A stretch of DNA of 64,000 bases from Mycobacterium sherrisii (GTDB lineage Bacteria; Actinomycetota; Actinomycetes; Mycobacteriales; Mycobacteriaceae), in NCBI RefSeq assembly GCF_002102355.1, contig NZ_LQPT01000028.1, positions 62,001 to 126,000 on the forward strand. The letters run 5' to 3'. The notes beneath the pieces were generated by a model. That model did no database searches, had not been told where the DNA came from, and saw nothing but the letters and a program-made list of their open reading frames with translations. Position numbers and translations under genes: made by a program. Within the stretch, counting starts at the first letter, position 1, and each line of letters opens with the position of its first letter. Of the stretch, positions 1 to 64,000 are shown piece by piece.

Positions 1-149
1 CCGAGGATGCGGTGCTCGCGCAGTGCGGTGAAGAACTTGCCTAGCGTAGGACCCACTGAACGGGTGTAGTCGAAGGCCAGGGTTAGCGGCGCTGAGAGAG
101 GCGGCTCGGAGTGATCGGTCGTGGTCGGGCCGCTCGAAGTGGCTGTCAC
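1..149 (-). CDS. DUF35 OB-fold protein, 5' end only (Rv3521-like)
   Basis: The 5' end of a leftward gene that runs off the window. GTG at 149 opens a frame reading VTATSSGPTTT, then a stretch ending FDYTRSVGPTLGKFF, which I recognise as the N-terminus of Rv3521-type DUF35 proteins. These have a zinc-ribbon plus OB fold and usually partner thiolases or MaoC hydratases in acyl-CoA catabolism. Only about 49 codons are visible, so no domain can be confirmed. The start lies 10 bases from a KstR-type palindrome shared with the divergent oxidoreductase gene, the arrangement of Rv3520c/Rv3521. Regulation by KstR is inferred. Confidence 0.65.
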   Translation of the reverse strand, partial: MTATSSGPTTTDHSEPPLSAPLTLAFDYTRSVGPTLGKFFTALREHRIL

Positions 150-158
150 GCCTTCGAG

Positions 159-172
159 TAGAACAGGTTCTA
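159..172. promoter_or_regulatory. KstR-type operator
   Basis: TAGAACAGGTTCTA fits TNNAACNNGTTNNA, the published KstR consensus, with fully symmetrical arms (TAGAAC/GTTCTA). It sits in the divergent promoter between the DUF35 gene and the F420-type oxidoreductase gene, 58 bases before the latter's ATG. Confidence 0.85.
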
Positions 173-230
173 AGAATCGTTTCAAATATTTCTTTGGATC
201 GGATCCATCACGGCCGGGAGAGGCGGAGAG

Positions 231-1280
231 ATGAAGCTCGGTTTGCAGCTCGGATATTGGGGCGCACATCCGCCGGACAATGCCGGTGAACTCGTCGCCG
301 AGGCCGAGGCCGCGGGATTCGACGCCGTATTCACCGCGGAGGCCTGGGGTTCGGACGCCTACACCCCGCTGGCTTGGTGGGGCTCCTCGACGCAGCGGGT
401 GCGGCTGGGCACGTCGGTCGTCCAGCTCTCGGCCCGCACGCCGACGGCCTGCGCGATGGCCGCGCTGACCCTCGACCATCTCAGCGGCGGCCGGCACATT
501 CTGGGCCTCGGTGTGTCCGGGCCGCAGGTGGTGGAGGGCTGGTACGGCCAGCCGTTCCCCAAGCCGTTGGCCCGCACCCGCGAATACATCGACATCATCC
601 GGCAGGTCTGGGCCCGCGAGAAGCCGGTAACCAGCGACGGTCCCCACTATCCGCTGCCCTTGAAGGAGGGGCCTGGGCGACCGGCGACCGGCCTGGGCAA
701 GGCGCTCAAGCCGATCACCCATCCGCTGCGGCCCGACATTCCGATCATGCTCGGCGCCGAGGGCCCGAAGAACGTCGCGCTGGCCGCGGAGATCTGCGAC
801 GGCTGGTTGCCGATCTTCTACAGCCCGCGGATGGCCGACATGTACAACGAGTGGCTCGACGAGGGCTTCGCTCGGCCCGGCGCCCGGCGCACCCGTGCGG
901 ACTTCGAGATCTGCGCGACCGCCCAGGTCGTGGTCACCGACGACCGGGCCGCCGCACACGCCGCGATCAAGCCGCATCTGGCGCTGTACATGGGCGGCAT
1001 GGGCGCCGAGGACACCAACTTCCACGCCGACGTCTATCGCCGCATGGGTTATCAGCAGGTGGTTGAGGACGTCACCAAGCTGTTCCGCAGTGGCGGCAAG
1101 GACGGCAAAGAACGAGCCGCCGAGATCATCCCCGACGAACTCGTCGACGACGCCATGATCGTCGGCGACATCGACTACGTCCGTAAGCAGATAGCGGCGT
1201 GGGAAGCCGCCGGCGTCACCATGATGGTGGTGTCGGGCCGCACTCCGCAGCAGGTAAGGGACCTCGCCGCGTTGATCTAG
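231..1280 (+). CDS. LLM-class F420-dependent oxidoreductase (Rv3520c-like)
   Basis: A 349-aa luciferase-like monooxygenase-fold protein. The N-terminus (LGLQLGYWGAHPP) and the segment LGTSVVQLSARTPTACAMAA are typical of mycobacterial F420-dependent LLM oxidoreductases, and the C-terminus ends in the usual MMVVSGRTPQQVRDLA block. Length matches Rv3520c (347 aa). ATG 231 follows a purine-rich ribosome site (GGCGGAGAG). A KstR-type box lies upstream, and the acetoacetate-decarboxylase-like gene and cyp142 follow, so a role in sterol breakdown is likely. The substrate is unknown, and F420 use is inferred from the family. Confidence 0.85.
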   Translation: MKLGLQLGYWGAHPPDNAGELVAEAEAAGFDAVFTAEAWGSDAYTPLAWWGSSTQRVRLGTSVVQLSARTPTACAMAALTLDHLSGGRHILGLGVSGPQVVEGWYGQPFPKPLARTREYIDIIRQVWAREKPVTSDGPHYPLPLKEGPGRPATGLGKALKPITHPLRPDIPIMLGAEGPKNVALAAEICDGWLPIFYSPRMADMYNEWLDEGFARPGARRTRADFEICATAQVVVTDDRAAAHAAIKPHLALYMGGMGAEDTNFHADVYRRMGYQQVVEDVTKLFRSGGKDGKERAAEIIPDELVDDAMIVGDIDYVRKQIAAWEAAGVTMMVVSGRTPQQVRDLAALI

Positions 1281-1300
1281 GGCGGGGCTTGCCCCGTCAG

Positions 1301-1314
1301 TAGAACGGGTTCTA
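1301..1314. promoter_or_regulatory. KstR-type operator
   Basis: TAGAACGGGTTCTA matches TNNAACNNGTTNNA exactly, with symmetrical arms. It ends 10 bases before the ATG of the acetoacetate-decarboxylase-like gene, so bound repressor would cover the start region of that gene and its partner cyp142. Confidence 0.82.
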
Positions 1315-1324
1315 GATTGACCGG

Positions 1325-2041
1325 ATGACAGCTGCGCAGCACGTGATCGCCGGCACCGTGGTTACCATGCCGGTGCGGATCCGCAAGGCCGCGCAGCACA
1401 TGGCGATGTTCTCCGTGGATGCCGACGCCGGGCAGCGGCTGATCGACTACAGCGGCCTGCAGGTCTGCCGGTATCTGCCCGGCCGCACGGTCGTGGTCCT
1501 GATGCTGATGCACTACATCGACGGTGACCTGGGGCAGTACTACGAGTTCGGTACCAGCGTCATAGTCAATGCACCGGGGTCGACCGCCAGCGGGCCCCGG
1601 GCGCTGCGGTCGGCCGGAGCGTTCATCCACCACCTGCCCGTGGATCAACCGTTCACGCTGGAGGCCGGCACGAAGATCTGGGGTTACCCGAAAGTCATGG
1701 CGGACTTCACGATTCGGGAGGGTCGCCAGTTCGGCTTCGAGTGCACGATAGACGGGCAACTGGTGATCGAGATGCACTTTCGCCCCGGCTTGCCGATCCG
1801 GCTGATGCCGCGCCAGCAGGCCCAGCGCAGCTACTCACACCGCGACGGAATCACCCGCGAGACGGCGTTCGAGCACACGCTCGACGGCGTGCGGACGCGG
1901 CTTGGTGGGGCACGGGTTCGACTGGGCGATCACCCCTACGCGAAAGAGCTTGCCTCGCTGGGGCTTCCGAAGCGCGCACTGCTGTCCAGCTCGGCAGACC
2001 AGGTACAGATGACATTCGGCGACGCCCAGGAGATCTCATGA
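1325..2041 (+). CDS. acetoacetate decarboxylase-superfamily protein (Rv3519-like)
   Basis: A 238-aa protein of the acetoacetate decarboxylase fold, the length of Rv3519 (236 aa). The segment GTKIWGYPKVMADF around residue 120 carries the lysine expected at the Schiff-base position of the superfamily, although I cannot verify the active site without a structure. ATG 1325 lies 10 bases after a KstR-type palindrome, and the stop overlaps the cyp142 start as ATGA, so the two genes are translationally coupled. It probably handles a sterol or side-chain intermediate; the actual reaction is unknown. Confidence 0.8.
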   Translation: MTAAQHVIAGTVVTMPVRIRKAAQHMAMFSVDADAGQRLIDYSGLQVCRYLPGRTVVVLMLMHYIDGDLGQYYEFGTSVIVNAPGSTASGPRALRSAGAFIHHLPVDQPFTLEAGTKIWGYPKVMADFTIREGRQFGFECTIDGQLVIEMHFRPGLPIRLMPRQQAQRSYSHRDGITRETAFEHTLDGVRTRLGGARVRLGDHPYAKELASLGLPKRALLSSSADQVQMTFGDAQEIS

Positions 2042-3246
2042 CCCTTTCCGATCTGCAGACCAAACCCGACGTCGACCTGACCGACGGGACGTTCTACGCG
2101 GGTGACTCCCGGTCGGTCTACAAGTGGATGCGCGAGAACGAGCCGGTGTTCAGGGATCGCAACGGCCTGGCCGCGGCGTCGACCTACCCGGCCGTCATCG
2201 AGGCCGAGCGCCACCCCGAGTTGTTCTCGAATGCCGGCGGTATCCGCCCCGACCAGCCCGGTGTCGAGATGATGATCGAGATGGACGATCCGCAACACCT
2301 GTTGCGCCGCAAGCTCGTCAACTCCGGATTCACCCGCAAGCGGGTCAAGGATCTGGAGTCCAAGATCACCTCGCTGTGCGACACGCTGATCGACGCCGTG
2401 TGCGAACGCGGCGAATGCGATTTCGTCTGGGACCTGGCCGCGCCGTTGCCAATGGCGGTCATCGGCGACATGCTCGGCGTGCTACCCGAGGAACGCGAGA
2501 TGTTCCTGAAGTGGTCCGACGACTTGGTCGGCGCGCTGAGCAGCACCGCAGCCGAAGCCGACGTCCAGGTCACGATGGATGCCTTTGCCGCCTACAGCCA
2601 ATACATGATGGGCATGATCGAGGCGCGCAAGTCCGAGCCGACAGACGATCTGGTCAGCGTGCTCGTACACGCGGAGGTGGAAGGCTCCCGGCTGGAGGAC
2701 CACCAGATCGTCACCGAGGTCTTGCTGTTGCTGATCGGCGGCGACGAGACCACCCGACACACCCTGTCCGGTGGCACCCGGCAGTTGCTTTTGCACCCCG
2801 ATCAGCACCGACGGCTGGCGAGCGATTTGAGCTTGTTGCCCAACGCGATCGAAGAGATGCTGCGCTGGACCGCGCCGGTGAAGAACATGGCCCGCACGGT
2901 CACCGCCGACACCGAGTTCCACGGCGCGCAGTTGCGTGCAGGGGAAAAGATGATCTTGCTGTTCGAGTCGGCGAATTTCGACGAGAAGGTCTTTGACGAG
3001 CCCGAGAAGTTCGACATCGAGCGCTACCCGAACAATCACCTGGCATTCGGCTTCGGCACGCACTTCTGTCTGGGCAATCAGCTCGCCCGCTTGGAGTTGT
3101 CGATCATGCAGAGCCGTCTGCTGCAGCGTCTGCCCGACCTGCGGCTGGCCAGCCCGGACGCGCCGCTGCCGTTGCGCCCGGCCAATTTCGTGTCCGGCTT
3201 GGAACAGATGCCGGTCGAATTCACCCCGACTGCGCCGCTGCGCTGA
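2038..3246 (+). CDS. cyp142: cytochrome P450 CYP142, sterol side-chain hydroxylase
   Basis: A 402-aa P450. CYP142 oxidises the terminal methyl of the cholesterol side chain (C26/C27), the entry step that yields the sterol carboxylic acid. The I-helix motif GGDETTRH is near residue 237, an EMLRW-type K-helix segment follows, and the haem-binding loop FGFGTHFCLGNQLARLE is near residue 340. ATG 2038 overlaps the previous stop (ATGA); the annotation should not extend upstream, although the frame stays open to 1741. Next to fadD19 and echA19, as in H37Rv (Rv3518c). The strong hairpin after the stop probably ends the transcript. Confidence 0.92.
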   Translation: MTLSDLQTKPDVDLTDGTFYAGDSRSVYKWMRENEPVFRDRNGLAAASTYPAVIEAERHPELFSNAGGIRPDQPGVEMMIEMDDPQHLLRRKLVNSGFTRKRVKDLESKITSLCDTLIDAVCERGECDFVWDLAAPLPMAVIGDMLGVLPEEREMFLKWSDDLVGALSSTAAEADVQVTMDAFAAYSQYMMGMIEARKSEPTDDLVSVLVHAEVEGSRLEDHQIVTEVLLLLIGGDETTRHTLSGGTRQLLLHPDQHRRLASDLSLLPNAIEEMLRWTAPVKNMARTVTADTEFHGAQLRAGEKMILLFESANFDEKVFDEPEKFDIERYPNNHLAFGFGTHFCLGNQLARLELSIMQSRLLQRLPDLRLASPDAPLPLRPANFVSGLEQMPVEFTPTAPLR

Positions 3247-3259
3247 CCTCCTTTCGCCA

Positions 3260-3311
3260 AACGTGCTCTGGTGGCGGGATTTAGGCGATTTTCCCGCCAC
3301 CAGAGCACGTT
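3260..3311. terminator. bidirectional hairpin terminator between convergent genes
   Basis: A perfect 20-bp inverted repeat (3260-3279 with 3292-3311) around a 12-base loop. It lies between the convergent cyp142 and DUF559 genes. The right arm and loop lie inside the last codons of the DUF559 gene, so its C-terminus is encoded by the hairpin. There is no long T-tract, which is common for mycobacterial terminators. Confidence 0.8.
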
Positions 3312-4144
3312 CGGCGGGCCCAGGCCGCAGCGACTCGGTGCAGAATTCCGCCCTGTGTGTCGTCGGCGGTAACCCGGATGACGATCCAGCCGAGATCGGA
3401 CAGCGCCTCGAAACGCGCGATGTCCCGCGTGAATTGCCTGCGATCGGTCCGGTGATGATCACCCTCGTACTCGAGGGCGAGTTTGATGTCCTCCCAACCC
3501 AGGTCGACTACGGCCACGAGCTCGCCGTATTCGCCATAGACAGGAATTTGTGTCCGCGGGCGTGGGTAACCGGCGTCGACGAGCAGCAGCCGCAACCAGG
3601 TTTCGCGGGGTGACTCCGACCCGGCATCGACGAGCTTGAGTGCTCGCCTGGCGCGCCTGATGTTGCGGTGCCCTTTGTAGCGTTCGGCGAGTAGTTCGAC
3701 CTTTGCGGTGTCAAGCCTCGTAGCTCTTGTTAGCGCGTCGATTGCGGCGACTGCTCTGCCGATCGGATTGCGGCAAGCCAGGTCGAAGGCGGTGCGAGCC
3801 GGGGTGGTTACCGACATCCCCTCGACTAGCTGTATTTCGTCGTCGGCAACTCGATCCAGCCAGGTGTGAATTCCCGCCGGCGGCCGCCGATGTTGATGCA
3901 GTAACTGAGCCGGCGCCCTGTCGTCGACCCACCTGGCACCGTGTAGTGCCGCGGCCGAATGCCCGGCGATGATGCCACGTCGACGGGACCACAGCCACGC
4001 GGCGCGGGCCCGTACCGCAGCGGTGAGGGCAGATCCGGATGGCACGTAGACGTCGGGATAGATCGCGACGAATCGGGTGCGCAGCTCGTGGCGCGTTGCC
4101 TGGCCGGATGCCCGTGCTTCGCTGCCGAGGAATGGTGCAGTCAC
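3281..4144 (-). CDS. DUF559 / AbiEi-like protein (Rv3517-like)
   Basis: A 287-aa leftward gene starting at GTG 4144. The N-terminal half resembles the winged-helix domain of AbiEi-type antitoxins (RHELRTRFVAIYPDVYVP). The C-terminal half has a DUF559 core: a DLGWEDIKLALEYEGDHH segment followed by FEALSDLGWIVIRVT, resembling Vsr/PD-(D/E)XK nucleases. Mycobacterial genomes carry many copies and the function is unproven. The last residues (CSGGGKIA) are encoded by the right arm of the terminator hairpin. It lies between cyp142 and echA19, as in H37Rv, with no evident metabolic link to them. Confidence 0.8.
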   Translation of the reverse strand: MTAPFLGSEARASGQATRHELRTRFVAIYPDVYVPSGSALTAAVRARAAWLWSRRRGIIAGHSAAALHGARWVDDRAPAQLLHQHRRPPAGIHTWLDRVADDEIQLVEGMSVTTPARTAFDLACRNPIGRAVAAIDALTRATRLDTAKVELLAERYKGHRNIRRARRALKLVDAGSESPRETWLRLLLVDAGYPRPRTQIPVYGEYGELVAVVDLGWEDIKLALEYEGDHHRTDRRQFTRDIARFEALSDLGWIVIRVTADDTQGGILHRVAAAWARRTCSGGGKIA

Positions 4145-4211
4145 GCAGGAAGTGTGCCGCCGGGCGCCGACAGCCGCGTTCGACGCAGCTGCGGCGCCGG
4201 TCTCGCGGGGA

Positions 4212-5075
4212 CTACCTGTTTTTGAAGTTGGGCTTGCGCTTCTCGGCGAACGCGCGCGGCCCTTCCTTGGAGTCCTCGGACAAGAACACCGGGATGCCGT
4301 TGGCGGTGTCGGGTTTGAAGGCCTCTTCCTCGTGCATGCCCTCGGTCTCGCGGATGGTCTTCAACACGGCCTGCACGGCGAGCGGGCCGTTGTTCTCGAT
4401 CACCTCGGCGATCTCGAGCGCCTTCGCCAGTGCCTGTCCGTCGGGAACGACGTGGCCGATCAGGCCGATCTCCTTGGCCTCGGCGGCGGTGATGTGCCGG
4501 CCGGTCAACAGCAGGTCGCAGGCGACCGTGTAGGGGATCTGACGCACCAGTCGCACGGCCGAGCCGCCCATCGGGTACAGGCTCCACTTGACCTCGGAAA
4601 TGCCGAACTTGGCGCTTTCGCCCGCCACCCGGATGTCGGTGCCCTGCAGAATCTCGGTACCGCCGGCGATCGCGGGGCCCTCCACGGCGGCGATCAGCGG
4701 CTTCTTGAGCCGGCGGCCCTTGAGCAGCGCATCGATCCGTGACGGGTCGTAGCTGCCGTCCTTGAATGAATCGCCCGGCGGCTTTTGCGTTGCTGTCTTG
4801 AGGTCCATCCCCGCGCAAAAGTAGCCACCGGCGCCGGTCAGGATGCAGCAGCGGATGTCGTCATCGTTGTCGACGCGGTCCCAGGCCTGCACCATGATTT
4901 CCATCATTTCGGTGCTCAGCGCGTTGCGCCGGTGCGGGCGGTTCATGGTCACGATCAGGGTGTGGCCGCGCTGCTCCACCAGCGCGTCGGCCTGCTGAGG
5001 ATCGGAATCCACCTTTGCTGGCGCTTGGCCGTTGTCAGGGGCCACGGGTCCCGCCTTTCCCTCGCCATCGAGCAT
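4212..5075 (-). CDS. echA19: enoyl-CoA hydratase EchA19 (steroid side chain)
   Basis: A crotonase-fold enzyme closely resembling EchA19 (Rv3516), which hydrates the C-C double bond in steroid side-chain enoyl-CoA thioesters. The oxyanion segment [13 protein letters not shown] is present, as are both catalytic glutamates, in [11 protein letters not shown] and in AKFGISE. I took ATG 5075, 15 bases from the KstR-type box. GTG 5012 would give a length closer to H37Rv (263 aa), and neither has a convincing ribosome site. Divergent from fadD19 across the shared operator, so the CoA ligase and hydratase should be co-induced. Confidence 0.9.
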
Positions 5076-5090
5076 GAACTTGTCAAGAAA

Positions 5091-5104
5091 TGTAACACGT
5101 TCTA
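5091..5104. promoter_or_regulatory. KstR-type operator between echA19 and fadD19
   Basis: TGTAACACGTTCTA fits TNNAACNNGTTNNA. The same 14 bases recur at 15508 between fadE26 and fdxD. The box ends 5 bases before the fadD19 GTG, which suggests a leaderless or near-leaderless fadD19 transcript. Confidence 0.85.
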
Positions 5105-5109
5105 ATTTG

Positions 5110-6771
5110 GTGGCCGTGGCCCTGAATATTGCCGATCTCGCCGAGCACGCCATCGATGCCGTGCCAGACCGCGTCGCCCTCATCTGCGGTGATGACCAGC
5201 TCACCTACGCCGGGCTCGAGGAGAAGGCCAACCGCTTTGCGCACTACCTCATCGAACAGGGCGTGAAGAAAGACGACAAAGTCGGACTCTACTGCCGCAA
5301 CCGCATCGAGATCGTGATTGCGATGCTCGGCATCGTCAAAGCGGGCGCAATCCTGGTGAATGTCAACTATCGGTACGTCGAGGGCGAGCTGCGCTACCTG
5401 TTCGACAATTCCGACATGGTCGCGCTGGTGCACGAGCGGCAATACTCCGCCCGCGTCGCCAACGTGCTGCCGGAGACCCCGAACGTCAAGACGGTCCTGG
5501 TAGTCGAGGACGGCTCGGACGTTCCCGACAACCACTTCCAGCGTTACGGCGGCGTCGAGTTCTACTCCGCCATCGCCGGCTGCTCGGCCGAACGTGACTT
5601 CGGCCCGCGCAGCGCCGACGACATCTACTTGCTCTACACGGGCGGCACCACCGGATTCCCCAAGGGCGTGATGTGGCGCCACGAGGACATCTACCGAGTG
5701 CTGTTCGGTGGAACCGACTTCGCGACAGGCGAATTCGTCAAAGACGAGTACGATCTGGCCAAGGCCGCGGCGGCCAACCCGCCGATGGTGCGCTACCCCA
5801 TTCCCCCGATGATCCACGGCGCCACGCAGTCGGCGACTTGGATGTCCATCTTCTCGGGCCAAACCACCGTCCTGGCACCGGAATTCAACGCCGACGAAGT
5901 GTGGCGCACGATCCACGAGCACAAGGTGAACCTGCTGTTCTTCACCGGCGATGCGATGGCGCGGCCGCTGCTGGACGCCTTGCTCGCCCACCAGGACAAC
6001 GGAAACGAGTACGACCTGTCATCGCTGTTCCTGCTCGCCTCCACCGCGGCCCTGTTTTCCCCGAGCATCAAAGAGAAGTTCCTTGAGCTGCTGCCGAATC
6101 GGGTCATCACCGATTCCATCGGCTCGTCCGAGACGGGGTTCGGTGGCACCAGCATCGTCGCCAAGGACGCCCCGCACAGCGGCGGCCCGCGAGTGACGAT
6201 CGACCACCGCACCGTCGTCCTCGACGAGGACGGCAACGAGGTCAAGCCGGGCTCTGGGGTGCGTGGTTTCATCGCCAAGAAGGGCAACATTCCCGTCGGC
6301 TATTACAAGGACGAGAAGAAGACCGCCGAGACGTTCAAGACCATCAATGGGGTTCGCTATGCCATCCCCGGCGATTTCGCGACGGTCGAAGAGGACGGCA
6401 CCGTCACGATGCTGGGCCGCGGCTCGGTGTCGATCAACAGTGGCGGCGAGAAGATCTACCCCGAAGAGGTCGAGGCTGCCCTCAAGGGCCACCCGGACGT
6501 CTTCGACGCGTTGGTGGTGGGCGTTCCCGACCCGCGTTTCGGTCAGCATGTCGCCGCGGTGGTGCAGGCTCGTCCCGGAGCGCGGCCGACGCTGGCCGAA
6601 CTCGACGCGTTCGTCCGCTCCGAGATCGCCGGATACAAAGTGCCACGCAGCCTTTGGCTGGTCGACGAGGTCAAACGCTCACCCGCTGGGAAGCCGGATT
6701 ACCGGTGGGCCAGGGAGCAGACCGAGGCTCGGCCCGCCGATGACGTGCACGCCGCGCACGTGACCGCTTGA
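5110..6771 (+). CDS. fadD19: steroid side-chain acyl-CoA synthetase FadD19
   Basis: A 553-aa ANL-superfamily ligase that activates sterol C-26 acids (C8 side chain) to CoA thioesters, a step needed for C24-branched sterols in rhodococci. The P-loop [16 protein letters not shown], the adenylate motif ([12 protein letters not shown]) and the C-terminal lysine region ([12 protein letters not shown]) are all visible. GTG 5110 gives [18 protein letters not shown], matching the H37Rv N-terminus; the frame is open further upstream but that part overlaps the operator. The stop overlaps the TTG of the kinase-like gene, so transcription probably continues into the downstream block. Confidence 0.93.
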
Positions 6772-7535
6772 GCGACTTCGCCAAACGGAATCCCAACGCT
6801 CCCGCCGGGTACTTCGCCTGGGAGGCCGCCGGCCTGCGCTGGCTGTCCGAGGTCGCCGGGGGTGTGCCGTGTGCGCACGTGCTATCGGTGGACGCGTCCG
6901 GCCTCGTCTTGGACCGACTCGCGACGGTGCGCCCCACTCCGGCGGCGGCGCGCGCCTTCGGCGGCCAACTGGCCGTCACACACGACGCGGGCGCGCCGGC
7001 GTTCGGCGTCGGTCCCGACGGATGGGCCGGTCCGGGCTTCTTCGGCCCGCTGTCGCAGCCATTGCCGATGTCGCTGCGGGCGCACCCACGCTGGGGGGAG
7101 TTCTATGCCGACGAGCGACTGGCTCCGATGGCCGAGCGCGCCGCGCCGCGGTTGGACGCCGCGACCCGCACCGCCCTCGACACCGTCATGCGGCGCTGCC
7201 GGGCGGGCGACTTCGACGACGACGACCCGCCGGCCCGGCTGCACGGCGACCTGTGGAGCGGCAACGTGATGTGGACGCCCGACGGCGTGGTGCTGATCGA
7301 CCCGGCCGCGCACGCCGGGCACCGAGAGTCCGATCTGGCGATGCTCGCCCTGTTCGGCTGCCCGCACTACCAGCACGTCATCGTCGGCTACCAGGACATG
7401 CGACCGCTGCGGCCGGGCTGGCGCCAGCGCATCGGGCTGCATCAGCTCTATCCGCTGCTGGCCCACGTCGTGCTGTTCGGCGGCGGTTACGTGCAACAGG
7501 TGTCGTCTTCTGCCCGCGCCGCCCTGGCCGGCTGA
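6768..7535 (+). CDS. fructosamine kinase / APH-family phosphotransferase
   Basis: A 255-aa kinase-fold protein. HGDLWSGNVMW carries the catalytic Asp and the metal-binding Asn, and VVLIDPAAHAGHRESDLAM is the DFG-like block followed by the fructosamine-kinase hallmark. The N-terminus begins [20 protein letters not shown] with a TTG start that overlaps the fadD19 stop. Family members phosphorylate fructosamines, ribulosamines or small alcohols. The substrate here is unknown. Coupling to fadD19 upstream and the amidohydrolase downstream suggests one transcript. Confidence 0.8.
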   Translation: MSDFAKRNPNAPAGYFAWEAAGLRWLSEVAGGVPCAHVLSVDASGLVLDRLATVRPTPAAARAFGGQLAVTHDAGAPAFGVGPDGWAGPGFFGPLSQPLPMSLRAHPRWGEFYADERLAPMAERAAPRLDAATRTALDTVMRRCRAGDFDDDDPPARLHGDLWSGNVMWTPDGVVLIDPAAHAGHRESDLAMLALFGCPHYQHVIVGYQDMRPLRPGWRQRIGLHQLYPLLAHVVLFGGGYVQQVSSSARAALAG

Positions 7536-7559
7536 ACTCCGCGACTACTGTTGAGCGCG

Positions 7560-8384
7560 ATGACCATCGACGTGTGGATGCAGCATCCGACGGCGCGTTT
7601 CCTGCGCAGCGAGATGCTGGCATCCCTGCGGCGCTGGACGGGCGGGTCGATACCGGACGGCGACGTGCCGATCGAGGCGACGGTGGCGTCGATGGACGCC
7701 GCGGGCGTGCAGTGCGGCCTGCTCAGCGCGTGGTACGGCCCGGGCGGCCAGGACTTGATCTCCAACGACGAGGTCGCGGAGTGGATTCGGTTGTACCCGA
7801 AGCGGTTTGCCGGTTTGGCGAGCGTCGATCTGGATCGTCCGATGGACGCCGTCCGCGAGTTCAGGCGATGCATCGGTGCCGGATTCGTCGGCCTGCGAGT
7901 GGTGCCGTGGCTGTGGAACGCCCCGCCCACCGATCGCCGCTACTACCCGCTGTTCGTCGAATGCGTCCAGGCCGGCGTGCCGTTCTGCACTCAGGTCGGG
8001 CACACGGGCCCGCTGCGGCCGTCAGAGACCGGCCGCCCGATACCCTACATCGACCAGGTCGCGCTCGACTTTCCCGAGTTGGTCATCGTCTGCGGACACG
8101 TCGGCTACCCCTGGACCGAAGAGATGGTGGCCGTCGCGCGTAAGCACCAGAATGTGTACATCGACACCTCCGCCTATACCGTGCGACGCCTTCCGGACGA
8201 ACTGATCAGATTCATGAAAACCGGTACCGGACAACGCAAAGTCCTGTTCGGCACCAACTACCCGATGATCGGTCACCAGCATGCCCTGTCCGGCCTGGAC
8301 GGCCTAGGACTCGACGAGGCGGCTCGTCACGATTTTCTGCACGGCAACGCCGAACGCGTATTCAGTTTGGAGGCGAACAGGTGA
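7560..8384 (+). CDS. amidohydrolase-2 family protein (Rv3510c-like)
   Basis: A 274-aa TIM-barrel metal-dependent hydrolase or decarboxylase of the amidohydrolase-2 (ACMSD-like) family. VCGHVGYPWTEEMV and VYIDTSAY, followed by the C-terminal FGTNYPM and FLHGNAERVF, are hallmark strands. The N-terminal HxH metal pair is not obvious (MTIDVWMQHPT), which is common in this subfamily. I chose ATG 7560; TTG 7551 in the same frame would add three residues. The stop overlaps the GTG of the next gene. Such enzymes often decarboxylate or hydrolyse beta-keto or aromatic acids; the substrate here is unknown. Confidence 0.82.
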   Translation: MTIDVWMQHPTARFLRSEMLASLRRWTGGSIPDGDVPIEATVASMDAAGVQCGLLSAWYGPGGQDLISNDEVAEWIRLYPKRFAGLASVDLDRPMDAVREFRRCIGAGFVGLRVVPWLWNAPPTDRRYYPLFVECVQAGVPFCTQVGHTGPLRPSETGRPIPYIDQVALDFPELVIVCGHVGYPWTEEMVAVARKHQNVYIDTSAYTVRRLPDELIRFMKTGTGQRKVLFGTNYPMIGHQHALSGLDGLGLDEAARHDFLHGNAERVFSLEANR

Positions 8385-9928
8385 ACGGTGCGCAGGCTCT
8401 GATCAACACCCTGGTCGACGGTGGCGTCGACGTATGCTTCGCCAACCCCGGCACTTCGGAGATGCACTTTGTGGCCGCATTGGACGCCGTCTCCCAGATG
8501 CGGGGCGTGCTCGCCCTTTTCGAGGGTGTCGCGACGGGCGCGGCCGACGGCTATGCACGCATGGCGGAGCGTCCGGCGGCCGTGCTGTTGCATCTGGGCC
8601 CCGGACTCGGTAACGGCCTGGCGAATCTGCACAATGCTCGGCGCGCCAGGGTGCCGATGGTGGTGGTGGTCGGCGACCACGCCACCTACCACAAAAAGTA
8701 CGACGCCCCACTGGAATCCGACATCGACGCGGTTGCCGGCACCGTCTCGGGATGGGTGCGCCGCTCGGCCGCCGTCGCCGACGTGGCCCTCGATGCCGCC
8801 GAAGCGATCGCCGCGAGCCGTGCCGGGTCGCAGATCGCCACGCTGATTTTGCCCGCCGACGCGTCTTGGTCGGACGGTGGCCACCCGGCACCGGTGCCCG
8901 GCGCGCCGCCGGCCGCGCAGCCGCAGCTGCCGTCCGAGATCGTCGAGGTGCTGACGTCGGGGGAACCGACGGTGATCATGGTGGGTGGCGACGCGACCCG
9001 GGCCCGCGGCCTTGCCGCGGCGGCCCGAATCGCCGAGGCGACCGGCGCGCGCCTGCTGTGCGAGACGTTCCCCACCCGGCTCGAGCGCGGCGCCGGCGTC
9101 CCGGCCGTCGAGCGGTTGGCGTACTTCGCCGAGGCCGCGTCGGCCCAGCTGGATGGCGCCAAGCATCTGGTGCTGGCCGGCGCCAAATCGCCGGTATCGT
9201 TTTTCGCCTACCCCAACATGCCCAGCGACCTGGTGCCGGCGGGCTGCGGGGTGCACGTGCTCGCCGAGTATGGCGGTGCCGCCGACGCATTGGTGGCATT
9301 GGCCGACCAGCTCGCACCCGGCACCGTGGCCCCGGTGGCCGCCGCGTCGCGCCCGCAGTTGCCGACCGGCGCGCTGACCTCCGCATCGGCGGCGGCTGTG
9401 ATCGGGGCGCTGCTGCCCGAACGGGCGATCGTCGTCGACGAGTCGAACACCTCCGGGGTGTTGTTGGCGCAGTGCACCGCCGGAGCGCCCGCCCATGACT
9501 GGCTGACCCTGACCGGTGGGGCGATTGGTTACGGCATCCCCGCCGCCGTCGGCGCGGCGGTGGCGGCGCCGGACCGCCCGGTGCTCTGCCTGGAATCCGA
9601 CGGCTCGGCGATGTACACGATCTCCGGACTGTGGACCCAGGCGCGCGAGAACCTGGACGTGACGACGGTGGTCTACGACAACAGCGCCTACGACATCCTG
9701 CGCATCGAGTTGCAACGCGTCGGCGCCGGGTCGGCGCCCGGGCCGAAGGCACTCGATCTGCTCGACTTATCGCGCCCGACAATGGATTTCGTCAAAATCG
9801 CCGAGGGCATGGGAGTGCCGGCGCGTCGGGTCACCACGGCCGAGGAATTCGCCGACGCGCTGCGCGCCGCCCTCGTCGAGCCCGGACCGCACCTGATCGA
9901 TGCGGTGGTGCCCTCGATCACCGGCTAG
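8381..9928 (+). CDS. ilvX: thiamine-diphosphate enzyme IlvX (acetolactate synthase-like)
   Basis: A 515-aa TPP enzyme, exactly the length of Rv3509c. The N-terminal Pyr domain has FANPGTSEMHF with the catalytic glutamate. A central domain follows, and the C-terminal PP domain carries the TPP motif from LESDGSAMYTISGLW to VVYDNSAYDIL. Though named as an acetolactate synthase, it lacks a neighbouring small subunit and more resembles a benzoylformate-type decarboxylase, so a true branched-chain role is doubtful. It overlaps the amidohydrolase gene (GTGA). Its stop shares the palindrome CTAG with the convergent hydrolase stop. Confidence 0.85.
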   Translation: MNGAQALINTLVDGGVDVCFANPGTSEMHFVAALDAVSQMRGVLALFEGVATGAADGYARMAERPAAVLLHLGPGLGNGLANLHNARRARVPMVVVVGDHATYHKKYDAPLESDIDAVAGTVSGWVRRSAAVADVALDAAEAIAASRAGSQIATLILPADASWSDGGHPAPVPGAPPAAQPQLPSEIVEVLTSGEPTVIMVGGDATRARGLAAAARIAEATGARLLCETFPTRLERGAGVPAVERLAYFAEAASAQLDGAKHLVLAGAKSPVSFFAYPNMPSDLVPAGCGVHVLAEYGGAADALVALADQLAPGTVAPVAAASRPQLPTGALTSASAAAVIGALLPERAIVVDESNTSGVLLAQCTAGAPAHDWLTLTGGAIGYGIPAAVGAAVAAPDRPVLCLESDGSAMYTISGLWTQARENLDVTTVVYDNSAYDILRIELQRVGAGSAPGPKALDLLDLSRPTMDFVKIAEGMGVPARRVTTAEEFADALRAALVEPGPHLIDAVVPSITG

Positions 9929-10689
9929 ACGGAGCTCGGATTACAGGGTTTGCGGCGGCTTTTCGCGACGAGCATCCGTTCCTCGGGCAAATCCGCAATG
10001 CACCGCAACAGGTTTGCCAACACCGCGGGCCGGGACAGAAATGGTGTGTGACCGCCGGCGAGTTCGACGATGTCGGCGGCGAACCGCTCGCGAGCGACCC
10101 GCCTGGACCACTCCGGCCGGACCACCCGATCGTCGGCACAAATCACGGAAGTGTATCTCGTCGAAGGAAATTCGGTCAGCGGGAATTTTACTTCGGCGGG
10201 TCGAGGCGACTGCGGCCGAAGCCGGTCAATCGCGCGCTCCGCGGTCACGTCATCAACGTCGGCGAACAGCAGCTTTCGGGCGAGGCTACGGTCGTCCCAG
10301 GTCTGCGCTCCCTGAACGTCCATCGTCGCGAGCGCGGCCATCCAGGCGAAGTCCGTCATGTCCGCTTCGGTCGCGAACTGTTCCTGCAGGCTCTGACCGA
10401 TTGCAGGGGGGAAGGCACACAGATAGACCACGTGCCGAACCGGTCGCCGCGCCGCGACCAGTGCTGCCGTCGCGGCGTTCGTGGAATGTCCTACCACCAC
10501 TACGTCGTCGTTGCAGCCGTCCAGTGCGGCGCACACCACGTCGGCATACGTGTCGAATGTCGCCGACCCGTCGGCCGACGGCAGGTCTATTGCCACCGCG
10601 TGGTGTCCGCAGTTGTCGATCAGCGGAGTCAACAGTTCCCAACACCAGGCGCCGAGCCAGCCGCCGTGTATCAACGCGAATGTCGTCAT
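9925..10689 (-). CDS. alpha/beta hydrolase
   Basis: A 254-aa serine hydrolase of the EstC/salicylate-esterase type. FALIHGGWLGAWCWE holds the oxyanion HGG, VVVVGHSTNAATA is the nucleophile elbow (GHST rather than GxSxG), and LAGGHTPFLSRP holds the catalytic His. The length is normal. It converges on ilvX with stops overlapping in CTAG. No partner gene suggests the substrate; an ester or lactone from the neighbouring pathway is possible but unproven. Confidence 0.82.
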   Translation of the reverse strand: MTTFALIHGGWLGAWCWELLTPLIDNCGHHAVAIDLPSADGSATFDTYADVVCAALDGCNDDVVVVGHSTNAATAALVAARRPVRHVVYLCAFPPAIGQSLQEQFATEADMTDFAWMAALATMDVQGAQTWDDRSLARKLLFADVDDVTAERAIDRLRPQSPRPAEVKFPLTEFPSTRYTSVICADDRVVRPEWSRRVARERFAADIVELAGGHTPFLSRPAVLANLLRCIADLPEERMLVAKSRRKPCNPSSV

Positions 10690-10856
10690 CGCGGTCTCCT
10701 GCCTACCGGTAGCCTGGAAAGCTATGCGGCACAGCTGATTTTACGCTTCCGTCAGATTGTCGGAACGTCGCGAGAAGTTGGCATCACGCGTTGTCAAAAA
10801 TTGCTGTCGGGCTGGCTGGGCGCCCCCGCTGATCGGCATGGTTACCCGGCTGCGTT

Positions 10857-11570
10857 TCAGTAGCGGGCCAGCACGGGAAGGCGGCTGATCAGCCAGTCCA
10901 TCATCGTGTTGAGGACCTCGACACCCGTCTCGAAACCGCCGTCGCGCACCTCGGCAGCCAACGCGACACCCCACTGTCCCGACGGCGTCGGCAGAATGCC
11001 GAATTGCCGGACCAAGTAGTCCCCGTTCGTCCCCGGTCCCCAACCCCCCTTTGCCGCAAAGCCGTTGGCGGCCAGCCCCCATCGGTGATCGGGGATGAGC
11101 TGCCCCATGATCTCGATCACCTCGGCCGCGCCGGGAATCGAGGACAACTCCGCGGCGAACCGGGCTTGCCGCTGCAACGTCCACTGCGTCTGGCCAAACG
11201 CGGTGAAACCACGCCGCAGGCGGCGTGATTCGACGACGGTGGCGGTGTCGCCGCCCTCGGCGACGACACCTTGCACCTTGCGTGCCGCGTCGGTCGGCTC
11301 GCCCAGCAACGACCACAGCTGATCGGAGGCGCGATTGTCGGATTCGCAGATGGCCTTGACGGCAAGGTCACGGGCAGTGAGCCAATCGCTGCGTAGTGCC
11401 GCGATCGCCAGCGGCACTTTGATTGTCGACCAGGCGACGCCGGACCACCACCTCCCCAGTGAAAAGGTGCGGTCCGGACGGGCCACCGCGACACCGATGT
11501 TGGCCGGCACCACGTCGGCGAGCTGCTCAAAGCTCGCCTCCAATGCAAGCTCCAGCGGCCGCGACGTCAT
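10857..11570 (-). CDS. class A beta-lactamase-fold serine hydrolase
   Basis: A 237-aa protein with the three beta-lactamase/PBP signatures in order: STIK (SxxK, near residue 49), SDN (near residue 75) and KGG (near residue 178, in place of KTG). There is no signal peptide or lipobox (N-terminus MTSRPLELALEASFEQ), so it appears cytosolic, which is odd for a beta-lactamase. ATG 11603 in the same frame would overlap the fadD17 3' end by 29 bases and still gives no signal. It lies directly behind fadD17 on the same strand and may be cotranscribed. It is more likely an esterase or amidase than a resistance enzyme. Confidence 0.72.
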   Translation of the reverse strand: MTSRPLELALEASFEQLADVVPANIGVAVARPDRTFSLGRWWSGVAWSTIKVPLAIAALRSDWLTARDLAVKAICESDNRASDQLWSLLGEPTDAARKVQGVVAEGGDTATVVESRRLRRGFTAFGQTQWTLQRQARFAAELSSIPGAAEVIEIMGQLIPDHRWGLAANGFAAKGGWGPGTNGDYLVRQFGILPTPSGQWGVALAAEVRDGGFETGVEVLNTMMDWLISRLPVLARY

Positions 11571-11574
11571 CGGG

Positions 11575-13095
11575 CTATCGGGGAATCGGCCATACCCGAT
11601 CATCGCAGTCGAGGCCTTCGGCCGCCAACTGGCGTTTAAGCACCTTGAACGTCACCGTCCGCGGTAGCTCCGGACTGATCCGGACGTACGACGGCCACTG
11701 TTTGGGTCCCAGGTCGGGTTGCCCGGCCAAAAAGCTCCGGAACCGTTCGGGATCGAACTCGGCCCCGGGGGTCAGCACCAACGCGGCCATCACTTGGTCG
11801 CCGACCACGGGATCGGGGATCGCATAGACGGCGACTTCGGCCGCGTCGGGATACCGCAGCAATACCCGCTCGATCGGCGCCGCACCCAGATTCTCGCCGT
11901 CGACCCGCATCCAATCACCAAGCCGCCCAGCAAAGTACACGTATCCGTCGTCATCGCGATAGGCAAGGTCACCGCTGTGATAGACCCCGCCGGCCATCCG
12001 CTCGGCTTCGGCCGCCGGGTCGTTGTAGTAGCCCTCGAATCGGCCCCGGCCGGCCGTGTTCACCAGCTCGCCGACCACGCCAACCGGGCAGGGTTTACCG
12101 GTCTCGGGGTCGACGATCTCGAGTCCCTCGGTCAGCGGCCCCAATGCCCCGGGCGGTGTGTCGGGAGTGCGCGCGATCGCGACCCCGCCCTCGGTCGAAC
12201 CGAACCCATCCTGCACGACACATCCGAACCGGCGAGCGAACCGTTCGATGTCCGCGGGAACCCCCTCGTTGCCGTACACCGCCCGCAACGGATTGTCGGC
12301 ATCGTCGGGCCGTTCTGGCGTGGCCAGCACGTAGGACAGCGGCTTGCCCACATAGTTGGCGTAGGTGGCGCCGTAGCGGCGGACGTCGACCAAGAAATTC
12401 GACGCGGAAAACTTGCGCCGCAAGGCCATTGAACCCTGACATGCCGCGGCCACCGCCCAGCCCACCAGCACCGCGTTGGAGTGAAACAACGGCATCGACA
12501 CATAACAGATGTCGTCAGCACCGAGGTCGAAGCGTTGCGCCATGGTCAATCCGGCGATCGCGACCTTGCCGTGGCTGCACTTGACCGCCTTGGGCTCACC
12601 GCTGGTACCCGACGTGAAGATCAGCATGAACAGGTCGTCGGCCGACGCGGTCTGAAACGCCGGCTCGGCGTCGCGATGCGCCTCGACCGCATCGGCCCAG
12701 GCGGCCGAGTCGACATTCAGGTGCGGGAAGTTGCCAAGTGGCACAGCCGATTTCGTGTCGGCCAGCACCAGCTGGCAGTCGGCCTTGGCGATGTCCTTGG
12801 CCAGCGCCGCACCTCGCCGCACCGGGTTGAGGCCGACCGGCACGATGCCCGACATTCCGGCGGCCACCAGCATCGCCGAAAACAGCGGCGTGTTCTCCAG
12901 CAGCACGCCGACGTGCGGAGGAAGGGCCGGGTCGAGCCGCGCGCGCAGCGCCGCCGCAATCGCGGCCCCGTGGCGCAGGTGGTCGCGCCAGCTGGTGAAC
13001 GAATCCTCGAAATAGACGCCCCGATCGCCGATTTCAGCCAGCGGCGCCAGCAGTTTGGTGACCGTCGGGTTAGCCGGAATCACCGGGGTCAACAC
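11575..13095 (-). CDS. fadD17: steroid acyl-CoA synthetase FadD17
   Basis: About 506 aa, an ANL-superfamily ligase. FadD17 activates sterols with a shortened (C5) side chain. The P-loop reads LMLIFTSGTSGEPKAVKCSH, the middle motif GFGSTEGGV and the hinge GRLGDWMRVDGENL. The start is uncertain: GTG 13095 or TTG 13092 both give the LTPVIPANPTVTKLL N-terminus that aligns with H37Rv. The open frame reaches 13284, but that part overlaps fadE27. It is third in the leftward fadE26-fadE27-fadD17 operon. Confidence 0.9.
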   Translation of the reverse strand: MLTPVIPANPTVTKLLAPLAEIGDRGVYFEDSFTSWRDHLRHGAAIAAALRARLDPALPPHVGVLLENTPLFSAMLVAAGMSGIVPVGLNPVRRGAALAKDIAKADCQLVLADTKSAVPLGNFPHLNVDSAAWADAVEAHRDAEPAFQTASADDLFMLIFTSGTSGEPKAVKCSHGKVAIAGLTMAQRFDLGADDICYVSMPLFHSNAVLVGWAVAAACQGSMALRRKFSASNFLVDVRRYGATYANYVGKPLSYVLATPERPDDADNPLRAVYGNEGVPADIERFARRFGCVVQDGFGSTEGGVAIARTPDTPPGALGPLTEGLEIVDPETGKPCPVGVVGELVNTAGRGRFEGYYNDPAAEAERMAGGVYHSGDLAYRDDDGYVYFAGRLGDWMRVDGENLGAAPIERVLLRYPDAAEVAVYAIPDPVVGDQVMAALVLTPGAEFDPERFRSFLAGQPDLGPKQWPSYVRISPELPRTVTFKVLKRQLAAEGLDCDDRVWPIPR

Positions 13096-13141
13096 GCCCG
13101 CCCCATTGGCCGGCTGCCTGGACCGCATCGTCGCCAGGCGG

Positions 13142-14239
13142 CTAGGCAGGGGTTTCCGCCAGCTCGCGGCCGATTCGGCGCAGCTGACCCGTGGCCCCGC
13201 CCAGGGCGAACTCAATTTCCTTGGCTGCCAAGAAGTAGCGGTGCGCCGGGTGATCGGTGTCGACGCCGACGCCGCCGTGGACATGCACGATAGTGTGCGC
13301 GACCCGGTGGCCCGCGTCGGCGGCCCAGAACGCCGCGCTGGCCACGTCGAGCTCGGCGGGAATGTCTTCCGAAACCTTCCAGGCCGCCTGGGTGAGCGTC
13401 AGGCGCAAGCCCTTGACGTCGATGTAGCCGTCCGCCAGCCGCTGCGACACGGCTTGGAAGCTGCCGATCGGGCGGTCGAATTGTTCACGCTCGCGGGCGT
13501 ATTCGGCCGTCATCCGCAAGCCGCGGTCGAGCACCCCCAGCTGATATGCGGTGCGGCCCAAGGTCCCCAGCGTGCCCAGCCACGCCACGACCTCCCCCCC
13601 GCCGACCCGCCGCGCTTCGGTCACCGCGACACCGTCGAGCCCCAAGTGGGCGACGCTGCCCAGGCCGGTGGTGACCAACGGGGTCACGCGCACACCCGGG
13701 TCGTCGGCGGCGACCAGGAAAACGGCTGTGCCGGACTCGGTTTCGGCGGGCACGAGGAATGCGTCCGCGACGGTGCCGAAACCGACCTGCGTGCGGGTTC
13801 CGGTCAGCTGATAACCGGCGGCCGAGGGGGTGCCCTGTACCGGCCCGTCGCCCATCTCGCCGTCGAGGGCCACGGTCAGGATCGTCTCGCCCTTGACGGC
13901 CGGAACCCCCCAAGCCTGCTGCAGCTCCTCGGAGCCGAACCGGGCCAACACACCGGCGCCGAGCACCACCGACTCGAGGTAGGGCACGGCGGCCAGTTGG
14001 CGGCCGAGTGCGACCAGGATCGCGACCTGCTCAAGCGCTCCGAATCCATCACCGCCCAGCACCGACGCCGATGCGCTGGTGAGGATGTCGGCCTCGATCA
14101 GCTTCTGCCAGAGGCCCCGGTCGAACCGGTGCTCCAGGGAGTCCAATTCTCGCTGATGCTCCGGCGTGCACACCGAGTCCACGATCGTGTCGACCAGGCC
14201 GCCGAGGTCTTGGGCTGCTTCGGTTGTTGTGAAGTCCAT
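13142..14239 (-). CDS. fadE27: acyl-CoA dehydrogenase FadE27 (ChsE5)
   Basis: A 365-aa acyl-CoA dehydrogenase subunit starting MDFTTTEAAQDLGGLVDT. In H37Rv, FadE26 and FadE27 form an alpha2beta2 enzyme (ChsE4-ChsE5) that oxidises steroid-CoA thioesters carrying the long side chain. The REQFDRPIGSFQAV segment and the C-terminal HVHGGVGVDTDHPAHRYF are family hallmarks. It lies 20 bases behind fadE26. Heteromer formation is inferred from the conserved pair. Confidence 0.92.
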   Translation of the reverse strand: MDFTTTEAAQDLGGLVDTIVDSVCTPEHQRELDSLEHRFDRGLWQKLIEADILTSASASVLGGDGFGALEQVAILVALGRQLAAVPYLESVVLGAGVLARFGSEELQQAWGVPAVKGETILTVALDGEMGDGPVQGTPSAAGYQLTGTRTQVGFGTVADAFLVPAETESGTAVFLVAADDPGVRVTPLVTTGLGSVAHLGLDGVAVTEARRVGGGEVVAWLGTLGTLGRTAYQLGVLDRGLRMTAEYAREREQFDRPIGSFQAVSQRLADGYIDVKGLRLTLTQAAWKVSEDIPAELDVASAAFWAADAGHRVAHTIVHVHGGVGVDTDHPAHRYFLAAKEIEFALGGATGQLRRIGRELAETPA

Positions 14240-14258
14240 CGATATCCCTTTCCAGGGC

Positions 14259-15437
14259 TCAGCGGTTTCGGGGCAGGCCGAGGGCGACCATGCCGATGAT
14301 GTCGCGCTGCACCTCGTTGGTGCCGCCGCCGAAAGTCAGGATCAGGCAGGCCCGGTGCATCCGCTCGACCCGGCCGGCCAGCTTCGCGCCCGGCGAATCC
14401 TGGCGCAGGGTCGCCGCGGTGCCCAGCACCTCCATCAGCAACCGGTAGGCCTCGGTGGCCAGCTCGGTGCCGTACACCTTGGCCGCCGACGCGTCCGCGG
14501 GGTTCAGCGCCTCGCCAGCCGAGGAAGCCAGCTCCCAGTTGATCAGCTTGAGCACCTCGGCCTTGGCGTGCACCCGCGCCAGGTTCAGCTGCACCCACTC
14601 CGAGTCGATCAGCCGTGTCCCGCCGGAGTCCTTGGTGTTCTGCGCCCATTCCCGAACCTCGCGCAGCGCGAGGAAAATCGGTTGCGGCGACACCAGCGCG
14701 ACCCGCTCGTGGTTGAGCTGATTGGTCACCAGCTTCCAGCCGCCGTTCTCTTCGCCGATCAGGTTGCTCACCGGAACGCGCACATCGGAGTAGTAGGTGG
14801 CGCTGGTGTCCACGCCAGCCATGGTGTGCACCGGCGTCCAGGAGAAACCTTCGGCTGTGGTGGGCACGACCAACATCGAGATACCCCGGTGCTTTTTGGC
14901 CTCGGGGTTGGTGCGCACCGCCAGCCAGACCCAGTCCGCGTAGGCGATCAGGCTGGTCCACATCTTCTGGCCGTTGATGACGTAGTCGTCACCGTCGCGG
15001 ACAGCGGTAGTGCGCAGGTTGGCCAGGTCGGTGCCGGCGCCGGGCTCGGAGTAGCCGATCGAGAAGTGCAGCTCTCCGGCGGCGATCTTGGGCAGGAAGA
15101 ACTTCTTCTGTTCCTCGGTGCCGAACGCCATGATCGTCGGCGCCACGCTGTTGATCGTCAGGAACGGCACCGGCACGCCGGCGATCGCGGCCTCGTCGGT
15201 GAAGATCAGCGAGTCCATCGGGGAACGGTCCTGGCCGCCGTACTCCTTGGGCCAGTTCAGAGTGAGCCACCCGTCCTTGCCCATCTGCGCGACGGTGTCT
15301 CGGTAGGCGGTGCCCGTCCCGACCTCACCCTGGGTCGAGGTCAGCGCCTCCCGACGCTCGGGTGTCATGAGCCTGGTGAAGTACGACCGCAGCTCGCGAC
15401 GCAGCTCCTCCTGTTCAGGGGTGTAACTGATGCGCAT
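14259..15437 (-). CDS. fadE26: acyl-CoA dehydrogenase FadE26 (ChsE4)
   Basis: A 392-aa partner subunit of FadE27. YSEPGAGTDLANLRTTA is the FAD/substrate signature, and GTAATLRQDSPGA and LTFGGGTNEVQRDIIGM are the C-terminal FAD contacts. I chose ATG 15437 (MRISYTPEQEELRREL), the conserved start; the frame continues to 15482 without an obvious ribosome site. First gene of the leftward operon, 70 bases from the KstR-type box shared with fdxD, so sterol induction is expected. Confidence 0.93.
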   Translation of the reverse strand: MRISYTPEQEELRRELRSYFTRLMTPERREALTSTQGEVGTGTAYRDTVAQMGKDGWLTLNWPKEYGGQDRSPMDSLIFTDEAAIAGVPVPFLTINSVAPTIMAFGTEEQKKFFLPKIAAGELHFSIGYSEPGAGTDLANLRTTAVRDGDDYVINGQKMWTSLIAYADWVWLAVRTNPEAKKHRGISMLVVPTTAEGFSWTPVHTMAGVDTSATYYSDVRVPVSNLIGEENGGWKLVTNQLNHERVALVSPQPIFLALREVREWAQNTKDSGGTRLIDSEWVQLNLARVHAKAEVLKLINWELASSAGEALNPADASAAKVYGTELATEAYRLLMEVLGTAATLRQDSPGAKLAGRVERMHRACLILTFGGGTNEVQRDIIGMVALGLPRNR

Positions 15438-15507
15438 TCCAGCCAGTCCTTTGGTTAACGTGACACGCTGTGACTCGACCAACGGCTACCCGTTCGTCTT
15501 CGGAGGT

Positions 15508-15521
15508 TGTAACACGTTCTA
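15508..15521. promoter_or_regulatory. KstR-type operator between fadE26 and fdxD
   Basis: TGTAACACGTTCTA, identical over all 14 bases to the box between echA19 and fadD19. It sits in the fadE26/fdxD divergent promoter. Confidence 0.87.
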
Positions 15522-15629
15522 GTCTTGGAATCCAGCCACCGTTTCCTCAGGCGTTCGCGAGCCCTATGGTGGAGCTACGTTCTGAGGGGCCATAGGGCCG
15601 GATCCCTGGCTAGCTTCAAGGAGGATGCC

Positions 15630-15821
15630 GTGCGGGTGATCGTCGATCGTGATCGGTGCGAAGGTAACGCCGTGTGCTTGGGAATCGCGCCGGATATCTT
15701 CGACCTGGACGATGAGGACTACGCCGTCGTGAAGACCGATCCAATTCCGTCGGAGCAGGAAGATCTCGCCGAGCAGGCGATCGCCGAGTGTCCGCGCGCG
15801 GCGCTGCTGCGCGAGGACTGA
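15630..15821 (+). CDS. fdxD: 3Fe-4S ferredoxin FdxD
   Basis: A 63-aa ferredoxin from GTG 15630 behind a strong AAGGAGG. The cluster ligands are two cysteines in RCEGNAVC (CxxxxxC) and one in AECPRAAL, the three-cysteine pattern of single 3Fe-4S ferredoxins. It probably feeds electrons to a P450 or oxygenase of the sterol pathway such as CYP142 or CYP125. The upstream extension of the frame to 15525 is not credible. First gene of a rightward unit leading into hsd4A and mce4. Confidence 0.93.
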   Translation: MRVIVDRDRCEGNAVCLGIAPDIFDLDDEDYAVVKTDPIPSEQEDLAEQAIAECPRAALLRED

Positions 15822-15854
15822 CGCGAGGACCCCGAAACTAGAGGTATTCATAAA

Positions 15855-16769
15855 TTGAGTAGCAGCACGAACGCGATCGATCTCTCCGGAAAGGTCGCGG
15901 TGGTTACCGGCGCGGCCGCTGGGCTGGGGCGGGCCGAGGCCCTGGGCCTGGCCCGGCTCGGTGCGACGGTTGTCGTCAACGACATCGCGACCGCACTGGA
16001 CGCCTCCGACGTCATCGACGAAATCAGCTCGGCGGGGGCCAAGGCCATCGCGGTCGCCGGCGACATCAGTCAGCGCGCCACCGCCGACGAGCTGGTGTCC
16101 ACCGCCGACGGGCTGGGTGGGCTGGACATCGTGGTGAACAACGCCGGCATCACCCGCGACCGGATGCTGTTCAACATGTCTGACGAGGAATGGGATCAGG
16201 TCATCGCCGTGCATCTGCGCGGCCATTTCCTGCTCACCCGCAACGCCGCGACCTACTGGCGCGGCAAAGCCAAAGACGCGGGCGGTTCGATCTTCGGGCG
16301 CATCGTCAACACCGCCTCGGAGGCTGGGCTGGTCGGTCCGGTGGGGCAGGCCAACTACGGCGCCGCAAAGGCGGGCATCATCTCCCTGACCCTGACCGCC
16401 GCCCGCGCGCTGGGCCGCTACGGAGTGTGCGCCAACGCCATCTGCCCCCGGGCCCGGACCGCGATGACTGCCGACGTGTTCGGCAGCGCGCCGGAAATAG
16501 AAGAAGGCGGCATCGACCCGTTGTCGCCCGAGCACGTGGTGAAACTCGTGCAGTTCCTGTCGTCGCCCGCGGCCGCGGAGGTCAACGGCCAGGTCTTCAT
16601 CGTCTACGGCCCGCAAGTGACCTTGGTCTCAGCGCCAACGGCCGAGCATCGCTTCGTCGCCGACGGTGCCGCCTGGGACCCTGCTCAACTCACCAGCACC
16701 TTGCAGTACTACTTTGCTGGTCGCGACCCCGAACGTAACTTTTCCGCGACCGCTTTAATGGAGCAATAG
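15855..16769 (+). CDS. hsd4A: steroid dehydrogenase Hsd4A
   Basis: A 304-aa SDR. Rossmann motif VTGAAAGLGRAEA, NNAGITRDRM, and a Ser-Tyr-Lys triad in NTASEAGLVGPVGQANYGAAKAG (written in parts: Ser in NTASEAG, Tyr and Lys in NYGAAKAG). Homologues act as 17-beta-hydroxysteroid and 3-hydroxyacyl-CoA dehydrogenases, serving side-chain beta-oxidation. The start is TTG 15855, with only a weak GAGG upstream. It follows fdxD by 33 bases and precedes the mce4 leader. Close in length to Rv3502c (317 aa), the shortfall being in a loop near residue 50. Confidence 0.92.
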   Translation: MSSSTNAIDLSGKVAVVTGAAAGLGRAEALGLARLGATVVVNDIATALDASDVIDEISSAGAKAIAVAGDISQRATADELVSTADGLGGLDIVVNNAGITRDRMLFNMSDEEWDQVIAVHLRGHFLLTRNAATYWRGKAKDAGGSIFGRIVNTASEAGLVGPVGQANYGAAKAGIISLTLTAARALGRYGVCANAICPRARTAMTADVFGSAPEIEEGGIDPLSPEHVVKLVQFLSSPAAAEVNGQVFIVYGPQVTLVSAPTAEHRFVADGAAWDPAQLTSTLQYYFAGRDPERNFSATALMEQ

Positions 16770-16807
16770 CGGCATAATGGGGTTTCTCCGGGGGCGGAAT
16801 CCTTTAG

Positions 16808-16821
16808 TAGAACGTGTGTCA
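16808..16821. promoter_or_regulatory. degenerate KstR-type box before mce4
   Basis: TAGAACGTGTGTCA keeps the TNNAAC half but has GTG for GTT, so one conserved position is broken. It lies 187 bases before the yrbE4A start, in the 238-base gap after hsd4A. Confidence 0.6.
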
Positions 16822-17007
16822 GATTAGTACGGCCCTTAGGCCTCTGACCAGGAGAAATTGACGCAGTCGGCAGTTGAACCTGTTCATTGACAACGGTGAT
16901 CTTCCTCTGAGTTAATATGATCCGGCTCACACGGAGCCGGGTGCGACCGAAGACAAAGCAAAGGCGACGCACAGGCTTCGCCGTGAGCAGCAAAGGGGGG
17001 AGTCGAG

Positions 17008-17772
17008 TTGATCCCACAACTCGCGGTCCCGGCCCGTGCTGTCGGCGGGTTCTTCGAGATGATGATCGACACCGCCCGGGCAAGCTTCCGTCGGCCCTTT
17101 CAGTTCCGCGAGTTCCTCGATCAGACGTGGATGATCGCCCGCGTGTCGCTGGTCCCGACGCTGCTGGTTTCCATCCCCTTCACCGTGCTGGTGGCCTTCA
17201 CCCTCAATATCCTGTTGCGTGAAATCGGCGCGGCCGACTTGTCCGGCGCCGGGACGGCCTTCGGCACCATCACCCAGCTGGGACCGGTGGTCACCGTGCT
17301 CGTCGTCGCGGGGGCCGGCGCCACCGCGATCTGTGCCGATTTGGGTGCTCGCACCATCCGCGAGGAAATCGACGCGATGCGGGTGCTGGGCATCGACCCG
17401 ATCCACCGGCTGGTGGTTCCGCGCGTTTTGGCGTCGACCGTTGTCGCACTGCTGCTGAACGGTTTGGTGTGTGCGATCGGTTTATCGGGTGGCTATGTCT
17501 TCTCCGTCTTTCTCCAGGGTGTCAACCCCGGTGCGTTCATCAACGGCCTGACCGTGTTGACCGGACTACGGGAGTTGGTGCTCGCCGAGGTGAAGGCGCT
17601 GCTGTTCGGCGTGATGGCCGGCCTTGTCGGGTGTTACCGCGGCCTCACCGTCAAGGGCGGGCCCAAGGGAGTCGGTAATGCCGTCAACGAAACGGTCGTC
17701 TACGCGTTCATCTGCCTGTTCGTCATCAACGTGGTGATGACCGCGATCGGCGTGCGGTTCTCGACCAAATGA
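17008..17772 (+). CDS. yrbE4A: YrbE4A, permease subunit of the Mce4 importer
   Basis: A 254-aa integral membrane protein of the MlaE/YrbE family, the same length as Rv3501c. The conserved EEIDAMRVLGIDP motif lies between membrane segments, as in other YrbE permeases. About five hydrophobic segments are visible. The start is TTG 17008 after AAAGGGGGGAG. With YrbE4B it should form the channel of the cholesterol importer, energised by an MceG ATPase encoded elsewhere. Confidence 0.95.
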   Translation: MIPQLAVPARAVGGFFEMMIDTARASFRRPFQFREFLDQTWMIARVSLVPTLLVSIPFTVLVAFTLNILLREIGAADLSGAGTAFGTITQLGPVVTVLVVAGAGATAICADLGARTIREEIDAMRVLGIDPIHRLVVPRVLASTVVALLLNGLVCAIGLSGGYVFSVFLQGVNPGAFINGLTVLTGLRELVLAEVKALLFGVMAGLVGCYRGLTVKGGPKGVGNAVNETVVYAFICLFVINVVMTAIGVRFSTK

Positions 17773-17791
17773 TGAGGCGAGTGAGCACCCG

Positions 17792-18634
17792 ATGAGCTAT
17801 GACCTCACCTACCGGTTCCGCACCTTCGCGGCCCGGTTGCAGGGCCCGGTCGACGACTTCGGCGAGCAGGCGCTGTTCTACGGGCAGACCATGCGCTATG
17901 TCCCCAACGCGCTGACCCGGTACCGCAAGGAGACGATCCGGCTCGTCGCCGAGATGACGCTGGGTGCGGGAGCGCTGGTGATGATCGGGGGCACGGTCGG
18001 CGTCGCCGCGTTTTTGACGCTGGCCTCCGGTGGCGTGATCGCCGTCCAGGGCTACTCGTCGTTGGGCAACATCGGCATCGAGGCGCTGACCGGTTTCCTG
18101 TCCGCGTTCCTGAACGTGCGCGTTGTCGCACCGGTGATCGCGGGGATCGCGCTGGCCGCGACGATCGGCGCCGGCGCGACCGCCCAGCTGGGGGCGATGC
18201 GGGTGTCGGAGGAAATCGACGCCGTGGAATGCATGGCGGTGCACTCGGTGTCCTACCTGGTCTCGACTCGCCTGATCGCCGGGCTGGTGGCGATCGTCCC
18301 GCTCTACTCCCTGTCGGTGCTCGCCGCGTTCTTCGCGGCGCGTTTCACCACGGTCTTCATCAACGGCCAGTCGGCCGGCCTGTACGACCATTACTTCAAT
18401 ACCTTTCTGATCCCGTCGGACCTGTTGTGGTCGTTCTTGCAGGCCATCGTCATGTCGATCGCGGTGATGCTGGTGCACACCTATTACGGCTACAACGCCA
18501 GCGGCGGGCCGGTCGGCGTGGGCATCGCGGTCGGGCAGGCGGTGCGTACGTCGCTGATCGTGGTCGTCGTCATTACCTTGTTCATCTCGCTGGCCGTCTA
18601 CGGCGCGTCCGGTAACTTCAACCTCTCCGGGTAA
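17792..18634 (+). CDS. yrbE4B: YrbE4B, permease subunit of the Mce4 importer
   Basis: A 280-aa MlaE-family permease identical in length to Rv3500c. The conserved loop reads SEEIDAVECMAVHSVSYLV, and GGPVGVGIAVGQAVRTS is the typical C-terminal block. Several membrane-spanning segments, including AGALVMIGGTVGVAAFLTLA. It follows yrbE4A by 19 bases and precedes mce4A by 17. Confidence 0.95.
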   Translation: MSYDLTYRFRTFAARLQGPVDDFGEQALFYGQTMRYVPNALTRYRKETIRLVAEMTLGAGALVMIGGTVGVAAFLTLASGGVIAVQGYSSLGNIGIEALTGFLSAFLNVRVVAPVIAGIALAATIGAGATAQLGAMRVSEEIDAVECMAVHSVSYLVSTRLIAGLVAIVPLYSLSVLAAFFAARFTTVFINGQSAGLYDHYFNTFLIPSDLLWSFLQAIVMSIAVMLVHTYYGYNASGGPVGVGIAVGQAVRTSLIVVVVITLFISLAVYGASGNFNLSG

Positions 18635-18651
18635 GGGGACCGCTTCGATCT

Positions 18652-19854
18652 ATGGCAGATACCGATCCACGACGCACGACGGTACGGCTGGCAGCGGCGC
18701 TGCTGGCCAGTTTGTTGGTGGCGTTCTCGGTGCTGACCTACCTCTCCTACACCGCGGCGTTCGCCTCGGTTGACACGGTCACCGTCGCCACTCCGCGGGC
18801 GGGTCTGGTGATGGACAAGGGCGCCAAGGTGAAATACCGCGGCATCCAGATCGGCAAGGTCACCGACATCAGCTACGGCGACGATCAGGCGCGGCTGACG
18901 CTGGCCATCAACAGCGACGACATGCACTTCGTGCCGTCCAACGCGGCGGTGCACATCGGGGGCAACACCATCTTCGGTGCCAAGTCGGTCGAATTCGTTC
19001 CGCCCAAAACGCCGTCGCCGATCTCCCTGCGGCCCAATGCGCATGTCGAAGCCTCGGCGGTGCAACTGGAGGTCAACACGTTGTTCCAGTCGCTGATCGA
19101 CCTGCTGCACAAGGTCGATCCGGTCGAACTGAACGGCACACTGAGCGCTTTCGCTGAGGGCCTGCGCGGCCATGGCGACGACCTGGGCGCGCTGCTGTCG
19201 GTCCTGAACACCCTTACCGCACAAGCGAATCCGAAACTGTCCACCCTGCAGGACGACTTTCGCAAGACCGCCGCCGTCACCGGCGTCTACGCCGACGCAG
19301 CACCGGACCTGAACACGATCTTCGACAACCTGCCCACCATCAACAAGACCGTCGTCGACCAACAGAAAAACCTCAACGACACACTGTTGGCGACGATCGG
19401 ACTGTCCAACAACGCCTATGACACGTTGGCGCCGGCCGAGCAGGATTTGATCGCCGCCATCAACCGGCTGCGGGCACCGGTCAAGGTGGCCGCCGACTAC
19501 TCGCCCGAACTCGGTTGCCTGTTTGCCGGTATCGAGCGCGGCATCAAGGAATTCGCCCCGCTGCTGGGTGTTCGCAAGGCAGGTCTGTTCACGTCGTCGA
19601 GCTTCGTATTGGGCGCACCGGCGTACACCTACCCCGAGTCGCTGCCGATCGTCAACGCCTCCGGTGGGCCCAATTGCCGTGGGCTACCCGACATTCCGAC
19701 CAAGCAGAACGGTGGATCGTTCTACCGGGCGCCGTTCCTGGTCACCGACAACGCCAACATCCCGTACGAGCCGTTCACCGAACTCCAGGTCGACGCGCCC
19801 TCGACGCTGCAGTTCCTGTTCCACGGTGCCTTCGCCGAACGGGACGACTTTTAA
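18652..19854 (+). CDS. mce4A: Mce4A substrate-binding protein
   Basis: A 400-aa MCE-family protein, exactly the length of Rv3499c. One N-terminal membrane anchor (residues 12-35), then an MlaD domain around residues 40-120 (TPRAGLVMDKGAKVKYRGIQIGKV) and a long helical MCE region that probably builds the periplasmic tunnel for sterols. The stop TAA overlaps the mce4B ATG (TAATG). Confidence 0.95.
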   Translation: MADTDPRRTTVRLAAALLASLLVAFSVLTYLSYTAAFASVDTVTVATPRAGLVMDKGAKVKYRGIQIGKVTDISYGDDQARLTLAINSDDMHFVPSNAAVHIGGNTIFGAKSVEFVPPKTPSPISLRPNAHVEASAVQLEVNTLFQSLIDLLHKVDPVELNGTLSAFAEGLRGHGDDLGALLSVLNTLTAQANPKLSTLQDDFRKTAAVTGVYADAAPDLNTIFDNLPTINKTVVDQQKNLNDTLLATIGLSNNAYDTLAPAEQDLIAAINRLRAPVKVAADYSPELGCLFAGIERGIKEFAPLLGVRKAGLFTSSSFVLGAPAYTYPESLPIVNASGGPNCRGLPDIPTKQNGGSFYRAPFLVTDNANIPYEPFTELQVDAPSTLQFLFHGAFAERDDF

Positions 19855-20906
19855 TGGCGGGTTCGGAAATGCCGTCGCACCGGTCGATGGTGATCAAGGT
19901 CAGCATCTTCGCCGCCACGATGCTGCTGGTCGCCGCTGGCCTGGTGGTGGTCTTCGGCGACTTCCGGTTCGGCGATGAAAACAGCTACCACGCAACGTTT
20001 ATCGACGCGTCGCGGTTGAAGGCCGGCCAGAAGGTGCGGATTTCCGGGGTGCCGGTCGGGTCGGTGACCGGCATCAAACTCAACTCCGACAACACCGTCG
20101 ACGTCGGATTCGAAATCGACAGCCGCTACACGCTGTACTCGTCGACCCGCGCGGTGATCCGCTACGAAAACCTGGTTGGCGACCGGTTTTTGGAGATCAC
20201 CTCGGGCCCCGGGGAACTGCGCAAGTTGCCGCCCGGCGGGACGATCAATGCCCAACACACCCAACCGGCGCTGGACCTCGACGCGTTGCTGGGCGGACTC
20301 AAGCCGGTGCTCAAGGGTCTCGACGCGGACAAGGTCAACACGATCAGCAGCGCGGTGATCGAGTTGTTACAGGGTCAAGGGGGGGCATTGTCGGATGTGC
20401 TGGCCAACACCAGTGCCTTCTCGACGGCACTGGGCCAGCGCGATCAGCTCATCGGTGACACGATCACCAACCTGAACACGGTGCTGGGCACCATCGATCA
20501 AAAGAGCGCCCAATTCTCGGCCAGCGTGGACCAGCTGCAACAACTGATCACCGGGCTGGCCAAAAACAAAGATTCGATCGCCGGCGCCATTCCGCCGCTG
20601 GCGTCGACCACGACGGATCTGACCGAGCTGCTGGCGAAGTCACGTCGGCCGCTGCAGGGCATCCTGGAAAATACCCGCCCACTGGCCACCGAGCTCGACA
20701 AGCGTAAGGCCGAGGTCAACAACGACATTGAGCAATTGGGCGAGGACTATCTGCGGCTTGCCGCACTCGGTGCCTACGGATCGTTCTTCAACATCTACTT
20801 CTGCTCCGTGACCATCAAGATCAACGGACCGGCCGGCAGCGACATTCTGCTGCCCCTCGGTGGTCAGGTGGATCCCAGCCAGGGGAGGTGCGCCTTTGTC
20901 AAGTAA
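19854..20906 (+). CDS. mce4B: Mce4B substrate-binding protein
   Basis: A 350-aa MCE protein equal in length to Rv3498c. Start MAGSEMPSHRSMVIKVSIFA, one anchor helix, then the MlaD domain (IDASRLKAGQKVRISGVPVG) and helical repeats. The frame extends upstream to 19515 but that part lies inside mce4A. Its 3' end carries a 12-bp tandem repeat that supplies three in-frame TAA stops in a row (20904, 20916, 20928), and it overlaps the mce4C start. Confidence 0.95.
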   Translation: MAGSEMPSHRSMVIKVSIFAATMLLVAAGLVVVFGDFRFGDENSYHATFIDASRLKAGQKVRISGVPVGSVTGIKLNSDNTVDVGFEIDSRYTLYSSTRAVIRYENLVGDRFLEITSGPGELRKLPPGGTINAQHTQPALDLDALLGGLKPVLKGLDADKVNTISSAVIELLQGQGGALSDVLANTSAFSTALGQRDQLIGDTITNLNTVLGTIDQKSAQFSASVDQLQQLITGLAKNKDSIAGAIPPLASTTTDLTELLAKSRRPLQGILENTRPLATELDKRKAEVNNDIEQLGEDYLRLAALGAYGSFFNIYFCSVTIKINGPAGSDILLPLGGQVDPSQGRCAFVK

Positions 20907-21996
20907 CACGCCAAGTAACACGCCAAGTAACCCGTCTAATGGCCCGAAACGGGAACGTGATCCCCTGCGCACCGGGGTGTTCGGCGTCGTGCTGGTGGTC
21001 TGTGTTGTGCTGCTCGCCTTCGGCTATGCCAGCTTGCCGTTCTACCCGCAGGGCAAGATGTACGACGCCTACTTCAGCGATGCCGGCGGGATCACACCCG
21101 GTAACTCGGTCTACGTCTCCGGTGTCAAAGTCGGCAAGGTGCAGGACGTCGGTCTGGCCGGCGACAGCGCCAAGGTGACGTTCTCGGTGGATCGCCACAT
21201 CGCCGTGGGCGACCAGTCGTTGGCCGCGATCCGCACCGACACCATCCTCGGCGAGCGCTCGATCGCGGTCACCCCGGCGGGTCATGGCAAGGCCACCAGC
21301 ATTCCACGCAGCCGCACGACCACGCCGTACACGCTGGCCGGTGCCCTCGAAGATCTCGGCCAGAATGCGAACAACTTGGACAAGCCGCAATTCGAGCGGG
21401 CGTTGAACGTGCTCACCGACACACTGCAGGACGCCACCCCCGAATTGCGCGGCGCGCTGGACGGGGTCACCTCGTTGTCGCGCACCCTGAACCGTCGCGA
21501 CGAGGCACTGCAAAACCTGCTGGCGCACGCGAAGTCGGTGACCGCGGCGCTGTCCGACCGGGCCAACCAGGTCAACCAACTGGTGAACGACGGCAATGAG
21601 TTGTTCGCCGCGCTCGATGAGCGTCGAGGTGCACTGGCGCAACTGATCTCGGGGATCAGCGGTTTGTCGGCGCAGATTTCCGGTTTCGTCGCCGACAACC
21701 GCAAAGAATTCGGCCCGGCGCTGAGCAAGCTCAACGACGTGTTGAGCAATCTCAACGAACGCCGCGACTACATCACCGAGGCGCTCAAGCGGCTGCCCAC
21801 TTACGCAACCGAACTCGGCGAGGTGGTGGGCTCGGGGCCCGGATTCAACGTCAACGTCTACGGGGTGATCCCGGCGCCGCTGCTGGCCGCGATGTTCGAC
21901 TTCTTCTATCAACCGGGGAAGTTGCCGGCCAGCCTGTCGGACTACCTGCGCGGGCTTATTCAGGAGCGCTGGATCATCAGGCCGAAGTCACCATGA
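20896..21996 (+). CDS. mce4C: Mce4C substrate-binding protein
   Basis: A 366-aa MCE protein, about nine residues longer than Rv3497c. I chose TTG 20896, preceded by AGGGGAGG and overlapping mce4B by 11 bases. The N-terminus is a short repeat (LSSNTPSNTPSNPSNGPK) encoded by the 12-bp tandem repeat, ahead of the anchor helix VFGVVLVVCVVLLAFGYA. The MlaD domain begins YFSDAGGITPGNSVYVSGVK. The extra residues are probably a cytoplasmic tail of variable length. Confidence 0.92.
   Translation: MSSNTPSNTPSNPSNGPKRERDPLRTGVFGVVLVVCVVLLAFGYASLPFYPQGKMYDAYFSDAGGITPGNSVYVSGVKVGKVQDVGLAGDSAKVTFSVDRHIAVGDQSLAAIRTDTILGERSIAVTPAGHGKATSIPRSRTTTPYTLAGALEDLGQNANNLDKPQFERALNVLTDTLQDATPELRGALDGVTSLSRTLNRRDEALQNLLAHAKSVTAALSDRANQVNQLVNDGNELFAALDERRGALAQLISGISGLSAQISGFVADNRKEFGPALSKLNDVLSNLNERRDYITEALKRLPTYATELGEVVGSGPGFNVNVYGVIPAPLLAAMFDFFYQPGKLPASLSDYLRGLIQERWIIRPKSP
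20901..20934 (+). repeat. 12-bp tandem repeat at the mce4B/mce4C junction
   Basis: AAGTAACACGCC occurs twice, followed by a partial third copy (AAGTAACCCG). The period is a multiple of three. In the mce4B frame each copy reads TAA; in the mce4C frame it encodes SNTP/SNTP/SNPS. Confidence 0.9.
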
Positions 21997-22003
21997 TGCA
22001 GAG

Positions 22004-23449
22004 ATGGTCTTCATGAGCAGGCTCACCCGCAGCCGAGGGCTGCGCTACTTCACCATCATCGCGCTGGTCGCGGTGCTGGTGGGTGGCGTGTATGTGCTGA
22101 CGTCACAAGCGAATAACCGCACCATCGTCGGCTACTTCACGTCCGCGGTCGGGCTGTATCCCGGTGACCAGGTACGCATCCTCGGGGTCCCGGTGGGCAC
22201 GATCGACTCGATCGAACCCCGGCCGTCCGACGTCAAGATCACGATGACGGTGCCCAAGGACGTGAAGATCCCGAAGGATGCGCGGGCGGTCGTCATGTCA
22301 CCCAATCTGGTTGCGGCGCGCTTCATTCAGATCGCGCCGGCCTACACCGGCGGGGCGGTGCTGCCCGACGGCGGCAGCATCGACCTCAACCGCACCGCGG
22401 TGCCGGTGGAGTGGGACGAGGTAAAGGAAGCGTTGACTCAGCTGTCGGTTTCGCTGGGTCCGACCAGCGGTTCCATGCAGGGGCCGCTGGGCGCGGCGAT
22501 CAACCAGGCCGCCAACACGTTCGACGGCAAGGGCGAATCGTTCCACAACGCGCTGCGGGAGCTTTCGCAAGTCGCCGGGCGACTGGGAGACTCGCGCAAC
22601 GACATCTTCGGCACGGTCAAAAATCTGCAGATTCTGGTCAACGCGTTGTCGGAGAGCAACGAGCAGATCGTGCAGTTCGCCGGTAACGTCGCGTCGGTCT
22701 CCCAGGTGCTCGCCGATAGCTCGCGACACCTGGACAACACCCTGGGCACCCTCAATCAGGCGCTGTCCGACATCCGCGGCTTCCTGCACGAAAACAACTC
22801 GACACTGATCGACACCGTCAACCAGCTCAACGATTTCAGCAAGACGTTGAGCGACCAAAGCGACAACATCGAACAGGTGCTGCACGTCGCGGGGCCCGGT
22901 ATCGCCAACTTCTACAACATCTATGACCCGGCGCAGGGCACGCTCAACGGCCTGTTGTCGATCCCCGAGTTCGCCAACCCGGTCCAGTTCATCTGCGGTG
23001 GGTCCTTCGAAACCGCCGGCGGCCCAAGGGCTCCCGATTACTACCGGCGCGCGGAGCTGTGCCGCGAGCGGCTGGGGCCGGTGCTGCGCCGGCTGGCAGT
23101 GAACTACCCGCCGATCATGTTCCACCCGCTCAACACCATCACGGCGTACAAGGGGCAGATCATCTACGACACCCCCGAGACGCAAGCCAAGGCGCAGACC
23201 CCGATCCCGGAGCTGACCTGGGTGCCGGCCAAGGGCGCGGCGCCTGGCCCCACGCAGAATCCGGCCGACCTGCAGGCACTGTTGGTGCCGACGGCCCCGC
23301 AGGCCGCCGCGCCGCCGGGTGCTCCGGCTCCGGCGAACGGACCCGGACCGGGCCCGGGTGCCGGTTCGGCGTTCGGTCCGCTGCCCGGTCCCGCCCCCAC
23401 CCCCGCACCTTCGGCGGGCCTGCAGGACGGTCAGGGGTCGGGCGGATGA
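22004..23449 (+). CDS. mce4D: Mce4D substrate-binding protein
   Basis: A 481-aa MCE protein. ATG 22004 or 22013 (MSRLTRSRGLRYFT) could start it; neither has a clear ribosome site. Anchor helix near residues 14-32, MlaD domain (YFTSAVGLYPGDQVRILGVPVG), long helical region, then a C-terminal proline- and glycine-rich tail after residue 395 (PQAAAPPGAPAPANGPGPG). Overlaps lprN as ATGA. The tail probably extends into the cell wall. Confidence 0.93.
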   Translation: MVFMSRLTRSRGLRYFTIIALVAVLVGGVYVLTSQANNRTIVGYFTSAVGLYPGDQVRILGVPVGTIDSIEPRPSDVKITMTVPKDVKIPKDARAVVMSPNLVAARFIQIAPAYTGGAVLPDGGSIDLNRTAVPVEWDEVKEALTQLSVSLGPTSGSMQGPLGAAINQAANTFDGKGESFHNALRELSQVAGRLGDSRNDIFGTVKNLQILVNALSESNEQIVQFAGNVASVSQVLADSSRHLDNTLGTLNQALSDIRGFLHENNSTLIDTVNQLNDFSKTLSDQSDNIEQVLHVAGPGIANFYNIYDPAQGTLNGLLSIPEFANPVQFICGGSFETAGGPRAPDYYRRAELCRERLGPVLRRLAVNYPPIMFHPLNTITAYKGQIIYDTPETQAKAQTPIPELTWVPAKGAAPGPTQNPADLQALLVPTAPQAAAPPGAPAPANGPGPGPGAGSAFGPLPGPAPTPAPSAGLQDGQGSGG

Positions 23450-24597
23450 GGCGAATCTTGTTGCGCGGCGGCGCCTTGGTGACGGGCAGCGTATTGCTGG
23501 CCGGGTGCCAATTCGATGGCCTGAACTCCATCGCGATGCCCGGGACCGCCGGCCACGGCAGCGGCGCCTTTACGGTCACCGTCGAGATGGCCGACGTGGC
23601 GACGCTGCCGCAGAACTCTCCGGTGATGATCGACGATGTCACCGTCGGCAGTGTCTCCGGTATCTCAGCCGAGCAGCGCAGCGACGGATCCTTCTACGCC
23701 GCAGTGAAATTGGCGTTGGACAAGAATGTCGTCCTGCCGGCGAACGCGACCGCGACCGTCGCGCAGACATCGCTGCTGGGTTCGCTGCACATCGATCTGG
23801 CCCCGCCGAAGGGCAAGCCGGCGACCGGCCGGCTGGCCAACGGATCCAAGATCGCCGAATCCAACACGGGTCGCTTTCCCACCACCGAAGAGGTGTTCTC
23901 CGCGCTCGGTGTCGTGGTCAACAAGGGCAATCTTGGTGCCCTGGAAGAGATTACGGACGAGACCTACCAGGCGGTGGCCGGCAGGCAGGACCAGTTCCAG
24001 GGCCTGCTCCCCAGGCTCGCGGAGCTGACGTCGGGACTGAGCCGGCAGGTCGGTGACATCATCGACGCGATCGACGGCCTGAACAGGTTCTCCGCGACGC
24101 TGGCCCGCGACAAGGACAACCTGAGCCGGACGCTGGACACTTTGCCGGAGGCGTTGCGGGTGCTCAACAAGAATCGGGCCCACATCGTCGAGGCATTCGG
24201 CGCGCTGAAAAAACTGGCGACGGTCACCTCACACGTGCTGTCGAAGACCAAGACCGACTTCGCCGAGGACCTCAAGGGCCTGTACTCGGTCGTCAAGGCG
24301 CTCAACGACAACCGGAAGAACTTCGTCACCTCGCTGCAGCTGCTGCTGACCTTCCCGTTCCCGAACTTCGGCATCAAGCAAGCCGTGCGTGGCGACTACC
24401 TCAACGTGTTCACCACCTTCGACCTCACCTTGCGGCGGCTGGGTGAAACATTCTTCACCACTGCCTATTTCGACCCGAACATGGCGCACATGTCCGAGAT
24501 CCTCAATCCGCCCGACTTCTTGATCGGTGAATTGGCCAACCTGAGCGGACAGGCCGCCGACCCGTTCAAGATCCCGCCCGGCACGGCAGCGCAGTAG
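23446..24597 (+). CDS. lprN: Mce4E lipoprotein LprN
   Basis: A 383-aa MCE protein with a lipoprotein signal: MRRILLRGGALVTGSVLLAGC, lipobox LLAGC. Length matches Rv3495c (384 aa). The MlaD domain follows (LPQNSPVMIDDVTVGSVSG). ATG 23446 overlaps the mce4D stop. The E subunit of every mycobacterial Mce operon is the lipoprotein, probably seating the tunnel in the membrane. The extended frame back to 23059 belongs to mce4D territory and is not coding. Confidence 0.95.
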   Translation: MRRILLRGGALVTGSVLLAGCQFDGLNSIAMPGTAGHGSGAFTVTVEMADVATLPQNSPVMIDDVTVGSVSGISAEQRSDGSFYAAVKLALDKNVVLPANATATVAQTSLLGSLHIDLAPPKGKPATGRLANGSKIAESNTGRFPTTEEVFSALGVVVNKGNLGALEEITDETYQAVAGRQDQFQGLLPRLAELTSGLSRQVGDIIDAIDGLNRFSATLARDKDNLSRTLDTLPEALRVLNKNRAHIVEAFGALKKLATVTSHVLSKTKTDFAEDLKGLYSVVKALNDNRKNFVTSLQLLLTFPFPNFGIKQAVRGDYLNVFTTFDLTLRRLGETFFTTAYFDPNMAHMSEILNPPDFLIGELANLSGQAADPFKIPPGTAAQ

Positions 24598-24608
24598 GGG
24601 CGGCGTAG

Positions 24609-26273
24609 ATGATCGACAGACTCACCCGGATTCAGTTGTGGATATTCGCCGTGATCACGGTGATCACGCTGACCGTCATGGCGATCTTCTATCTGCGGCT
24701 GCCCGCCACGTTCGGCCTCGGAACGTACGAGGTGAGTGCGGACTTCGTCGCGGGTGGCGGCCTGTACAAGAGCGCCAACGTCACATACCGCGGCGTCGCC
24801 GTCGGCCGGGTGGACGCGGTGGGGTTGAACCCCAGCGGCGTCACCGCCCGGATGCGGCTCAACAGCGGCACGCCCATCCCGTCCAACGTCGTCGCCACGG
24901 TGAAGAGCGTGTCCGCCGTGGGTGAGCAGTACATCGATCTGGTGCCACCGAGCAAGCCCGCGACGACCAAATTGCACGACGGCTCTCGGATCGATCGGGC
25001 CAACACCCGCATCGGCCAAGACGTCTCCGACCTGTTGAAGCGGGCCGAGACGCTGGTCAACAGTCTCGGCGACACCAGGCTGCGGGAGTTGCTGCACGAG
25101 ACGTTCCAGGCGGCTAACGGGTCGGGGCCGGAATTGGCCCGGCTGCTCGAATCGGCGCGATTGCTGGTGGACGAGGCCAATGCCGACTATCCGCAGGTGT
25201 CACAGCTGATCGATCAGGCCGGCCCGCTGCTGGAGTCTCAGATTCGCGCCGGTGCCGACATCAAATCGCTGTCCGACGGGTTGGCCCGGTTCACCTCCGA
25301 AGTGCGTCGAGCCGACCCGCAGCTGCGCTCGACGTTGGCGACCGCGCCGGGCGCGACCGACGAAGCCAGCACGGCGTTTTCCGGCATTCGCCCGTCGTTT
25401 CCCGCGCTGGCCGCCAACCTGGCCAACCTGGGCCGAGTGGGCGTGATCTACCACAAGTCGATCGAACAACTCCTGGTGGTGTTGCCCGCACTGTTCGCGG
25501 CGATCGCCACGGCCGCGGGCGGCGCGCCCCAGGACGAGGGCGCCAAGCTGGACTTCAAGCTCGACCTCAACGACCCGCCCCCGTGCGCCGTCGGCTTCCT
25601 GCCCCCACCGCTGATGCGCACCCCCGCCGACGAGACGCTGCGCGAGCTCCCGAGCGATTTATACTGCAAGGTTGCCCAAAACGACCCCAGCACGGTCCGG
25701 GGCGCGCGCAACTATCCGTGCCAGGAGTTTCCCGGCAAGCGGGCTCCGACCATTCAGCTGTGCCGCGACCCGAAGGGTTATGTGCCGGTGGGCCGTAACC
25801 CGTGGCGCGGTCCGCCGGTGCCGTACAACACCCCGCAGACCAACGGGCTGAACACGTTGCCGCCCAACAAATTTCCTTACATTCCGCCGGAGGCAGAGCC
25901 GGACCCTGGCACACCGATCGTCGGCCCACCGCCGCCGGGCGTGGTGCCGGGGCCGGGGCCGCTGCCCAACCACCAGCCGGCCTACTCGCCGCCGCCACCC
26001 AACGACAACGGTCCGCCGCCGCCGTTCACGTCGTGGCAACCGCCCGGCGTGCCCCCGGTCCCGCCGCAACTCCCGTATCCGAAGTGGCTGCCCCCACCGG
26101 CGCCGGCACCCGGGGCAGGCCCGCAGGCCAGTGGGCCCGCGTACACCACCTATGACCCGGATACCGGCGCCTTTAGGGATCCGGCAGGAGGGACTGGTAT
26201 TTTCGCGGCCGGCGGAAACACGTCCAAAGCCGAGAACTGGGTGGACCTGATGCTTGATCCGAGGCCGATGTAG
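24609..26273 (+). CDS. mce4F: Mce4F substrate-binding protein
   Basis: A 554-aa MCE protein (Rv3494c is 564 aa). Anchor helix LWIFAVITVITLTVMAIFYL, MlaD domain (FVAGGGLYKSANVTYRGVAVG), helical region, then a very proline-rich tail from about residue 420 (PPPGVVPGPGPLPNHQPAYS). Two cysteines near residues 330 and 355 are in the conserved pre-tail block. The stop TAG overlaps the GTG of mam4A. Confidence 0.94.
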   Translation: MIDRLTRIQLWIFAVITVITLTVMAIFYLRLPATFGLGTYEVSADFVAGGGLYKSANVTYRGVAVGRVDAVGLNPSGVTARMRLNSGTPIPSNVVATVKSVSAVGEQYIDLVPPSKPATTKLHDGSRIDRANTRIGQDVSDLLKRAETLVNSLGDTRLRELLHETFQAANGSGPELARLLESARLLVDEANADYPQVSQLIDQAGPLLESQIRAGADIKSLSDGLARFTSEVRRADPQLRSTLATAPGATDEASTAFSGIRPSFPALAANLANLGRVGVIYHKSIEQLLVVLPALFAAIATAAGGAPQDEGAKLDFKLDLNDPPPCAVGFLPPPLMRTPADETLRELPSDLYCKVAQNDPSTVRGARNYPCQEFPGKRAPTIQLCRDPKGYVPVGRNPWRGPPVPYNTPQTNGLNTLPPNKFPYIPPEAEPDPGTPIVGPPPPGVVPGPGPLPNHQPAYSPPPPNDNGPPPPFTSWQPPGVPPVPPQLPYPKWLPPPAPAPGAGPQASGPAYTTYDPDTGAFRDPAGGTGIFAAGGNTSKAENWVDLMLDPRPM

Positions 26274-26965
26274 TGGCTTCTCCGACACCACGGGTGCGTC
26301 GGCGGGCGTCGCGGGCGGCGGGGCCGGCGAAGGTCGAGCAGCCGGACGCGGCCGCCACGGTTGCGGTCGACGCGCCCGCCGAGCCGAAGAAGCAAACCCC
26401 GAGACGCGCCGGGACGCTCAAGACGGTCAAGCCGCCGCCGCGGCGCAGGCCGAATCGCGTCCTGGTCGGCTGGATCTCGTTCGCGGCCGCGTTGCTGGCG
26501 ATCGGCTCGCTGGCCGCCGGCGTGGCCGTGCTCGTCATTCAACAGCGGCACGCCCAGGCGGCGCAGGACCGCGATCAGCGCTTCGTCGATACCGCCACCC
26601 AGACCGTCGTCAACATGTTCAGCTACAAACAGGACAACATCGACGAGAGCGTGAATCGGTTCTACAACGGCACCAGCGGTCCGTTGCGCGGCATGCTCGG
26701 TGCCAACAACAACATCGAAAACCTGAAGGCCTTGTTCCGCTCGACGAACGCGACGTCGGAGGCGGTGATCAACGGCGCGGCGCTGGAAGGCATTGACACC
26801 GTGACCGATAACGCGTCGGTGCTGGTGTCGGTGCGGGTCACGGTGGCCGACATCGACGGCGTCCACAAGCCGTCCCTGCCGTACCGGCTACGCGTCATCG
26901 TGCACGAGGATGAGCAGGGCCACATGACGGGCTACGACCTGAAGTATCCCGACGGGGGCAACTGA
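26273..26965 (+). CDS. mam4A: Mce-associated membrane protein Mam4A
   Basis: A 230-aa protein with a basic, proline-rich cytoplasmic N-terminus, one membrane segment near residues 60-84 (LVGWISFAAALLAIGSLAAG), and an extracytoplasmic domain of the Mce-associated family. GTG 26273 overlaps the mce4F stop. Mam proteins are thought to stabilise Mce complexes. Matches Rv3493c (242 aa). Confidence 0.88.
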   Translation: MASPTPRVRRRASRAAGPAKVEQPDAAATVAVDAPAEPKKQTPRRAGTLKTVKPPPRRRPNRVLVGWISFAAALLAIGSLAAGVAVLVIQQRHAQAAQDRDQRFVDTATQTVVNMFSYKQDNIDESVNRFYNGTSGPLRGMLGANNNIENLKALFRSTNATSEAVINGAALEGIDTVTDNASVLVSVRVTVADIDGVHKPSLPYRLRVIVHEDEQGHMTGYDLKYPDGGN

Positions 26966-27456
26966 TGCGGTTGCGGCGCTGGCTGATCACCGCATCGGTG
27001 TACCTGGCGATCGCGGCCGTTGTCGGATTGTCCGCGGCGGCCGGCTGGTTCTACTGGGACCGGGTGCAGACGCGTGGCGAGCAAGCCGCCCGGGCGGTGC
27101 TGCCGGAGTTGGCGGCCAGGGAAGTTCCCGCGGTGTTCGCCTACGACTACCAGACCGTCGAACGCAGTCTCGCTGCCGCGTATCCACTGCTGACGCCCGC
27201 CTACCGCCAGGAGTTCCAGAAGAGCGCCAACGCGCAGATCATCCCGGAAGCCAAGAAGCGCGAGGTGGTCGTTCAGGCCAATGTCGTTGGTGTGGGCGTG
27301 ATGTCGGCCAAGCGCGATTCCGCCTCGGTGATGGTTTACATGAACCGCACCGTGACCGACAAGTCACGGCAGCCGCTCTACGACGGCAGCCGCTTGCGGG
27401 TGGACTTCCAGCGGATCGGCAACAGGTGGCTGATCAACTACATCACCCCGATCTGA
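26965..27456 (+). CDS. mam4B: Mce-associated membrane protein Mam4B
   Basis: A 163-aa protein with an N-terminal anchor (YLAIAAVVGLSAAAGWFYW) and a short Mce-associated domain related to Mam4A (VMSAKRDSASVMVYMNRTVTD). Overlaps mam4A as TGATG. Last gene of the mce4 operon; it converges on the exported protein gene with only a 10-base gap. Matches Rv3492c (160 aa). Confidence 0.88.
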   Translation: MRLRRWLITASVYLAIAAVVGLSAAAGWFYWDRVQTRGEQAARAVLPELAAREVPAVFAYDYQTVERSLAAAYPLLTPAYRQEFQKSANAQIIPEAKKREVVVQANVVGVGVMSAKRDSASVMVYMNRTVTDKSRQPLYDGSRLRVDFQRIGNRWLINYITPI

Positions 27457-27466
27457 GCCATCGCAC

Positions 27467-28045
27467 TCAGTAGCACATCGCAATACCGTTGCAGTACAAC
27501 GGATAACGTTGGATGGGGCTGGGCGGTGGCCCGGTCATCTGCAGCGAGAACGGTTGCTTTTGCATCGACGGCTGCAACCCGCAGACGGCGCCGTGCATGA
27601 CGGTGTGGGTTCCGCTCATGGTCTCATCGCTGAACGACCACGTCTCGGTGGTGGGAGCGGTGCCACCACCCGGACACGCGACACCGTCGGGTTTGTCGAC
27701 CTTGAAAGTCCACAGCATGCTGGACATCCGGGCCCGGCCGCTGAAGTTTTGCAACTTGTCCGCGGCGCTGATCTTTTCGTCGGTGAAGCTGACGACGTTG
27801 AGCGCGCATTGCATGGCGAACACGATCGGGTCGGAATAGTCGTTCATGTTCCGCGTCCCGGACGGCTGATCGCACAGTGCCGTGATGGTCCAGGTGACCC
27901 CCGAGACCCCGGCCTCGCTGTAGGTGTAGTTGCCATCCGCGGGTGGTCCGAGCGCGTGCGCCGGATTCCCCGATTCCAGGGCGACGGCGATCGCCACCGC
28001 AGAGACGACGCCGACCGCGGCGGCCAGTATCCGGCGGACCTGCAC
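27467..28045 (-). CDS. exported protein of unknown function (Rv3491-like)
   Basis: A 192-aa protein, the length of Rv3491. GTG 28045 follows a strong AAGGGAGGG and gives VQVRRILAAAVGVVSAVAIAVA, a signal peptide with likely cleavage near AHA-LG. Four spaced cysteines plus a C-terminal cysteine suggest disulfides outside the cell. WTITALCDQPSGTRNMNDYS and CPGGGTAPTTETWSFSD resemble repeated exported domains of mycobacteria. The frame upstream to 28177 is noncoding. Function unknown. Confidence 0.85.
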   Translation of the reverse strand: MQVRRILAAAVGVVSAVAIAVALESGNPAHALGPPADGNYTYSEAGVSGVTWTITALCDQPSGTRNMNDYSDPIVFAMQCALNVVSFTDEKISAADKLQNFSGRARMSSMLWTFKVDKPDGVACPGGGTAPTTETWSFSDETMSGTHTVMHGAVCGLQPSMQKQPFSLQMTGPPPSPIQRYPLYCNGIAMCY

Positions 28046-28139
28046 GATCCCTCCCTTCACGCCCTCCCGTCGCACCGTTGCCGGCACGCTGCATCGAGTA
28101 TCACAGCGTTTCGGCGCCAACACCATGGGCCGGCCGCCG

Positions 28140-29633
28140 CTAGTTGGTTTCCGGTGGATTCGCCTCGGTGAGCGCATCGAGAAATGACCGCGCCCACCGG
28201 TCCACGTCGTGGGCCAGCACCTGGCGCCGCAACGAGCGCATCCGGCGGCGTCCCTCTTCGACCGTCTGATTGAGGGCGGCCTCGATCATGTCCTTGACCC
28301 CTTCGAGGTCGTGCGGGTTGACCAGGTACGCCTGCCGCAATTCGGCTGCGGCACCGGTGAATTCGGAGAGCACGAGAGCGCCGCCGAGGTCGTTCCGGCA
28401 GGCGACGTACTCCTTGGCCACCAAGTTCATGCCGTCGCGCAGGGGCGTGACCAACATGACGTCGGCCGCCACGAAAAACGCGATCAGTTCGTCGCGCGGG
28501 ACTGGGCGGTGAATGTAGTGCACCACCGCATGACCGACCTCGGCGTACTCGCCGTTGATGTGGCCGACTTGGCGCTCGATGTCGTTGCGCAGCAAGCGAT
28601 AACTGTCCACCCGCTCGCGGCTCGGGGTCGCCAACTGGATCAGCACGGTGTCATCGCGTTTGGCACGGCCCTCGGCGAGCAACTCCGAAAAGGCCTTCAG
28701 CCGAACGTCGATGCCCTTGGTGTAGTCCAGCCGGTCCACACCGAGCATGATCTTGCGCGGATTGCCCAACTCGGTTCGGATCTCGCGGGCCCGGCGCCGG
28801 ACGTTGCGTCCGCGGGCGGCCTGATCGAGTGACCCCGAGTCGATCGAGATGGGAAACGCGCCCACCCGGATCCTGCGGTGACCCACCTCCACCTCGCCGA
28901 ATCGGGAGCGTACCCCCACGGCTCCACGCGATGTGTTGGCGCCGATCAGGCGCCGGGACAAGATCAGGAAGTTCTGGGCGCCGCCGACCAAATGGAAGCC
29001 CACCAAATCGGCTCCGAGCAGGCCCTCGACGATCTCCGTGCGCCAGGGCAGCTGCATGAACAGCTCCACCGGCGGGAACGGGATGTGCAGAAAGAAGCCG
29101 ATGGTCAGATCCGGGCGCAGCTCGCGCAGCATCTTCGGGACGAGTTGCAGCTGGTAGTCCTGCACCCACACGGTGGCGCCCCGGGCGGCCGCTCGCGACG
29201 CGGCTGCGGCGAAGCGACGGTTGACATCGACGTATCGCTCCCACCATTCGCGGTGGTAGATGGGCTTGACGATGACGTCGTGGTACAGCGGCCACAGGGT
29301 GGCATTGGAGAAACCCTCGTAGTATTCCGCCACGTCATCGGCGGACAGCCGCACCGGGTGCAGCTGCAGGTCGTCCTGCTCGATGGGCTCCTCACCGACG
29401 TCGGCCTCGTCGTCGGTGATGCCCGGCCAGCCAACCCAGGCGCCGCTACGGCGGCGCAGCAACGGCTCCAGCGCTGTGACCAGGCCTCCGGGGCTGCGCT
29501 TCCAGGTCGTGGTGCCGTCGGGTAACCGTTCCAGATCGACCGGCAGCCGGTTGGCGACCACCACGAAGTCGGAGTCCCCGAAGCTCTCGGCACTCGACGC
29601 CTTCTTCGAGGATCGGTCTCGGCCGGAAGCCAT
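28140..29633 (-). CDS. otsA: trehalose-6-phosphate synthase OtsA
   Basis: A 497-aa GT20 glycosyltransferase making trehalose 6-phosphate from a nucleotide-glucose donor and glucose 6-phosphate. [39 protein letters not shown] and [15 protein letters not shown] are GT20 motifs. Rv3490 is 500 aa. The ATG at 29633 directly abuts the stop of the 54-aa gene, so the two are cotranscribed. Trehalose feeds glycolipids and stress protection. Confidence 0.95.
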
Positions 29634-29798
29634 TTACGCGTCGAGTTTCGCCGGTCCAATACCGAGCATGGACAGGAAGACGCGGCATTCGTCGGCGTCG
29701 TTCGCATACGCGGCGACGACCCGCCTGGCCTGGCTCGCGGTGCTATCGGCCAGCGGCTCGACGTCCCCGATTTCGCCAGGATCAGATTTCGTAGGCAT
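29634..29798 (-). CDS. conserved 54-aa protein (Rv3489-like)
   Basis: ATG 29798 opens MPTKSDPGEIGDVEPLADST and the gene ends GIGPAKLDA with a stop touching the otsA start. It resembles Rv3489, which also precedes otsA. The middle (QARRVVAAYANDADECRVFL) is helical. No known function; zero-base spacing and conserved order suggest a small partner or coupling leader for OtsA. Confidence 0.75.
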   Translation of the reverse strand: MPTKSDPGEIGDVEPLADSTASQARRVVAAYANDADECRVFLSMLGIGPAKLDA

Positions 29799-29870
29799 GA
29801 CATAACTGTATGCGACGTCGATATCCGCTCGCAGCGGTCTCGGCCAGCGGCCAACCCGGCGGGGATTCGC

Positions 29871-29894
29871 TTACACACTCGCCGTAATGTGTAA
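29871..29894. promoter_or_regulatory. inverted repeat operator candidate
   Basis: TTACACA and TGTGTAA separated by 10 bases, 45 bases before the crotonase start. Perfect 7-bp arms. Typical of a dimeric repressor site, but the protein is unknown. Confidence 0.5.
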
Positions 29895-29938
29895 ACAAGG
29901 CGAATCAACGACGATCGAGGACGAACGAGGTGGGCGCA

Positions 29939-30874
29939 ATGACGGTCTCCGAGCAAGCCGACGCCGGGGCGGCCAACGCCGAGGACCCCGAATTGGTGGC
30001 CTACGAAACCCTTGACGAGGGGCGTATCGCCCGGATCTGGCTGAACCGGCCCGAGGCGCACAACGCGCAGAGTCGCGGCCTACTGGTTCAGCTCGACGAG
30101 GCATTCGGGCGGGCCGAGGCCGACGACACCGTCCGCGTGGTGATCCTGGCCGCCCGCGGCAGGAACTTCTCCGCCGGCCACGACCTCGGTTCCGAGCAGG
30201 CCCTGGCCGAGCGCATGCCGGGGCCGGGTCAGCATCCGACCTTCCGCTCGCACGGCGCGACCTATGAACCGATCATGGAGAAGCTGTACCACCAGGAGTG
30301 GCACTTCTTCTTCGAGAACACCTGCCGCTGGCGCGATCTGCGCAAGATCACGATCGCTCAGGTGCAGGGCAACGCCATCTCGGCCGGCCTGATGCTGATC
30401 TGGGCCTGCGATTTGATCGTCGCGGCCGACAACGCGAAGTTCAGCGACGTGGTGGCGGTCCGGCTGGGCATGCCGGGCGTCGAATACTACGCCCACCCTT
30501 GGGAATTCGGCCCGCGCAAGGCCAAAGAGCTGCTGTTGACCGGTGATTCGCTGGACGCTGACGAAGCGTATCGGCTGGGGATGGTGTCCAAGGTGTTCCC
30601 GGTTGACGAATTGGAGCAAAAGACACTGGAGTTCGCTCGCCGTATCGCGGAGCGTCCCACGATGGCGTCGCTGCTCATCAAGGATTCGGTCAATGCCGCC
30701 TCCGACGCGATGGGATACACCGAGGCATTGCGGCACGCCTTCCACGTCCACTTGTTGGGACACGCCCACTGGGCCGCCTTCAACGAAAACCGCTGGCCGG
30801 TCGGGCAGCCGCCGCACGTCGAGGATTGGCGCGACGCCAAGCCGACCAAGGTCGCTCGCCGCGACACGCCGTAA
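29939..30874 (+). CDS. crotonase-fold protein lacking the canonical glutamates
   Basis: A 311-aa enoyl-CoA hydratase/isomerase-superfamily protein. ARGRNFSAGHDLGSEQ is the first oxyanion segment. In the second, NAISAGLMLIWACD has Met where hydratases have the catalytic Glu (GGGCE), and AKFSDVVAVRLGMPG has Val where the second Glu lies. It is therefore unlikely to be a simple hydratase. The family includes isomerases, hydrolases and decarboxylases with other catalytic residues. ATG 29939 has GAGG at the right distance; GTG 29930 is possible. An inverted repeat sits just upstream. Confidence 0.85.
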   Translation: MTVSEQADAGAANAEDPELVAYETLDEGRIARIWLNRPEAHNAQSRGLLVQLDEAFGRAEADDTVRVVILAARGRNFSAGHDLGSEQALAERMPGPGQHPTFRSHGATYEPIMEKLYHQEWHFFFENTCRWRDLRKITIAQVQGNAISAGLMLIWACDLIVAADNAKFSDVVAVRLGMPGVEYYAHPWEFGPRKAKELLLTGDSLDADEAYRLGMVSKVFPVDELEQKTLEFARRIAERPTMASLLIKDSVNAASDAMGYTEALRHAFHVHLLGHAHWAAFNENRWPVGQPPHVEDWRDAKPTKVARRDTP

Positions 30875-30959
30875 CCCCACCGCGCCAGGGCCCGGGTCAG
30901 CCACCGGTAACGAGACCGGGGGTAGCGATATTTACGCCATAGGCACATGCTTCTATTGC

Positions 30960-30973
30960 TAGAACATGTTCCA
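30960..30973. promoter_or_regulatory. KstR-type operator before the SDR pair
   Basis: TAGAACATGTTCCA fits TNNAACNNGTTNNA, 16 bases before the GTG of the first SDR gene. It lies outside the cluster of boxes in the sterol block. Confidence 0.75.
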
Positions 30974-30989
30974 GTTTGGAGGGCCTCGG

Positions 30990-31829
30990 GTGCAGCTAAC
31001 TTTCGACGACCGGACGTACCTGATCACCGGCGGCGGCAGCGGGATCGGTAAGGGGGTCGCCGCTGCGCTCGCTTCGGCCGGGGCTTCGGTGATGATCGTC
31101 GGCCGCAACCCGGATCGGCTGGCGGAAGCCGTCGAGGAGCTGGGACCGCTGGCCGCCGCGAACGGCGGCGCGATCCGCTACGAGCCCACCGACGTCACCA
31201 AGGAGGAGGAGGTGACTCGCGCCGTCGACGCCGCAACCGCGTGGCACGGCCGGTTGAACGGCGCGGTGCACTGCGCGGGCGGTTCGTTGACCGTCGGGCC
31301 GATCACCCACACCGACTCGGAGGCCTGGCGAAACACCGTCGACCTCAACGTCAATGGCACCATGTATGTGCTCAAACACGTCTGCCGCGAACTGGTGCGC
31401 GGGGGCGGCGGGTCATTCGTCGGGATTTCGTCGATCGCGGCCAGTAACACCCACCGCTGGTTCGGCCCGTACGGTGTCACCAAGTCGGCCATCGATCACA
31501 TGATGATGTTGGCCGCCGACGAATTGGGGCCGTCGTGGGTGCGGGTCAACAGCATTCGTCCGGGTCTGATCCGCACGGATCTGGTCGACGCGAGCGTCAT
31601 CCAGTCGCCGGAGATCAGCGCTGACTATGCGCTGTGCACACCGTTGCCCCGGGTAGGGGAGGTTGAGGACGTCGCCAACCTGGCCGTGTTCCTGCTCAGC
31701 GACGCGGCGGAATGGATCACCGGGCAATGCATCAACGTCGATGGCGGCCACATCCTGCGCCGTGGTCCTGACTATTCCTCGATGATGGTGCAGATGTTCG
31801 GTCAGGATGCACTGCGCGGCGTGATGTGA
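30990..31829 (+). CDS. short-chain dehydrogenase/reductase
   Basis: A 279-aa SDR from GTG 30990 behind TTGGAGGG. ITGGGSGIGKGVA is the cofactor-binding glycine motif, HCAGG the NAG-like motif, and the triad is Ser in ISSIAAS, Tyr and Lys in FGPYGVTKSAID. The C-terminus has the SDAAEWITGQCINVDGG block. The KstR-type box suggests steroid or acyl-CoA oxidation. A second SDR gene follows after 13 bases. Confidence 0.85.
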   Translation: MQLTFDDRTYLITGGGSGIGKGVAAALASAGASVMIVGRNPDRLAEAVEELGPLAAANGGAIRYEPTDVTKEEEVTRAVDAATAWHGRLNGAVHCAGGSLTVGPITHTDSEAWRNTVDLNVNGTMYVLKHVCRELVRGGGGSFVGISSIAASNTHRWFGPYGVTKSAIDHMMMLAADELGPSWVRVNSIRPGLIRTDLVDASVIQSPEISADYALCTPLPRVGEVEDVANLAVFLLSDAAEWITGQCINVDGGHILRRGPDYSSMMVQMFGQDALRGVM

Positions 31830-31842
31830 GCCGGGGTGAGCG

Positions 31843-32634
31843 ATGAAAAGGCTTGAGGGACAACGGATTCTGGTTACCGGTGCCGGGTCGGGCATCGGGC
31901 AGGCCACCGCGTTGCGGTTGCTGAGCGAGGGCGCCCGCGTCGTGGCCGCCGATGTCTCGATCGACGGGTTGCGCCTGACCCAGGGCAGCGCCGAGCGGGC
32001 CGGCGCCGGCGAGCGCCTCAGCACGCTGCCCATCGATGTGAGCAACGAGGACTCGGTGATCGACGGCGTGGCCACGGCGGTCGATCAGCTCGGGGGCCTG
32101 GACTCTCTGGTCAACGCGGCGGGGGTGCTACGCGCGTGGCACACCCACCAAACCTCGCTCGACCAGTGGAACCAGATCATCGGGGTGAACCTGACCGGCA
32201 CGTTTTTGGTGGTGCGCGAGGCGCTGCCGGCGCTGTTGGCGAATCCGCGCAGCGCGATCGTGAACTTCAGTTCGACGTCGGCCTCTTTCGCCCATCCGTA
32301 CATGGCGGCCTATGCCGCGAGCAAAGGCGGGATTCAGGCCTTCACGCATTCGCTGGCGCTGGAATACGCGAAGGACGGCCTGCGGGCCAGCTGCGTCGCG
32401 CCCGGCAGCATCAAGTCCGGCATCACCGATGCCACCGGCGGCTACATCCCGAAGGACGCGGACTGGTCGCTGTTTCCCCGGTTGATGCCGATCCTGCCGA
32501 CCACGGCCGAATCCAGCGGCGCCGGGATGGCCGAGCCCGACGCCGTCGCGGGGGTGATCGCCATGCTGGTGTCCGACGACGGCGCCTGGATCACGGGCAC
32601 CGAGATCCGGATGGACGGCGGCACGCACGCCTAG
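31843..32634 (+). CDS. short-chain dehydrogenase/reductase
   Basis: A 263-aa SDR. VTGAGSGIGQATALRL, NAAGVLRAW, Ser in NFSSTSASF and Tyr/Lys in YAASKGGIQAF complete the signature. It follows the first SDR by 13 bases. The stop TAG shares the palindrome CTAG with the convergent LCP gene. Substrate unknown; probable cotranscription suggests both act in one pathway. Confidence 0.83.
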   Translation: MKRLEGQRILVTGAGSGIGQATALRLLSEGARVVAADVSIDGLRLTQGSAERAGAGERLSTLPIDVSNEDSVIDGVATAVDQLGGLDSLVNAAGVLRAWHTHQTSLDQWNQIIGVNLTGTFLVVREALPALLANPRSAIVNFSSTSASFAHPYMAAYAASKGGIQAFTHSLALEYAKDGLRASCVAPGSIKSGITDATGGYIPKDADWSLFPRLMPILPTTAESSGAGMAEPDAVAGVIAMLVSDDGAWITGTEIRMDGGTHA

Positions 32635-34214
32635 TTGACGCAGGGCACGCCGCCGCCGTCGATCGGCTTGCCCTGGTCGGGGGTGGGGTAGGTACTGGTG
32701 CCGTAGGCGTAGCCGCTACTGCTCTTGCTCGTCGTCGTCGTCGTGGTGGTGGAAGACGTGGACGAGTACGAATCGTCCATGGACTCGTCGGGCGTGGGCA
32801 TGGAAAAGCTGCTGTCCACGGTCACCCGGACATGCCCGGGCTCGAGGCCGGGGTCGGGTTGCTTGGGCGCATCCAGGCCGAGGAGGTTCGCGAGATTCTG
32901 GGCGTCGGTCTCGGCGCCCGTGCCGTATTGGATGGCGTTGGTGGTCGGATCGAACCAGGTGCGGTCGCGGACCTGGCCCGGTGTGTAGCCGTACTTCTTC
33001 AGCGAGCGCGACACCTGGCTGGCAAGACCGCTCATGCCGCCCGCGTTGACGACGTCGACCACGGTCGACGGATTGGGTTTGGCGACCGTCGTCGGCGAGG
33101 AACTCGTCGAGGTATCGGCGCCGATTGCCGACGCGATCTCTGCCCTGATTGCGACGGGATCGATGATGTTGACGTCCTGGCCGTTGATGGTGTCGTAGCG
33201 CACCACCGGCAAGGTGCGGAACTCCACCTGGTTTGCCGCGGCGCTGCCGGCGATTTCACCCAACCGGCGGAACATGTCCTCGTCCCATCCGGCCGACAGC
33301 ACGACATCCTTGCGGGCCACCGCCATCAGGCTCTTCATCTTGTCCAGGTTGGTGAAGGTCCCCGAATCCTGCAGCTCCCGCATCACCGAAGAGATGAACG
33401 CCTGCTGGCGATGGGTCCGGTCCAAGTCGCCGTTGTCCAGGCCGTGACGCTGGCGGACGAAGGCCAGCGCTTCGGAAGCGTCCAGCCGCTGCGGTCCGGC
33501 CGGGAAGTCGGCGCCGGAGTAGGAGTCGTACACCGCGTGGTTGAGGCACACGTTCACTCCGCCCAGGCTTTGCGCCAGATCGTAGAAGCCGGCCAGGTTG
33601 ACCTCGGCGAAGTAGTCGATCGGGACTCCGGTCAGGCTGCGCACCGCCCGCAATGTCGCGGCCCGGGCGGCTTCGCGGCCCTTGGTTTCCAGTTCCTTTT
33701 GGCTGCTGACACCCTGATTGGCGAGCTTCTGAGCGACGTACTGTTTGGTCAGCCCGTAGGCCTCTTTGATCTTGATGTGGTTGTATCCCGGGACACCGTT
33801 GAACGGGACCCAGTCGTCGCGGGGGATCGAGAAGGCCACCACTTTGTTGTCGGCGCCGACGTGCACGAGGATCAGCGTGTTGGTGTTGTAGCCGCCGTCG
33901 TCGGAATCGCCCGCGTGCAGCTGCTTGAGAATCGAGTTGGGCAGGTCGTTGCCGTTCTGGTCTTTCCGGGAGTCCAGGCCGATCAACAAAATATTCATGT
34001 TGTCGCCGGTGGACCGCGGGTCGTCGGGGGTCAACGCGTCCGAGACGGTGATGCCGCCCAGCGCCCCGTGCGCCACGTAATAACCGGCTCCGGTCATCAG
34101 CACCGCGGCCGTGGACACCAGCGCCATGAACGCCCGCGATACCCCGCGGCGCAGGGCCGAGGGCTGGCGAACCGCCCGGTGGCGGCGATGCGCGCCGCCG
34201 GAGCGTCCCATCAA
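32631..34214 (-). CDS. cpsA: LytR-CpsA-Psr family cell-wall ligase
   Basis: A 527-aa LCP protein with a basic N-terminus, a membrane anchor near residues 28-50 and an LCP domain (DNMNILLIGLDSRKDQNGN, then VVAFSIPRDDW and NHAVYDSYSGADFPAGPQRL). LytR-C domain after about residue 360 and a Ser/Thr-rich tail. Homologues (Rv3484, 512 aa) attach wall polymers to peptidoglycan. Converges on the second SDR gene. Confidence 0.88.
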   Translation of the reverse strand: MMGRSGGAHRRHRAVRQPSALRRGVSRAFMALVSTAAVLMTGAGYYVAHGALGGITVSDALTPDDPRSTGDNMNILLIGLDSRKDQNGNDLPNSILKQLHAGDSDDGGYNTNTLILVHVGADNKVVAFSIPRDDWVPFNGVPGYNHIKIKEAYGLTKQYVAQKLANQGVSSQKELETKGREAARAATLRAVRSLTGVPIDYFAEVNLAGFYDLAQSLGGVNVCLNHAVYDSYSGADFPAGPQRLDASEALAFVRQRHGLDNGDLDRTHRQQAFISSVMRELQDSGTFTNLDKMKSLMAVARKDVVLSAGWDEDMFRRLGEIAGSAAANQVEFRTLPVVRYDTINGQDVNIIDPVAIRAEIASAIGADTSTSSSPTTVAKPNPSTVVDVVNAGGMSGLASQVSRSLKKYGYTPGQVRDRTWFDPTTNAIQYGTGAETDAQNLANLLGLDAPKQPDPGLEPGHVRVTVDSSFSMPTPDESMDDSYSSTSSTTTTTTTSKSSSGYAYGTSTYPTPDQGKPIDGGGVPCVN

Positions 34215-34611
34215 AAACTCCGGCCCGAAACCCGCGCAGCGCCGCGTACCGCCGGGGCGGTTTGCGGAGCTGACGCGAAAAGCATGAGGTCAAGTATGCG
34301 GTAGCTTGCTGTGAAGCCTCCAATAAAGACCATCCGAAACGTCCGACTGTGGTGGTTGTCACCGGCCGGCGCTGGCGGACTCGCCGACGGCAATCTCTCC
34401 ACTACCTGCGTGTTTTCGTTACCATGCCGCGGTTGCCCGGGGTGTCGACGATCCTCGGGGGGAATTGTGGGCCGGCCAAATCGATTCCAACTCGTCGCCG
34501 TAGGGATACAAACCTGGCTGGGCTCCGCTGTGCGGCGGCGAAGGAGCGCCCGCTGACCGACAGGGTGCAAGCTGGTCGCTCGAGTTTGCTGCCGCGCTCC
34601 TCGTCGTCGCG
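34215..34611. other. 397-base gap without a convincing gene
   Basis: Upstream of the LCP gene. Short frames exist on both strands but show no ribosome site and arginine/serine-rich frame-shadow composition. I see no RNA gene, repeat or palindrome. It presumably holds the LCP gene promoter on its left side. Confidence 0.6.
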
Positions 34612-34881
34612 TTAGCGAAGCTTTTCCAGTTCCTCGCCCGAGTGGTAGTAAAAACGAATGTTCGACCCGGTGATCATCTCCGCGAGGTACACACCGACCG
34701 GTTCGACCTCGTAGTAATGATGAACGTAGCCGCGCGTGTCCAACGTGGTGGCGCAGGTCAGACCCGGCCCGCCGCACCTTTGCTTGGTCGGCAGCGCGAG
34801 TACGCCAATGACCAGCGACAAGACGATTCCGATCAGCGCGGGCGCCTTGGTCACCGGATGCCTCGTGTGCACGGAATACAT
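34612..34881 (-). CDS. small membrane protein of unknown function
   Basis: An 89-aa protein, ATG 34881. One hydrophobic segment (KAPALIGIVLSLVIGVLALP), then two cysteines (QRCGGPGLTCATT) and a soluble C-terminus (GYVHHYYEVEPVGVYLAEMI). The Cys pair and topology suggest an extracytoplasmic domain. Single gene. I recognise no family. Confidence 0.65.
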   Translation of the reverse strand: MYSVHTRHPVTKAPALIGIVLSLVIGVLALPTKQRCGGPGLTCATTLDTRGYVHHYYEVEPVGVYLAEMITGSNIRFYYHSGEELEKLR

Positions 34882-35043
34882 AACCGATGGAGTCTAAGCA
34901 CAATCACCCGCGATTCCGGGGACCTGGGGTCGCACAGCTATGACGCGTGCACCCGGCGGACCCCATCGACGGTGTCGGGCCCGTTTTGACCGGCCGACGC
35001 GGTGGGTAGGCAACGGAGCGTTGCAAACGAAGGGAATGACGAC

Positions 35044-35190
35044 ATGCGTGCTGAGGAAGGCGACGAAACCGTCCGCGATTACGCGGCGGAGGGCAAGCAG
35101 ACCCACGACCGCATCAAGGATGCACAACGGGCCCAAAGCCCGCTGGGACGACTCGTAGCGCGGATCACTGGGTTCTTCCGCGGCGAATAG
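35044..35190 (+). CDS. small hydrophilic protein
   Basis: A 48-aa gene, ATG 35044 after GAAGGGA. Starts MRAEEGDETVRDYAAEGKQ and ends LGRLVARITGFFRGE, with an amphipathic C-terminal helix. High charge suggests a peripheral or stress-type peptide. It could be part of a longer frame from 35002, but the ribosome site supports 35044. Function unknown. Confidence 0.5.
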   Translation: MRAEEGDETVRDYAAEGKQTHDRIKDAQRAQSPLGRLVARITGFFRGE

Positions 35191-35228
35191 GGTGCCATGC
35201 CCTGCTTAGGTCGTCTTACGATCTCTGG

Positions 35229-36104
35229 ATGACGACCGCTCCTGAACAGTTCTTCACCACCGGGTTGGGCGGTGTACGCATCGTCGCCGACCGGCAAGGC
35301 GATCCGTCCGCTCGTGCGGTGGTGTTCCTGCACGGCGGGGGGCAAACGCGACGATCCTGGGGCCGGGCGGCGGCCGCCGTGGCCAGACGCGGCTGGCAGG
35401 CGGTCACCATCGACTTACGCGGGCACGGGGAATCCGATTGGTCCAGCGACGGCGACTACCGCGTCGTCAGCTTCGCCAAAGACGTCGAAGAGGTGTTGCG
35501 GGAGCTACCCCCGCAGCCCGTGCTGGTGGGTGCATCGCTGGGCGGGTTCACCTCAATGCTGCTAGCCGGGGAACTCTCGCCCGGCATCGCCAGTGCTGTG
35601 GTCCTCGTCGACATCGTGCCGGACATGGAGCAATCCGGGGCGACCCGCATTCACAACTTCATGGCCGATCGGGTGGAGTCCGGCTTCGCATCCCTAGAGG
35701 AAGTCGCGGACGCGATCGCCGAGTACAACCCGCACCGCCCGCGGCCCACCGACCTGGAGGGGTTGACCACCAATCTGCGTCGCCGCGGTGATCGGTGGTA
35801 TTGGCATTGGGACCCCCAATTCATCAGTGGCACTGCGGCTTTCCCGCCGTTTGAGGTCACCGACGCCGGTCGCATGCACACCGCCGTCGAGGCGATACTG
35901 CGCGGCGGCGTACCGATGCTGCTGATCCGGGGACAGATGAGCGATCTGGTCAGCCAGGAGCGGGCGGAGGAGTTTCTCGCCCGCTTCCCGCAGGTCGAGT
36001 TCACCGACGTCCGCGGCGCCGGTCACATGGTCGCCGGCGATCGCAATGACATCTTCGCGGACGCCGTCCTCGACTTCCTGTCCCGCCACGTCGGGTCGGG
36101 ATAA
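35229..36104 (+). CDS. alpha/beta hydrolase
   Basis: A 291-aa hydrolase. AVVFLHGGGQTRRSWGRAA holds the HGGG oxyanion, TIDLRGHGESDWS is the strand with the conserved Asp, LVGASLGGFTSML carries the nucleophile Ser, and GAGHMVAGDRND the catalytic His. Resembles haloperoxidase/epoxide hydrolase-type enzymes of mycobacteria. Monocistronic. Substrate unknown. Confidence 0.85.
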   Translation: MTTAPEQFFTTGLGGVRIVADRQGDPSARAVVFLHGGGQTRRSWGRAAAAVARRGWQAVTIDLRGHGESDWSSDGDYRVVSFAKDVEEVLRELPPQPVLVGASLGGFTSMLLAGELSPGIASAVVLVDIVPDMEQSGATRIHNFMADRVESGFASLEEVADAIAEYNPHRPRPTDLEGLTTNLRRRGDRWYWHWDPQFISGTAAFPPFEVTDAGRMHTAVEAILRGGVPMLLIRGQMSDLVSQERAEEFLARFPQVEFTDVRGAGHMVAGDRNDIFADAVLDFLSRHVGSG

Positions 36105-36217
36105 CGCCGCACCGATCCGCCCGCGCACGACCGTGAGCTGCTGCGGGGCGCCGCGCTCTGACCAGGCACTTGCGGGGGGCGGCTGGTAGCATCCTGGCCC
36201 GACAAGAGGAGATCGGC

Positions 36218-36862
36218 GTGGCCAGAGCGCGGTTGTGGGGGTCGGGGCTGTTCGTCGTCATGGTGGTGGCCGCGACGATGGTGGCGAATACGGCAGCAGC
36301 AGAGGCGCCACCGAAAGCGGGCGTGCAGCTCGATCATGAAAGCGGCAGGTGCACAGCGGGTTTCGCGACTCTGGGCACCGACGGCAGCTACTACCTGTTG
36401 ACCAGCGGGCACTGCGACCCGCACGACGGTTCGGTGTGGACCTACGGTGCGCACATTCCGCTCGGAACCATCACCGCGAGTGAGAAAGAAGGCGACGGGC
36501 GGGATGCGGCCATCATCCGGCTCAACACGAATGTCGGCGCGCCATCCGGTGGCGTCGGCGGCCTGCCGATTCGAGATGTATTGAGCAGCAACGAAATCAA
36601 CGTCGGTGCACCGTTTTGCAAGCTGGGCGCGGTAACCGGGGAAACTTGCGGAAAGGTGATGGGAATCGACGGCGACGTCGTCGAAGCCAGCGTGTTCAGC
36701 CTGAACGGCGACAGTGGCAGCCCGGGCTACGTCAAGAATGATGACGGAACCGTCAGCGCCGTCGGCCTGTTGATGTCCTCACCCGACGGCGACGACAACA
36801 CCACCTACTTCACGTTGGTGCAGCCGGTGCTCGACCAGTGGGGGCTGCACATTCTGCCCTGA
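36218..36862 (+). CDS. secreted chymotrypsin-like (S1) protease
   Basis: A 214-aa exported protein from GTG 36218 behind AAGAGGA. The signal peptide (WGSGLFVVMVVAATMVANTA) is followed by an S1 domain with the triad His in LTSGHCD, Asp in GRDAAII and Ser in NGDSGSPGY. Cysteines flank the His and a loop, fitting disulfides. Resembles streptogrisin-type proteases without a pro-domain. The frame to 36170 is open but lacks a ribosome site. Confidence 0.83.
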   Translation: MARARLWGSGLFVVMVVAATMVANTAAAEAPPKAGVQLDHESGRCTAGFATLGTDGSYYLLTSGHCDPHDGSVWTYGAHIPLGTITASEKEGDGRDAAIIRLNTNVGAPSGGVGGLPIRDVLSSNEINVGAPFCKLGAVTGETCGKVMGIDGDVVEASVFSLNGDSGSPGYVKNDDGTVSAVGLLMSSPDGDDNTTYFTLVQPVLDQWGLHILP

Positions 36863-36988
36863 CGGCAGGTTTCGATCGGCCGAAAGGGTGGGTACAAGCC
36901 GGAGCGGTGTCTTGCGTCATGGCCCATGGTTAACGGTAGGGTCCAGGCGAACGCGAAGGTAGCGCCAGGAACAACACGGGGGTGGGCG

Positions 36989-37453
36989 GTGAAACGTCAG
37001 ATCGTGATCGGCGTGGCCGGTGTGGCCATGGTGGTCGCAGGCTGTGTCGGATGTTCGAGCAACAAGTCCAGCACCGGCGCCTCCAGTACGGCGGCAGCGC
37101 CGTCGGGCCCGCGGCTCATCGTGGACGGGCAGCAGCAGAACGTCACCGGCCAGGTCTCGTGCACGCCGTCCGGTGACAACATCAACATCGGCATCGGCGA
37201 CCCGACCGCCGGCATCGGCGCGGTGATCAGCAACGCCAACCCGCCAATCGTTCATTCGGTGGGGCTGGGCAACGTCAACGGCATCGCGTTTGGTTTCTCC
37301 GACGCCGCGCCCGATCAGGCCACCAATGCCGGAGCCGCGGTGGACGGCAAGAACTATGCGATCAAGGGCACTGCGACGGGGACCGACATGACCAATCCGC
37401 AGCAGCCGCAAACCGTCACCAAGACATTCGAGATGGACGTGACTTGCCCGTAG
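36989..37453 (+). CDS. LpqH-family (19-kDa antigen) lipoprotein
   Basis: A 154-aa lipoprotein from GTG 36989. VKRQIVIGVAGVAMVVAGC then VGCSSNKSS mirrors the LpqH signal; the lipidated Cys is most likely that of GCSSNK. The body carries the family repeats VNGIAFGFSD, NPPIVHSVGLGNVN and the closing TCP. LpqH-type lipoproteins are surface-exposed TLR2 agonists. The frame extends to 36926 without support. Confidence 0.85.
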   Translation: MKRQIVIGVAGVAMVVAGCVGCSSNKSSTGASSTAAAPSGPRLIVDGQQQNVTGQVSCTPSGDNINIGIGDPTAGIGAVISNANPPIVHSVGLGNVNGIAFGFSDAAPDQATNAGAAVDGKNYAIKGTATGTDMTNPQQPQTVTKTFEMDVTCP

Positions 37454-37519
37454 CCCGCGAGATACCAAGTGATACCGAGAGCTATCGTCGGGGCCGAGGC
37501 CCCAGAGGGGACGCAAGCT

Positions 37520-38419
37520 ATGTCTAAAAGGCGTGTCAGCGCGATGGCCGTCGCCGCAAGCCTCAGCATCTCCGCGCTGACGTTGAGCCAGGCGCTGGCC
37601 ACCGCCGCTCCACTCGATCCGCCCTGCCCCGGGGGCAGCTGCCACGGCGGTTCCGGCGGCCCCGGTGGGGCGCCGCAGGCCCCGCAACATCCGGTTGCGC
37701 CGGCAACCACGGAAGTCCCGCAGACTACGGAGGCGCCGAAGACCACCGAGCAACCGAGCCCCCGCACGACCGAGCCGCAGACCACGGCACCGCAAACCAG
37801 CGCCAGCGCGCCCACCACGACGGCACCGGCCAGCCAGACAACCACGCCGCCGGCCAGCCGGACCACGACGCCGGCGACCCCTTCCTCGACTGCGCCGAGC
37901 CGGCGCACGACATCCCCGGCCGAACAAACGACCTCGCCCAGCGCGCAAACCACCACCCCGGCGGGCGGGCAGACCACTTCGCCGTCCGCGCAGCGGCCCA
38001 CCCGGGCCCTGGTGGCGCCGAGCACGCAACCACCGCACCAGCCGTACACCCCTCGTGGCGCGTTTCTGACCGCCACCGCCGACGTCGGTGGTCCGACGAA
38101 CGCTGACGTCGGGTTCAGCATTGTCGGCCGCGGCGCGCCGCCACCGCCACCGCCGCGAGGCTGGGGCTGGAACGACGGGCCCGCTCCCGGACACCCACCG
38201 CCACATTGGCAGGGTCCGCCTCCTCCAGGCGGTTGGAACGGCCCGCCGCCCCCGGGCGGCTGGAACCGCCCGTGGTCCGGGCCGCCGCGCGACGTGGCTG
38301 TCGCCCGCCGTGACTTCGGCCCGTTCGCCTACAACACCTTCACCGTCGTTCCCGTCTTCAACTGGCAGTTCGGCGGTTGGGGGTACTGGTTCTTCGGTGT
38401 GTGGGTTCCGCTGTACTGA
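37520..38419 (+). CDS. Pro/Thr-rich exported protein
   Basis: A 299-aa protein. ATG 37520 follows AGAGGGG. Signal peptide MSKRRVSAMAVAASLSISAL, then about 130 residues of Pro/Thr-rich mucin-like sequence (TTEVPQTTEAPKTTEQ), a glycine/proline block (PPPGGWNGPPPPGGWNRPW) and an aromatic C-terminus. Likely wall-associated and possibly O-mannosylated, which mycobacteria do on Thr-rich stretches. No domain recognised. Confidence 0.7.
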   Translation: MSKRRVSAMAVAASLSISALTLSQALATAAPLDPPCPGGSCHGGSGGPGGAPQAPQHPVAPATTEVPQTTEAPKTTEQPSPRTTEPQTTAPQTSASAPTTTAPASQTTTPPASRTTTPATPSSTAPSRRTTSPAEQTTSPSAQTTTPAGGQTTSPSAQRPTRALVAPSTQPPHQPYTPRGAFLTATADVGGPTNADVGFSIVGRGAPPPPPPRGWGWNDGPAPGHPPPHWQGPPPPGGWNGPPPPGGWNRPWSGPPRDVAVARRDFGPFAYNTFTVVPVFNWQFGGWGYWFFGVWVPLY

Positions 38420-38441
38420 ACCGCGACCGGACACCCGTGAG

Positions 38442-39212
38442 TTGACAGGCCCGTTTGTCAGCCTCCATCGCGACGGCGGCCTGCTCGTCGTCGAGCTGAT
38501 CAACTCCGAGCCGCTGAACATCCTGGGCAGCGGCGGCATCGAGGAACTGACCCACGCGTTTCGAACGATCAGTGCCGACAACGACATTCGCGTGGTGGTA
38601 CTCCGGGGCGCGGGCGACGCGGCGTTCATCGGTGGGGCCGACATCCACGAGATGGTCAATCTTCAGCGGTCCACCGCCGAGGTGTTCATCCGTCGGCTCG
38701 CCGGTCTGTGTGAGGCGATCCGCTCGTGTCCCGTGGCAGTGATCGCCCGACTCGCGGGATGGTGCCTGGGCGGTGGTTTGGAGGTCGCGATCTGTTGCGA
38801 TCTGCGAATTGCGGAGGCGGGGGCCAAGTTCGGGATGCCGGAGGTGGCCGTCGGAATTCCTTCGGTGATCCATTCGGCGATGCTGCCCGCACTGATCGGC
38901 GCATCGCACTCGGCCTGGCTGCTGTTGACCGGTGAAACGATCGACGCCGACACGGCCGCCGGCTGGGGCCTGGTGCACGAGGTCGTGGCCGCCGACGAAC
39001 TCGACCCCCGCATCACCGAACTGACGACGAAACTCAGCGGATTCGGGACGGCCGCAGTCCGTCAACAGAAGCGCTTGCTGAACAAATGGTTCGACATGAC
39101 CGTGCACGCGGCGATCGAAGACAGCGTGGAGCAGTTCGGTTTGTCCTTTTTGACCGGGGAGCCGCAGCAGCACATGCGGGCATTTCTGTCGCGTAAGCGC
39201 CCGATGAGCTAG
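38442..39212 (+). CDS. enoyl-CoA hydratase/isomerase family
   Basis: A 256-aa crotonase. FIGGADIHEMV is the first oxyanion segment, and both catalytic glutamates are present in GGGLEVAICCD and KFGMPEVAVG. TTG 38442 is the likely start (LTGPFVSLHRDGG); no good ribosome site. The frame upstream to 38088 overlaps the Pro/Thr-rich gene and is a shadow. Unlike the crotonase at 29939, it looks catalytically competent. Confidence 0.82.
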   Translation: MTGPFVSLHRDGGLLVVELINSEPLNILGSGGIEELTHAFRTISADNDIRVVVLRGAGDAAFIGGADIHEMVNLQRSTAEVFIRRLAGLCEAIRSCPVAVIARLAGWCLGGGLEVAICCDLRIAEAGAKFGMPEVAVGIPSVIHSAMLPALIGASHSAWLLLTGETIDADTAAGWGLVHEVVAADELDPRITELTTKLSGFGTAAVRQQKRLLNKWFDMTVHAAIEDSVEQFGLSFLTGEPQQHMRAFLSRKRPMS

Positions 39213-39269
39213 CCGGCCTGATCACGTCAACGCGGGCGGGACGTTGTTGCGGCGACGCAATTTCGTAAT

Positions 39270-39288
39270 TAAGGTAAGGCTTACCTTA
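39270..39288. promoter_or_regulatory. IdeR/DtxR-type iron box
   Basis: TAAGGTAAGGCTTACCTTA, a perfect 9+1+9 palindrome matching 15 of 19 positions of the IdeR consensus TTAGGTTAGGCTAACCTAA. It ends 27 bases before the diflavin reductase ATG, where repressor would block transcription in iron-replete cells. Confidence 0.82.
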
Positions 39289-39315
39289 TAACGCTGGACG
39301 ACCAGGAGCGGCGCC

Positions 39316-40950
39316 ATGACTTCGGAATGTGCGGTCCTCGTCGGCTACGGCAGCGACATGGGGAATGCCGAAGACGCCGCCATCTCGTTTACCGAAGCGC
39401 TCAAGGAGGCGCTCGACCTGAGCACCACCGCACTCGAACTCAACCAGGTCGAACCCGCCAACCTGCAATCGGTAACTCACTTCTTCGTGGTGTGCTCGAC
39501 GTGGGGCGAGGGCGAGTTCCCAGACAATGCCGCATTGTTCTGGGAGGCAATACGCGCCGAGGATGCCGACCGGTTGGAGCATTTGCGATTCGCGGTCCTC
39601 GCGCTCGGTGACACCGGCTACGACCAATTCTGCAATGCGGGCCGGCTGCTCGACGAGCGGCTGGCAAGTCTGGGTGGCATCCGGTTACTCGATCGCGTTG
39701 ACGTCGACGGCCCCTACCAGCAGGCGGCGCAGACGTGGACGGATGAGGTGATCAAGCTGCTCGTCGCGGCCCAGACCAAGACCGTGCCCGCGGTCGTCGC
39801 AAGCGTGTCGGAACCAGGACCGGCACAGGGCGCCGGATCCGCGCGGCGCGACCGCAGCCACCCGCTTCACGACGCGCGCGTCGTGGTCAATCGCCTGCTC
39901 ACCACCGCCGAGTCGGACAAAGAGGTCCGGCATTACGAGATAGATCTCTCCGGATCCGGGATCGCTTATGAGGCAGGCGATTCCGTCGCCGTGCAGGCAA
40001 CCAACAATCCCGTGTTGGTCGAGGCCATCTTGGACGAGCTGGGCGCGGATCGCGAGCATGCGGTGGCCGGTTACGACGAGCCACTGGGCGTGCTGCTCAC
40101 GGAGCGGCTTGAAATTCGGACTCCGTCGCGGGCGTTGCAGACCCTGGCGGCAGCGCGGATCGGGGCGGGGCTTGCGACGTTCCCGCCGGGCGGCGCCAAT
40201 GCGACCGGGCCGGACCCGTGGCGGGACGGCAAGGATGTGCTCGACCTGATCAGGCTGGCCCGGCTGACCATCGATGAAGTCGTCGACACCCTGCGCCCAC
40301 TGCAGTCCCGGGATTATTCGATCGCTTCCAGTCCGCTGGTACATCCCGACCGGGCGCACTTGACGGTGGCGACGGTGCGCTACGACGCCGGCGGACGTCG
40401 ACACGGCGGCGTGGCTTCGACGTTCCTGGCCGATCGAGCCGAGACGGTACGAGTGCAGCTGCGGCCCAACCATTCGTTCCGGTTGCCCGCCGCCGACGTC
40501 CCGATCATCATGATCGGTCCCGGCACCGGCATTGCACCGTTTCGCGCGTTCCTGCAGGAACGTCAGGCGGTGGGCGCGTCTGGCCGATCGTGGCTGTTCT
40601 TCGGCGATCGTCGACGTCACTGCGATTTCCTGTACCGAGACGAGCTCGGCGCCTTCGTCGGCTCCGGCACGCTCAGCCGACTCGATCTTGCGTTCTCCCG
40701 CGACTGCGCCGGTGATGAGCCGAAGCGGTATGTGCAGCACCGTATGTGGGAGAATTCGACGGAGATCTACGCGTGGCTACAAGACGGCGCGCACGTGTAC
40801 GTCTGTGGCGACGCCGACCGGATGGCCAAAGACGTCGACACAACGCTGCGCGGCATCGTCGCCCGCTGCGGCGGGATGGACGATGCCGCCGCGCACGCCT
40901 ACGTCAACGAACTGATGAAGAACCACCGTTACCTGCGCGACGTCTATTGA
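39316..40950 (+). CDS. CysJ-like diflavin reductase under an iron box
   Basis: A 544-aa protein with a flavodoxin domain (residues about 6-150, VGYGSDMGNAEDAA), an FAD-binding CysJ/CPR domain (RDYSIASSPLVHP near 330, GGVASTFLADRA near 365) and an NADPH domain (MIGPGTGIAPFRAF, LFFGDRRRHCDF, YVCGDADRMAKDV), ending in the aromatic YLRDVY of CysJ. It would pass electrons from NADPH through FAD and FMN to a partner. No sulfite reductase haemoprotein is nearby. ATG 39316 has AGGAG. The iron box points to iron-starvation induction. Confidence 0.9.
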   Translation: MTSECAVLVGYGSDMGNAEDAAISFTEALKEALDLSTTALELNQVEPANLQSVTHFFVVCSTWGEGEFPDNAALFWEAIRAEDADRLEHLRFAVLALGDTGYDQFCNAGRLLDERLASLGGIRLLDRVDVDGPYQQAAQTWTDEVIKLLVAAQTKTVPAVVASVSEPGPAQGAGSARRDRSHPLHDARVVVNRLLTTAESDKEVRHYEIDLSGSGIAYEAGDSVAVQATNNPVLVEAILDELGADREHAVAGYDEPLGVLLTERLEIRTPSRALQTLAAARIGAGLATFPPGGANATGPDPWRDGKDVLDLIRLARLTIDEVVDTLRPLQSRDYSIASSPLVHPDRAHLTVATVRYDAGGRRHGGVASTFLADRAETVRVQLRPNHSFRLPAADVPIIMIGPGTGIAPFRAFLQERQAVGASGRSWLFFGDRRRHCDFLYRDELGAFVGSGTLSRLDLAFSRDCAGDEPKRYVQHRMWENSTEIYAWLQDGAHVYVCGDADRMAKDVDTTLRGIVARCGGMDDAAAHAYVNELMKNHRYLRDVY

Positions 40951-40959
40951 TCGAAGCCA

Positions 40960-41418
40960 TCAATGTTTTTGATTCGCAAAGTAATCGAGACACACGGTGG
41001 TGCCGTCGGGGCGAGTGTCGATGCGGCAATGATCCGCCAGCGCGTGCATCAGCATGATGCCGCGGGAGGCGCGCGGATCGCGGGGGTGGGGCGGCGACGA
41101 CTGTTGCTGCCATGTCCCCTGATCGCTGACGCACACCCTGATGGTTTCCGCGCCGGGGTCGTAGCCGGCCTCCAGTTCCATGGTGCCGGCGAAATGTCGA
41201 GCGCGGTATGCGTGTTCGACGCAGTTGGCCAGCGCCTCATTGACACCGAGGACGATGTCGTCACTGATCTCAGGGGAGGCTTGCGGCAACCGTCGTAGCC
41301 AGTTTCGCAGGACACGACGTAATTTACTCGCGGTCGCGGCATCCGCTGAGCCCACACAGCTCAGCGGCGCCGGTGCCGGCGAGACCGCTGAATTCTTTAA
41401 GCTCATACGTCCCCGCAT
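40960..41418 (-). CDS. RsbW-type anti-sigma ATPase domain protein
   Basis: About 152 aa. A HATPase_c domain of anti-sigma kinases: N-box DIVLGVNEALANCVEHAY, G1-like VSDQGTW, and RGIMLMHALADH. ATG 41418 or 41406 could start it; the longer frame to 41610 is not supported. It is convergent with the diflavin reductase, 9 bases apart. No sigma factor or STAS partner is adjacent, so the target is unknown. Confidence 0.78.
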   Translation of the reverse strand: MRGRMSLKNSAVSPAPAPLSCVGSADAATASKLRRVLRNWLRRLPQASPEISDDIVLGVNEALANCVEHAYRARHFAGTMELEAGYDPGAETIRVCVSDQGTWQQQSSPPHPRDPRASRGIMLMHALADHCRIDTRPDGTTVCLDYFANQKH

Positions 41419-41536
41419 ACCCGATCGCACCAAGAAGGAATCGGGGTCACGTATCGCTTCGGCCACGAAGCAATAGCACCGCCGCAACGGAAGTGATTGA
41501 TGCCGAGGGTCTTTGAGTGCGCAGGCCGTTTCGCGG

Positions 41537-42001
41537 CTATGGGGCTGCGATCCCGTCCATGGGCGGTCCGTCGCCGTGCCCGAGATTGCGGCTTGCCAAG
41601 CTGGTGGCAAACGCCTTGCCGCCCCGGACGGTCCCGACGATGTCCACGTCTTCGTTGATCGTGAAAGGCGAAGTGGCCGTGACGTGTTGACTTCCGTCCT
41701 GCGTGATCACGGTGGTATCCGGGGTGAAAAAGTAGGTTCGGGTAAACCCGCCGACGCTGCGCGCGGTAACCGAATCAGGCGTCACCGCGATTAGGACGCC
41801 TTCTTGACTCACCGGATTGGTGGCCGATTCCGAAGGTGCTGCGGCCGTGGCGCGGTCGGACGTAGAAGGCTTTTCGGCGGGCCACCCCGCGATCGTCAAG
41901 GCGGTAAAGCCGGCGGCGCACAGCAGGGACAGGGGAGCAGCGGCGCACACCGCCGCACGGTCTCGCTTGCGCGATACCGGCATTCGATGTTTAGCGCTCA
42001 C
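41537..42001 (-). CDS. exported protein of unknown function
   Basis: A 154-aa protein with an N-terminal basic region, a hydrophobic segment (AAPLSLLCAAGFTALTIAGW) and a beta-rich outer domain (VLIAVTPDSVTARSVGGFTR) resembling small DUF5666-like exported proteins. Leftward, behind a short frameshifted gene. Function unknown. Confidence 0.65.
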   Translation of the reverse strand: MSAKHRMPVSRKRDRAAVCAAAPLSLLCAAGFTALTIAGWPAEKPSTSDRATAAAPSESATNPVSQEGVLIAVTPDSVTARSVGGFTRTYFFTPDTTVITQDGSQHVTATSPFTINEDVDIVGTVRGGKAFATSLASRNLGHGDGPPMDGIAAP

Positions 42002-42111
42002 GATGTGTCCTGGGGCTCCGCAATAGGAACGTCAACGAATTCGGTCGATTTCGTTTCATTTCGTTCGATGGGAGTAACCCGTAGCTCGCGCAGGTAAACC
42101 CAGCGCGGCGG

Positions 42112-42424
42112 CTAGTTCGCGTTGAGACTCGGGCAATCCTGATAGCGAGCCGCATCGATGAAGGCGTCCGCGCGCTCCGCGGCCGCGTCGTCATCCATGC
42201 CGGTAAGAACGACGTCGTTGGCCTTTTCGGCCGTGCTGACAATCTGCCGGCGAGTCCACCCTTGCGCCAACGCCGCACAAATCGTCGTCGCCGTCTGGTT
42301 TCTGTGGTTCGGCCAATCGGGGGCAAACGTGATCGGGTCGGCGTGCGCCGGGGCCATCGGCGGGGAACACGCCCGCGCCGAGGAGCGGAATCGCCAACGC
42401 CATTACTGGAAGCAATTTCGTCAT
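42112..42424 (-). pseudogene. frameshifted small exported protein gene
   Basis: ATG 42424 encodes a clean signal peptide (MTKLLPVMALAIPLLGAGVF) but that frame then reads unrelated residues. The mature part (MAPAHADPITFAPDWPNH to DCPSLNAN) lies in another frame from ATG 42357. Removing one base near 42358-42361 would join them as VFPAMAPAHADP. The mature part has two cysteines and a DUF732-like look. It is either a true inactivation or a sequencing error. Confidence 0.6.
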
Positions 42425-42552
42425 AGATGCCGACCATAGGCAGGTTATCCGGGAGTTGGCTGTGCCGTTACTGTGCGCGGGCCCGCGCTGCCCGGCCTTC
42501 GGCCGGCTGACCGGACCTAGTCGGGCCGTCACAATCGGGGTCGCAATCGGGG

Positions 42553-42918
42553 TCACCGGTCGCCGGCTTCGGCTTCCTTGCGTTTGAGTGCGGCGAGCTT
42601 GTGGTCGACCTCGGCCGATTCGCGGTGAAATGCGACAGACTTCCGCACCACGTCGGCGTTGCCGACGCCTTGCCGAAGGGTTTCGTCCTCGATCTGCGCG
42701 AGTCGCTCGTGGAATCTCGCCGACCTTTCGAGGCTCCCGGCCGCCGAGCGCGCCGCCTCAGCCGCGGCTGCACGTGCCTGCTGTGCGCGGTGCTCGGCGT
42801 CATCGGCGTCTTGTCGGGTGACTGGTCCCTCGTCCGGTCCGTCCTGCCGGTGGCGCAGTTCGGCGGCGCGTCGGGCGGCGTCGACTGCTCGTGCCTGGGG
42901 GTCGCGTTCAGTGGCCAT
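42553..42918 (-). CDS. Ala-rich coiled-coil protein
   Basis: A 121-aa protein from ATG 42918 (MATERDPQARAVDAARRAAE). Nearly all helix with heptad-like Ala/Leu spacing (AQQARAAAAEAARSAAGSLE) and no membrane segment. No family recognised. Divergent from the DUF732 membrane protein gene. Confidence 0.6.
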   Translation of the reverse strand: MATERDPQARAVDAARRAAELRHRQDGPDEGPVTRQDADDAEHRAQQARAAAAEAARSAAGSLERSARFHERLAQIEDETLRQGVGNADVVRKSVAFHRESAEVDHKLAALKRKEAEAGDR

Positions 42919-43031
42919 GGTCTGCTTTCTTGTCGCACTCAGCTGGTTATTGAGGTTGTGCCCCGCGTGACGCTTGTCATTCGCCTGAACCCGGACTTGT
43001 GGCAACCCCGCGGCGCTCTCAGACTGGTGAT

Positions 43032-43835
43032 ATGCGTGACCGCGAGACCATCGAGTCGGAATTGCGGCGGCTTGCGCAGCGGGGCGGACAACTCTCGCCG
43101 CGAGAGGCCGATGCGCTGCTCGACGAGCTCTTGGCCCACAACGCGGGTGCGTCGCGCATCGAGGCGGTGACACCGGAGGAACTCGTTTTTGTCCCCGATG
43201 CCTGGTTGCGTGAGCCTCTCAAGGCCCGCAAGCCCCGCGCGATTCGGGCCCGCGGCGCCCGCCGCCGGCGCCGTGGCACGCTGCGCCGGTTCGGCATGAG
43301 GGCGGCGTTGCCACTTTCGCTGCTGGCCCTCGTCGCCGCGGTCATCCTGACGTTCGTGATGCATCGTCATTATTCGGCGGCGCAGCCCGCCGAAGCGCAA
43401 CCTGCACAACGTCCGCCGTCGTCCGCGGCGCCGCAGCCGACGGCGCCGCCAGCGCCCGGGCCGCGCAGCAGCATCACGGACAAGGCGTTCGTCGCCGCCT
43501 TGACGCAGGAAGGCGTACCGGTACCCAGCCAGGAGTACGTCGTGAGCCAGGGCCGCGCCGTGTGCGACTACCTCGCGCAGCACCGCAATTACGCGGACGC
43601 GGTCGCCTTCGTGCAGCGGTCGTCGATATGGGATGCGGACCAGAGCGCCGAGGTCACCGCGGGCGCCATCATCTCGTACTGCCCGCAGTCGCAGCCCTCG
43701 ATGGCCGACGAATTACAGCCGGCTTATCAGAACACCCTTTCCGATTTGCAGGCGATCGAGGGAAAGTTGCAAGGCATTCAGGACGATCTGCACGGGATTC
43801 AGGGCGGTCTGGACAATCTGCCGGGGCATCCCTGA
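43032..43835 (+). CDS. membrane-anchored DUF732 protein
   Basis: A 267-aa protein from ATG 43032. A cytoplasmic helical region (residues 1-85, TIESELRRLAQRGGQLSPRE), an arginine-rich stop, one membrane segment (ALPLSLLALVAAVILTFVMH), a Pro-rich linker and an outer DUF732 domain (DKAFVAALTQEGVPVPS, with Cys in GRAVCDYLA and SYCPQ). A short helical C-terminal repeat follows (LQGIQDDLHGIQGGLDNL). Unusual in joining DUF732 to a cytoplasmic domain. Confidence 0.78.
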   Translation: MRDRETIESELRRLAQRGGQLSPREADALLDELLAHNAGASRIEAVTPEELVFVPDAWLREPLKARKPRAIRARGARRRRRGTLRRFGMRAALPLSLLALVAAVILTFVMHRHYSAAQPAEAQPAQRPPSSAAPQPTAPPAPGPRSSITDKAFVAALTQEGVPVPSQEYVVSQGRAVCDYLAQHRNYADAVAFVQRSSIWDADQSAEVTAGAIISYCPQSQPSMADELQPAYQNTLSDLQAIEGKLQGIQDDLHGIQGGLDNLPGHP

Positions 43836-43879
43836 TTCGAGGTATCGACCGAGTTGCTGCGGGGCAGCCCATAGGCGAG

Positions 43880-45103
43880 TCACGCCGACCTGTCCGCCAG
43901 CGCGATGAGCGCCTGCGCCGCATCCTCGGGTACCGACATGTCCAATCCGGTGATTTCCTTGAATCGCCGCAGCCGTTTCATCACGGTGTTGCGGTGGCAG
44001 AACAGCATTGCCGAGGTACGGGCGATGTCGCCGGTTCGGGAATAGGTCCGGACAGTCATGAGCAGATGATGTCGTTCGGTTTCGCTCAAAGCGTCGACAC
44101 TTTGCCGCACGCTGTCGACAAATTGCGGCATTCGGCTCCGCAGGCTTTCGCCGGCCATTAGCGTCCAGACGTCGGTCATCGCCGCCGGGCCGGTGAACTT
44201 GGGCGGCAACGCGAGCGCGATCTCGCAGGCCACACTCGCGGCGTGACGAATGCCCTGCAGACCCAGATGAAGTGGGGCGATTCCGCAGGCGACTTGGGCG
44301 AGCGCGTGCGCATCGGCGCTGCGTCGCCATCCGTCCGGCACGCCTGGCAGTGCGGTAGCGTCCGCCGCGGCGGCCGACCAGAACACCACCGTGCAGCCGC
44401 CCCGCGCGTGACTGTAGGCCTGGCGGCCTTGCCGGCGCAGTTGTTCGGCGAATGACCGCAACGAGTCGTCATGGGTGATCGGAGCCGCTGCCGCCCACAG
44501 CCCGGCGTCCACGGGGATCGCCAACGTTGCGCTGGCGCGAGCCGTCAGCTCGCTCGGCTGCGGGTCATCCGAAAGCAGCAGGGCTACAAAGGATTGTTTG
44601 CTGATCGACTTCTCTTCGGCCATGCGGACTCGTTCGTCCATGAATGCGCTGTGGATGCGCCCGGCGAAAGAGTCGACGGCCGTCCAGACGTGCTGAACGT
44701 GGACGGCCAACGTCAGCGCGTCGCTTTGCTTGGCAAGCCACAACAGGTGTGACCACAGCAGGCCAAAGTCGAGATGGATGGCCGCCGTGAGCTTCTGGGC
44801 TTCGACACCTTGGCGGGCGCGTCGCGCACCGAGCCTGGCCGGGAACTCGGGGTCGGGCGCACCGGGTCGTTGCGCACAACCGGCACCGGCGTAGCGACGC
44901 AACTCAAAGAGGAGAAAGTCGAACGCATCCCTGGATGACTCACGCAACTCGTGGCGTTCGACCAATCCCTCGTAGTACAGCTGCCCCTCCTGGATTTCCT
45001 GCATGAATCGGTCCGCAAGTTGGTCGCGCCACCCGTGCAGCTCCCCGAGCAGTTCCAGCCAGCGTGCCGTTGTCGTCACGCGGATGCGATCGACACTCTT
45101 CAT
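43880..45103 (-). CDS. PucR/CdaR-family transcriptional regulator
   Basis: A 407-aa regulator from ATG 45103 (MKSVDRIRVTTTARWL). The C-terminal helix-turn-helix (SRTGDIARTSAMLFCHRNTV then MKRLRRFKEITGLD) is the PucR HTH_30 block, and the central GGDEF-like region is typical. PucR-type proteins regulate purine, allantoin or related nitrogen catabolism. Divergent from the amidohydrolase/MFS/amidase operon across a 401-base gap, so it is the likely regulator. Confidence 0.82.
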   Translation of the reverse strand: MKSVDRIRVTTTARWLELLGELHGWRDQLADRFMQEIQEGQLYYEGLVERHELRESSRDAFDFLLFELRRYAGAGCAQRPGAPDPEFPARLGARRARQGVEAQKLTAAIHLDFGLLWSHLLWLAKQSDALTLAVHVQHVWTAVDSFAGRIHSAFMDERVRMAEEKSISKQSFVALLLSDDPQPSELTARASATLAIPVDAGLWAAAAPITHDDSLRSFAEQLRRQGRQAYSHARGGCTVVFWSAAAADATALPGVPDGWRRSADAHALAQVACGIAPLHLGLQGIRHAASVACEIALALPPKFTGPAAMTDVWTLMAGESLRSRMPQFVDSVRQSVDALSETERHHLLMTVRTYSRTGDIARTSAMLFCHRNTVMKRLRRFKEITGLDMSVPEDAAQALIALADRSA

Positions 45104-45504
45104 GACACGAAATCTAGTTGTGCTGTGTTGACATCGGCTCTTGTCGAGTGCTTGTGCCCCGACGATACTGATCGTGAGGTTCGATGCGGGCGCCACTGGA
45201 CGCGGTTGCCGCGCAGGACTGTAACAAGTCGATCAACCAGTGTTAACGCGGTTTGTCGCTAGTTTCCAACGGATATCGGCGTCGCCGTGGTAGGGCCGCT
45301 TCGTCTTGCGACAGCGCGGCACCGCAAAGCAATTGAGTGTGCATTTGAACACTGGGTTGGCGATAACTGGTTGCTCTGTGCTCTCGAAAGCGGCGCACGC
45401 CTCGCGCTAATTTCCTTACCAGCCGACACATGGCCATTGTTCCAAACGGCTTGTGCCACTTGGCGTAATAGACCCAGCCTATCAGCACAGGAAGTGAGTG
45501 ACAG
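45104..45504. promoter_or_regulatory. divergent promoter region, regulator/amidohydrolase operon
   Basis: 401 bases with no convincing gene. It must contain both promoters. A TTGACA hexamer occurs at 45128-45133 but no -10 hexamer at the usual spacing is obvious. I found no strong palindrome that I would call an operator. Confidence 0.5.
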
Positions 45505-46827
45505 TTGGCCTCGCGGACCGATATCGAGCACGCCACGCACATGTCGGCATCTCCGGAACAGGACAGCGCCTTCCTCGGCGACTTCGCGGCGATGTCCACT
45601 TTCGGCGCCACCGACGCGGGTGGCGTGGACCGACAGGCTGCGAGCGTCGCGTACGGACAGGCGCGTAAATGGCTTGCCAACTGGTTGCAAAGCCGCGGCT
45701 TCCGCGTCGAACGCGACCGTATCGGCAACCTGTTCGGCTTCCTCGATCTGACGCCCGGCGCGCCCTACGTGCTTGTGGGCTCGCATCTCGATAGTCAACC
45801 GCGAGGCGGAAAATTCGACGGCGCCTACGGAGTGCTCGCGGCCGCGCACGCCGCCGACCGTGTCCGAAACCACTACCAACGCACCGGCGCTCGGGCCGCC
45901 GTGAATATCGCCGTCGTGGACTGGTTCAACGAGGAGGGGTCTCGATTCCAGCCCAGCATGATGGGCAGCGCCGTCTTCACCGGAAAGCTGGATCTCGAAA
46001 ACGCGCTCAGTACGTGTGACCTTGCGGGCGTCACCGTGGGGGACGCGATGGCATCCATCGACGAGCTCGGGTCGAACCCCGTCGGCCCGCAGAGCGCGGC
46101 CGCCGCGGCCTATGTCGAGATCCACATCGAACAGGGCAAGACACTCGAAAAGGAAGCGACCGCCCTCGGATTGGTCACGTCCACCTGGGCGGCGAACAAG
46201 TACGAGGTTGAAGTCGTTGGCGCACAGTCGCATACGGGCGCGACCGACATGGAAGACCGGCAGGACGCCCTGTACGGCGCCGCGCTTGTGGTGGCCGCGG
46301 TGCGGGAAATCGCTGACGCGTTCCCGGGGCAGCTGCACAGCTCATGTGGTCAGTTGACCGTATTCCCGAACTCTCCGAACGCCGTTGCGGGCAAAGTCCG
46401 AATGCATCTTGACCTACGCACCTCCGACGATCCGATTCTTGTTGAGGCGGAGGAACTTCTGCGCCAACGGTGCGCGGCCATCGAGGTCAAGGCCAATATC
46501 AAAGTCGAGAGGCGACGCACCCATAGCTGGTCGGCTAATTACTACCAGCCCGAAGGCGTCGAACTGGCCCGAAGAACTGCCGAAGATCTTGGTCTGAGCC
46601 ACATGGAGATCCGCACCCGAGCCGGGCACGACTCGACCAATATGAAGGACCTGGTCCCAACGGTGATGTTGTTCATCCCCAGCGTCGGCGGAATCTCACA
46701 CAGCGAACTGGAATACACCGCCGACGCGGACCTGTGCAACGGGGTGGCGATGGTCGCCGAACTACTTGCACGCATCACCACGGGCGAACTCGCCACCGCC
46801 GCCAGCAGCCCACCAGCGCAACGTTGA
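45505..46827 (+). CDS. M20-family Zn amidohydrolase (AllC/HyuC-like)
   Basis: A 440-aa hydrolase of the N-carbamoyl-amino-acid/allantoate amidohydrolase group. Metal-binding blocks are VGSHLDSQPRGGKFDGAYGV, DWFNEEGSRFQPSMMGS and AYVEIHIEQGKTLEKE, and C-terminal RAGHDSTNMKDLVP then ISHSELEYT. Such enzymes cut the C-N bond of ureido or carbamoyl acids, releasing ammonia. TTG 45505 has AGGAAG upstream; ATG 45541 is an alternative. First of a three-gene operon. Confidence 0.88.
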   Translation: MASRTDIEHATHMSASPEQDSAFLGDFAAMSTFGATDAGGVDRQAASVAYGQARKWLANWLQSRGFRVERDRIGNLFGFLDLTPGAPYVLVGSHLDSQPRGGKFDGAYGVLAAAHAADRVRNHYQRTGARAAVNIAVVDWFNEEGSRFQPSMMGSAVFTGKLDLENALSTCDLAGVTVGDAMASIDELGSNPVGPQSAAAAAYVEIHIEQGKTLEKEATALGLVTSTWAANKYEVEVVGAQSHTGATDMEDRQDALYGAALVVAAVREIADAFPGQLHSSCGQLTVFPNSPNAVAGKVRMHLDLRTSDDPILVEAEELLRQRCAAIEVKANIKVERRRTHSWSANYYQPEGVELARRTAEDLGLSHMEIRTRAGHDSTNMKDLVPTVMLFIPSVGGISHSELEYTADADLCNGVAMVAELLARITTGELATAASSPPAQR

Positions 46828-46953
46828 GGTCGCGCCCCCGTCCACCCGAATCGCCAATTTCGGGTCGAAGGGTGCCCAGCGCGCATGTTCATGCCACTGG
46901 CCCGTTCGCCGAATTCCGGCATACTCCTTCAATTCTCAAGTAGGTGAATCACG

Positions 46954-48171
46954 TTGACACGATCACGATGGACCATCATCGCCGTTCTCTTCGCGACCTG
47001 GCTGATTTCGTACTTCGATAGATCGCTGATTGCGACCGCTCTGCCGTTCATCGGCCGCGACTTCGGGTTGTCGCCAACGCTGAAAGGCTTTGTCAGCAGT
47101 GCATTCTTTATCGGATATGCGGCGGTGCAGATCCCGGGCGGTATTCTGGCCGACCGGGTTGGTCCCCGCCGCGTCGCGTTCGGAGCCGTGCTGGGCTGGT
47201 CGATATTCTGTGCCCTCACCGGAGCGGCCGGCACCATCCTGACGCTGATCACGGTGCGGATTCTGTTCGGTTTGACCGAGGGCGCATTCTCTCCCGCGTC
47301 TTGGAAAATCCTGTCGATGGCGGTGGACGAGACAAACCGGGCGCGGGCTAATGCCTTGATGCTCACCTCGAACCTCGTCGGCCCCGCCCTCGCGCCGATT
47401 GTCTTGGCTCCGTTCATCGCGTCAATCGGGTGGCGTCCGGCGTTCTGGTGCCTGGCGATACCCGGCATCTTCGCCGCCTTCATTTGTTTGAAGTTCCTGC
47501 CGGCCGCCAAGAACGGATCCGCGGTCAAGGTCGATGCCCAGACCGCCGCCGAGCCGATCTCCATGCGGAAGGCCCTGATGAATCCGGTGATCGGCAAGCT
47601 GTTCCTCATCTGGGGAACCTGGGACATCACCTGGTGGGGATTCATCTCCTGGGTGCCTTCGTACCTGTATTCCGGGCGAGCCTTCTCGTTGGAGAAGACC
47701 GGCCTGCTGGCCTCCCTCCCGTTTGCCGTCGGCATCATCGGCATGCTGGGCGCGGGCTATGCCGCCGATCGAATCGCAAAGCGTCGCACCGTGATCATGG
47801 TCTGCCTGGTCGGAAACGCCACCTTCCTCGCGTTGCTGGCTCTTGCGAAGAGCCCGGGCGCGGCGATCGTGTGCCTGATCGGAGTCGGCTTCTTCTTGCC
47901 CGCGATGTACGGACCGTTCTGGTCACTCCCGATGCAGCTGCTCCCGAGCTCGCTGATGGGCGCGGGCGCGGGGCTGATCAACTTCGCGGGACAGCTGGCG
48001 GGATTCATATCCCCGATTGTCATCGGTTGGACGATCGCGGTCACCGGGACGTATACCGCCGGATTTCTGTTCCTCGCGGCGGCGGCCGTAGTCTGTCTGT
48101 TGATTACCGCCAGCCTGCGTGAGCCGAGTCACGAGGTTCCGCAACCAGCCACAGTGAGCAGCGCATCATGA
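46954..48171 (+). CDS. MFS transporter, anion:cation symporter-like
   Basis: A 405-aa, 12-helix MFS protein. ADRVGPRRVAFG is the signature loop between helices 2 and 3. LIATALPFIGRDFGLSP and SWVPSYLYSGRAFS resemble the ACS family, which imports organic acids. TTG 46954 with TAGGTGA. It lies between the amidohydrolase and the amidase and overlaps the latter (ATGA), so it probably imports their substrate. Confidence 0.87.
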   Translation: MTRSRWTIIAVLFATWLISYFDRSLIATALPFIGRDFGLSPTLKGFVSSAFFIGYAAVQIPGGILADRVGPRRVAFGAVLGWSIFCALTGAAGTILTLITVRILFGLTEGAFSPASWKILSMAVDETNRARANALMLTSNLVGPALAPIVLAPFIASIGWRPAFWCLAIPGIFAAFICLKFLPAAKNGSAVKVDAQTAAEPISMRKALMNPVIGKLFLIWGTWDITWWGFISWVPSYLYSGRAFSLEKTGLLASLPFAVGIIGMLGAGYAADRIAKRRTVIMVCLVGNATFLALLALAKSPGAAIVCLIGVGFFLPAMYGPFWSLPMQLLPSSLMGAGAGLINFAGQLAGFISPIVIGWTIAVTGTYTAGFLFLAAAAVVCLLITASLREPSHEVPQPATVSSAS

Positions 48172-49427
48172 CCAGCCCCACCAGTGTCCGAACATCGGTT
48201 TCGTCGTCGCTAGCGAAGATTCGCCAGTCGGACAACAGCATTCAGGCATTCGAAGAGGTCTTCGCCGACGATGCAGTCGCGCGCGCCGAACTTCTCGACG
48301 GAGGAGATCCGGCCTCGGGCACCGAACCGCTGCGGGGCATGACGCTCGGGGTCAAGGACATCTTCGAGCTCAGCGGTCGCAGCCCCGGCAACGGAAATCG
48401 CACCGTTTTTGGAATGCTTTCCCGTGACATGCCGGAGGATGACGCTGCACTGATCCGGATTTTGCGCGGCGCCGGTGCGGTCATCACCGGCATGACTCGC
48501 TCGACCGAGCTTTGCTGGTATCAGCCAACTCTCACGCGAAACCCGCATGATCTCAACTGCACACCGGGAGGATCGTCGAGCGGGTCCGCGGCCGCCGTCG
48601 CGGCCGACATGGTGACCGCGGCGATCGGCAGCCAAACCAATGGCTCGGTAGTCAGGCCCGCCAGCTACTGCGGACTATTCGCGTACAAGGCGGGTTATGA
48701 CCGCTTGGACCTCACCGGAATGACGCGGATCAGCGACTCGTTCGATCACACCGGCTTCTTTGCCCGCGATGCGGCAACCGTGACGAGGCTGGCCGAGGTC
48801 GCGGGCGATCTCCAAGTGCCGCAGCAAAGTTCGTCCGGCTATCGGCTGGGGGTCGTCGACACGCAAGATTTGGTCGACGTTGACGACGAGGTCGTGGAGA
48901 CGTTCATCGCGTACGTCGGACAACTGCGGGAAGCCGGTCACGAGGTCGAACCGGTACGACTTCCAGAAGTGTTGGCACCTGAGACATTCGATGCGTATTA
49001 CGGTGTGTTGGCACCGGAGCTCTACCAATTGCATCGGAGCCTGCTGGCCCCGGATCTCATCGACAAGCTCGGCCCCAAGACCGTCGAAATTCTGCAGCGC
49101 GGGCGCGACACAACCGCGACCCAGCAACGCGAAGCCGAGAAGGCGGTAGCCGAGCTCCGAACGCGCGTCGATGGGTATTTCGATCGGTTCGATGCGCTGA
49201 TATTGCCCGCGGCAACGTCGCCGGCGCCGAGAACGCTCACCCACACCGGATCGCCGGCACTGTCGACGCTGTCCAGCATGGCCGGCGTTCCCATCACGGT
49301 GGTCCCCGCCGGGCTCGGCCGATCCGGCCTCCCGGTGGGCATCCAGATTTGGGGCCGCTTGGGCGCCGATGAGACCGTCTTGGCGCTGCTTGTGGCGTTG
49401 CCGTCCGCGTACGTCGCACCGCAGTAG
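48168..49427 (+). CDS. amidase-signature family amidase
   Basis: A 419-aa amidase. Ser-cisSer-Lys triad: Lys in MTLGVKDIFEL, cis-Ser in CTPGGSSSGSAAAVAADM, nucleophile Ser in GSQTNGSVVRPASYCG. Short C-terminus compared with AtzF-type allophanate hydrolases. Overlaps the transporter stop. With the M20 enzyme it could release ammonia stepwise from an amide or ureide. Confidence 0.88.
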   Translation: MTSPTSVRTSVSSSLAKIRQSDNSIQAFEEVFADDAVARAELLDGGDPASGTEPLRGMTLGVKDIFELSGRSPGNGNRTVFGMLSRDMPEDDAALIRILRGAGAVITGMTRSTELCWYQPTLTRNPHDLNCTPGGSSSGSAAAVAADMVTAAIGSQTNGSVVRPASYCGLFAYKAGYDRLDLTGMTRISDSFDHTGFFARDAATVTRLAEVAGDLQVPQQSSSGYRLGVVDTQDLVDVDDEVVETFIAYVGQLREAGHEVEPVRLPEVLAPETFDAYYGVLAPELYQLHRSLLAPDLIDKLGPKTVEILQRGRDTTATQQREAEKAVAELRTRVDGYFDRFDALILPAATSPAPRTLTHTGSPALSTLSSMAGVPITVVPAGLGRSGLPVGIQIWGRLGADETVLALLVALPSAYVAPQ

Positions 49428-49462
49428 CTGGGGCAGTAGCCATCGACCAATTCCGGTGTACA

Positions 49463-49477
49463 GGCCCTTGTCAGGAT
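49463..49477. repeat. imperfect direct repeat of the tRNA-Thr 3' end
   Basis: GGCCCTTGTCAGGAT matches 50223-50237 (GCCCCCTGTCAGGAT) at 13 of 15 positions, with TGTCAGGAT contiguous and the same orientation. It bounds a 0.76-kb segment ending at the tRNA. A relic attachment site is possible but chance cannot be excluded. Confidence 0.35.
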
Positions 49478-49740
49478 AGCGAACGACTAGAAGTCAGCGG
49501 AAATACCGCTACCGCACGGGAATTGCGGATTTAGGCATAGCGGCTGGGTCTCTTCGGACCTGGCCGATTTGTCGCAGACGTATGCCGCGACGGTGACAGC
49601 CGTCATCGTTTGTTCCTTGCGGGCGAGCGAGGTCCGTTGGTCTCTTTAGGAGCGGGCCAAGTGCGGAGCCCTCGTCGCAGCCGAACTGACCGGCAGTTCC
49701 GCCAGTCAATCATGGGTGGGCCACGCCGAATAGCAGGCTT

Positions 49741-49962
49741 CTACTGCTTTTTCGATGGCTCGCCCACGTTCATTCGGCTGCAATCGGGCCCGAAATTATT
49801 CATCATCTTGCTGATGAGGACGTCCACCACGGCGCGACTCTGTTCGCTGCTCGGCTCTTTTGTGGCGCGAAGTTCAGCCAGCATCGTCGGATCCCGGCGT
49901 GCGAGTTCGTCAATGATCACCGCGCGATGCTCGGCAGGGATGGCGTCCAAAACATTGTTCAC
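49741..49962 (-). CDS. small protein coupled to a decayed gene
   Basis: A 73-aa gene if it starts at GTG 49962 (VNNVLDAIPAEHRAVIIDEL); ATG 49995 in the same frame gives 84 aa. The GTG overlaps the stop of the upstream fragment as GTGA, so it was translated with that gene. Acidic helical protein ending NVGEPSKKQ, no known domain. If the fragment is a toxin remnant, this is the likely immunity protein. Confidence 0.55.
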   Translation of the reverse strand: MNNVLDAIPAEHRAVIIDELARRDPTMLAELRATKEPSSEQSRAVVDVLISKMMNNFGPDCSRMNVGEPSKKQ

Positions 49963-50221
49963 GGGTGCCTCCACCCGTTTTGGTTCTTCGCCCAAGCGGT
50001 AACCACCTGGCCGTCCTGACTCAAGACGACCACCGCGTCCAGACCCTCGTACGCGTAAGAACCGCGGCCCTGGTCGTCTAGCTTAAATCGCGCGATGTCA
50101 TGACCTTGTCACAACTCGTTCAAGTGTCCGCGGCGGCCTCCAAGGCGTCATTCTCTGCTCTCGAACGTCTTTGCGGCGCTGCTTGAAGCCGATCCGCAAT
50201 TAGGTCAACTACAGAAGCGGG
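49959..50221 (-). pseudogene. decayed C-terminal fragment, toxin-like
   Basis: Three frames, read in turn, give protein-like sequence: VVDLIADRLQAAPQRRSRAE with NDALEAAADT, then LERVVTR, then HDIARFKLDDQGRGSYAYEG with LDAVVVLSQDGQVVTAWAK and NQNGWRHP. Stops at 50120 and 50098 mark the two frameshifts. No start is present. It begins exactly at the tRNA 3' end and resembles the C-terminal domain of a large polymorphic toxin. The family is a guess. Confidence 0.5.
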
Positions 50222-50293
50222 AGCCCCCTGTCAGGATTGAACTGACGACCGCTCGCTTACAAGGCGAGTGCTCTACCACTGAGCTAAGGAGGC
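50222..50293 (-). tRNA. tRNA-Thr (anticodon TGT)
   Basis: On the minus strand GCCTCCT (acceptor) pairs with AGGGGGC with discriminator T. D-stem GCTC, anticodon stem CTCGC/GCGAG around loop CTTGTAA (anticodon TGT), T-stem GTCAG/CTGAC with loop TTCAATC. 72 nt; no CCA encoded. Confidence 0.95.
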
Positions 50294-50321
50294 CGGGTAA
50301 ATCGGCTGCCAGCTTAGCCGG

Positions 50322-51044
50322 TCACGCCTCGCCCTCGATGATGCGTTGCGAAGGCACCGGACGCGACGGGCCGCGTCGCCCGGTGCGCCGGCCGGGCAGC
50401 GGGATCCGATCGGCGATGCTGCTCAACGGGTTGACGACCATGGTCAGCGCGACCACCGCGTCTTGCAGCGTCGCGATGGCCGGCTCGAGTGCCTCCATCC
50501 CGGGGGTCAACCGCGCCAGGGTGTCGGCGACGTCGGCGAGCTGGTCGAGCGGACCGTTTTTGGCGGTGAGTTTGTCGATCAGGCCGCCCTCGGAAAGCAG
50601 CCGATCGGCCAGTCCGTCCTCGGACAGGACCCGTTCGATCAGGCCGTCTTCGGCCAGCAGCTGATCGGCCAGGCCGCCGGGCTGCAGCGCCCGATGCAGA
50701 CCACCACCCTCGGCGGTCAACCGGTCGACCAGACCGCCGTCGGACATCAACAGATCGACCACGCCGCCGGGGCGAAGTAACCGGTCGAGCGGTCCGTCGG
50801 GTGCCATGGCGCGTCCCAAGGGCGCGTCGTCGTCCATCATTCTGGCCAGGCGATTGGCGCGGACGAGCGCATCGTCGAGCCCCAGCATGGACGTCACGGC
50901 GTTGGTCCCGGTCCCCGCTTCACCCAGGGAACGCTTGGCCACCCCGACCGCCGCGCTGGCGAGGTTCAAACTCGCCTCGGCGGCCGCCAGGCCGACTCGC
51001 GCGGGCGCCGTCGCCGCGGAAACCATGCTCTTGGCGAGATTCAT
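50322..51044 (-). CDS. repeat-containing protein of unknown function (Rv0756c-like)
   Basis: A 240-aa protein, as long as Rv0756c (241 aa). The centre (residues about 82-170) is a run of roughly 10-11-residue repeats with the pattern (D/E)-G-(G/L)-L-x-D-x-L-L, for example DGPLDRLLRPGG and EDGLADRLLSEGG. This should form a regular helical or beta-solenoid array. N-terminal helix resembles phasin-like segments. No signal peptide. Divergent from phoP. Confidence 0.75.
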   Translation of the reverse strand: MNLAKSMVSAATAPARVGLAAAEASLNLASAAVGVAKRSLGEAGTGTNAVTSMLGLDDALVRANRLARMMDDDAPLGRAMAPDGPLDRLLRPGGVVDLLMSDGGLVDRLTAEGGGLHRALQPGGLADQLLAEDGLIERVLSEDGLADRLLSEGGLIDKLTAKNGPLDQLADVADTLARLTPGMEALEPAIATLQDAVVALTMVVNPLSSIADRIPLPGRRTGRRGPSRPVPSQRIIEGEA

Positions 51045-51108
51045 AATTCGAGTCTAGGCACGGCAGGTGCGGGAAAAGCCGGACCGGTCCAAGCTGACGC
51101 GATGATTC

Positions 51109-51126
51109 CTGGCAGAATACTGGCAG
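51109..51126. promoter_or_regulatory. direct repeat before phoP, possible PhoP site
   Basis: CTGGCAG-AATA-CTGGCAG, two identical 7-bp repeats with a 4-bp spacer, so an 11-bp period. PhoP binds direct repeats with 4-bp spacing, though the sequence departs from the known consensus. 74 bases before phoP. Confidence 0.4.
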
Positions 51127-51199
51127 GCTATCTCCAACCAATTCGCAGGATTTGCACAATAATTGTAAAGGCAACGTACAAACAGGGCGGAAGTAGTAG

Positions 51200-51919
51200 A
51201 TGACAGCGCCGACCGTAACCGAAACCAGACCCGAAGCACGTGTTCTCGTCGTCGATGACGAGGACAACATCGTCGAACTGCTCTCAGTGAGTCTCAAATT
51301 CCAGGGATTTGAGGTCGCCACAGCGACCAACGGAGCTCAAGCGCTCGACCGCGCCCGCGAAACCCGGCCCGACGCGGTCATTCTCGACGTCATGATGCCC
51401 GGGATGGACGGCTTCGGGGTGCTGCGCCGGCTACGCGCCGACGGCATCGACGCTCCCGCACTGTTTTTGACAGCCCGCGACTCGCTGCAGGACAAGATCG
51501 CGGGTCTCACCCTGGGCGGCGACGACTATGTGACGAAGCCGTTCAGCCTCGAGGAGGTCGTCGCCCGGTTGCGGGTCATCTTGCGGCGCGCCGGCAAGGG
51601 CACGGCCGAGGCGCACAACGCCCGGCTGACATTCGCCGACATCGAACTGGACGAAGAGACCCACGAAGTGTGGAAGGCCGGTGAACCGGTGTCGTTGTCC
51701 CCGACCGAGTTCACCCTGCTGCGTTATTTCGTGATCAACGCCGGGACGGTGCTGAGCAAACCGAAGATCCTCGACCACGTCTGGCGTTACGACTTCGGCG
51801 GCGACGTCAACGTCGTCGAGTCCTACGTGTCCTATCTGCGTCGCAAGATCGATACTGGGGAGAAGCGGCTCCTGCACACGTTGCGCGGCGTGGGTTACGT
51901 TTTGCGGGAGCCGCGCTGA
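51200..51919 (+). CDS. phoP: response regulator PhoP
   Basis: A 239-aa OmpR-family regulator nearly identical to PhoP (Rv0757) outside the N-terminus. Receiver domain: acidic pocket DDED, phospho-acceptor Asp in VILDVMMPGMDGFG, Thr in FLTARDS, Lys in TKPFS. C-terminal winged helix with DHVWRYDFGGDVNVVESYVS. Controls virulence lipids, ESX-1 export and pH response in M. tuberculosis. Partner PhoR follows by 35 bases. Confidence 0.97.
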   Translation: MTAPTVTETRPEARVLVVDDEDNIVELLSVSLKFQGFEVATATNGAQALDRARETRPDAVILDVMMPGMDGFGVLRRLRADGIDAPALFLTARDSLQDKIAGLTLGGDDYVTKPFSLEEVVARLRVILRRAGKGTAEAHNARLTFADIELDEETHEVWKAGEPVSLSPTEFTLLRYFVINAGTVLSKPKILDHVWRYDFGGDVNVVESYVSYLRRKIDTGEKRLLHTLRGVGYVLREPR

Positions 51920-51954
51920 GTACACCCTTTGCCAGTCGGCGAAAGTAGCGATCG

Positions 51955-53403
51955 GTGGCAACTATGGAGACGCCCACACCGGTCCGGCGCGGATTACCCC
52001 TGCGCGTCGGCCTGGTCGCGGCAACGCTGGTGCTGGTGGCCTGCGGTTTGGCGGCCTCGGGTGTCATGGTCACCTCGATCCTGCGGCACAGCCTGGTCAG
52101 CCGCATCGACCAGACGCTGCTCGAAGCCTCCCGCGGGTGGGCATCGGCGCCTCGGCGGCAGGTCCCGGCGTCCCCCTACGAGGGCCCGGATCCGGGGCGG
52201 CCGCCGTCGAAGTACTACGTGCGCGGGGTCGGTCCCGACGGCAAGCCGTTCACCGCCATCAATGACCGCAACGCCGAACCCGCCCTGCCACCCGACAACG
52301 ACGTCGGGCCGAATCCGACGACGCTGGAGTCGGTCAACGGTTCGGACATTCAGTGGCGGGCGGTCTCCGTCCGCGGGCCCAATGGTCTGACGACCGTCGC
52401 GATCGACCTGTCCGACGTCGATCACACGGTGCGGTCCCTGGTGTGGCTGCAATTCGGCATCGGGGTTGCGGTGCTGGTGGTTGTGGGCATCGCAGGTTTC
52501 GCGGTGGTGCATCGCAGCCTGCGGCCGTTGATCGAAGTCGAACAGACGGCCGCCGCGATCGCCGCCGGGCAGCTGGATCGCCGTGTCCCAGAACGTGATC
52601 CGCGCACCGAGGTGGGTCGACTTTCGTTGGCCCTCAACGGGATGCTCACCCAGATCCAGCAGGCGGTGGCGTCGTCGGAGTCCTCCGCCGAGAAGGCCCG
52701 GGGCTCGGAGGACCGGATGCGGCGGTTCATCACCGACGCCAGCCACGAGCTGCGTACCCCTCTCACCACCATCCGCGGCTTCGCGGAGCTGTATCGGCAA
52801 GGTGCGGCCCGCGACGTGGCCATGCTGCTATCGCGCATCGAAAACGAAGCCAGCCGGATGGGACTGCTGGTCGACGACCTGCTGCTGCTGGCGCGCCTGG
52901 ACGTGCAACGGCCGCTGGAACACCATCGGGTCGACCTGCTGGCGTTGGCCAGTGATGCCGTGCACGACGGACAGGCGATTGATCCCAAGCGCAGCATCTC
53001 GATGGAGGTCCTCGACGGGCCCGGCACCCCCGAGGTGGTCGGGGACGAGCCTCGGATACGTCAGGTGCTGAGCAACTTGGTGGCCAACGCCTTGCAGCAC
53101 ACTCCGGTCACCGCCGGGGTTATAGTGCGGGTGGGTACCTCCGGTGACGACGCGGTGATCGAGGTGTCCGACACCGGTCCCGGCATGAGTCAAGAGGATG
53201 CGTCACGGGTGTTCGAGCGGTTCTATCGGACCGACTCGTCACGGGCCCGGACCAGCGGCGGCACCGGGCTCGGCCTGTCCATCGTGGCCTCGCTGGTGCA
53301 GGCCCACGGCGGCACGGTGACGGTGGAAACCGCGCCCGGAAAGGGCTGCTGCTTCCGTGTCACGTTGCCGCGGGTCAGCGACGTCGCGGCCCAGTTGACC
53401 TGA
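51955..53403 (+). CDS. phoR: sensor histidine kinase PhoR
   Basis: A 482-aa membrane kinase (Rv0758 is 485 aa). Two membrane segments (LVAATLVLVACGLAASGVMV and FGIGVAVLVVVGIAGFAVVH) flank an outer sensor domain; HAMP follows. HisKA has ITDASHELRTPLTTIRGFAE, and the ATPase has N-box, DTGPGMS and GGTGLGLSIV. GTG 51955; ATG 51964 is an alternative. The outer domain is the variable part. Confidence 0.96.
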   Translation: MATMETPTPVRRGLPLRVGLVAATLVLVACGLAASGVMVTSILRHSLVSRIDQTLLEASRGWASAPRRQVPASPYEGPDPGRPPSKYYVRGVGPDGKPFTAINDRNAEPALPPDNDVGPNPTTLESVNGSDIQWRAVSVRGPNGLTTVAIDLSDVDHTVRSLVWLQFGIGVAVLVVVGIAGFAVVHRSLRPLIEVEQTAAAIAAGQLDRRVPERDPRTEVGRLSLALNGMLTQIQQAVASSESSAEKARGSEDRMRRFITDASHELRTPLTTIRGFAELYRQGAARDVAMLLSRIENEASRMGLLVDDLLLLARLDVQRPLEHHRVDLLALASDAVHDGQAIDPKRSISMEVLDGPGTPEVVGDEPRIRQVLSNLVANALQHTPVTAGVIVRVGTSGDDAVIEVSDTGPGMSQEDASRVFERFYRTDSSRARTSGGTGLGLSIVASLVQAHGGTVTVETAPGKGCCFRVTLPRVSDVAAQLT

Positions 53404-53406
53404 GGA

Positions 53407-53811
53407 TCAGGTCAACTGCTGCAGCGCGGCCTTGATCCGGGCCTGGGCCTGATCGAGGGATTCCGGCGACGGATTGCGGTCGACGTTGGCGAAACCGAAG
53501 TCGCTGAGGCTGCGGGTGGGGAAGACGTGCACATGCAGATGGGGCACCTCCAGCCCGGCGATGATCAAGCCGGCACGTTCGGCGCGAAACGCCTTGCAGA
53601 CGGCCTTGCCGATCAACTGGCTCACCGACATCACCCGGCCGAACACCGCGCTGTCGACGTCTTGCCACTGATCGATCTCGGCACGGGGCACGACCAAAGT
53701 GTGCCCCTGGGTCATCGGTTCGATCGTGAGGAATGCGACTACGTCGTCATCCTCGTAAACGAACCGGCCGGGCAGCTCACGGTTGATGATCTTGGTGAAG
53801 ATCGACGCCAT
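53407..53811 (-). CDS. HIT-family nucleotide hydrolase (Rv0759c-like)
   Basis: A 134-aa histidine-triad protein. [20 protein letters not shown] and the triad HLHVHVF near residue 99 are the HIT signature. HIT enzymes cleave nucleotide phosphoramidates or thiophosphates. Convergent with phoR, 3-base gap. Order matches Rv0759c. Confidence 0.92.
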
Positions 53812-53849
53812 GGGCCCAGCATAGGTTCTCTCGATCCGGCGCCCCCGCG

Positions 53850-54269
53850 TCAGTCCTCTTGGCCGAACTCCATCACGTCGAGATTCCAGTATCCGCGCAT
53901 GTTGGTGATCAGTCCCGCGTCGTCGACCCGGTAGGTGAACACGCCGCGCACCTTGCTGGTGATCCCGCCTTCGAACCTGCTCTGCAGCACCAGAATATGG
54001 GCGATTTCATTGGGCGAGCTGGACGGGAAGGTCTCCTCGCAGGCGATGGTGAGCTGGTTCTTGGCGATGTTGTTGTCGAAGAACTCACCGACGGCGGCCT
54101 TACCGCGCACCCCCGAGCCGTCGGGGTTGGTGACCGACTTGCCGATCGGGTCCTCGATAACGACGTCGTCTGTCATCAGGGCCAACCAGCCGTCGCGATC
54201 TCTGGCCTGGGCGCACCGCCACGACGACTGCGACGCGGTCAGTGCCGGGGATTGAGCCGTTTGGGTCAT
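53850..54269 (-). CDS. NTF2-fold ketosteroid isomerase-like protein (Rv0760c-like)
   Basis: A 139-aa protein, exactly as long as Rv0760c, from ATG 54269 behind CAGGAGA. SnoaL/KSI fold: the [20 protein letters not shown] segment contains acidic residues at the steroid-isomerase pocket. The H37Rv protein binds steroids in crystals. An earlier Met (54299) lacks a ribosome site. Confidence 0.88.
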
Positions 54270-54394
54270 CGATATTTCTCCTGTCACTCGATCGCGCACG
54301 CGGTCACCACACGACAGCGTCGCCTCATGGCGCCGATCTGACCCGGCGCCATGAGGAACGAGGAAACCGTCACGTGATGGACGTGGCCGCAGTG

Positions 54395-55522
54395 TTACCG
54401 GTCGGCGTCGGTGTAGCGGATCACGCCGCGAATGTTCTTGCCGTCCAACATGTCCTGGTAACCGTCGTTGATCTGCTCGAGCCGGTATTGGCGAGTGATC
54501 ATGTCGTCCAGGTTGAGCTTGCCGGCTTTGTACATCGACAGCAGCTGCGGGATGTCGTACTGCGGGTTTCCACCGCCGAAGATGGTGCCCTGCAAGTTCT
54601 TCTGCATCAGCGTCAGCATCGCCAGGTTCAGCGTGACGTTGGTGTCCAGCAGGCTGCCGATCGCGGTCAGCACGCAGGTGCCGCCCTTTTGGGTGATGTT
54701 GAGGTAGTTGTCGATGTCGGCGCCCTGCAGCTCGCCCACCGTGACGATGACCTTGTGCGCCATCAGGCCGTAGGTGACCTCAGCCATGCCCGCCATGGCG
54801 GCGAGGATGTCGGGGTAGACGTGGGTGGCGCCGAATTTCAACGCCTGGTCACGCTTCCACTCGATCGGGTCGATCGCGAAGATGTAGCGCGCGCCGGCGT
54901 TGACCGCGCCCTGTAGCGCCGCCATGCCGACCCCGCCGACACCGACGACGGCGACGTCTTGGCCCGGCCGGATGTCGGCGGTGCGCACCGACGACCCGTA
55001 GCCGGTGGTCACCCCGCAACCGACCAGCGCGGCCACCTCGAACGGGACCGATGGGTCGATCTTCACCACCGAGCTGCGGTGCACGACCATGTACGGCGAG
55101 AACGTCCCCAGCAGCGTCATGGGGAAGACGTTTTGACCACGTGCCTGGATGCGGAAGGTGCCGTCGGACACTGCGGCGCCGCCGAGCAATCCCGCGCCGA
55201 GGTCGCAGAGGTTGCGCAGGCCCGCCTGACAGGTCGGACATTGCCCGCAGGACGGGATGAACGAAAGCACGACGTGGTCGCCGGGGGCGATGTCCTCAAC
55301 GCCCGGCCCGACCTCAGTGACGATGCCAGCGCCCTCGTGGCCCCCGAGCACCGGGAAACCGGCCATCGGAATGCCGCCGGTGACCAGGTGGTGGTCGGAG
55401 TGGCACATGCCCGCCGCTTCCATCTGGATCTTGACCTCATGGGCCTGCGGGTCGCCGATCTCAATCTCCTCGACGGACCAGGGCTGGTTGAACTCCCAGA
55501 TCAGTGCGCCTTTTGTCTTCAC
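54395..55522 (-). CDS. adhB: zinc alcohol dehydrogenase AdhB
   Basis: A 375-aa Zn-dependent ADH, equal to Rv0761c. Catalytic Zn: Cys in AAGMCHSDHHL and His in GHEGAGIV. Structural Zn: four Cys in CGQCPTCQAGLRNLC. NAD(P) motif VGVGGVGMAAL. Resembles the MDR group that oxidises long-chain or thiol-adduct alcohols. The hairpin on its upstream side separates it from the cyp51 operon. Confidence 0.93.
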   Translation of the reverse strand: MKTKGALIWEFNQPWSVEEIEIGDPQAHEVKIQMEAAGMCHSDHHLVTGGIPMAGFPVLGGHEGAGIVTEVGPGVEDIAPGDHVVLSFIPSCGQCPTCQAGLRNLCDLGAGLLGGAAVSDGTFRIQARGQNVFPMTLLGTFSPYMVVHRSSVVKIDPSVPFEVAALVGCGVTTGYGSSVRTADIRPGQDVAVVGVGGVGMAALQGAVNAGARYIFAIDPIEWKRDQALKFGATHVYPDILAAMAGMAEVTYGLMAHKVIVTVGELQGADIDNYLNITQKGGTCVLTAIGSLLDTNVTLNLAMLTLMQKNLQGTIFGGGNPQYDIPQLLSMYKAGKLNLDDMITRQYRLEQINDGYQDMLDGKNIRGVIRYTDADR

Positions 55523-55560
55523 GATGGTCCTGACCCCATTTCGCCGTTGAATTGATCAGC

Positions 55561-55587
55561 GCTGCCCGGCCCTTCGGGCCGGGCAGC
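55561..55587. terminator. hairpin after the cyp51 operon
   Basis: A perfect 12-bp stem (GCTGCCCGGCCC / GGGCCGGGCAGC) with a TTC loop. It lies 88 bases past the stop of the last leftward cyp51-operon gene and before adhB. No T-tract. Confidence 0.7.
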
Positions 55588-55675
55588 TCGGTGACGGATG
55601 CCACAGGCACCCCGTCGCGTCAGCATAGCGCGCGCAGCGAATCAAATGCTTGGTTGGCTGCCATTGCCCGAATGC

Positions 55676-56230
55676 TCACCAGATCGGCACCGGCGCCTGA
55701 CCCAGCGGGTAGTAGCCGGGTAGCTTCTCCCCGGCCACGCTGCGTTCAATGCGCCGATGCATGCCCTCGCTGAGGTCGCCGGACTCGATGAGTTTGGCAA
55801 ACATCTTGGCCACGTGACCGAAATCGAAGAAGTCGCGCTGCCACTCGATGAGCTCGGCGCCGTCAAGCCGGAACCAGCTGCCGCCGATGCCGTAGATCTC
55901 GTCCTGGATGCCGTCGGCCTTATTGACGATCTGCTTCCAGAAGCCGACGATCTCGCCCTGCTTCTCGTCGATGAGCACCTTCTGGTACTCGTACACCCAG
56001 TTCTCCAGGCCCTCCATCTCCAGTCCCAGTGCGATGTCGCGGATCTCGTCGATGCCCACGCACATCACGTCTTCCTTGGGGCCGATGTTCCAGCCGTAGG
56101 TGGCGTCCTTGGCGTAGAAGTCGGCCAACGGCCGCCAGTCGCCGGCCTTCTCGCAGTCCTTGTTGGCCTGCAGCCAGCGCTGCACCCACGCCTCGAGATC
56201 TTCCCGCGAATGTGACGCCGTGGCATTCAT
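55676..56230 (-). CDS. NTF2-like protein of the cyp51 operon (Rv0762c-like)
   Basis: A 184-aa protein with a SnoaL/NTF2 look: FYAKDATYGWNIGPKEDVMC and GIGGSWFRLDGAELIEWQRD are typical strands. It follows the ferredoxin gene by 4 bases. Probably binds or isomerises a steroid-like product of the P450s, but no catalytic residues can be assigned. Rv0762c is 181 aa. Confidence 0.83.
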   Translation of the reverse strand: MNATASHSREDLEAWVQRWLQANKDCEKAGDWRPLADFYAKDATYGWNIGPKEDVMCVGIDEIRDIALGLEMEGLENWVYEYQKVLIDEKQGEIVGFWKQIVNKADGIQDEIYGIGGSWFRLDGAELIEWQRDFFDFGHVAKMFAKLIESGDLSEGMHRRIERSVAGEKLPGYYPLGQAPVPIW

Positions 56231-56234
56231 GGGG

Positions 56235-57800
<1,566 letters not shown>

Positions 57801-57804
<4 letters not shown>

Positions 57805-58628
57805 TGTCCTGGCATCCCTTCTTCGCCGAGCGCGAGTTTCTGACGAGCCTTGTTGTCGGCCAACGGCGCTTCCGGCTGCAGCTCCATGTTGGCGACGAAG
57901 CCGCCGCGCGGCGTCTCGGCGACGAAGGTGATGGCCCGCGCCAGATCCGCCGCGCGCAAAAAGTAGTCGTGGCGGGCCTGGCCCCATTTCGCCCAGTCTT
58001 CCAGTGCGGGACCGATCTTCTCGGCCGGCAGGCTCCATCCCATCGACGTCTTGGTCGGGCCGGGGTGCACGATCGAGGCCCGCAGGCCGGTGCCCTCCAG
58101 CTCCATCTGGAAGTTGGTAACCATCGCGACCAGCGCCGCCTTGGCGGCACCGTAGGCGCCCATGTGCGGGCGCTGACGCAGCGCGACGTCGGAGCCGACG
58201 AAAATCAAATCGCCACGCTGCCGGTCGAGCATGCCGGGCAGCACCGCAGCCGCCAGCCGGTTAGCGCCGACCAGGTGGATCTGCAGCTGCGACTCGAATT
58301 CGTCGGTGGTGATCTCGGCGAGCTTGCCGAAGTAGGTGTCACCCGCTCCGGCCACCAGGACCTCGATCTCACCGAGCGCGCCAACAGCCTGTGCAACAAA
58401 AGATTTCACCGAGTTGGGGTCGGTGACGTCGAGGTGAAATCCCACCGCCTCGCCGCCTTCGGCGTTGATCTTGCCGACGATGTCGTTGAGCTTCTCCACC
58501 CGACGGGCGCCGAGCGCGACGGGGAAGCCGTGCGCTGCGAGCTCGATGGCGGTGGCCTCCCCGATGCCGGAGGAGGCGCCGGCCACGATTGCCGGCCGTC
58601 GTTCGGGCAGGGGCTCAAAGCGAGGCAT
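57801..58628 (-). CDS. SDR of the cyp51 operon (Rv0765c-like)
   Basis: A 275-aa SDR, equal to Rv0765c. VAGASSGIGEATAIEL, a VAGAGDTYF motif in place of NNAG, Ser in FVGSDVALRQRP and Tyr/Lys in MGAYGAAKAALVA. Overlaps cyp123 upstream and cyp51 downstream by 1-4 bases. Could oxidise or reduce the P450 product. Confidence 0.88.
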
Positions 58629-59848
58629 CAGCGGGTCTCCACGGTGATGGGTAGGTGAGCGAATCCGCGAACATTGCTGGAGTGGACGCGGACGGCGTTG
58701 GCCTCGTCCACCCGATATCCGCGGATTCGCTTGAACAACTCGGTGAGCGCCACGCGGGCTTCCATCCGGGCCAGGTGGGCACCGAGGCAGAAGTGCGCGC
58801 CGCTACCGAAACTCATGAGCTTGGAACCGATATCGCGTCCAATCAGATATTCGTCGGGATCGTCGAACACCCGCTCGTCGCGATGGGCGGAGCCGGGCAG
58901 CAAGAGCAGGACGTCCCCGTCGGGGATGGTGGTGTCGTAGAGGGTCAGCTCGCCGGACACGGTGCGGGCCAGGATCTGGCTCGAGGTGTCGTAGCGCAGG
59001 GTCTCCTCCACCCACAGCGGAACCAGGGCGGCGTCATCGTAGACGGGCGCGAGCTGGCCGGGATTCTTGTAACCCCAAAAGGCGGCGTTGGCAAGCAGTT
59101 TGGTGGTGGTCTCGTTGCCGGCGATCACCATCAAGAACATGAAGCCGAGGACTTCGTCGTCGGTGAGCCGATCGCCGTCGATCTCGGCTTCCAGCAGTGC
59201 GGTGGTCAGGTCGTCGGTGGGCTTGGTGCGCCGGTCGGCGACCATCTGCTGGTAGTAGACGATCAGGTTGATCGACGCCTCGACCGCCTCCGGCGGAACG
59301 TCGGTGACGCCCTCGTCGCGGTGCATGACGCCGTCGGCCCAGGCCCGAACCTGCACGCGGTCTTGCTCCGGCACGCCCATCAACTCGGAGATCACGTCCA
59401 TCGGCAATTTGCCCGCGAACTCGTCGACGAAATCCACGGTGGCGTCCGCGGAAGCCAGGTCGAGCATGGTGTCGAGGTGCTTGACCGCGATCTCGGTGAC
59501 CCGCGGTTCCAGCTCGCGGATGCGGCGCGGCGTGAAGCCCTTCGACACCAGGGTGCGCAGCCTCAAGTGGGCGGGATCGTCCATGGCCAGAAAGCTCATC
59601 GTCTTGCTGGCGTGCGGGCCGCGCGAGGCCGGATCCAACGACACCCCGTACTTGTTGGAAAGCGTTGTGCTGTTGCGGAATCCGTGTAACACATCCTGAT
59701 GTCGGGACAGCGCCCAAAAGTTCAGTTCGTCATTGCGGTACAGCGGGGCCTCGTCGCGCAGCCGCTTGTAGTACGGGTACGGGTCCTCGTGGAAGTCGTA
59801 GTCGTAAGGGTCAAGCACCAATTCGTGGTCTCCAACATGCACGGTCAT
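58628..59848 (-). CDS. cyp123: cytochrome P450 CYP123
   Basis: A 406-aa P450 (Rv0766c is 402 aa). I-helix MVIAGNETTTKLLANA, K-helix VEETLRYDTSS and haem loop FGSGAHFCLGAHLARME. ATG 59848 overlaps the TetR stop (ATGA). Upstream frame to 60121 is not coding. Substrate unknown. Confidence 0.94.
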   Translation of the reverse strand: MTVHVGDHELVLDPYDYDFHEDPYPYYKRLRDEAPLYRNDELNFWALSRHQDVLHGFRNSTTLSNKYGVSLDPASRGPHASKTMSFLAMDDPAHLRLRTLVSKGFTPRRIRELEPRVTEIAVKHLDTMLDLASADATVDFVDEFAGKLPMDVISELMGVPEQDRVQVRAWADGVMHRDEGVTDVPPEAVEASINLIVYYQQMVADRRTKPTDDLTTALLEAEIDGDRLTDDEVLGFMFLMVIAGNETTTKLLANAAFWGYKNPGQLAPVYDDAALVPLWVEETLRYDTSSQILARTVSGELTLYDTTIPDGDVLLLLPGSAHRDERVFDDPDEYLIGRDIGSKLMSFGSGAHFCLGAHLARMEARVALTELFKRIRGYRVDEANAVRVHSSNVRGFAHLPITVETR

Positions 59849-60483
59849 TCGGTTCCGGCCTCCCCGCTGGTCGCCCCGGGACCCGGCAGGATCAGACTGA
59901 CGACATAGGCCAGCCGGTCGGCGATCTGGTGGTAGGTGAACTGGCCACTGCCGGCCTGGACCAACGCGCCGAAGAAAGTCATCTCCAGCGCGGCAACCGT
60001 ATTCGGATCGGCGCTCGGCCCAATGGCCGTCGCGATGCGGCGGTGAATTTCCGCGCCGATCCGGTCGCGAACGGCCGCCACCGCCGGATCGGTGCCGCCG
60101 CCGAGCAACGCCGTCGTGCACGCCGCACCGACCTCGGGCTCGTCGGCGACCACCAGCGCCAGGTGGCGCAGCACCTTGTCCACCCGGATTGGCATCGGTT
60201 CGTTGACGTCGGTGAAGAATGGCACCTGCCGCACCAGGTCCAGATACACCTCGGCGATCAGGTGGTTCTTCGACGAGAAATAGGTGTATGCCGTGGCCGG
60301 TGCAACCTTGGCGACGGCAGCGACGGCGCGCACCGTCAGGCCGGCATAGGACTTCTCCCGTAACGTCTCGATCCCGGCGGCGAGCACCTTACGGAAGGTC
60401 TCCTCTTGGCGCCGATTGCGCGCCGGAAGACCGGATTGCTGCTCGGCCGGGGAAGTGACCGCAACCAAGGCATCGCTGGACAC
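59845..60483 (-). CDS. TetR-family repressor (Rv0767c-like)
   Basis: A 212-aa TetR protein. N-terminal HTH: TFRKVLAAGIETLREKSYAG then LTVRAVAAVAKVAPATAYTYF. C-terminal ligand domain with helix FFGALVQAGSGQFTYHQIAD. GTG 60483 lies inside a GGACA-N2-TGTCC palindrome, so it probably represses itself and the P450 operon. First gene of the leftward unit. A second copy precedes divergent aldA. Confidence 0.9.
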   Translation of the reverse strand: MSSDALVAVTSPAEQQSGLPARNRRQEETFRKVLAAGIETLREKSYAGLTVRAVAAVAKVAPATAYTYFSSKNHLIAEVYLDLVRQVPFFTDVNEPMPIRVDKVLRHLALVVADEPEVGAACTTALLGGGTDPAVAAVRDRIGAEIHRRIATAIGPSADPNTVAALEMTFFGALVQAGSGQFTYHQIADRLAYVVSLILPGPGATSGEAGTE

Positions 60484-60490
60484 ATGTCCA
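60477..60490. promoter_or_regulatory. TetR operator candidate at the regulator start
   Basis: TGGACACATGTCCA: 6-bp arms with a 2-base centre. It covers the GTG of the TetR gene. Shares GGACA-N2-TGTCC with the site at 60635. Confidence 0.7.
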
Positions 60491-60634
60491 AACTAGAGGA
60501 AGACAGCATGACGAATCAAGCCCGTCGGCCAAACACGGTGGTAATAGCGATAAATTGAGGCTCGCGGCGGCGCTGCGCGGTCCAATCTCTTGCACCGGCG
60601 GGGCCCGACGGCTATGGTGCGGTGAAACAATATC

Positions 60635-60646
60635 GGACAACTGTCC
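60635..60646. promoter_or_regulatory. TetR operator candidate before aldA
   Basis: GGACAACTGTCC, the second copy of GGACA-N2-TGTCC in the intergenic region, 59 bases before the aldA ATG. Two sites 157 bases apart suit control of both directions. Confidence 0.65.
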
Positions 60647-60705
60647 ATCTGAGCGGGGGATGAAACTGGACCCCTGGGACTGCCACGCACAGACGGGAGC
60701 GCGAG

Positions 60706-62172
60706 ATGGCCTTGCTGGCCGACGGCGTGAGTGAACTGTTCATCGACGGCAAGATGTCGGCCGGCAGCGCCGGTACCTTCCCCACCGTCAACCCCGCGAC
60801 CGAGGAAGTGCTCGGGGTCGCGGCCGACGGCGACGCCGACGACATGAGCCGCGCCATCGATGCCGCCCGCCGCGCGTTCGACGAGACGGACTGGTCGCGG
60901 AACACCGACTTGCGGGTGCGGTGCGTGCGACAGCTGCGCGAGGCGATGCAACAGCACCTCGAAGAGCTACGCGCACTCACCATCGCCGAGGTGGGCGCGC
61001 CGCGCATGCTCACCGGCATCGCTCAACTGGAAGTACCGGTCAACGACCTGGCGTTCGCCGCGGATACCGCCGAATCCTATGAGTACAACCAGGATCTCGG
61101 GTTAGCATCGCCGATGGGGATCCCGACGCGGCGCACCATCGCCCGCGAAGGCGTCGGCGTCGTCGGTGCGATCACGCCGTGGAACTTTCCGCACCAGATC
61201 AACCTCGCCAAGATCGGGCCCGCGCTGGCCGCCGGAAATACCGTCGTCCTCAAGCCCGCCCCCGACACCCCGTGGTGTGCGGCCGTACTGGGCGAACTCA
61301 TCGTCGAGCACACCGACTTTCCGCCGGGCGTGATCAACATCGTCACCGCCAGCGATCACAGTGTTGGCGCGCTGCTGGCGAAAGACCCTCGGGTGGACAT
61401 GGTTTCGTTCACCGGGTCGACAGCTACCGGTCGCAGCGTGATGGCGGATGGCGCGGCCACGATCAAAAAGGTGTTCCTCGAGCTGGGCGGCAAGTCGGCG
61501 TTCATCGTCCTCGACGACGCCGACCTGAGTGCGGCGGTGGGCGTGGCGGGATTTTCGGTGTGCATGCACGCCGGGCAGGGGTGCGCCATCACCACCCGGC
61601 TGCTGGTGCCGCGGGCGCGGTATGACGAAGCTGTCGCGATCGCCGCGGCGACCATGGGCGGCATCAAGGCAAGCGATCCCACCGACCCGGGAACCATTTG
61701 CGGGCCGGTGATTTCGGCACGGCAGCGCGACCGCATCGAGGGCTACCTCGAGTCGGCGATCGCCGAGGGCGGGACGTTCGCGTGCGGGGGCGGCCGCCCG
61801 GCCGACCGCGAGGTCGGCTTTTTCATCGAGCCCACCGTGATCGCGGGGCTGGACAACGACGCGCGCTGCTCGCGCGAAGAGATTTTCGGTCCGGTCCTGA
61901 CCGTCATCGCCCACGACGGCGACGACGACGCCGTGCGCATCGCCAACGACTCGCCCTACGGCCTGTCGGGTACCGTGTTTGGCGCCGATCCGGACCGGGC
62001 GGCCGCGGTCGCCGCCCGCATCCGCGCCGGAACGATCAATGTCAATGGCGGCGTGTGGTATTCGGCCGATGCGCCATTCGGCGGTTACAAGCAGTCCGGA
62101 AACGGTCGCGAGATGGGATTGGCAGGTTTCGAGGAATACCTCGAGACCAAAACGATCGCGACCGCGGTTTGA
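60706..62172 (+). CDS. aldA: aldehyde dehydrogenase AldA
   Basis: A 488-aa NAD-dependent ALDH (Rv0768 is 489 aa). Asn in TPWNFPHQ, Glu in LELGGKSAF and catalytic Cys in HAGQGCAITTR complete the active site; C-terminus has FGGYKQSGNGREMG. ATG 60706 follows GGGAGCG. Divergent from the TetR gene. Likely oxidises an aldehyde made by the P450/ADH steps. Confidence 0.93.
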   Translation: MALLADGVSELFIDGKMSAGSAGTFPTVNPATEEVLGVAADGDADDMSRAIDAARRAFDETDWSRNTDLRVRCVRQLREAMQQHLEELRALTIAEVGAPRMLTGIAQLEVPVNDLAFAADTAESYEYNQDLGLASPMGIPTRRTIAREGVGVVGAITPWNFPHQINLAKIGPALAAGNTVVLKPAPDTPWCAAVLGELIVEHTDFPPGVINIVTASDHSVGALLAKDPRVDMVSFTGSTATGRSVMADGAATIKKVFLELGGKSAFIVLDDADLSAAVGVAGFSVCMHAGQGCAITTRLLVPRARYDEAVAIAAATMGGIKASDPTDPGTICGPVISARQRDRIEGYLESAIAEGGTFACGGGRPADREVGFFIEPTVIAGLDNDARCSREEIFGPVLTVIAHDGDDDAVRIANDSPYGLSGTVFGADPDRAAAVAARIRAGTINVNGGVWYSADAPFGGYKQSGNGREMGLAGFEEYLETKTIATAV

Positions 62173-62189
62173 AGCGAGGAGCTTGACGG

Positions 62190-62939
62190 ATGAGGTTCGA
62201 AAACAAGGTCGCGATCGTCACCGGATCGGGCGGCGGCATCGGCCAGGCCTACGTCGAGGCGCTGGCGCGCGAAGGCGCCGCGGTCGTCGTTGCCGACATC
62301 AACGCCGAGGCCGCCGCGGGGGTGGCCAAGCAGATCAGCGCCGACGGCGGGACGGCCATCAGCATCCCGGTCGACGTGTCGGATCCGGAGTCGGCCAAGG
62401 CGATGGCCGATCGCACGCTGGCCGAGTTCGGCGGCATCGACTACCTGGTCAACAACGCGGCGATCTTCGGCGGGATGAAGCTGGACTTCCTGCTCACCAT
62501 CGACCCCGAGTACTACAAAAAGTTCATGAGCGTCAATCTCGATGGGGCACTGTGGTGCACGCGCGCGGTCTACAAGAAGATGAGCAAGCGCGGCGGCGGG
62601 GCGATCGTCAACCAGTCGTCCAGCGCGGCGTGGCTGTACTCCAACTACTACGGACTCGCCAAGGTCGGCATCAACGGGTTGACCCAACAACTCTCGCGCG
62701 AGCTGGGCGGTCGCAACATCCGGATCAACGCGATCGCACCCGGACCGATCGACACCCAGGCCAGCCGGACCACCACGCCCAAAGAGATGGTGGACGACAT
62801 CGTCAAAGGACTTCCGCTGTCTCGCATGGGAACTCCCGAGGATCTGCTCGGCATGTGCCTGTTCCTGCTCTCCGATGAGGCCAAGTGGATCACCGGGCAG
62901 ATCTTCAACGTCGACGGGGGGCAGGTAATCCGGTCATGA
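62190..62939 (+). CDS. SDR (Rv0769-like)
   Basis: A 249-aa SDR. VTGSGGGIGQAYVEAL, NNAAIFGGM, Ser in VNQSSSAAWL and Tyr/Lys in YYGLAKVGING. Follows aldA by 17 bases. Length equals Rv0769 (248 aa). Probably acts on the same substrate series. Confidence 0.9.
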   Translation: MRFENKVAIVTGSGGGIGQAYVEALAREGAAVVVADINAEAAAGVAKQISADGGTAISIPVDVSDPESAKAMADRTLAEFGGIDYLVNNAAIFGGMKLDFLLTIDPEYYKKFMSVNLDGALWCTRAVYKKMSKRGGGAIVNQSSSAAWLYSNYYGLAKVGINGLTQQLSRELGGRNIRINAIAPGPIDTQASRTTTPKEMVDDIVKGLPLSRMGTPEDLLGMCLFLLSDEAKWITGQIFNVDGGQVIRS

Positions 62940-62988
62940 CTCGCGTCGGCGACGACGGGGAGCTTCGCGGTGAAAAGGAGCGGCGCAG

Positions 62989-63846
62989 GTGACTGAGCAT
63001 TTCACGCTCGGCTATATCGGCCTAGGCAACATGGGCGCCCCCATGGCGACAAAGATGACCGAATGGCCCGGTGGTGTAACGGTTTACGACATTCGCACCG
63101 AGGCGATGACGCCGCTGGCCGAGAAGGGTGCCAACCTGGCGGACAGTGTGGCGGACGTGGCCGCCGCCGACATCATCCACGTCACCGTGCTGGACGACAC
63201 CCAGGTGCGTGAGGTCGTCGGCGAGCTGGCGGTAACCGCCAAGCCCGGCACCGTCATTGCAATTCACTCGACCATCAGCGACACCACGGCCGTCGAGCTC
63301 GCGGCCGAGCTCAGGCCGCACGGCATTCATGTCGTGGACGCACCGGTCAGCGGCGGCGCCGCCGCGGCGGCCAAGGGCGAGCTCGCCACCATGGTGGGCG
63401 CCGAACGCGAGGTGTACGAACGGATCAAGCCGGCGTTCAAACATTGGGCGGCGGTGGTCGTCCATGCCGGCGAGCCGGGAGCCGGAACGCGAATGAAGCT
63501 GGCCCGCAACATGTTGACCTTCACCTCGTACGTCGCGGCGTGCGAAGCCATGAGACTGGCGGAGGCGGCGGGACTGGATCTGCAGGCGTTGGGCCGGGTG
63601 GTACGGCACACCGACGCACTCACCAGCGGGCCCGGCGCGATCATGGTGCGCGACAGCATGAAGGACCTCGAACCGGACAACTTCCTATACGAGCCGTTCT
63701 TGCACACCCGCGGCCTGGGGGAGAAGGATCTGAGTCTGGCCTTGGCGCTGGGCGAATCGGTGTCGGTCGACCTGCCGCTGGCCCGATTGGCCTATGACGG
63801 GCTGGCTGCCGGTCTCGGCGTGCCGCACACAGAGGGAGAGTCGTAA
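62989..63846 (+). CDS. beta-hydroxyacid dehydrogenase (Rv0770-like)
   Basis: A 285-aa 3-hydroxyisobutyrate dehydrogenase-family enzyme. GYIGLGNMGAPMATKM binds NAD, DAPVSGGAAAAAKGEL is the substrate loop and GAGTRMKLARNML carries the catalytic Lys. GTG 62989 has AGGAGCGGCGCAGG upstream. Its stop overlaps the next gene (TAATG). Oxidises a 3-hydroxy acid or related compound. Confidence 0.92.
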   Translation: MTEHFTLGYIGLGNMGAPMATKMTEWPGGVTVYDIRTEAMTPLAEKGANLADSVADVAAADIIHVTVLDDTQVREVVGELAVTAKPGTVIAIHSTISDTTAVELAAELRPHGIHVVDAPVSGGAAAAAKGELATMVGAEREVYERIKPAFKHWAAVVVHAGEPGAGTRMKLARNMLTFTSYVAACEAMRLAEAAGLDLQALGRVVRHTDALTSGPGAIMVRDSMKDLEPDNFLYEPFLHTRGLGEKDLSLALALGESVSVDLPLARLAYDGLAAGLGVPHTEGES

Positions 63847-64000
63847 TGGACGAACTACGCCGCAAGGGTCTCGAAAAAATGAACGAGGTCTACGGCTGGG
63901 AAATGCCCAATGTCGAGGGCGACGCCTACTTCGACCTGACCGTCGACCACTTGTTCGGCAGCATCTGGACGCGACCGGGGCTGTCGATGCGCGACAAGCG
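63846..64000 (+). CDS. carboxymuconolactone decarboxylase-family protein, 5' part
   Basis: ATG 63846 overlaps the previous stop. The visible 51 codons read MDELRRKGLEKMNEVYGWEM then DAYFDLTVDHLFGSIWTRPG, as in Rv0771 and other carboxymuconolactone decarboxylases. The gene runs off the window, so the CxxC/His active-site region cannot be seen. Confidence 0.82.
   Translation, partial: MDELRRKGLEKMNEVYGWEMPNVEGDAYFDLTVDHLFGSIWTRPGLSMRDK

Follow-up and report, generated by a model that had tools for sequence, protein, structure and literature searches.

A CysJ-like diflavin reductase behind a conserved IdeR-type iron box in mycobacteria, a possible electron donor for ferric-siderophore reduction

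Results

A diflavin reductase gene behind an iron box

The window, i.e., the whole stretch of 64,000 nucleotides of Mycobacterium sherrisii that was analysed, contains an intact gene for a diflavin reductase (hereafter A), and a 19-bp palindrome lies shortly upstream of its start. The features of the locus are as follows (plus denotes the strand as given):

39270..39288, no strand: IdeR-type iron box TAAGGTAAGGCTTACCTTA, matching TTAGGTTAGSCTAACCTAA at 15 of 19 positions and TWAGGTWAGSCTWACCTWA at 19 of 19; conserved in orthologs
39287..39292, plus: -10-like TATAAC, found by eye, overlapping the 3' end of the box
39304..39308, plus: AGGAG resembling a ribosome-binding site, found by eye, 7 nt 5' of the ATG
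39316..40950, plus: CysJ-like diflavin reductase A, intact open reading frame of 544 aa (from the sequence, Pfam, NCBIfam and dN/dS)
39340..39723, plus: flavodoxin (FMN) domain, aa 9-136 (Pfam Flavodoxin_1)
39868..40509, plus: FAD-binding region from aa 185 (Pfam FAD_binding_1; its estimated end is where the NADPH domain begins)
40510..40839, plus: NAD(P)-binding domain, aa 399-508 (Pfam NAD_binding_1), followed by the CysJ-type C-terminus YLRDVY

The box pairs in 9 of 9 positions, and its 3' end lies 27 bp before the ATG of A at 39316. Its score of 15/19 refers to TTAGGTTAGSCTAACCTAA, which we take to be the IdeR consensus, and the full score to the W-degenerate consensus TWAGGTWAGSCTWACCTWA. 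The runner-up site in the window reached 12/19 against the IdeR consensus; among 150 Markov shuffles of the window, scanned on both strands, a score of 15 was reached in one and a score of 14 in seven, and on count alone the match is modestly beyond chance. As TATAAC overlaps the box, the box may cover the promoter of A, an arrangement that fits repression by IdeR. A second perfect 19-bp palindrome of the window, CGTGATCACGGTGATCACG at 24650-24668, is unrelated to the iron box.

The FMN, FAD and NADPH domains of A follow the order of CysJ, the flavoprotein of the NADPH sulfite reductase of E. coli, with which A is collinear over residues 6-544. Among solved structures the closest to A is 6efv (E 3.6e-105), a sulfite reductase flavoprotein, and the alignment of the two extends to the C-terminus (YLRDVY in A, YQRDVY in 6efv). 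Compared with three close orthologs, A has a dN/dS (NG86) of 0.18-0.19, and compared with the copy at locus L150 one of 0.24; the gene is under purifying selection. Pfam assigned an enoyl-CoA hydratase to the upstream neighbour and a HATPase to the convergent downstream neighbour. An earlier note, made from the letters of the window, had described the palindrome with its score and spacing, the three domains with a CysJ-type C-terminus, and the lack of an adjacent sulfite reductase, siderophore or transporter gene, and all of this was borne out by the coordinates, by Pfam and the 6efv alignment, and by the two neighbours, respectively.

A is CysJ-like without being filed here as a CysJ, because it lacks the N-terminal region, scores below the curated cut-off and comes from a genome with no CysI above its own cut-off. 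The best NCBIfam match is cysJ with 488.6 bits against an equivalog cut-off of 668.15, a threshold that a CysI-linked CysJ taken as control (L144) likewise fails to reach (634.2 bits). The match to the 597 positions of the cysJ model begins at position 59 in A and at position 22 in both the control and one copy of the sister family B (see below); the N-terminal region of CysJ has a role in octamer formation. CysI above the TIGR02041 cut-off was found in none of the 61 genomes searched (weaker matches occurred in 54), and in the window genome the best weak match falls within NirA.

Two other families invite comparison. SIP-type flavin reductases are, among others, credited with stripping iron from mycobactin-type siderophores. 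In passages of PMC8891985, SIP/ViuB proteins and IrtA carry out flavin-based reduction of ferric siderophores in the cytoplasm, the role proposed below for A, and iron boxes also stand at SIP and SIP-ABC genes of the window genome; they belong, however, to another fold family, and A has FMN and FAD domains and no SIP domain (PF04954 or PF08021) in a Pfam search. The mycobacterial molybdopterin oxidoreductase-CysJ fusions carry a diflavin module homologous to A (41-47% identity) within about 1400 aa (domains checked in one copy), whereas A stands alone. One such fusion, of 1413 aa, is encoded in the window genome itself (L045:7998-12239, G000:C90), and long open frames with the same CysJ-like diflavin module are common in the genus.

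Iron sites in the genome and conservation of the box

In the 5.56-Mb window genome, 6 sites match TWAGGTWAGSCTWACCTWA when up to 3 mismatches are allowed, and 4 match a control pattern read backward, so the number of sites by itself proves little; no site in this genome fits the stricter pattern TTAGG-N9-CCTAA. The box before A is the only site without mismatch. The other five, with 2-3 mismatches, stand at genes to which Pfam assigned MmpS/MmpL, an AMP-binding ligase (270 bp from its site), SIP, DUF2470 and SIP-ABC (IrtA-like) domains; we take them to be IdeR-type or siderophore genes. The same genome has two genes for DtxR-family repressors (Fe_dep_repr_C proteins).

Full-length A, i.e., a standalone match of at least 535 bits among up to five candidates scored per genome, was found in 85 of the 248 genomes of the genus and was not found in 163 (hand counts from tables of the 248 genomes, as are all genus counts below; the split copy of G070 is not included). 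We extracted 57 mycobacterial A loci, M. neoaurum ATCC 25795 and M. septicum DSM 44393 being among the carriers of A; 56 of the loci entered the box counts (the partial match L163 was left out). A box of at least 12/19 lies within 125 bp upstream of A in 50 of the 56 and of 33 of 812 control genes from the same loci, the X gene of L154 (see below) being among these controls. The position is similar across loci, mostly 30-59 bp upstream, counted from where the homology match begins rather than from proven start codons. For L177, whose called reading frame crosses the box, a later start was assumed. The score is 15 in the window, M. triplex, M. ahvazicum, M. montefiorense and one further species, 14 in the related genome G031, 16 in M. 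rhizamassiliense and 18 in Mycobacterium sp. E1214. The remaining loci have boxes of 12-14, most with a conserved core TAAGGTnnCCCTAA; 38 of the 56 loci score just 12-13, which limits the evidence from the boxes. No near box was found at six loci. Five of them belong to Mycolicibacter, where the box precedes X instead; the sixth is L106, whose A is interrupted by a stop codon behind a shortened box. The L106 copy of A looks decayed, as does that of L241, which has a split reading frame beside X.

Control of A by IdeR under iron starvation, as the earlier note had proposed, is thus a well-supported prediction, based on the unique exact site, the looser sites at iron genes, the conservation across species and the two DtxR-family genes: a box near the start, beyond chance and kept in orthologs, occurs in a genome with a regulator of the right family. 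In most loci in which A is not linked to X, A lies between dacB2-like and ffh genes, and no iron gene was recognised among the labelled part of the neighbours (dacB2, blaI, gltD and che1 serve as provisional gene names throughout). The case for A is carried by the conservation of the box and by the linkage with X, not by the count of sites.

A small protein linked to A

In all five Mycolicibacter loci, a box of 16/19 is followed by a gene for a protein of ~255-277 aa, termed X, and then by A, and the stop codon of X overlaps the GTG start of A; on this arrangement, box, X and A form a predicted operon, which is new here. The long frames of A in these loci (627-769 aa) were considered as N-terminal extensions and rejected, because they read into X, a separate gene that overlaps A. 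At L154, X and A are divergent with a single box of 18/19 between them, and at L241 they diverge over one box of 17/19. In 19 other X loci, X is separate from A, usually next to blaI-like or thioesterase-like genes, with a box of 13-16/19 upstream. The linkage of A and X is confined to few lineages. X occurs in 148 of the 248 genomes, namely in 76 of the 85 with A and in 72 of the 163 others (Fisher p 8e-13, a statistic that ignores kinship). It was not found in the window genome nor in 8 other genomes with A, and A would act there alone or with another partner. At L280 (G125), a Mycolicibacter-like nirA cluster contains the box and X without A, so that X, and not A, appears to be the fixed element of that cluster. 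Outside the genus, X gave 11 matches; 10 of these loci were examined, and in 5 of the 10 X stands next to a FecCD siderophore permease (the Pfam test for FecCD covered 5 loci). The X loci L193-L211 and L269-L278 represent an uncharacterised FhuF-like family without the cysteines of FhuF, with boxes upstream and often with a further box-like palindrome at the 3' end of X.

Passages of PMC8891985 and PMC11965169 present FhuF as a [2Fe-2S] reductase of ferric siderophores. A profile of X (about 250 aa), built from 19 diverse rows (many similar ones were left out, as were L275, L277, L282 and L283), matched a profile of FhuF collinearly in hhalign with a probability of 92.2% (P 5.8e-7, 165 columns, 13% identity); a narrower alignment of 23 of 25 copies of X (without L192 and L207) gave 69.5%. 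In controls, the highest probability among 100 column-shuffled profiles was 4.6% (P 0.0088), and reversing the profile lowered it to 0.1%. The FhuF profile had 10 rows: FhuF of E. coli plus 9 of 28 matches to PF06276 chosen for the cysteine motif. Single sequences of X (23 members) gave no convincing match in Pfam or NCBIfam, PF06276 included, the best being E 0.0087 among scattered weak ones; a search of PDB with the profile of X gave no match, and an AlphaFold2 model built from just five sequences had a mean pLDDT of 47.7, too low a value for judging the fold. X differs from FhuF in lacking the C-terminal four-cysteine [2Fe-2S] motif: CC...CxxC, present in all 10 FhuF rows (which were chosen for it), is absent from X. 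In the 19-row alignment no column reaches 80% cysteine, and no row has more than one cysteine in its last 45 residues; in the 23-row alignment, L209 has three scattered C-terminal cysteines, and one N-terminal column is mostly cysteine. Two single open reading frames (L222 and L223, from G022 and G030) combine an ABC-ATPase-like stretch, seen by eye, with an FhuF-type domain that has the four-cysteine motif.

A sister family behind a second glutamate synthase

In a quick tree, from which the L106 copy of A (one internal stop) and matches covering fewer than 470 query residues were left out, A was sister to a second family, B, with an SH-aLRT support of 100 for A+B, the outgroup branch being very long. 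B differs from A in being tied to glutamate synthase and, in the copy tested, in keeping the N-terminal region. In all nine loci inspected, B directly follows a second GltB (~1775-1845 aa), in the place where GltD would be expected, and by coordinates the same holds in 21 of 21 genomes (in G080 the match to the second GltB is in two pieces). The best boxes within 500 bp upstream of the nine second gltB genes scored 12, 13, 13, 14, 16, 16, 15, 16 and 12, i.e., seven of nine have a box of 13-16/19, as compared with at least 13 in 4 of 1387 random 300-bp windows. An ordinary gltB was present in all 25 genomes checked, and in the two inspected a GltD-like gene follows it (motif seen by eye). The second GltB with its diflavin reductase occurs at L044:2324-9581, L072, L073 and L083-L088, and also at L142, a Rhodobacterales MAG. 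Three copies of the second GltB have the cysteine motif C-x5-C-x3-C, as against C-x5-C-x4-C in two ordinary ones. The second GltB together with its diflavin reductase looks like a low-iron glutamate synthase, and these loci, where most second gltB genes have an iron-box-like site upstream, suggest that CysJ-like reductases are more widely used at low iron.

Discussion

We propose that A supplies electrons from NADPH for the reduction of ferric siderophores and thereby for the release of iron during iron starvation, a reading to which we give a probability of roughly 0.5. IdeR with bound iron would repress A, and iron starvation would induce it. Electrons would pass from NADPH to FAD and on to FMN, a path taken from homology, and in the iron-starved cell from A to the ferric siderophore, from which Fe(II) would be released. 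In many mycobacteria A probably works with X, which would hold the ferric siderophore, so that the pair could reduce it without an iron-sulfur cluster; in the lineage of the window, A may act directly on the siderophore, via free flavin or via an unrecognised partner. The pairing of A and X in several relatives suggests that iron is freed from captured siderophores by flavins rather than by iron-sulfur clusters. Several findings speak against a siderophore role, among them that X is missing from the window genome, that 72 of the 248 genomes have X but no full-length A, and that the sister family B is linked to glutamate synthase, not to siderophores. That a cluster-less, FhuF-like X and a CysJ-derived diflavin reductase perform IdeR-controlled release as part of a wider iron-sparing set, the low-iron glutamate synthase included, is a more tentative extension, about which we are somewhat doubtful.

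The earlier note had left two mechanisms side by side, release of iron from siderophores and replacement of ferredoxin-based transfer. The former has gained from the linkage with the FhuF-like X in relatives, and the latter keeps support of its own, because B adjoins a second GltB that is often iron-boxed, so that it remains a live rival. According to it, A is a general iron-sparing donor that at low iron steps in for ferredoxin and ferredoxin reductase with enzymes such as NirA, P450s or glutamate synthase, in the manner of flavodoxin in other bacteria; we consider this rather unlikely. Besides the B loci, A lies within a nirA-cysH-che1 cluster in Mycolicibacter, and a NirA/CysI-like gene stands near 16 of 23 non-mycobacterial relatives; the L280 cluster, however, has the box and X without A, no electron acceptor was recognised next to A at most of the other loci, and NirA itself depends on sirohaem and an iron-sulfur cluster. 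NirA is present in 244 of the 248 genomes, most of them without A, so strict co-occurrence of A with a haem sulfite reductase, which according to the earlier note would have refuted its reading, was not observed; since NirA is nearly universal, its co-occurrence with A is uninformative.

That A is after all a true CysJ, forming an NADPH sulfite reductase with CysI or NirA while the box is incidental, is highly improbable and was rejected: its nearest solved relative and its best NCBIfam match are of this kind, but the truncated N-terminus, the score below the cut-off, the lack of CysI above its cut-off in all genomes searched and the retention of the box in most loci argue against it. A different task in iron stress, such as haem breakdown, electron supply to a P450 or lipid desaturase, or reduction of free flavin for the release of ferritin iron, seems improbable as well, if less so. 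Diflavin reductases are promiscuous, and the absence of X from the window genome would fit such a task, but no conserved neighbour of this kind was recognised beside A among the part of the neighbours that was labelled.

Among the matches listed from the open-licence PMC literature, no title or abstract opening concerned an IdeR-controlled diflavin reductase, and passages of PMC8891985 credit the stripping of siderophore iron in mycobacteria to the IrtAB transporter. If reduction of ferric siderophores by A is correct, an NADPH-diflavin route under IdeR would add a new element to iron acquisition, and it would clearly exemplify how an electron-transfer chain can be rebuilt with flavins to save iron. 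Both the A-X gene pair and the parallel glutamate synthase operon are directly testable.
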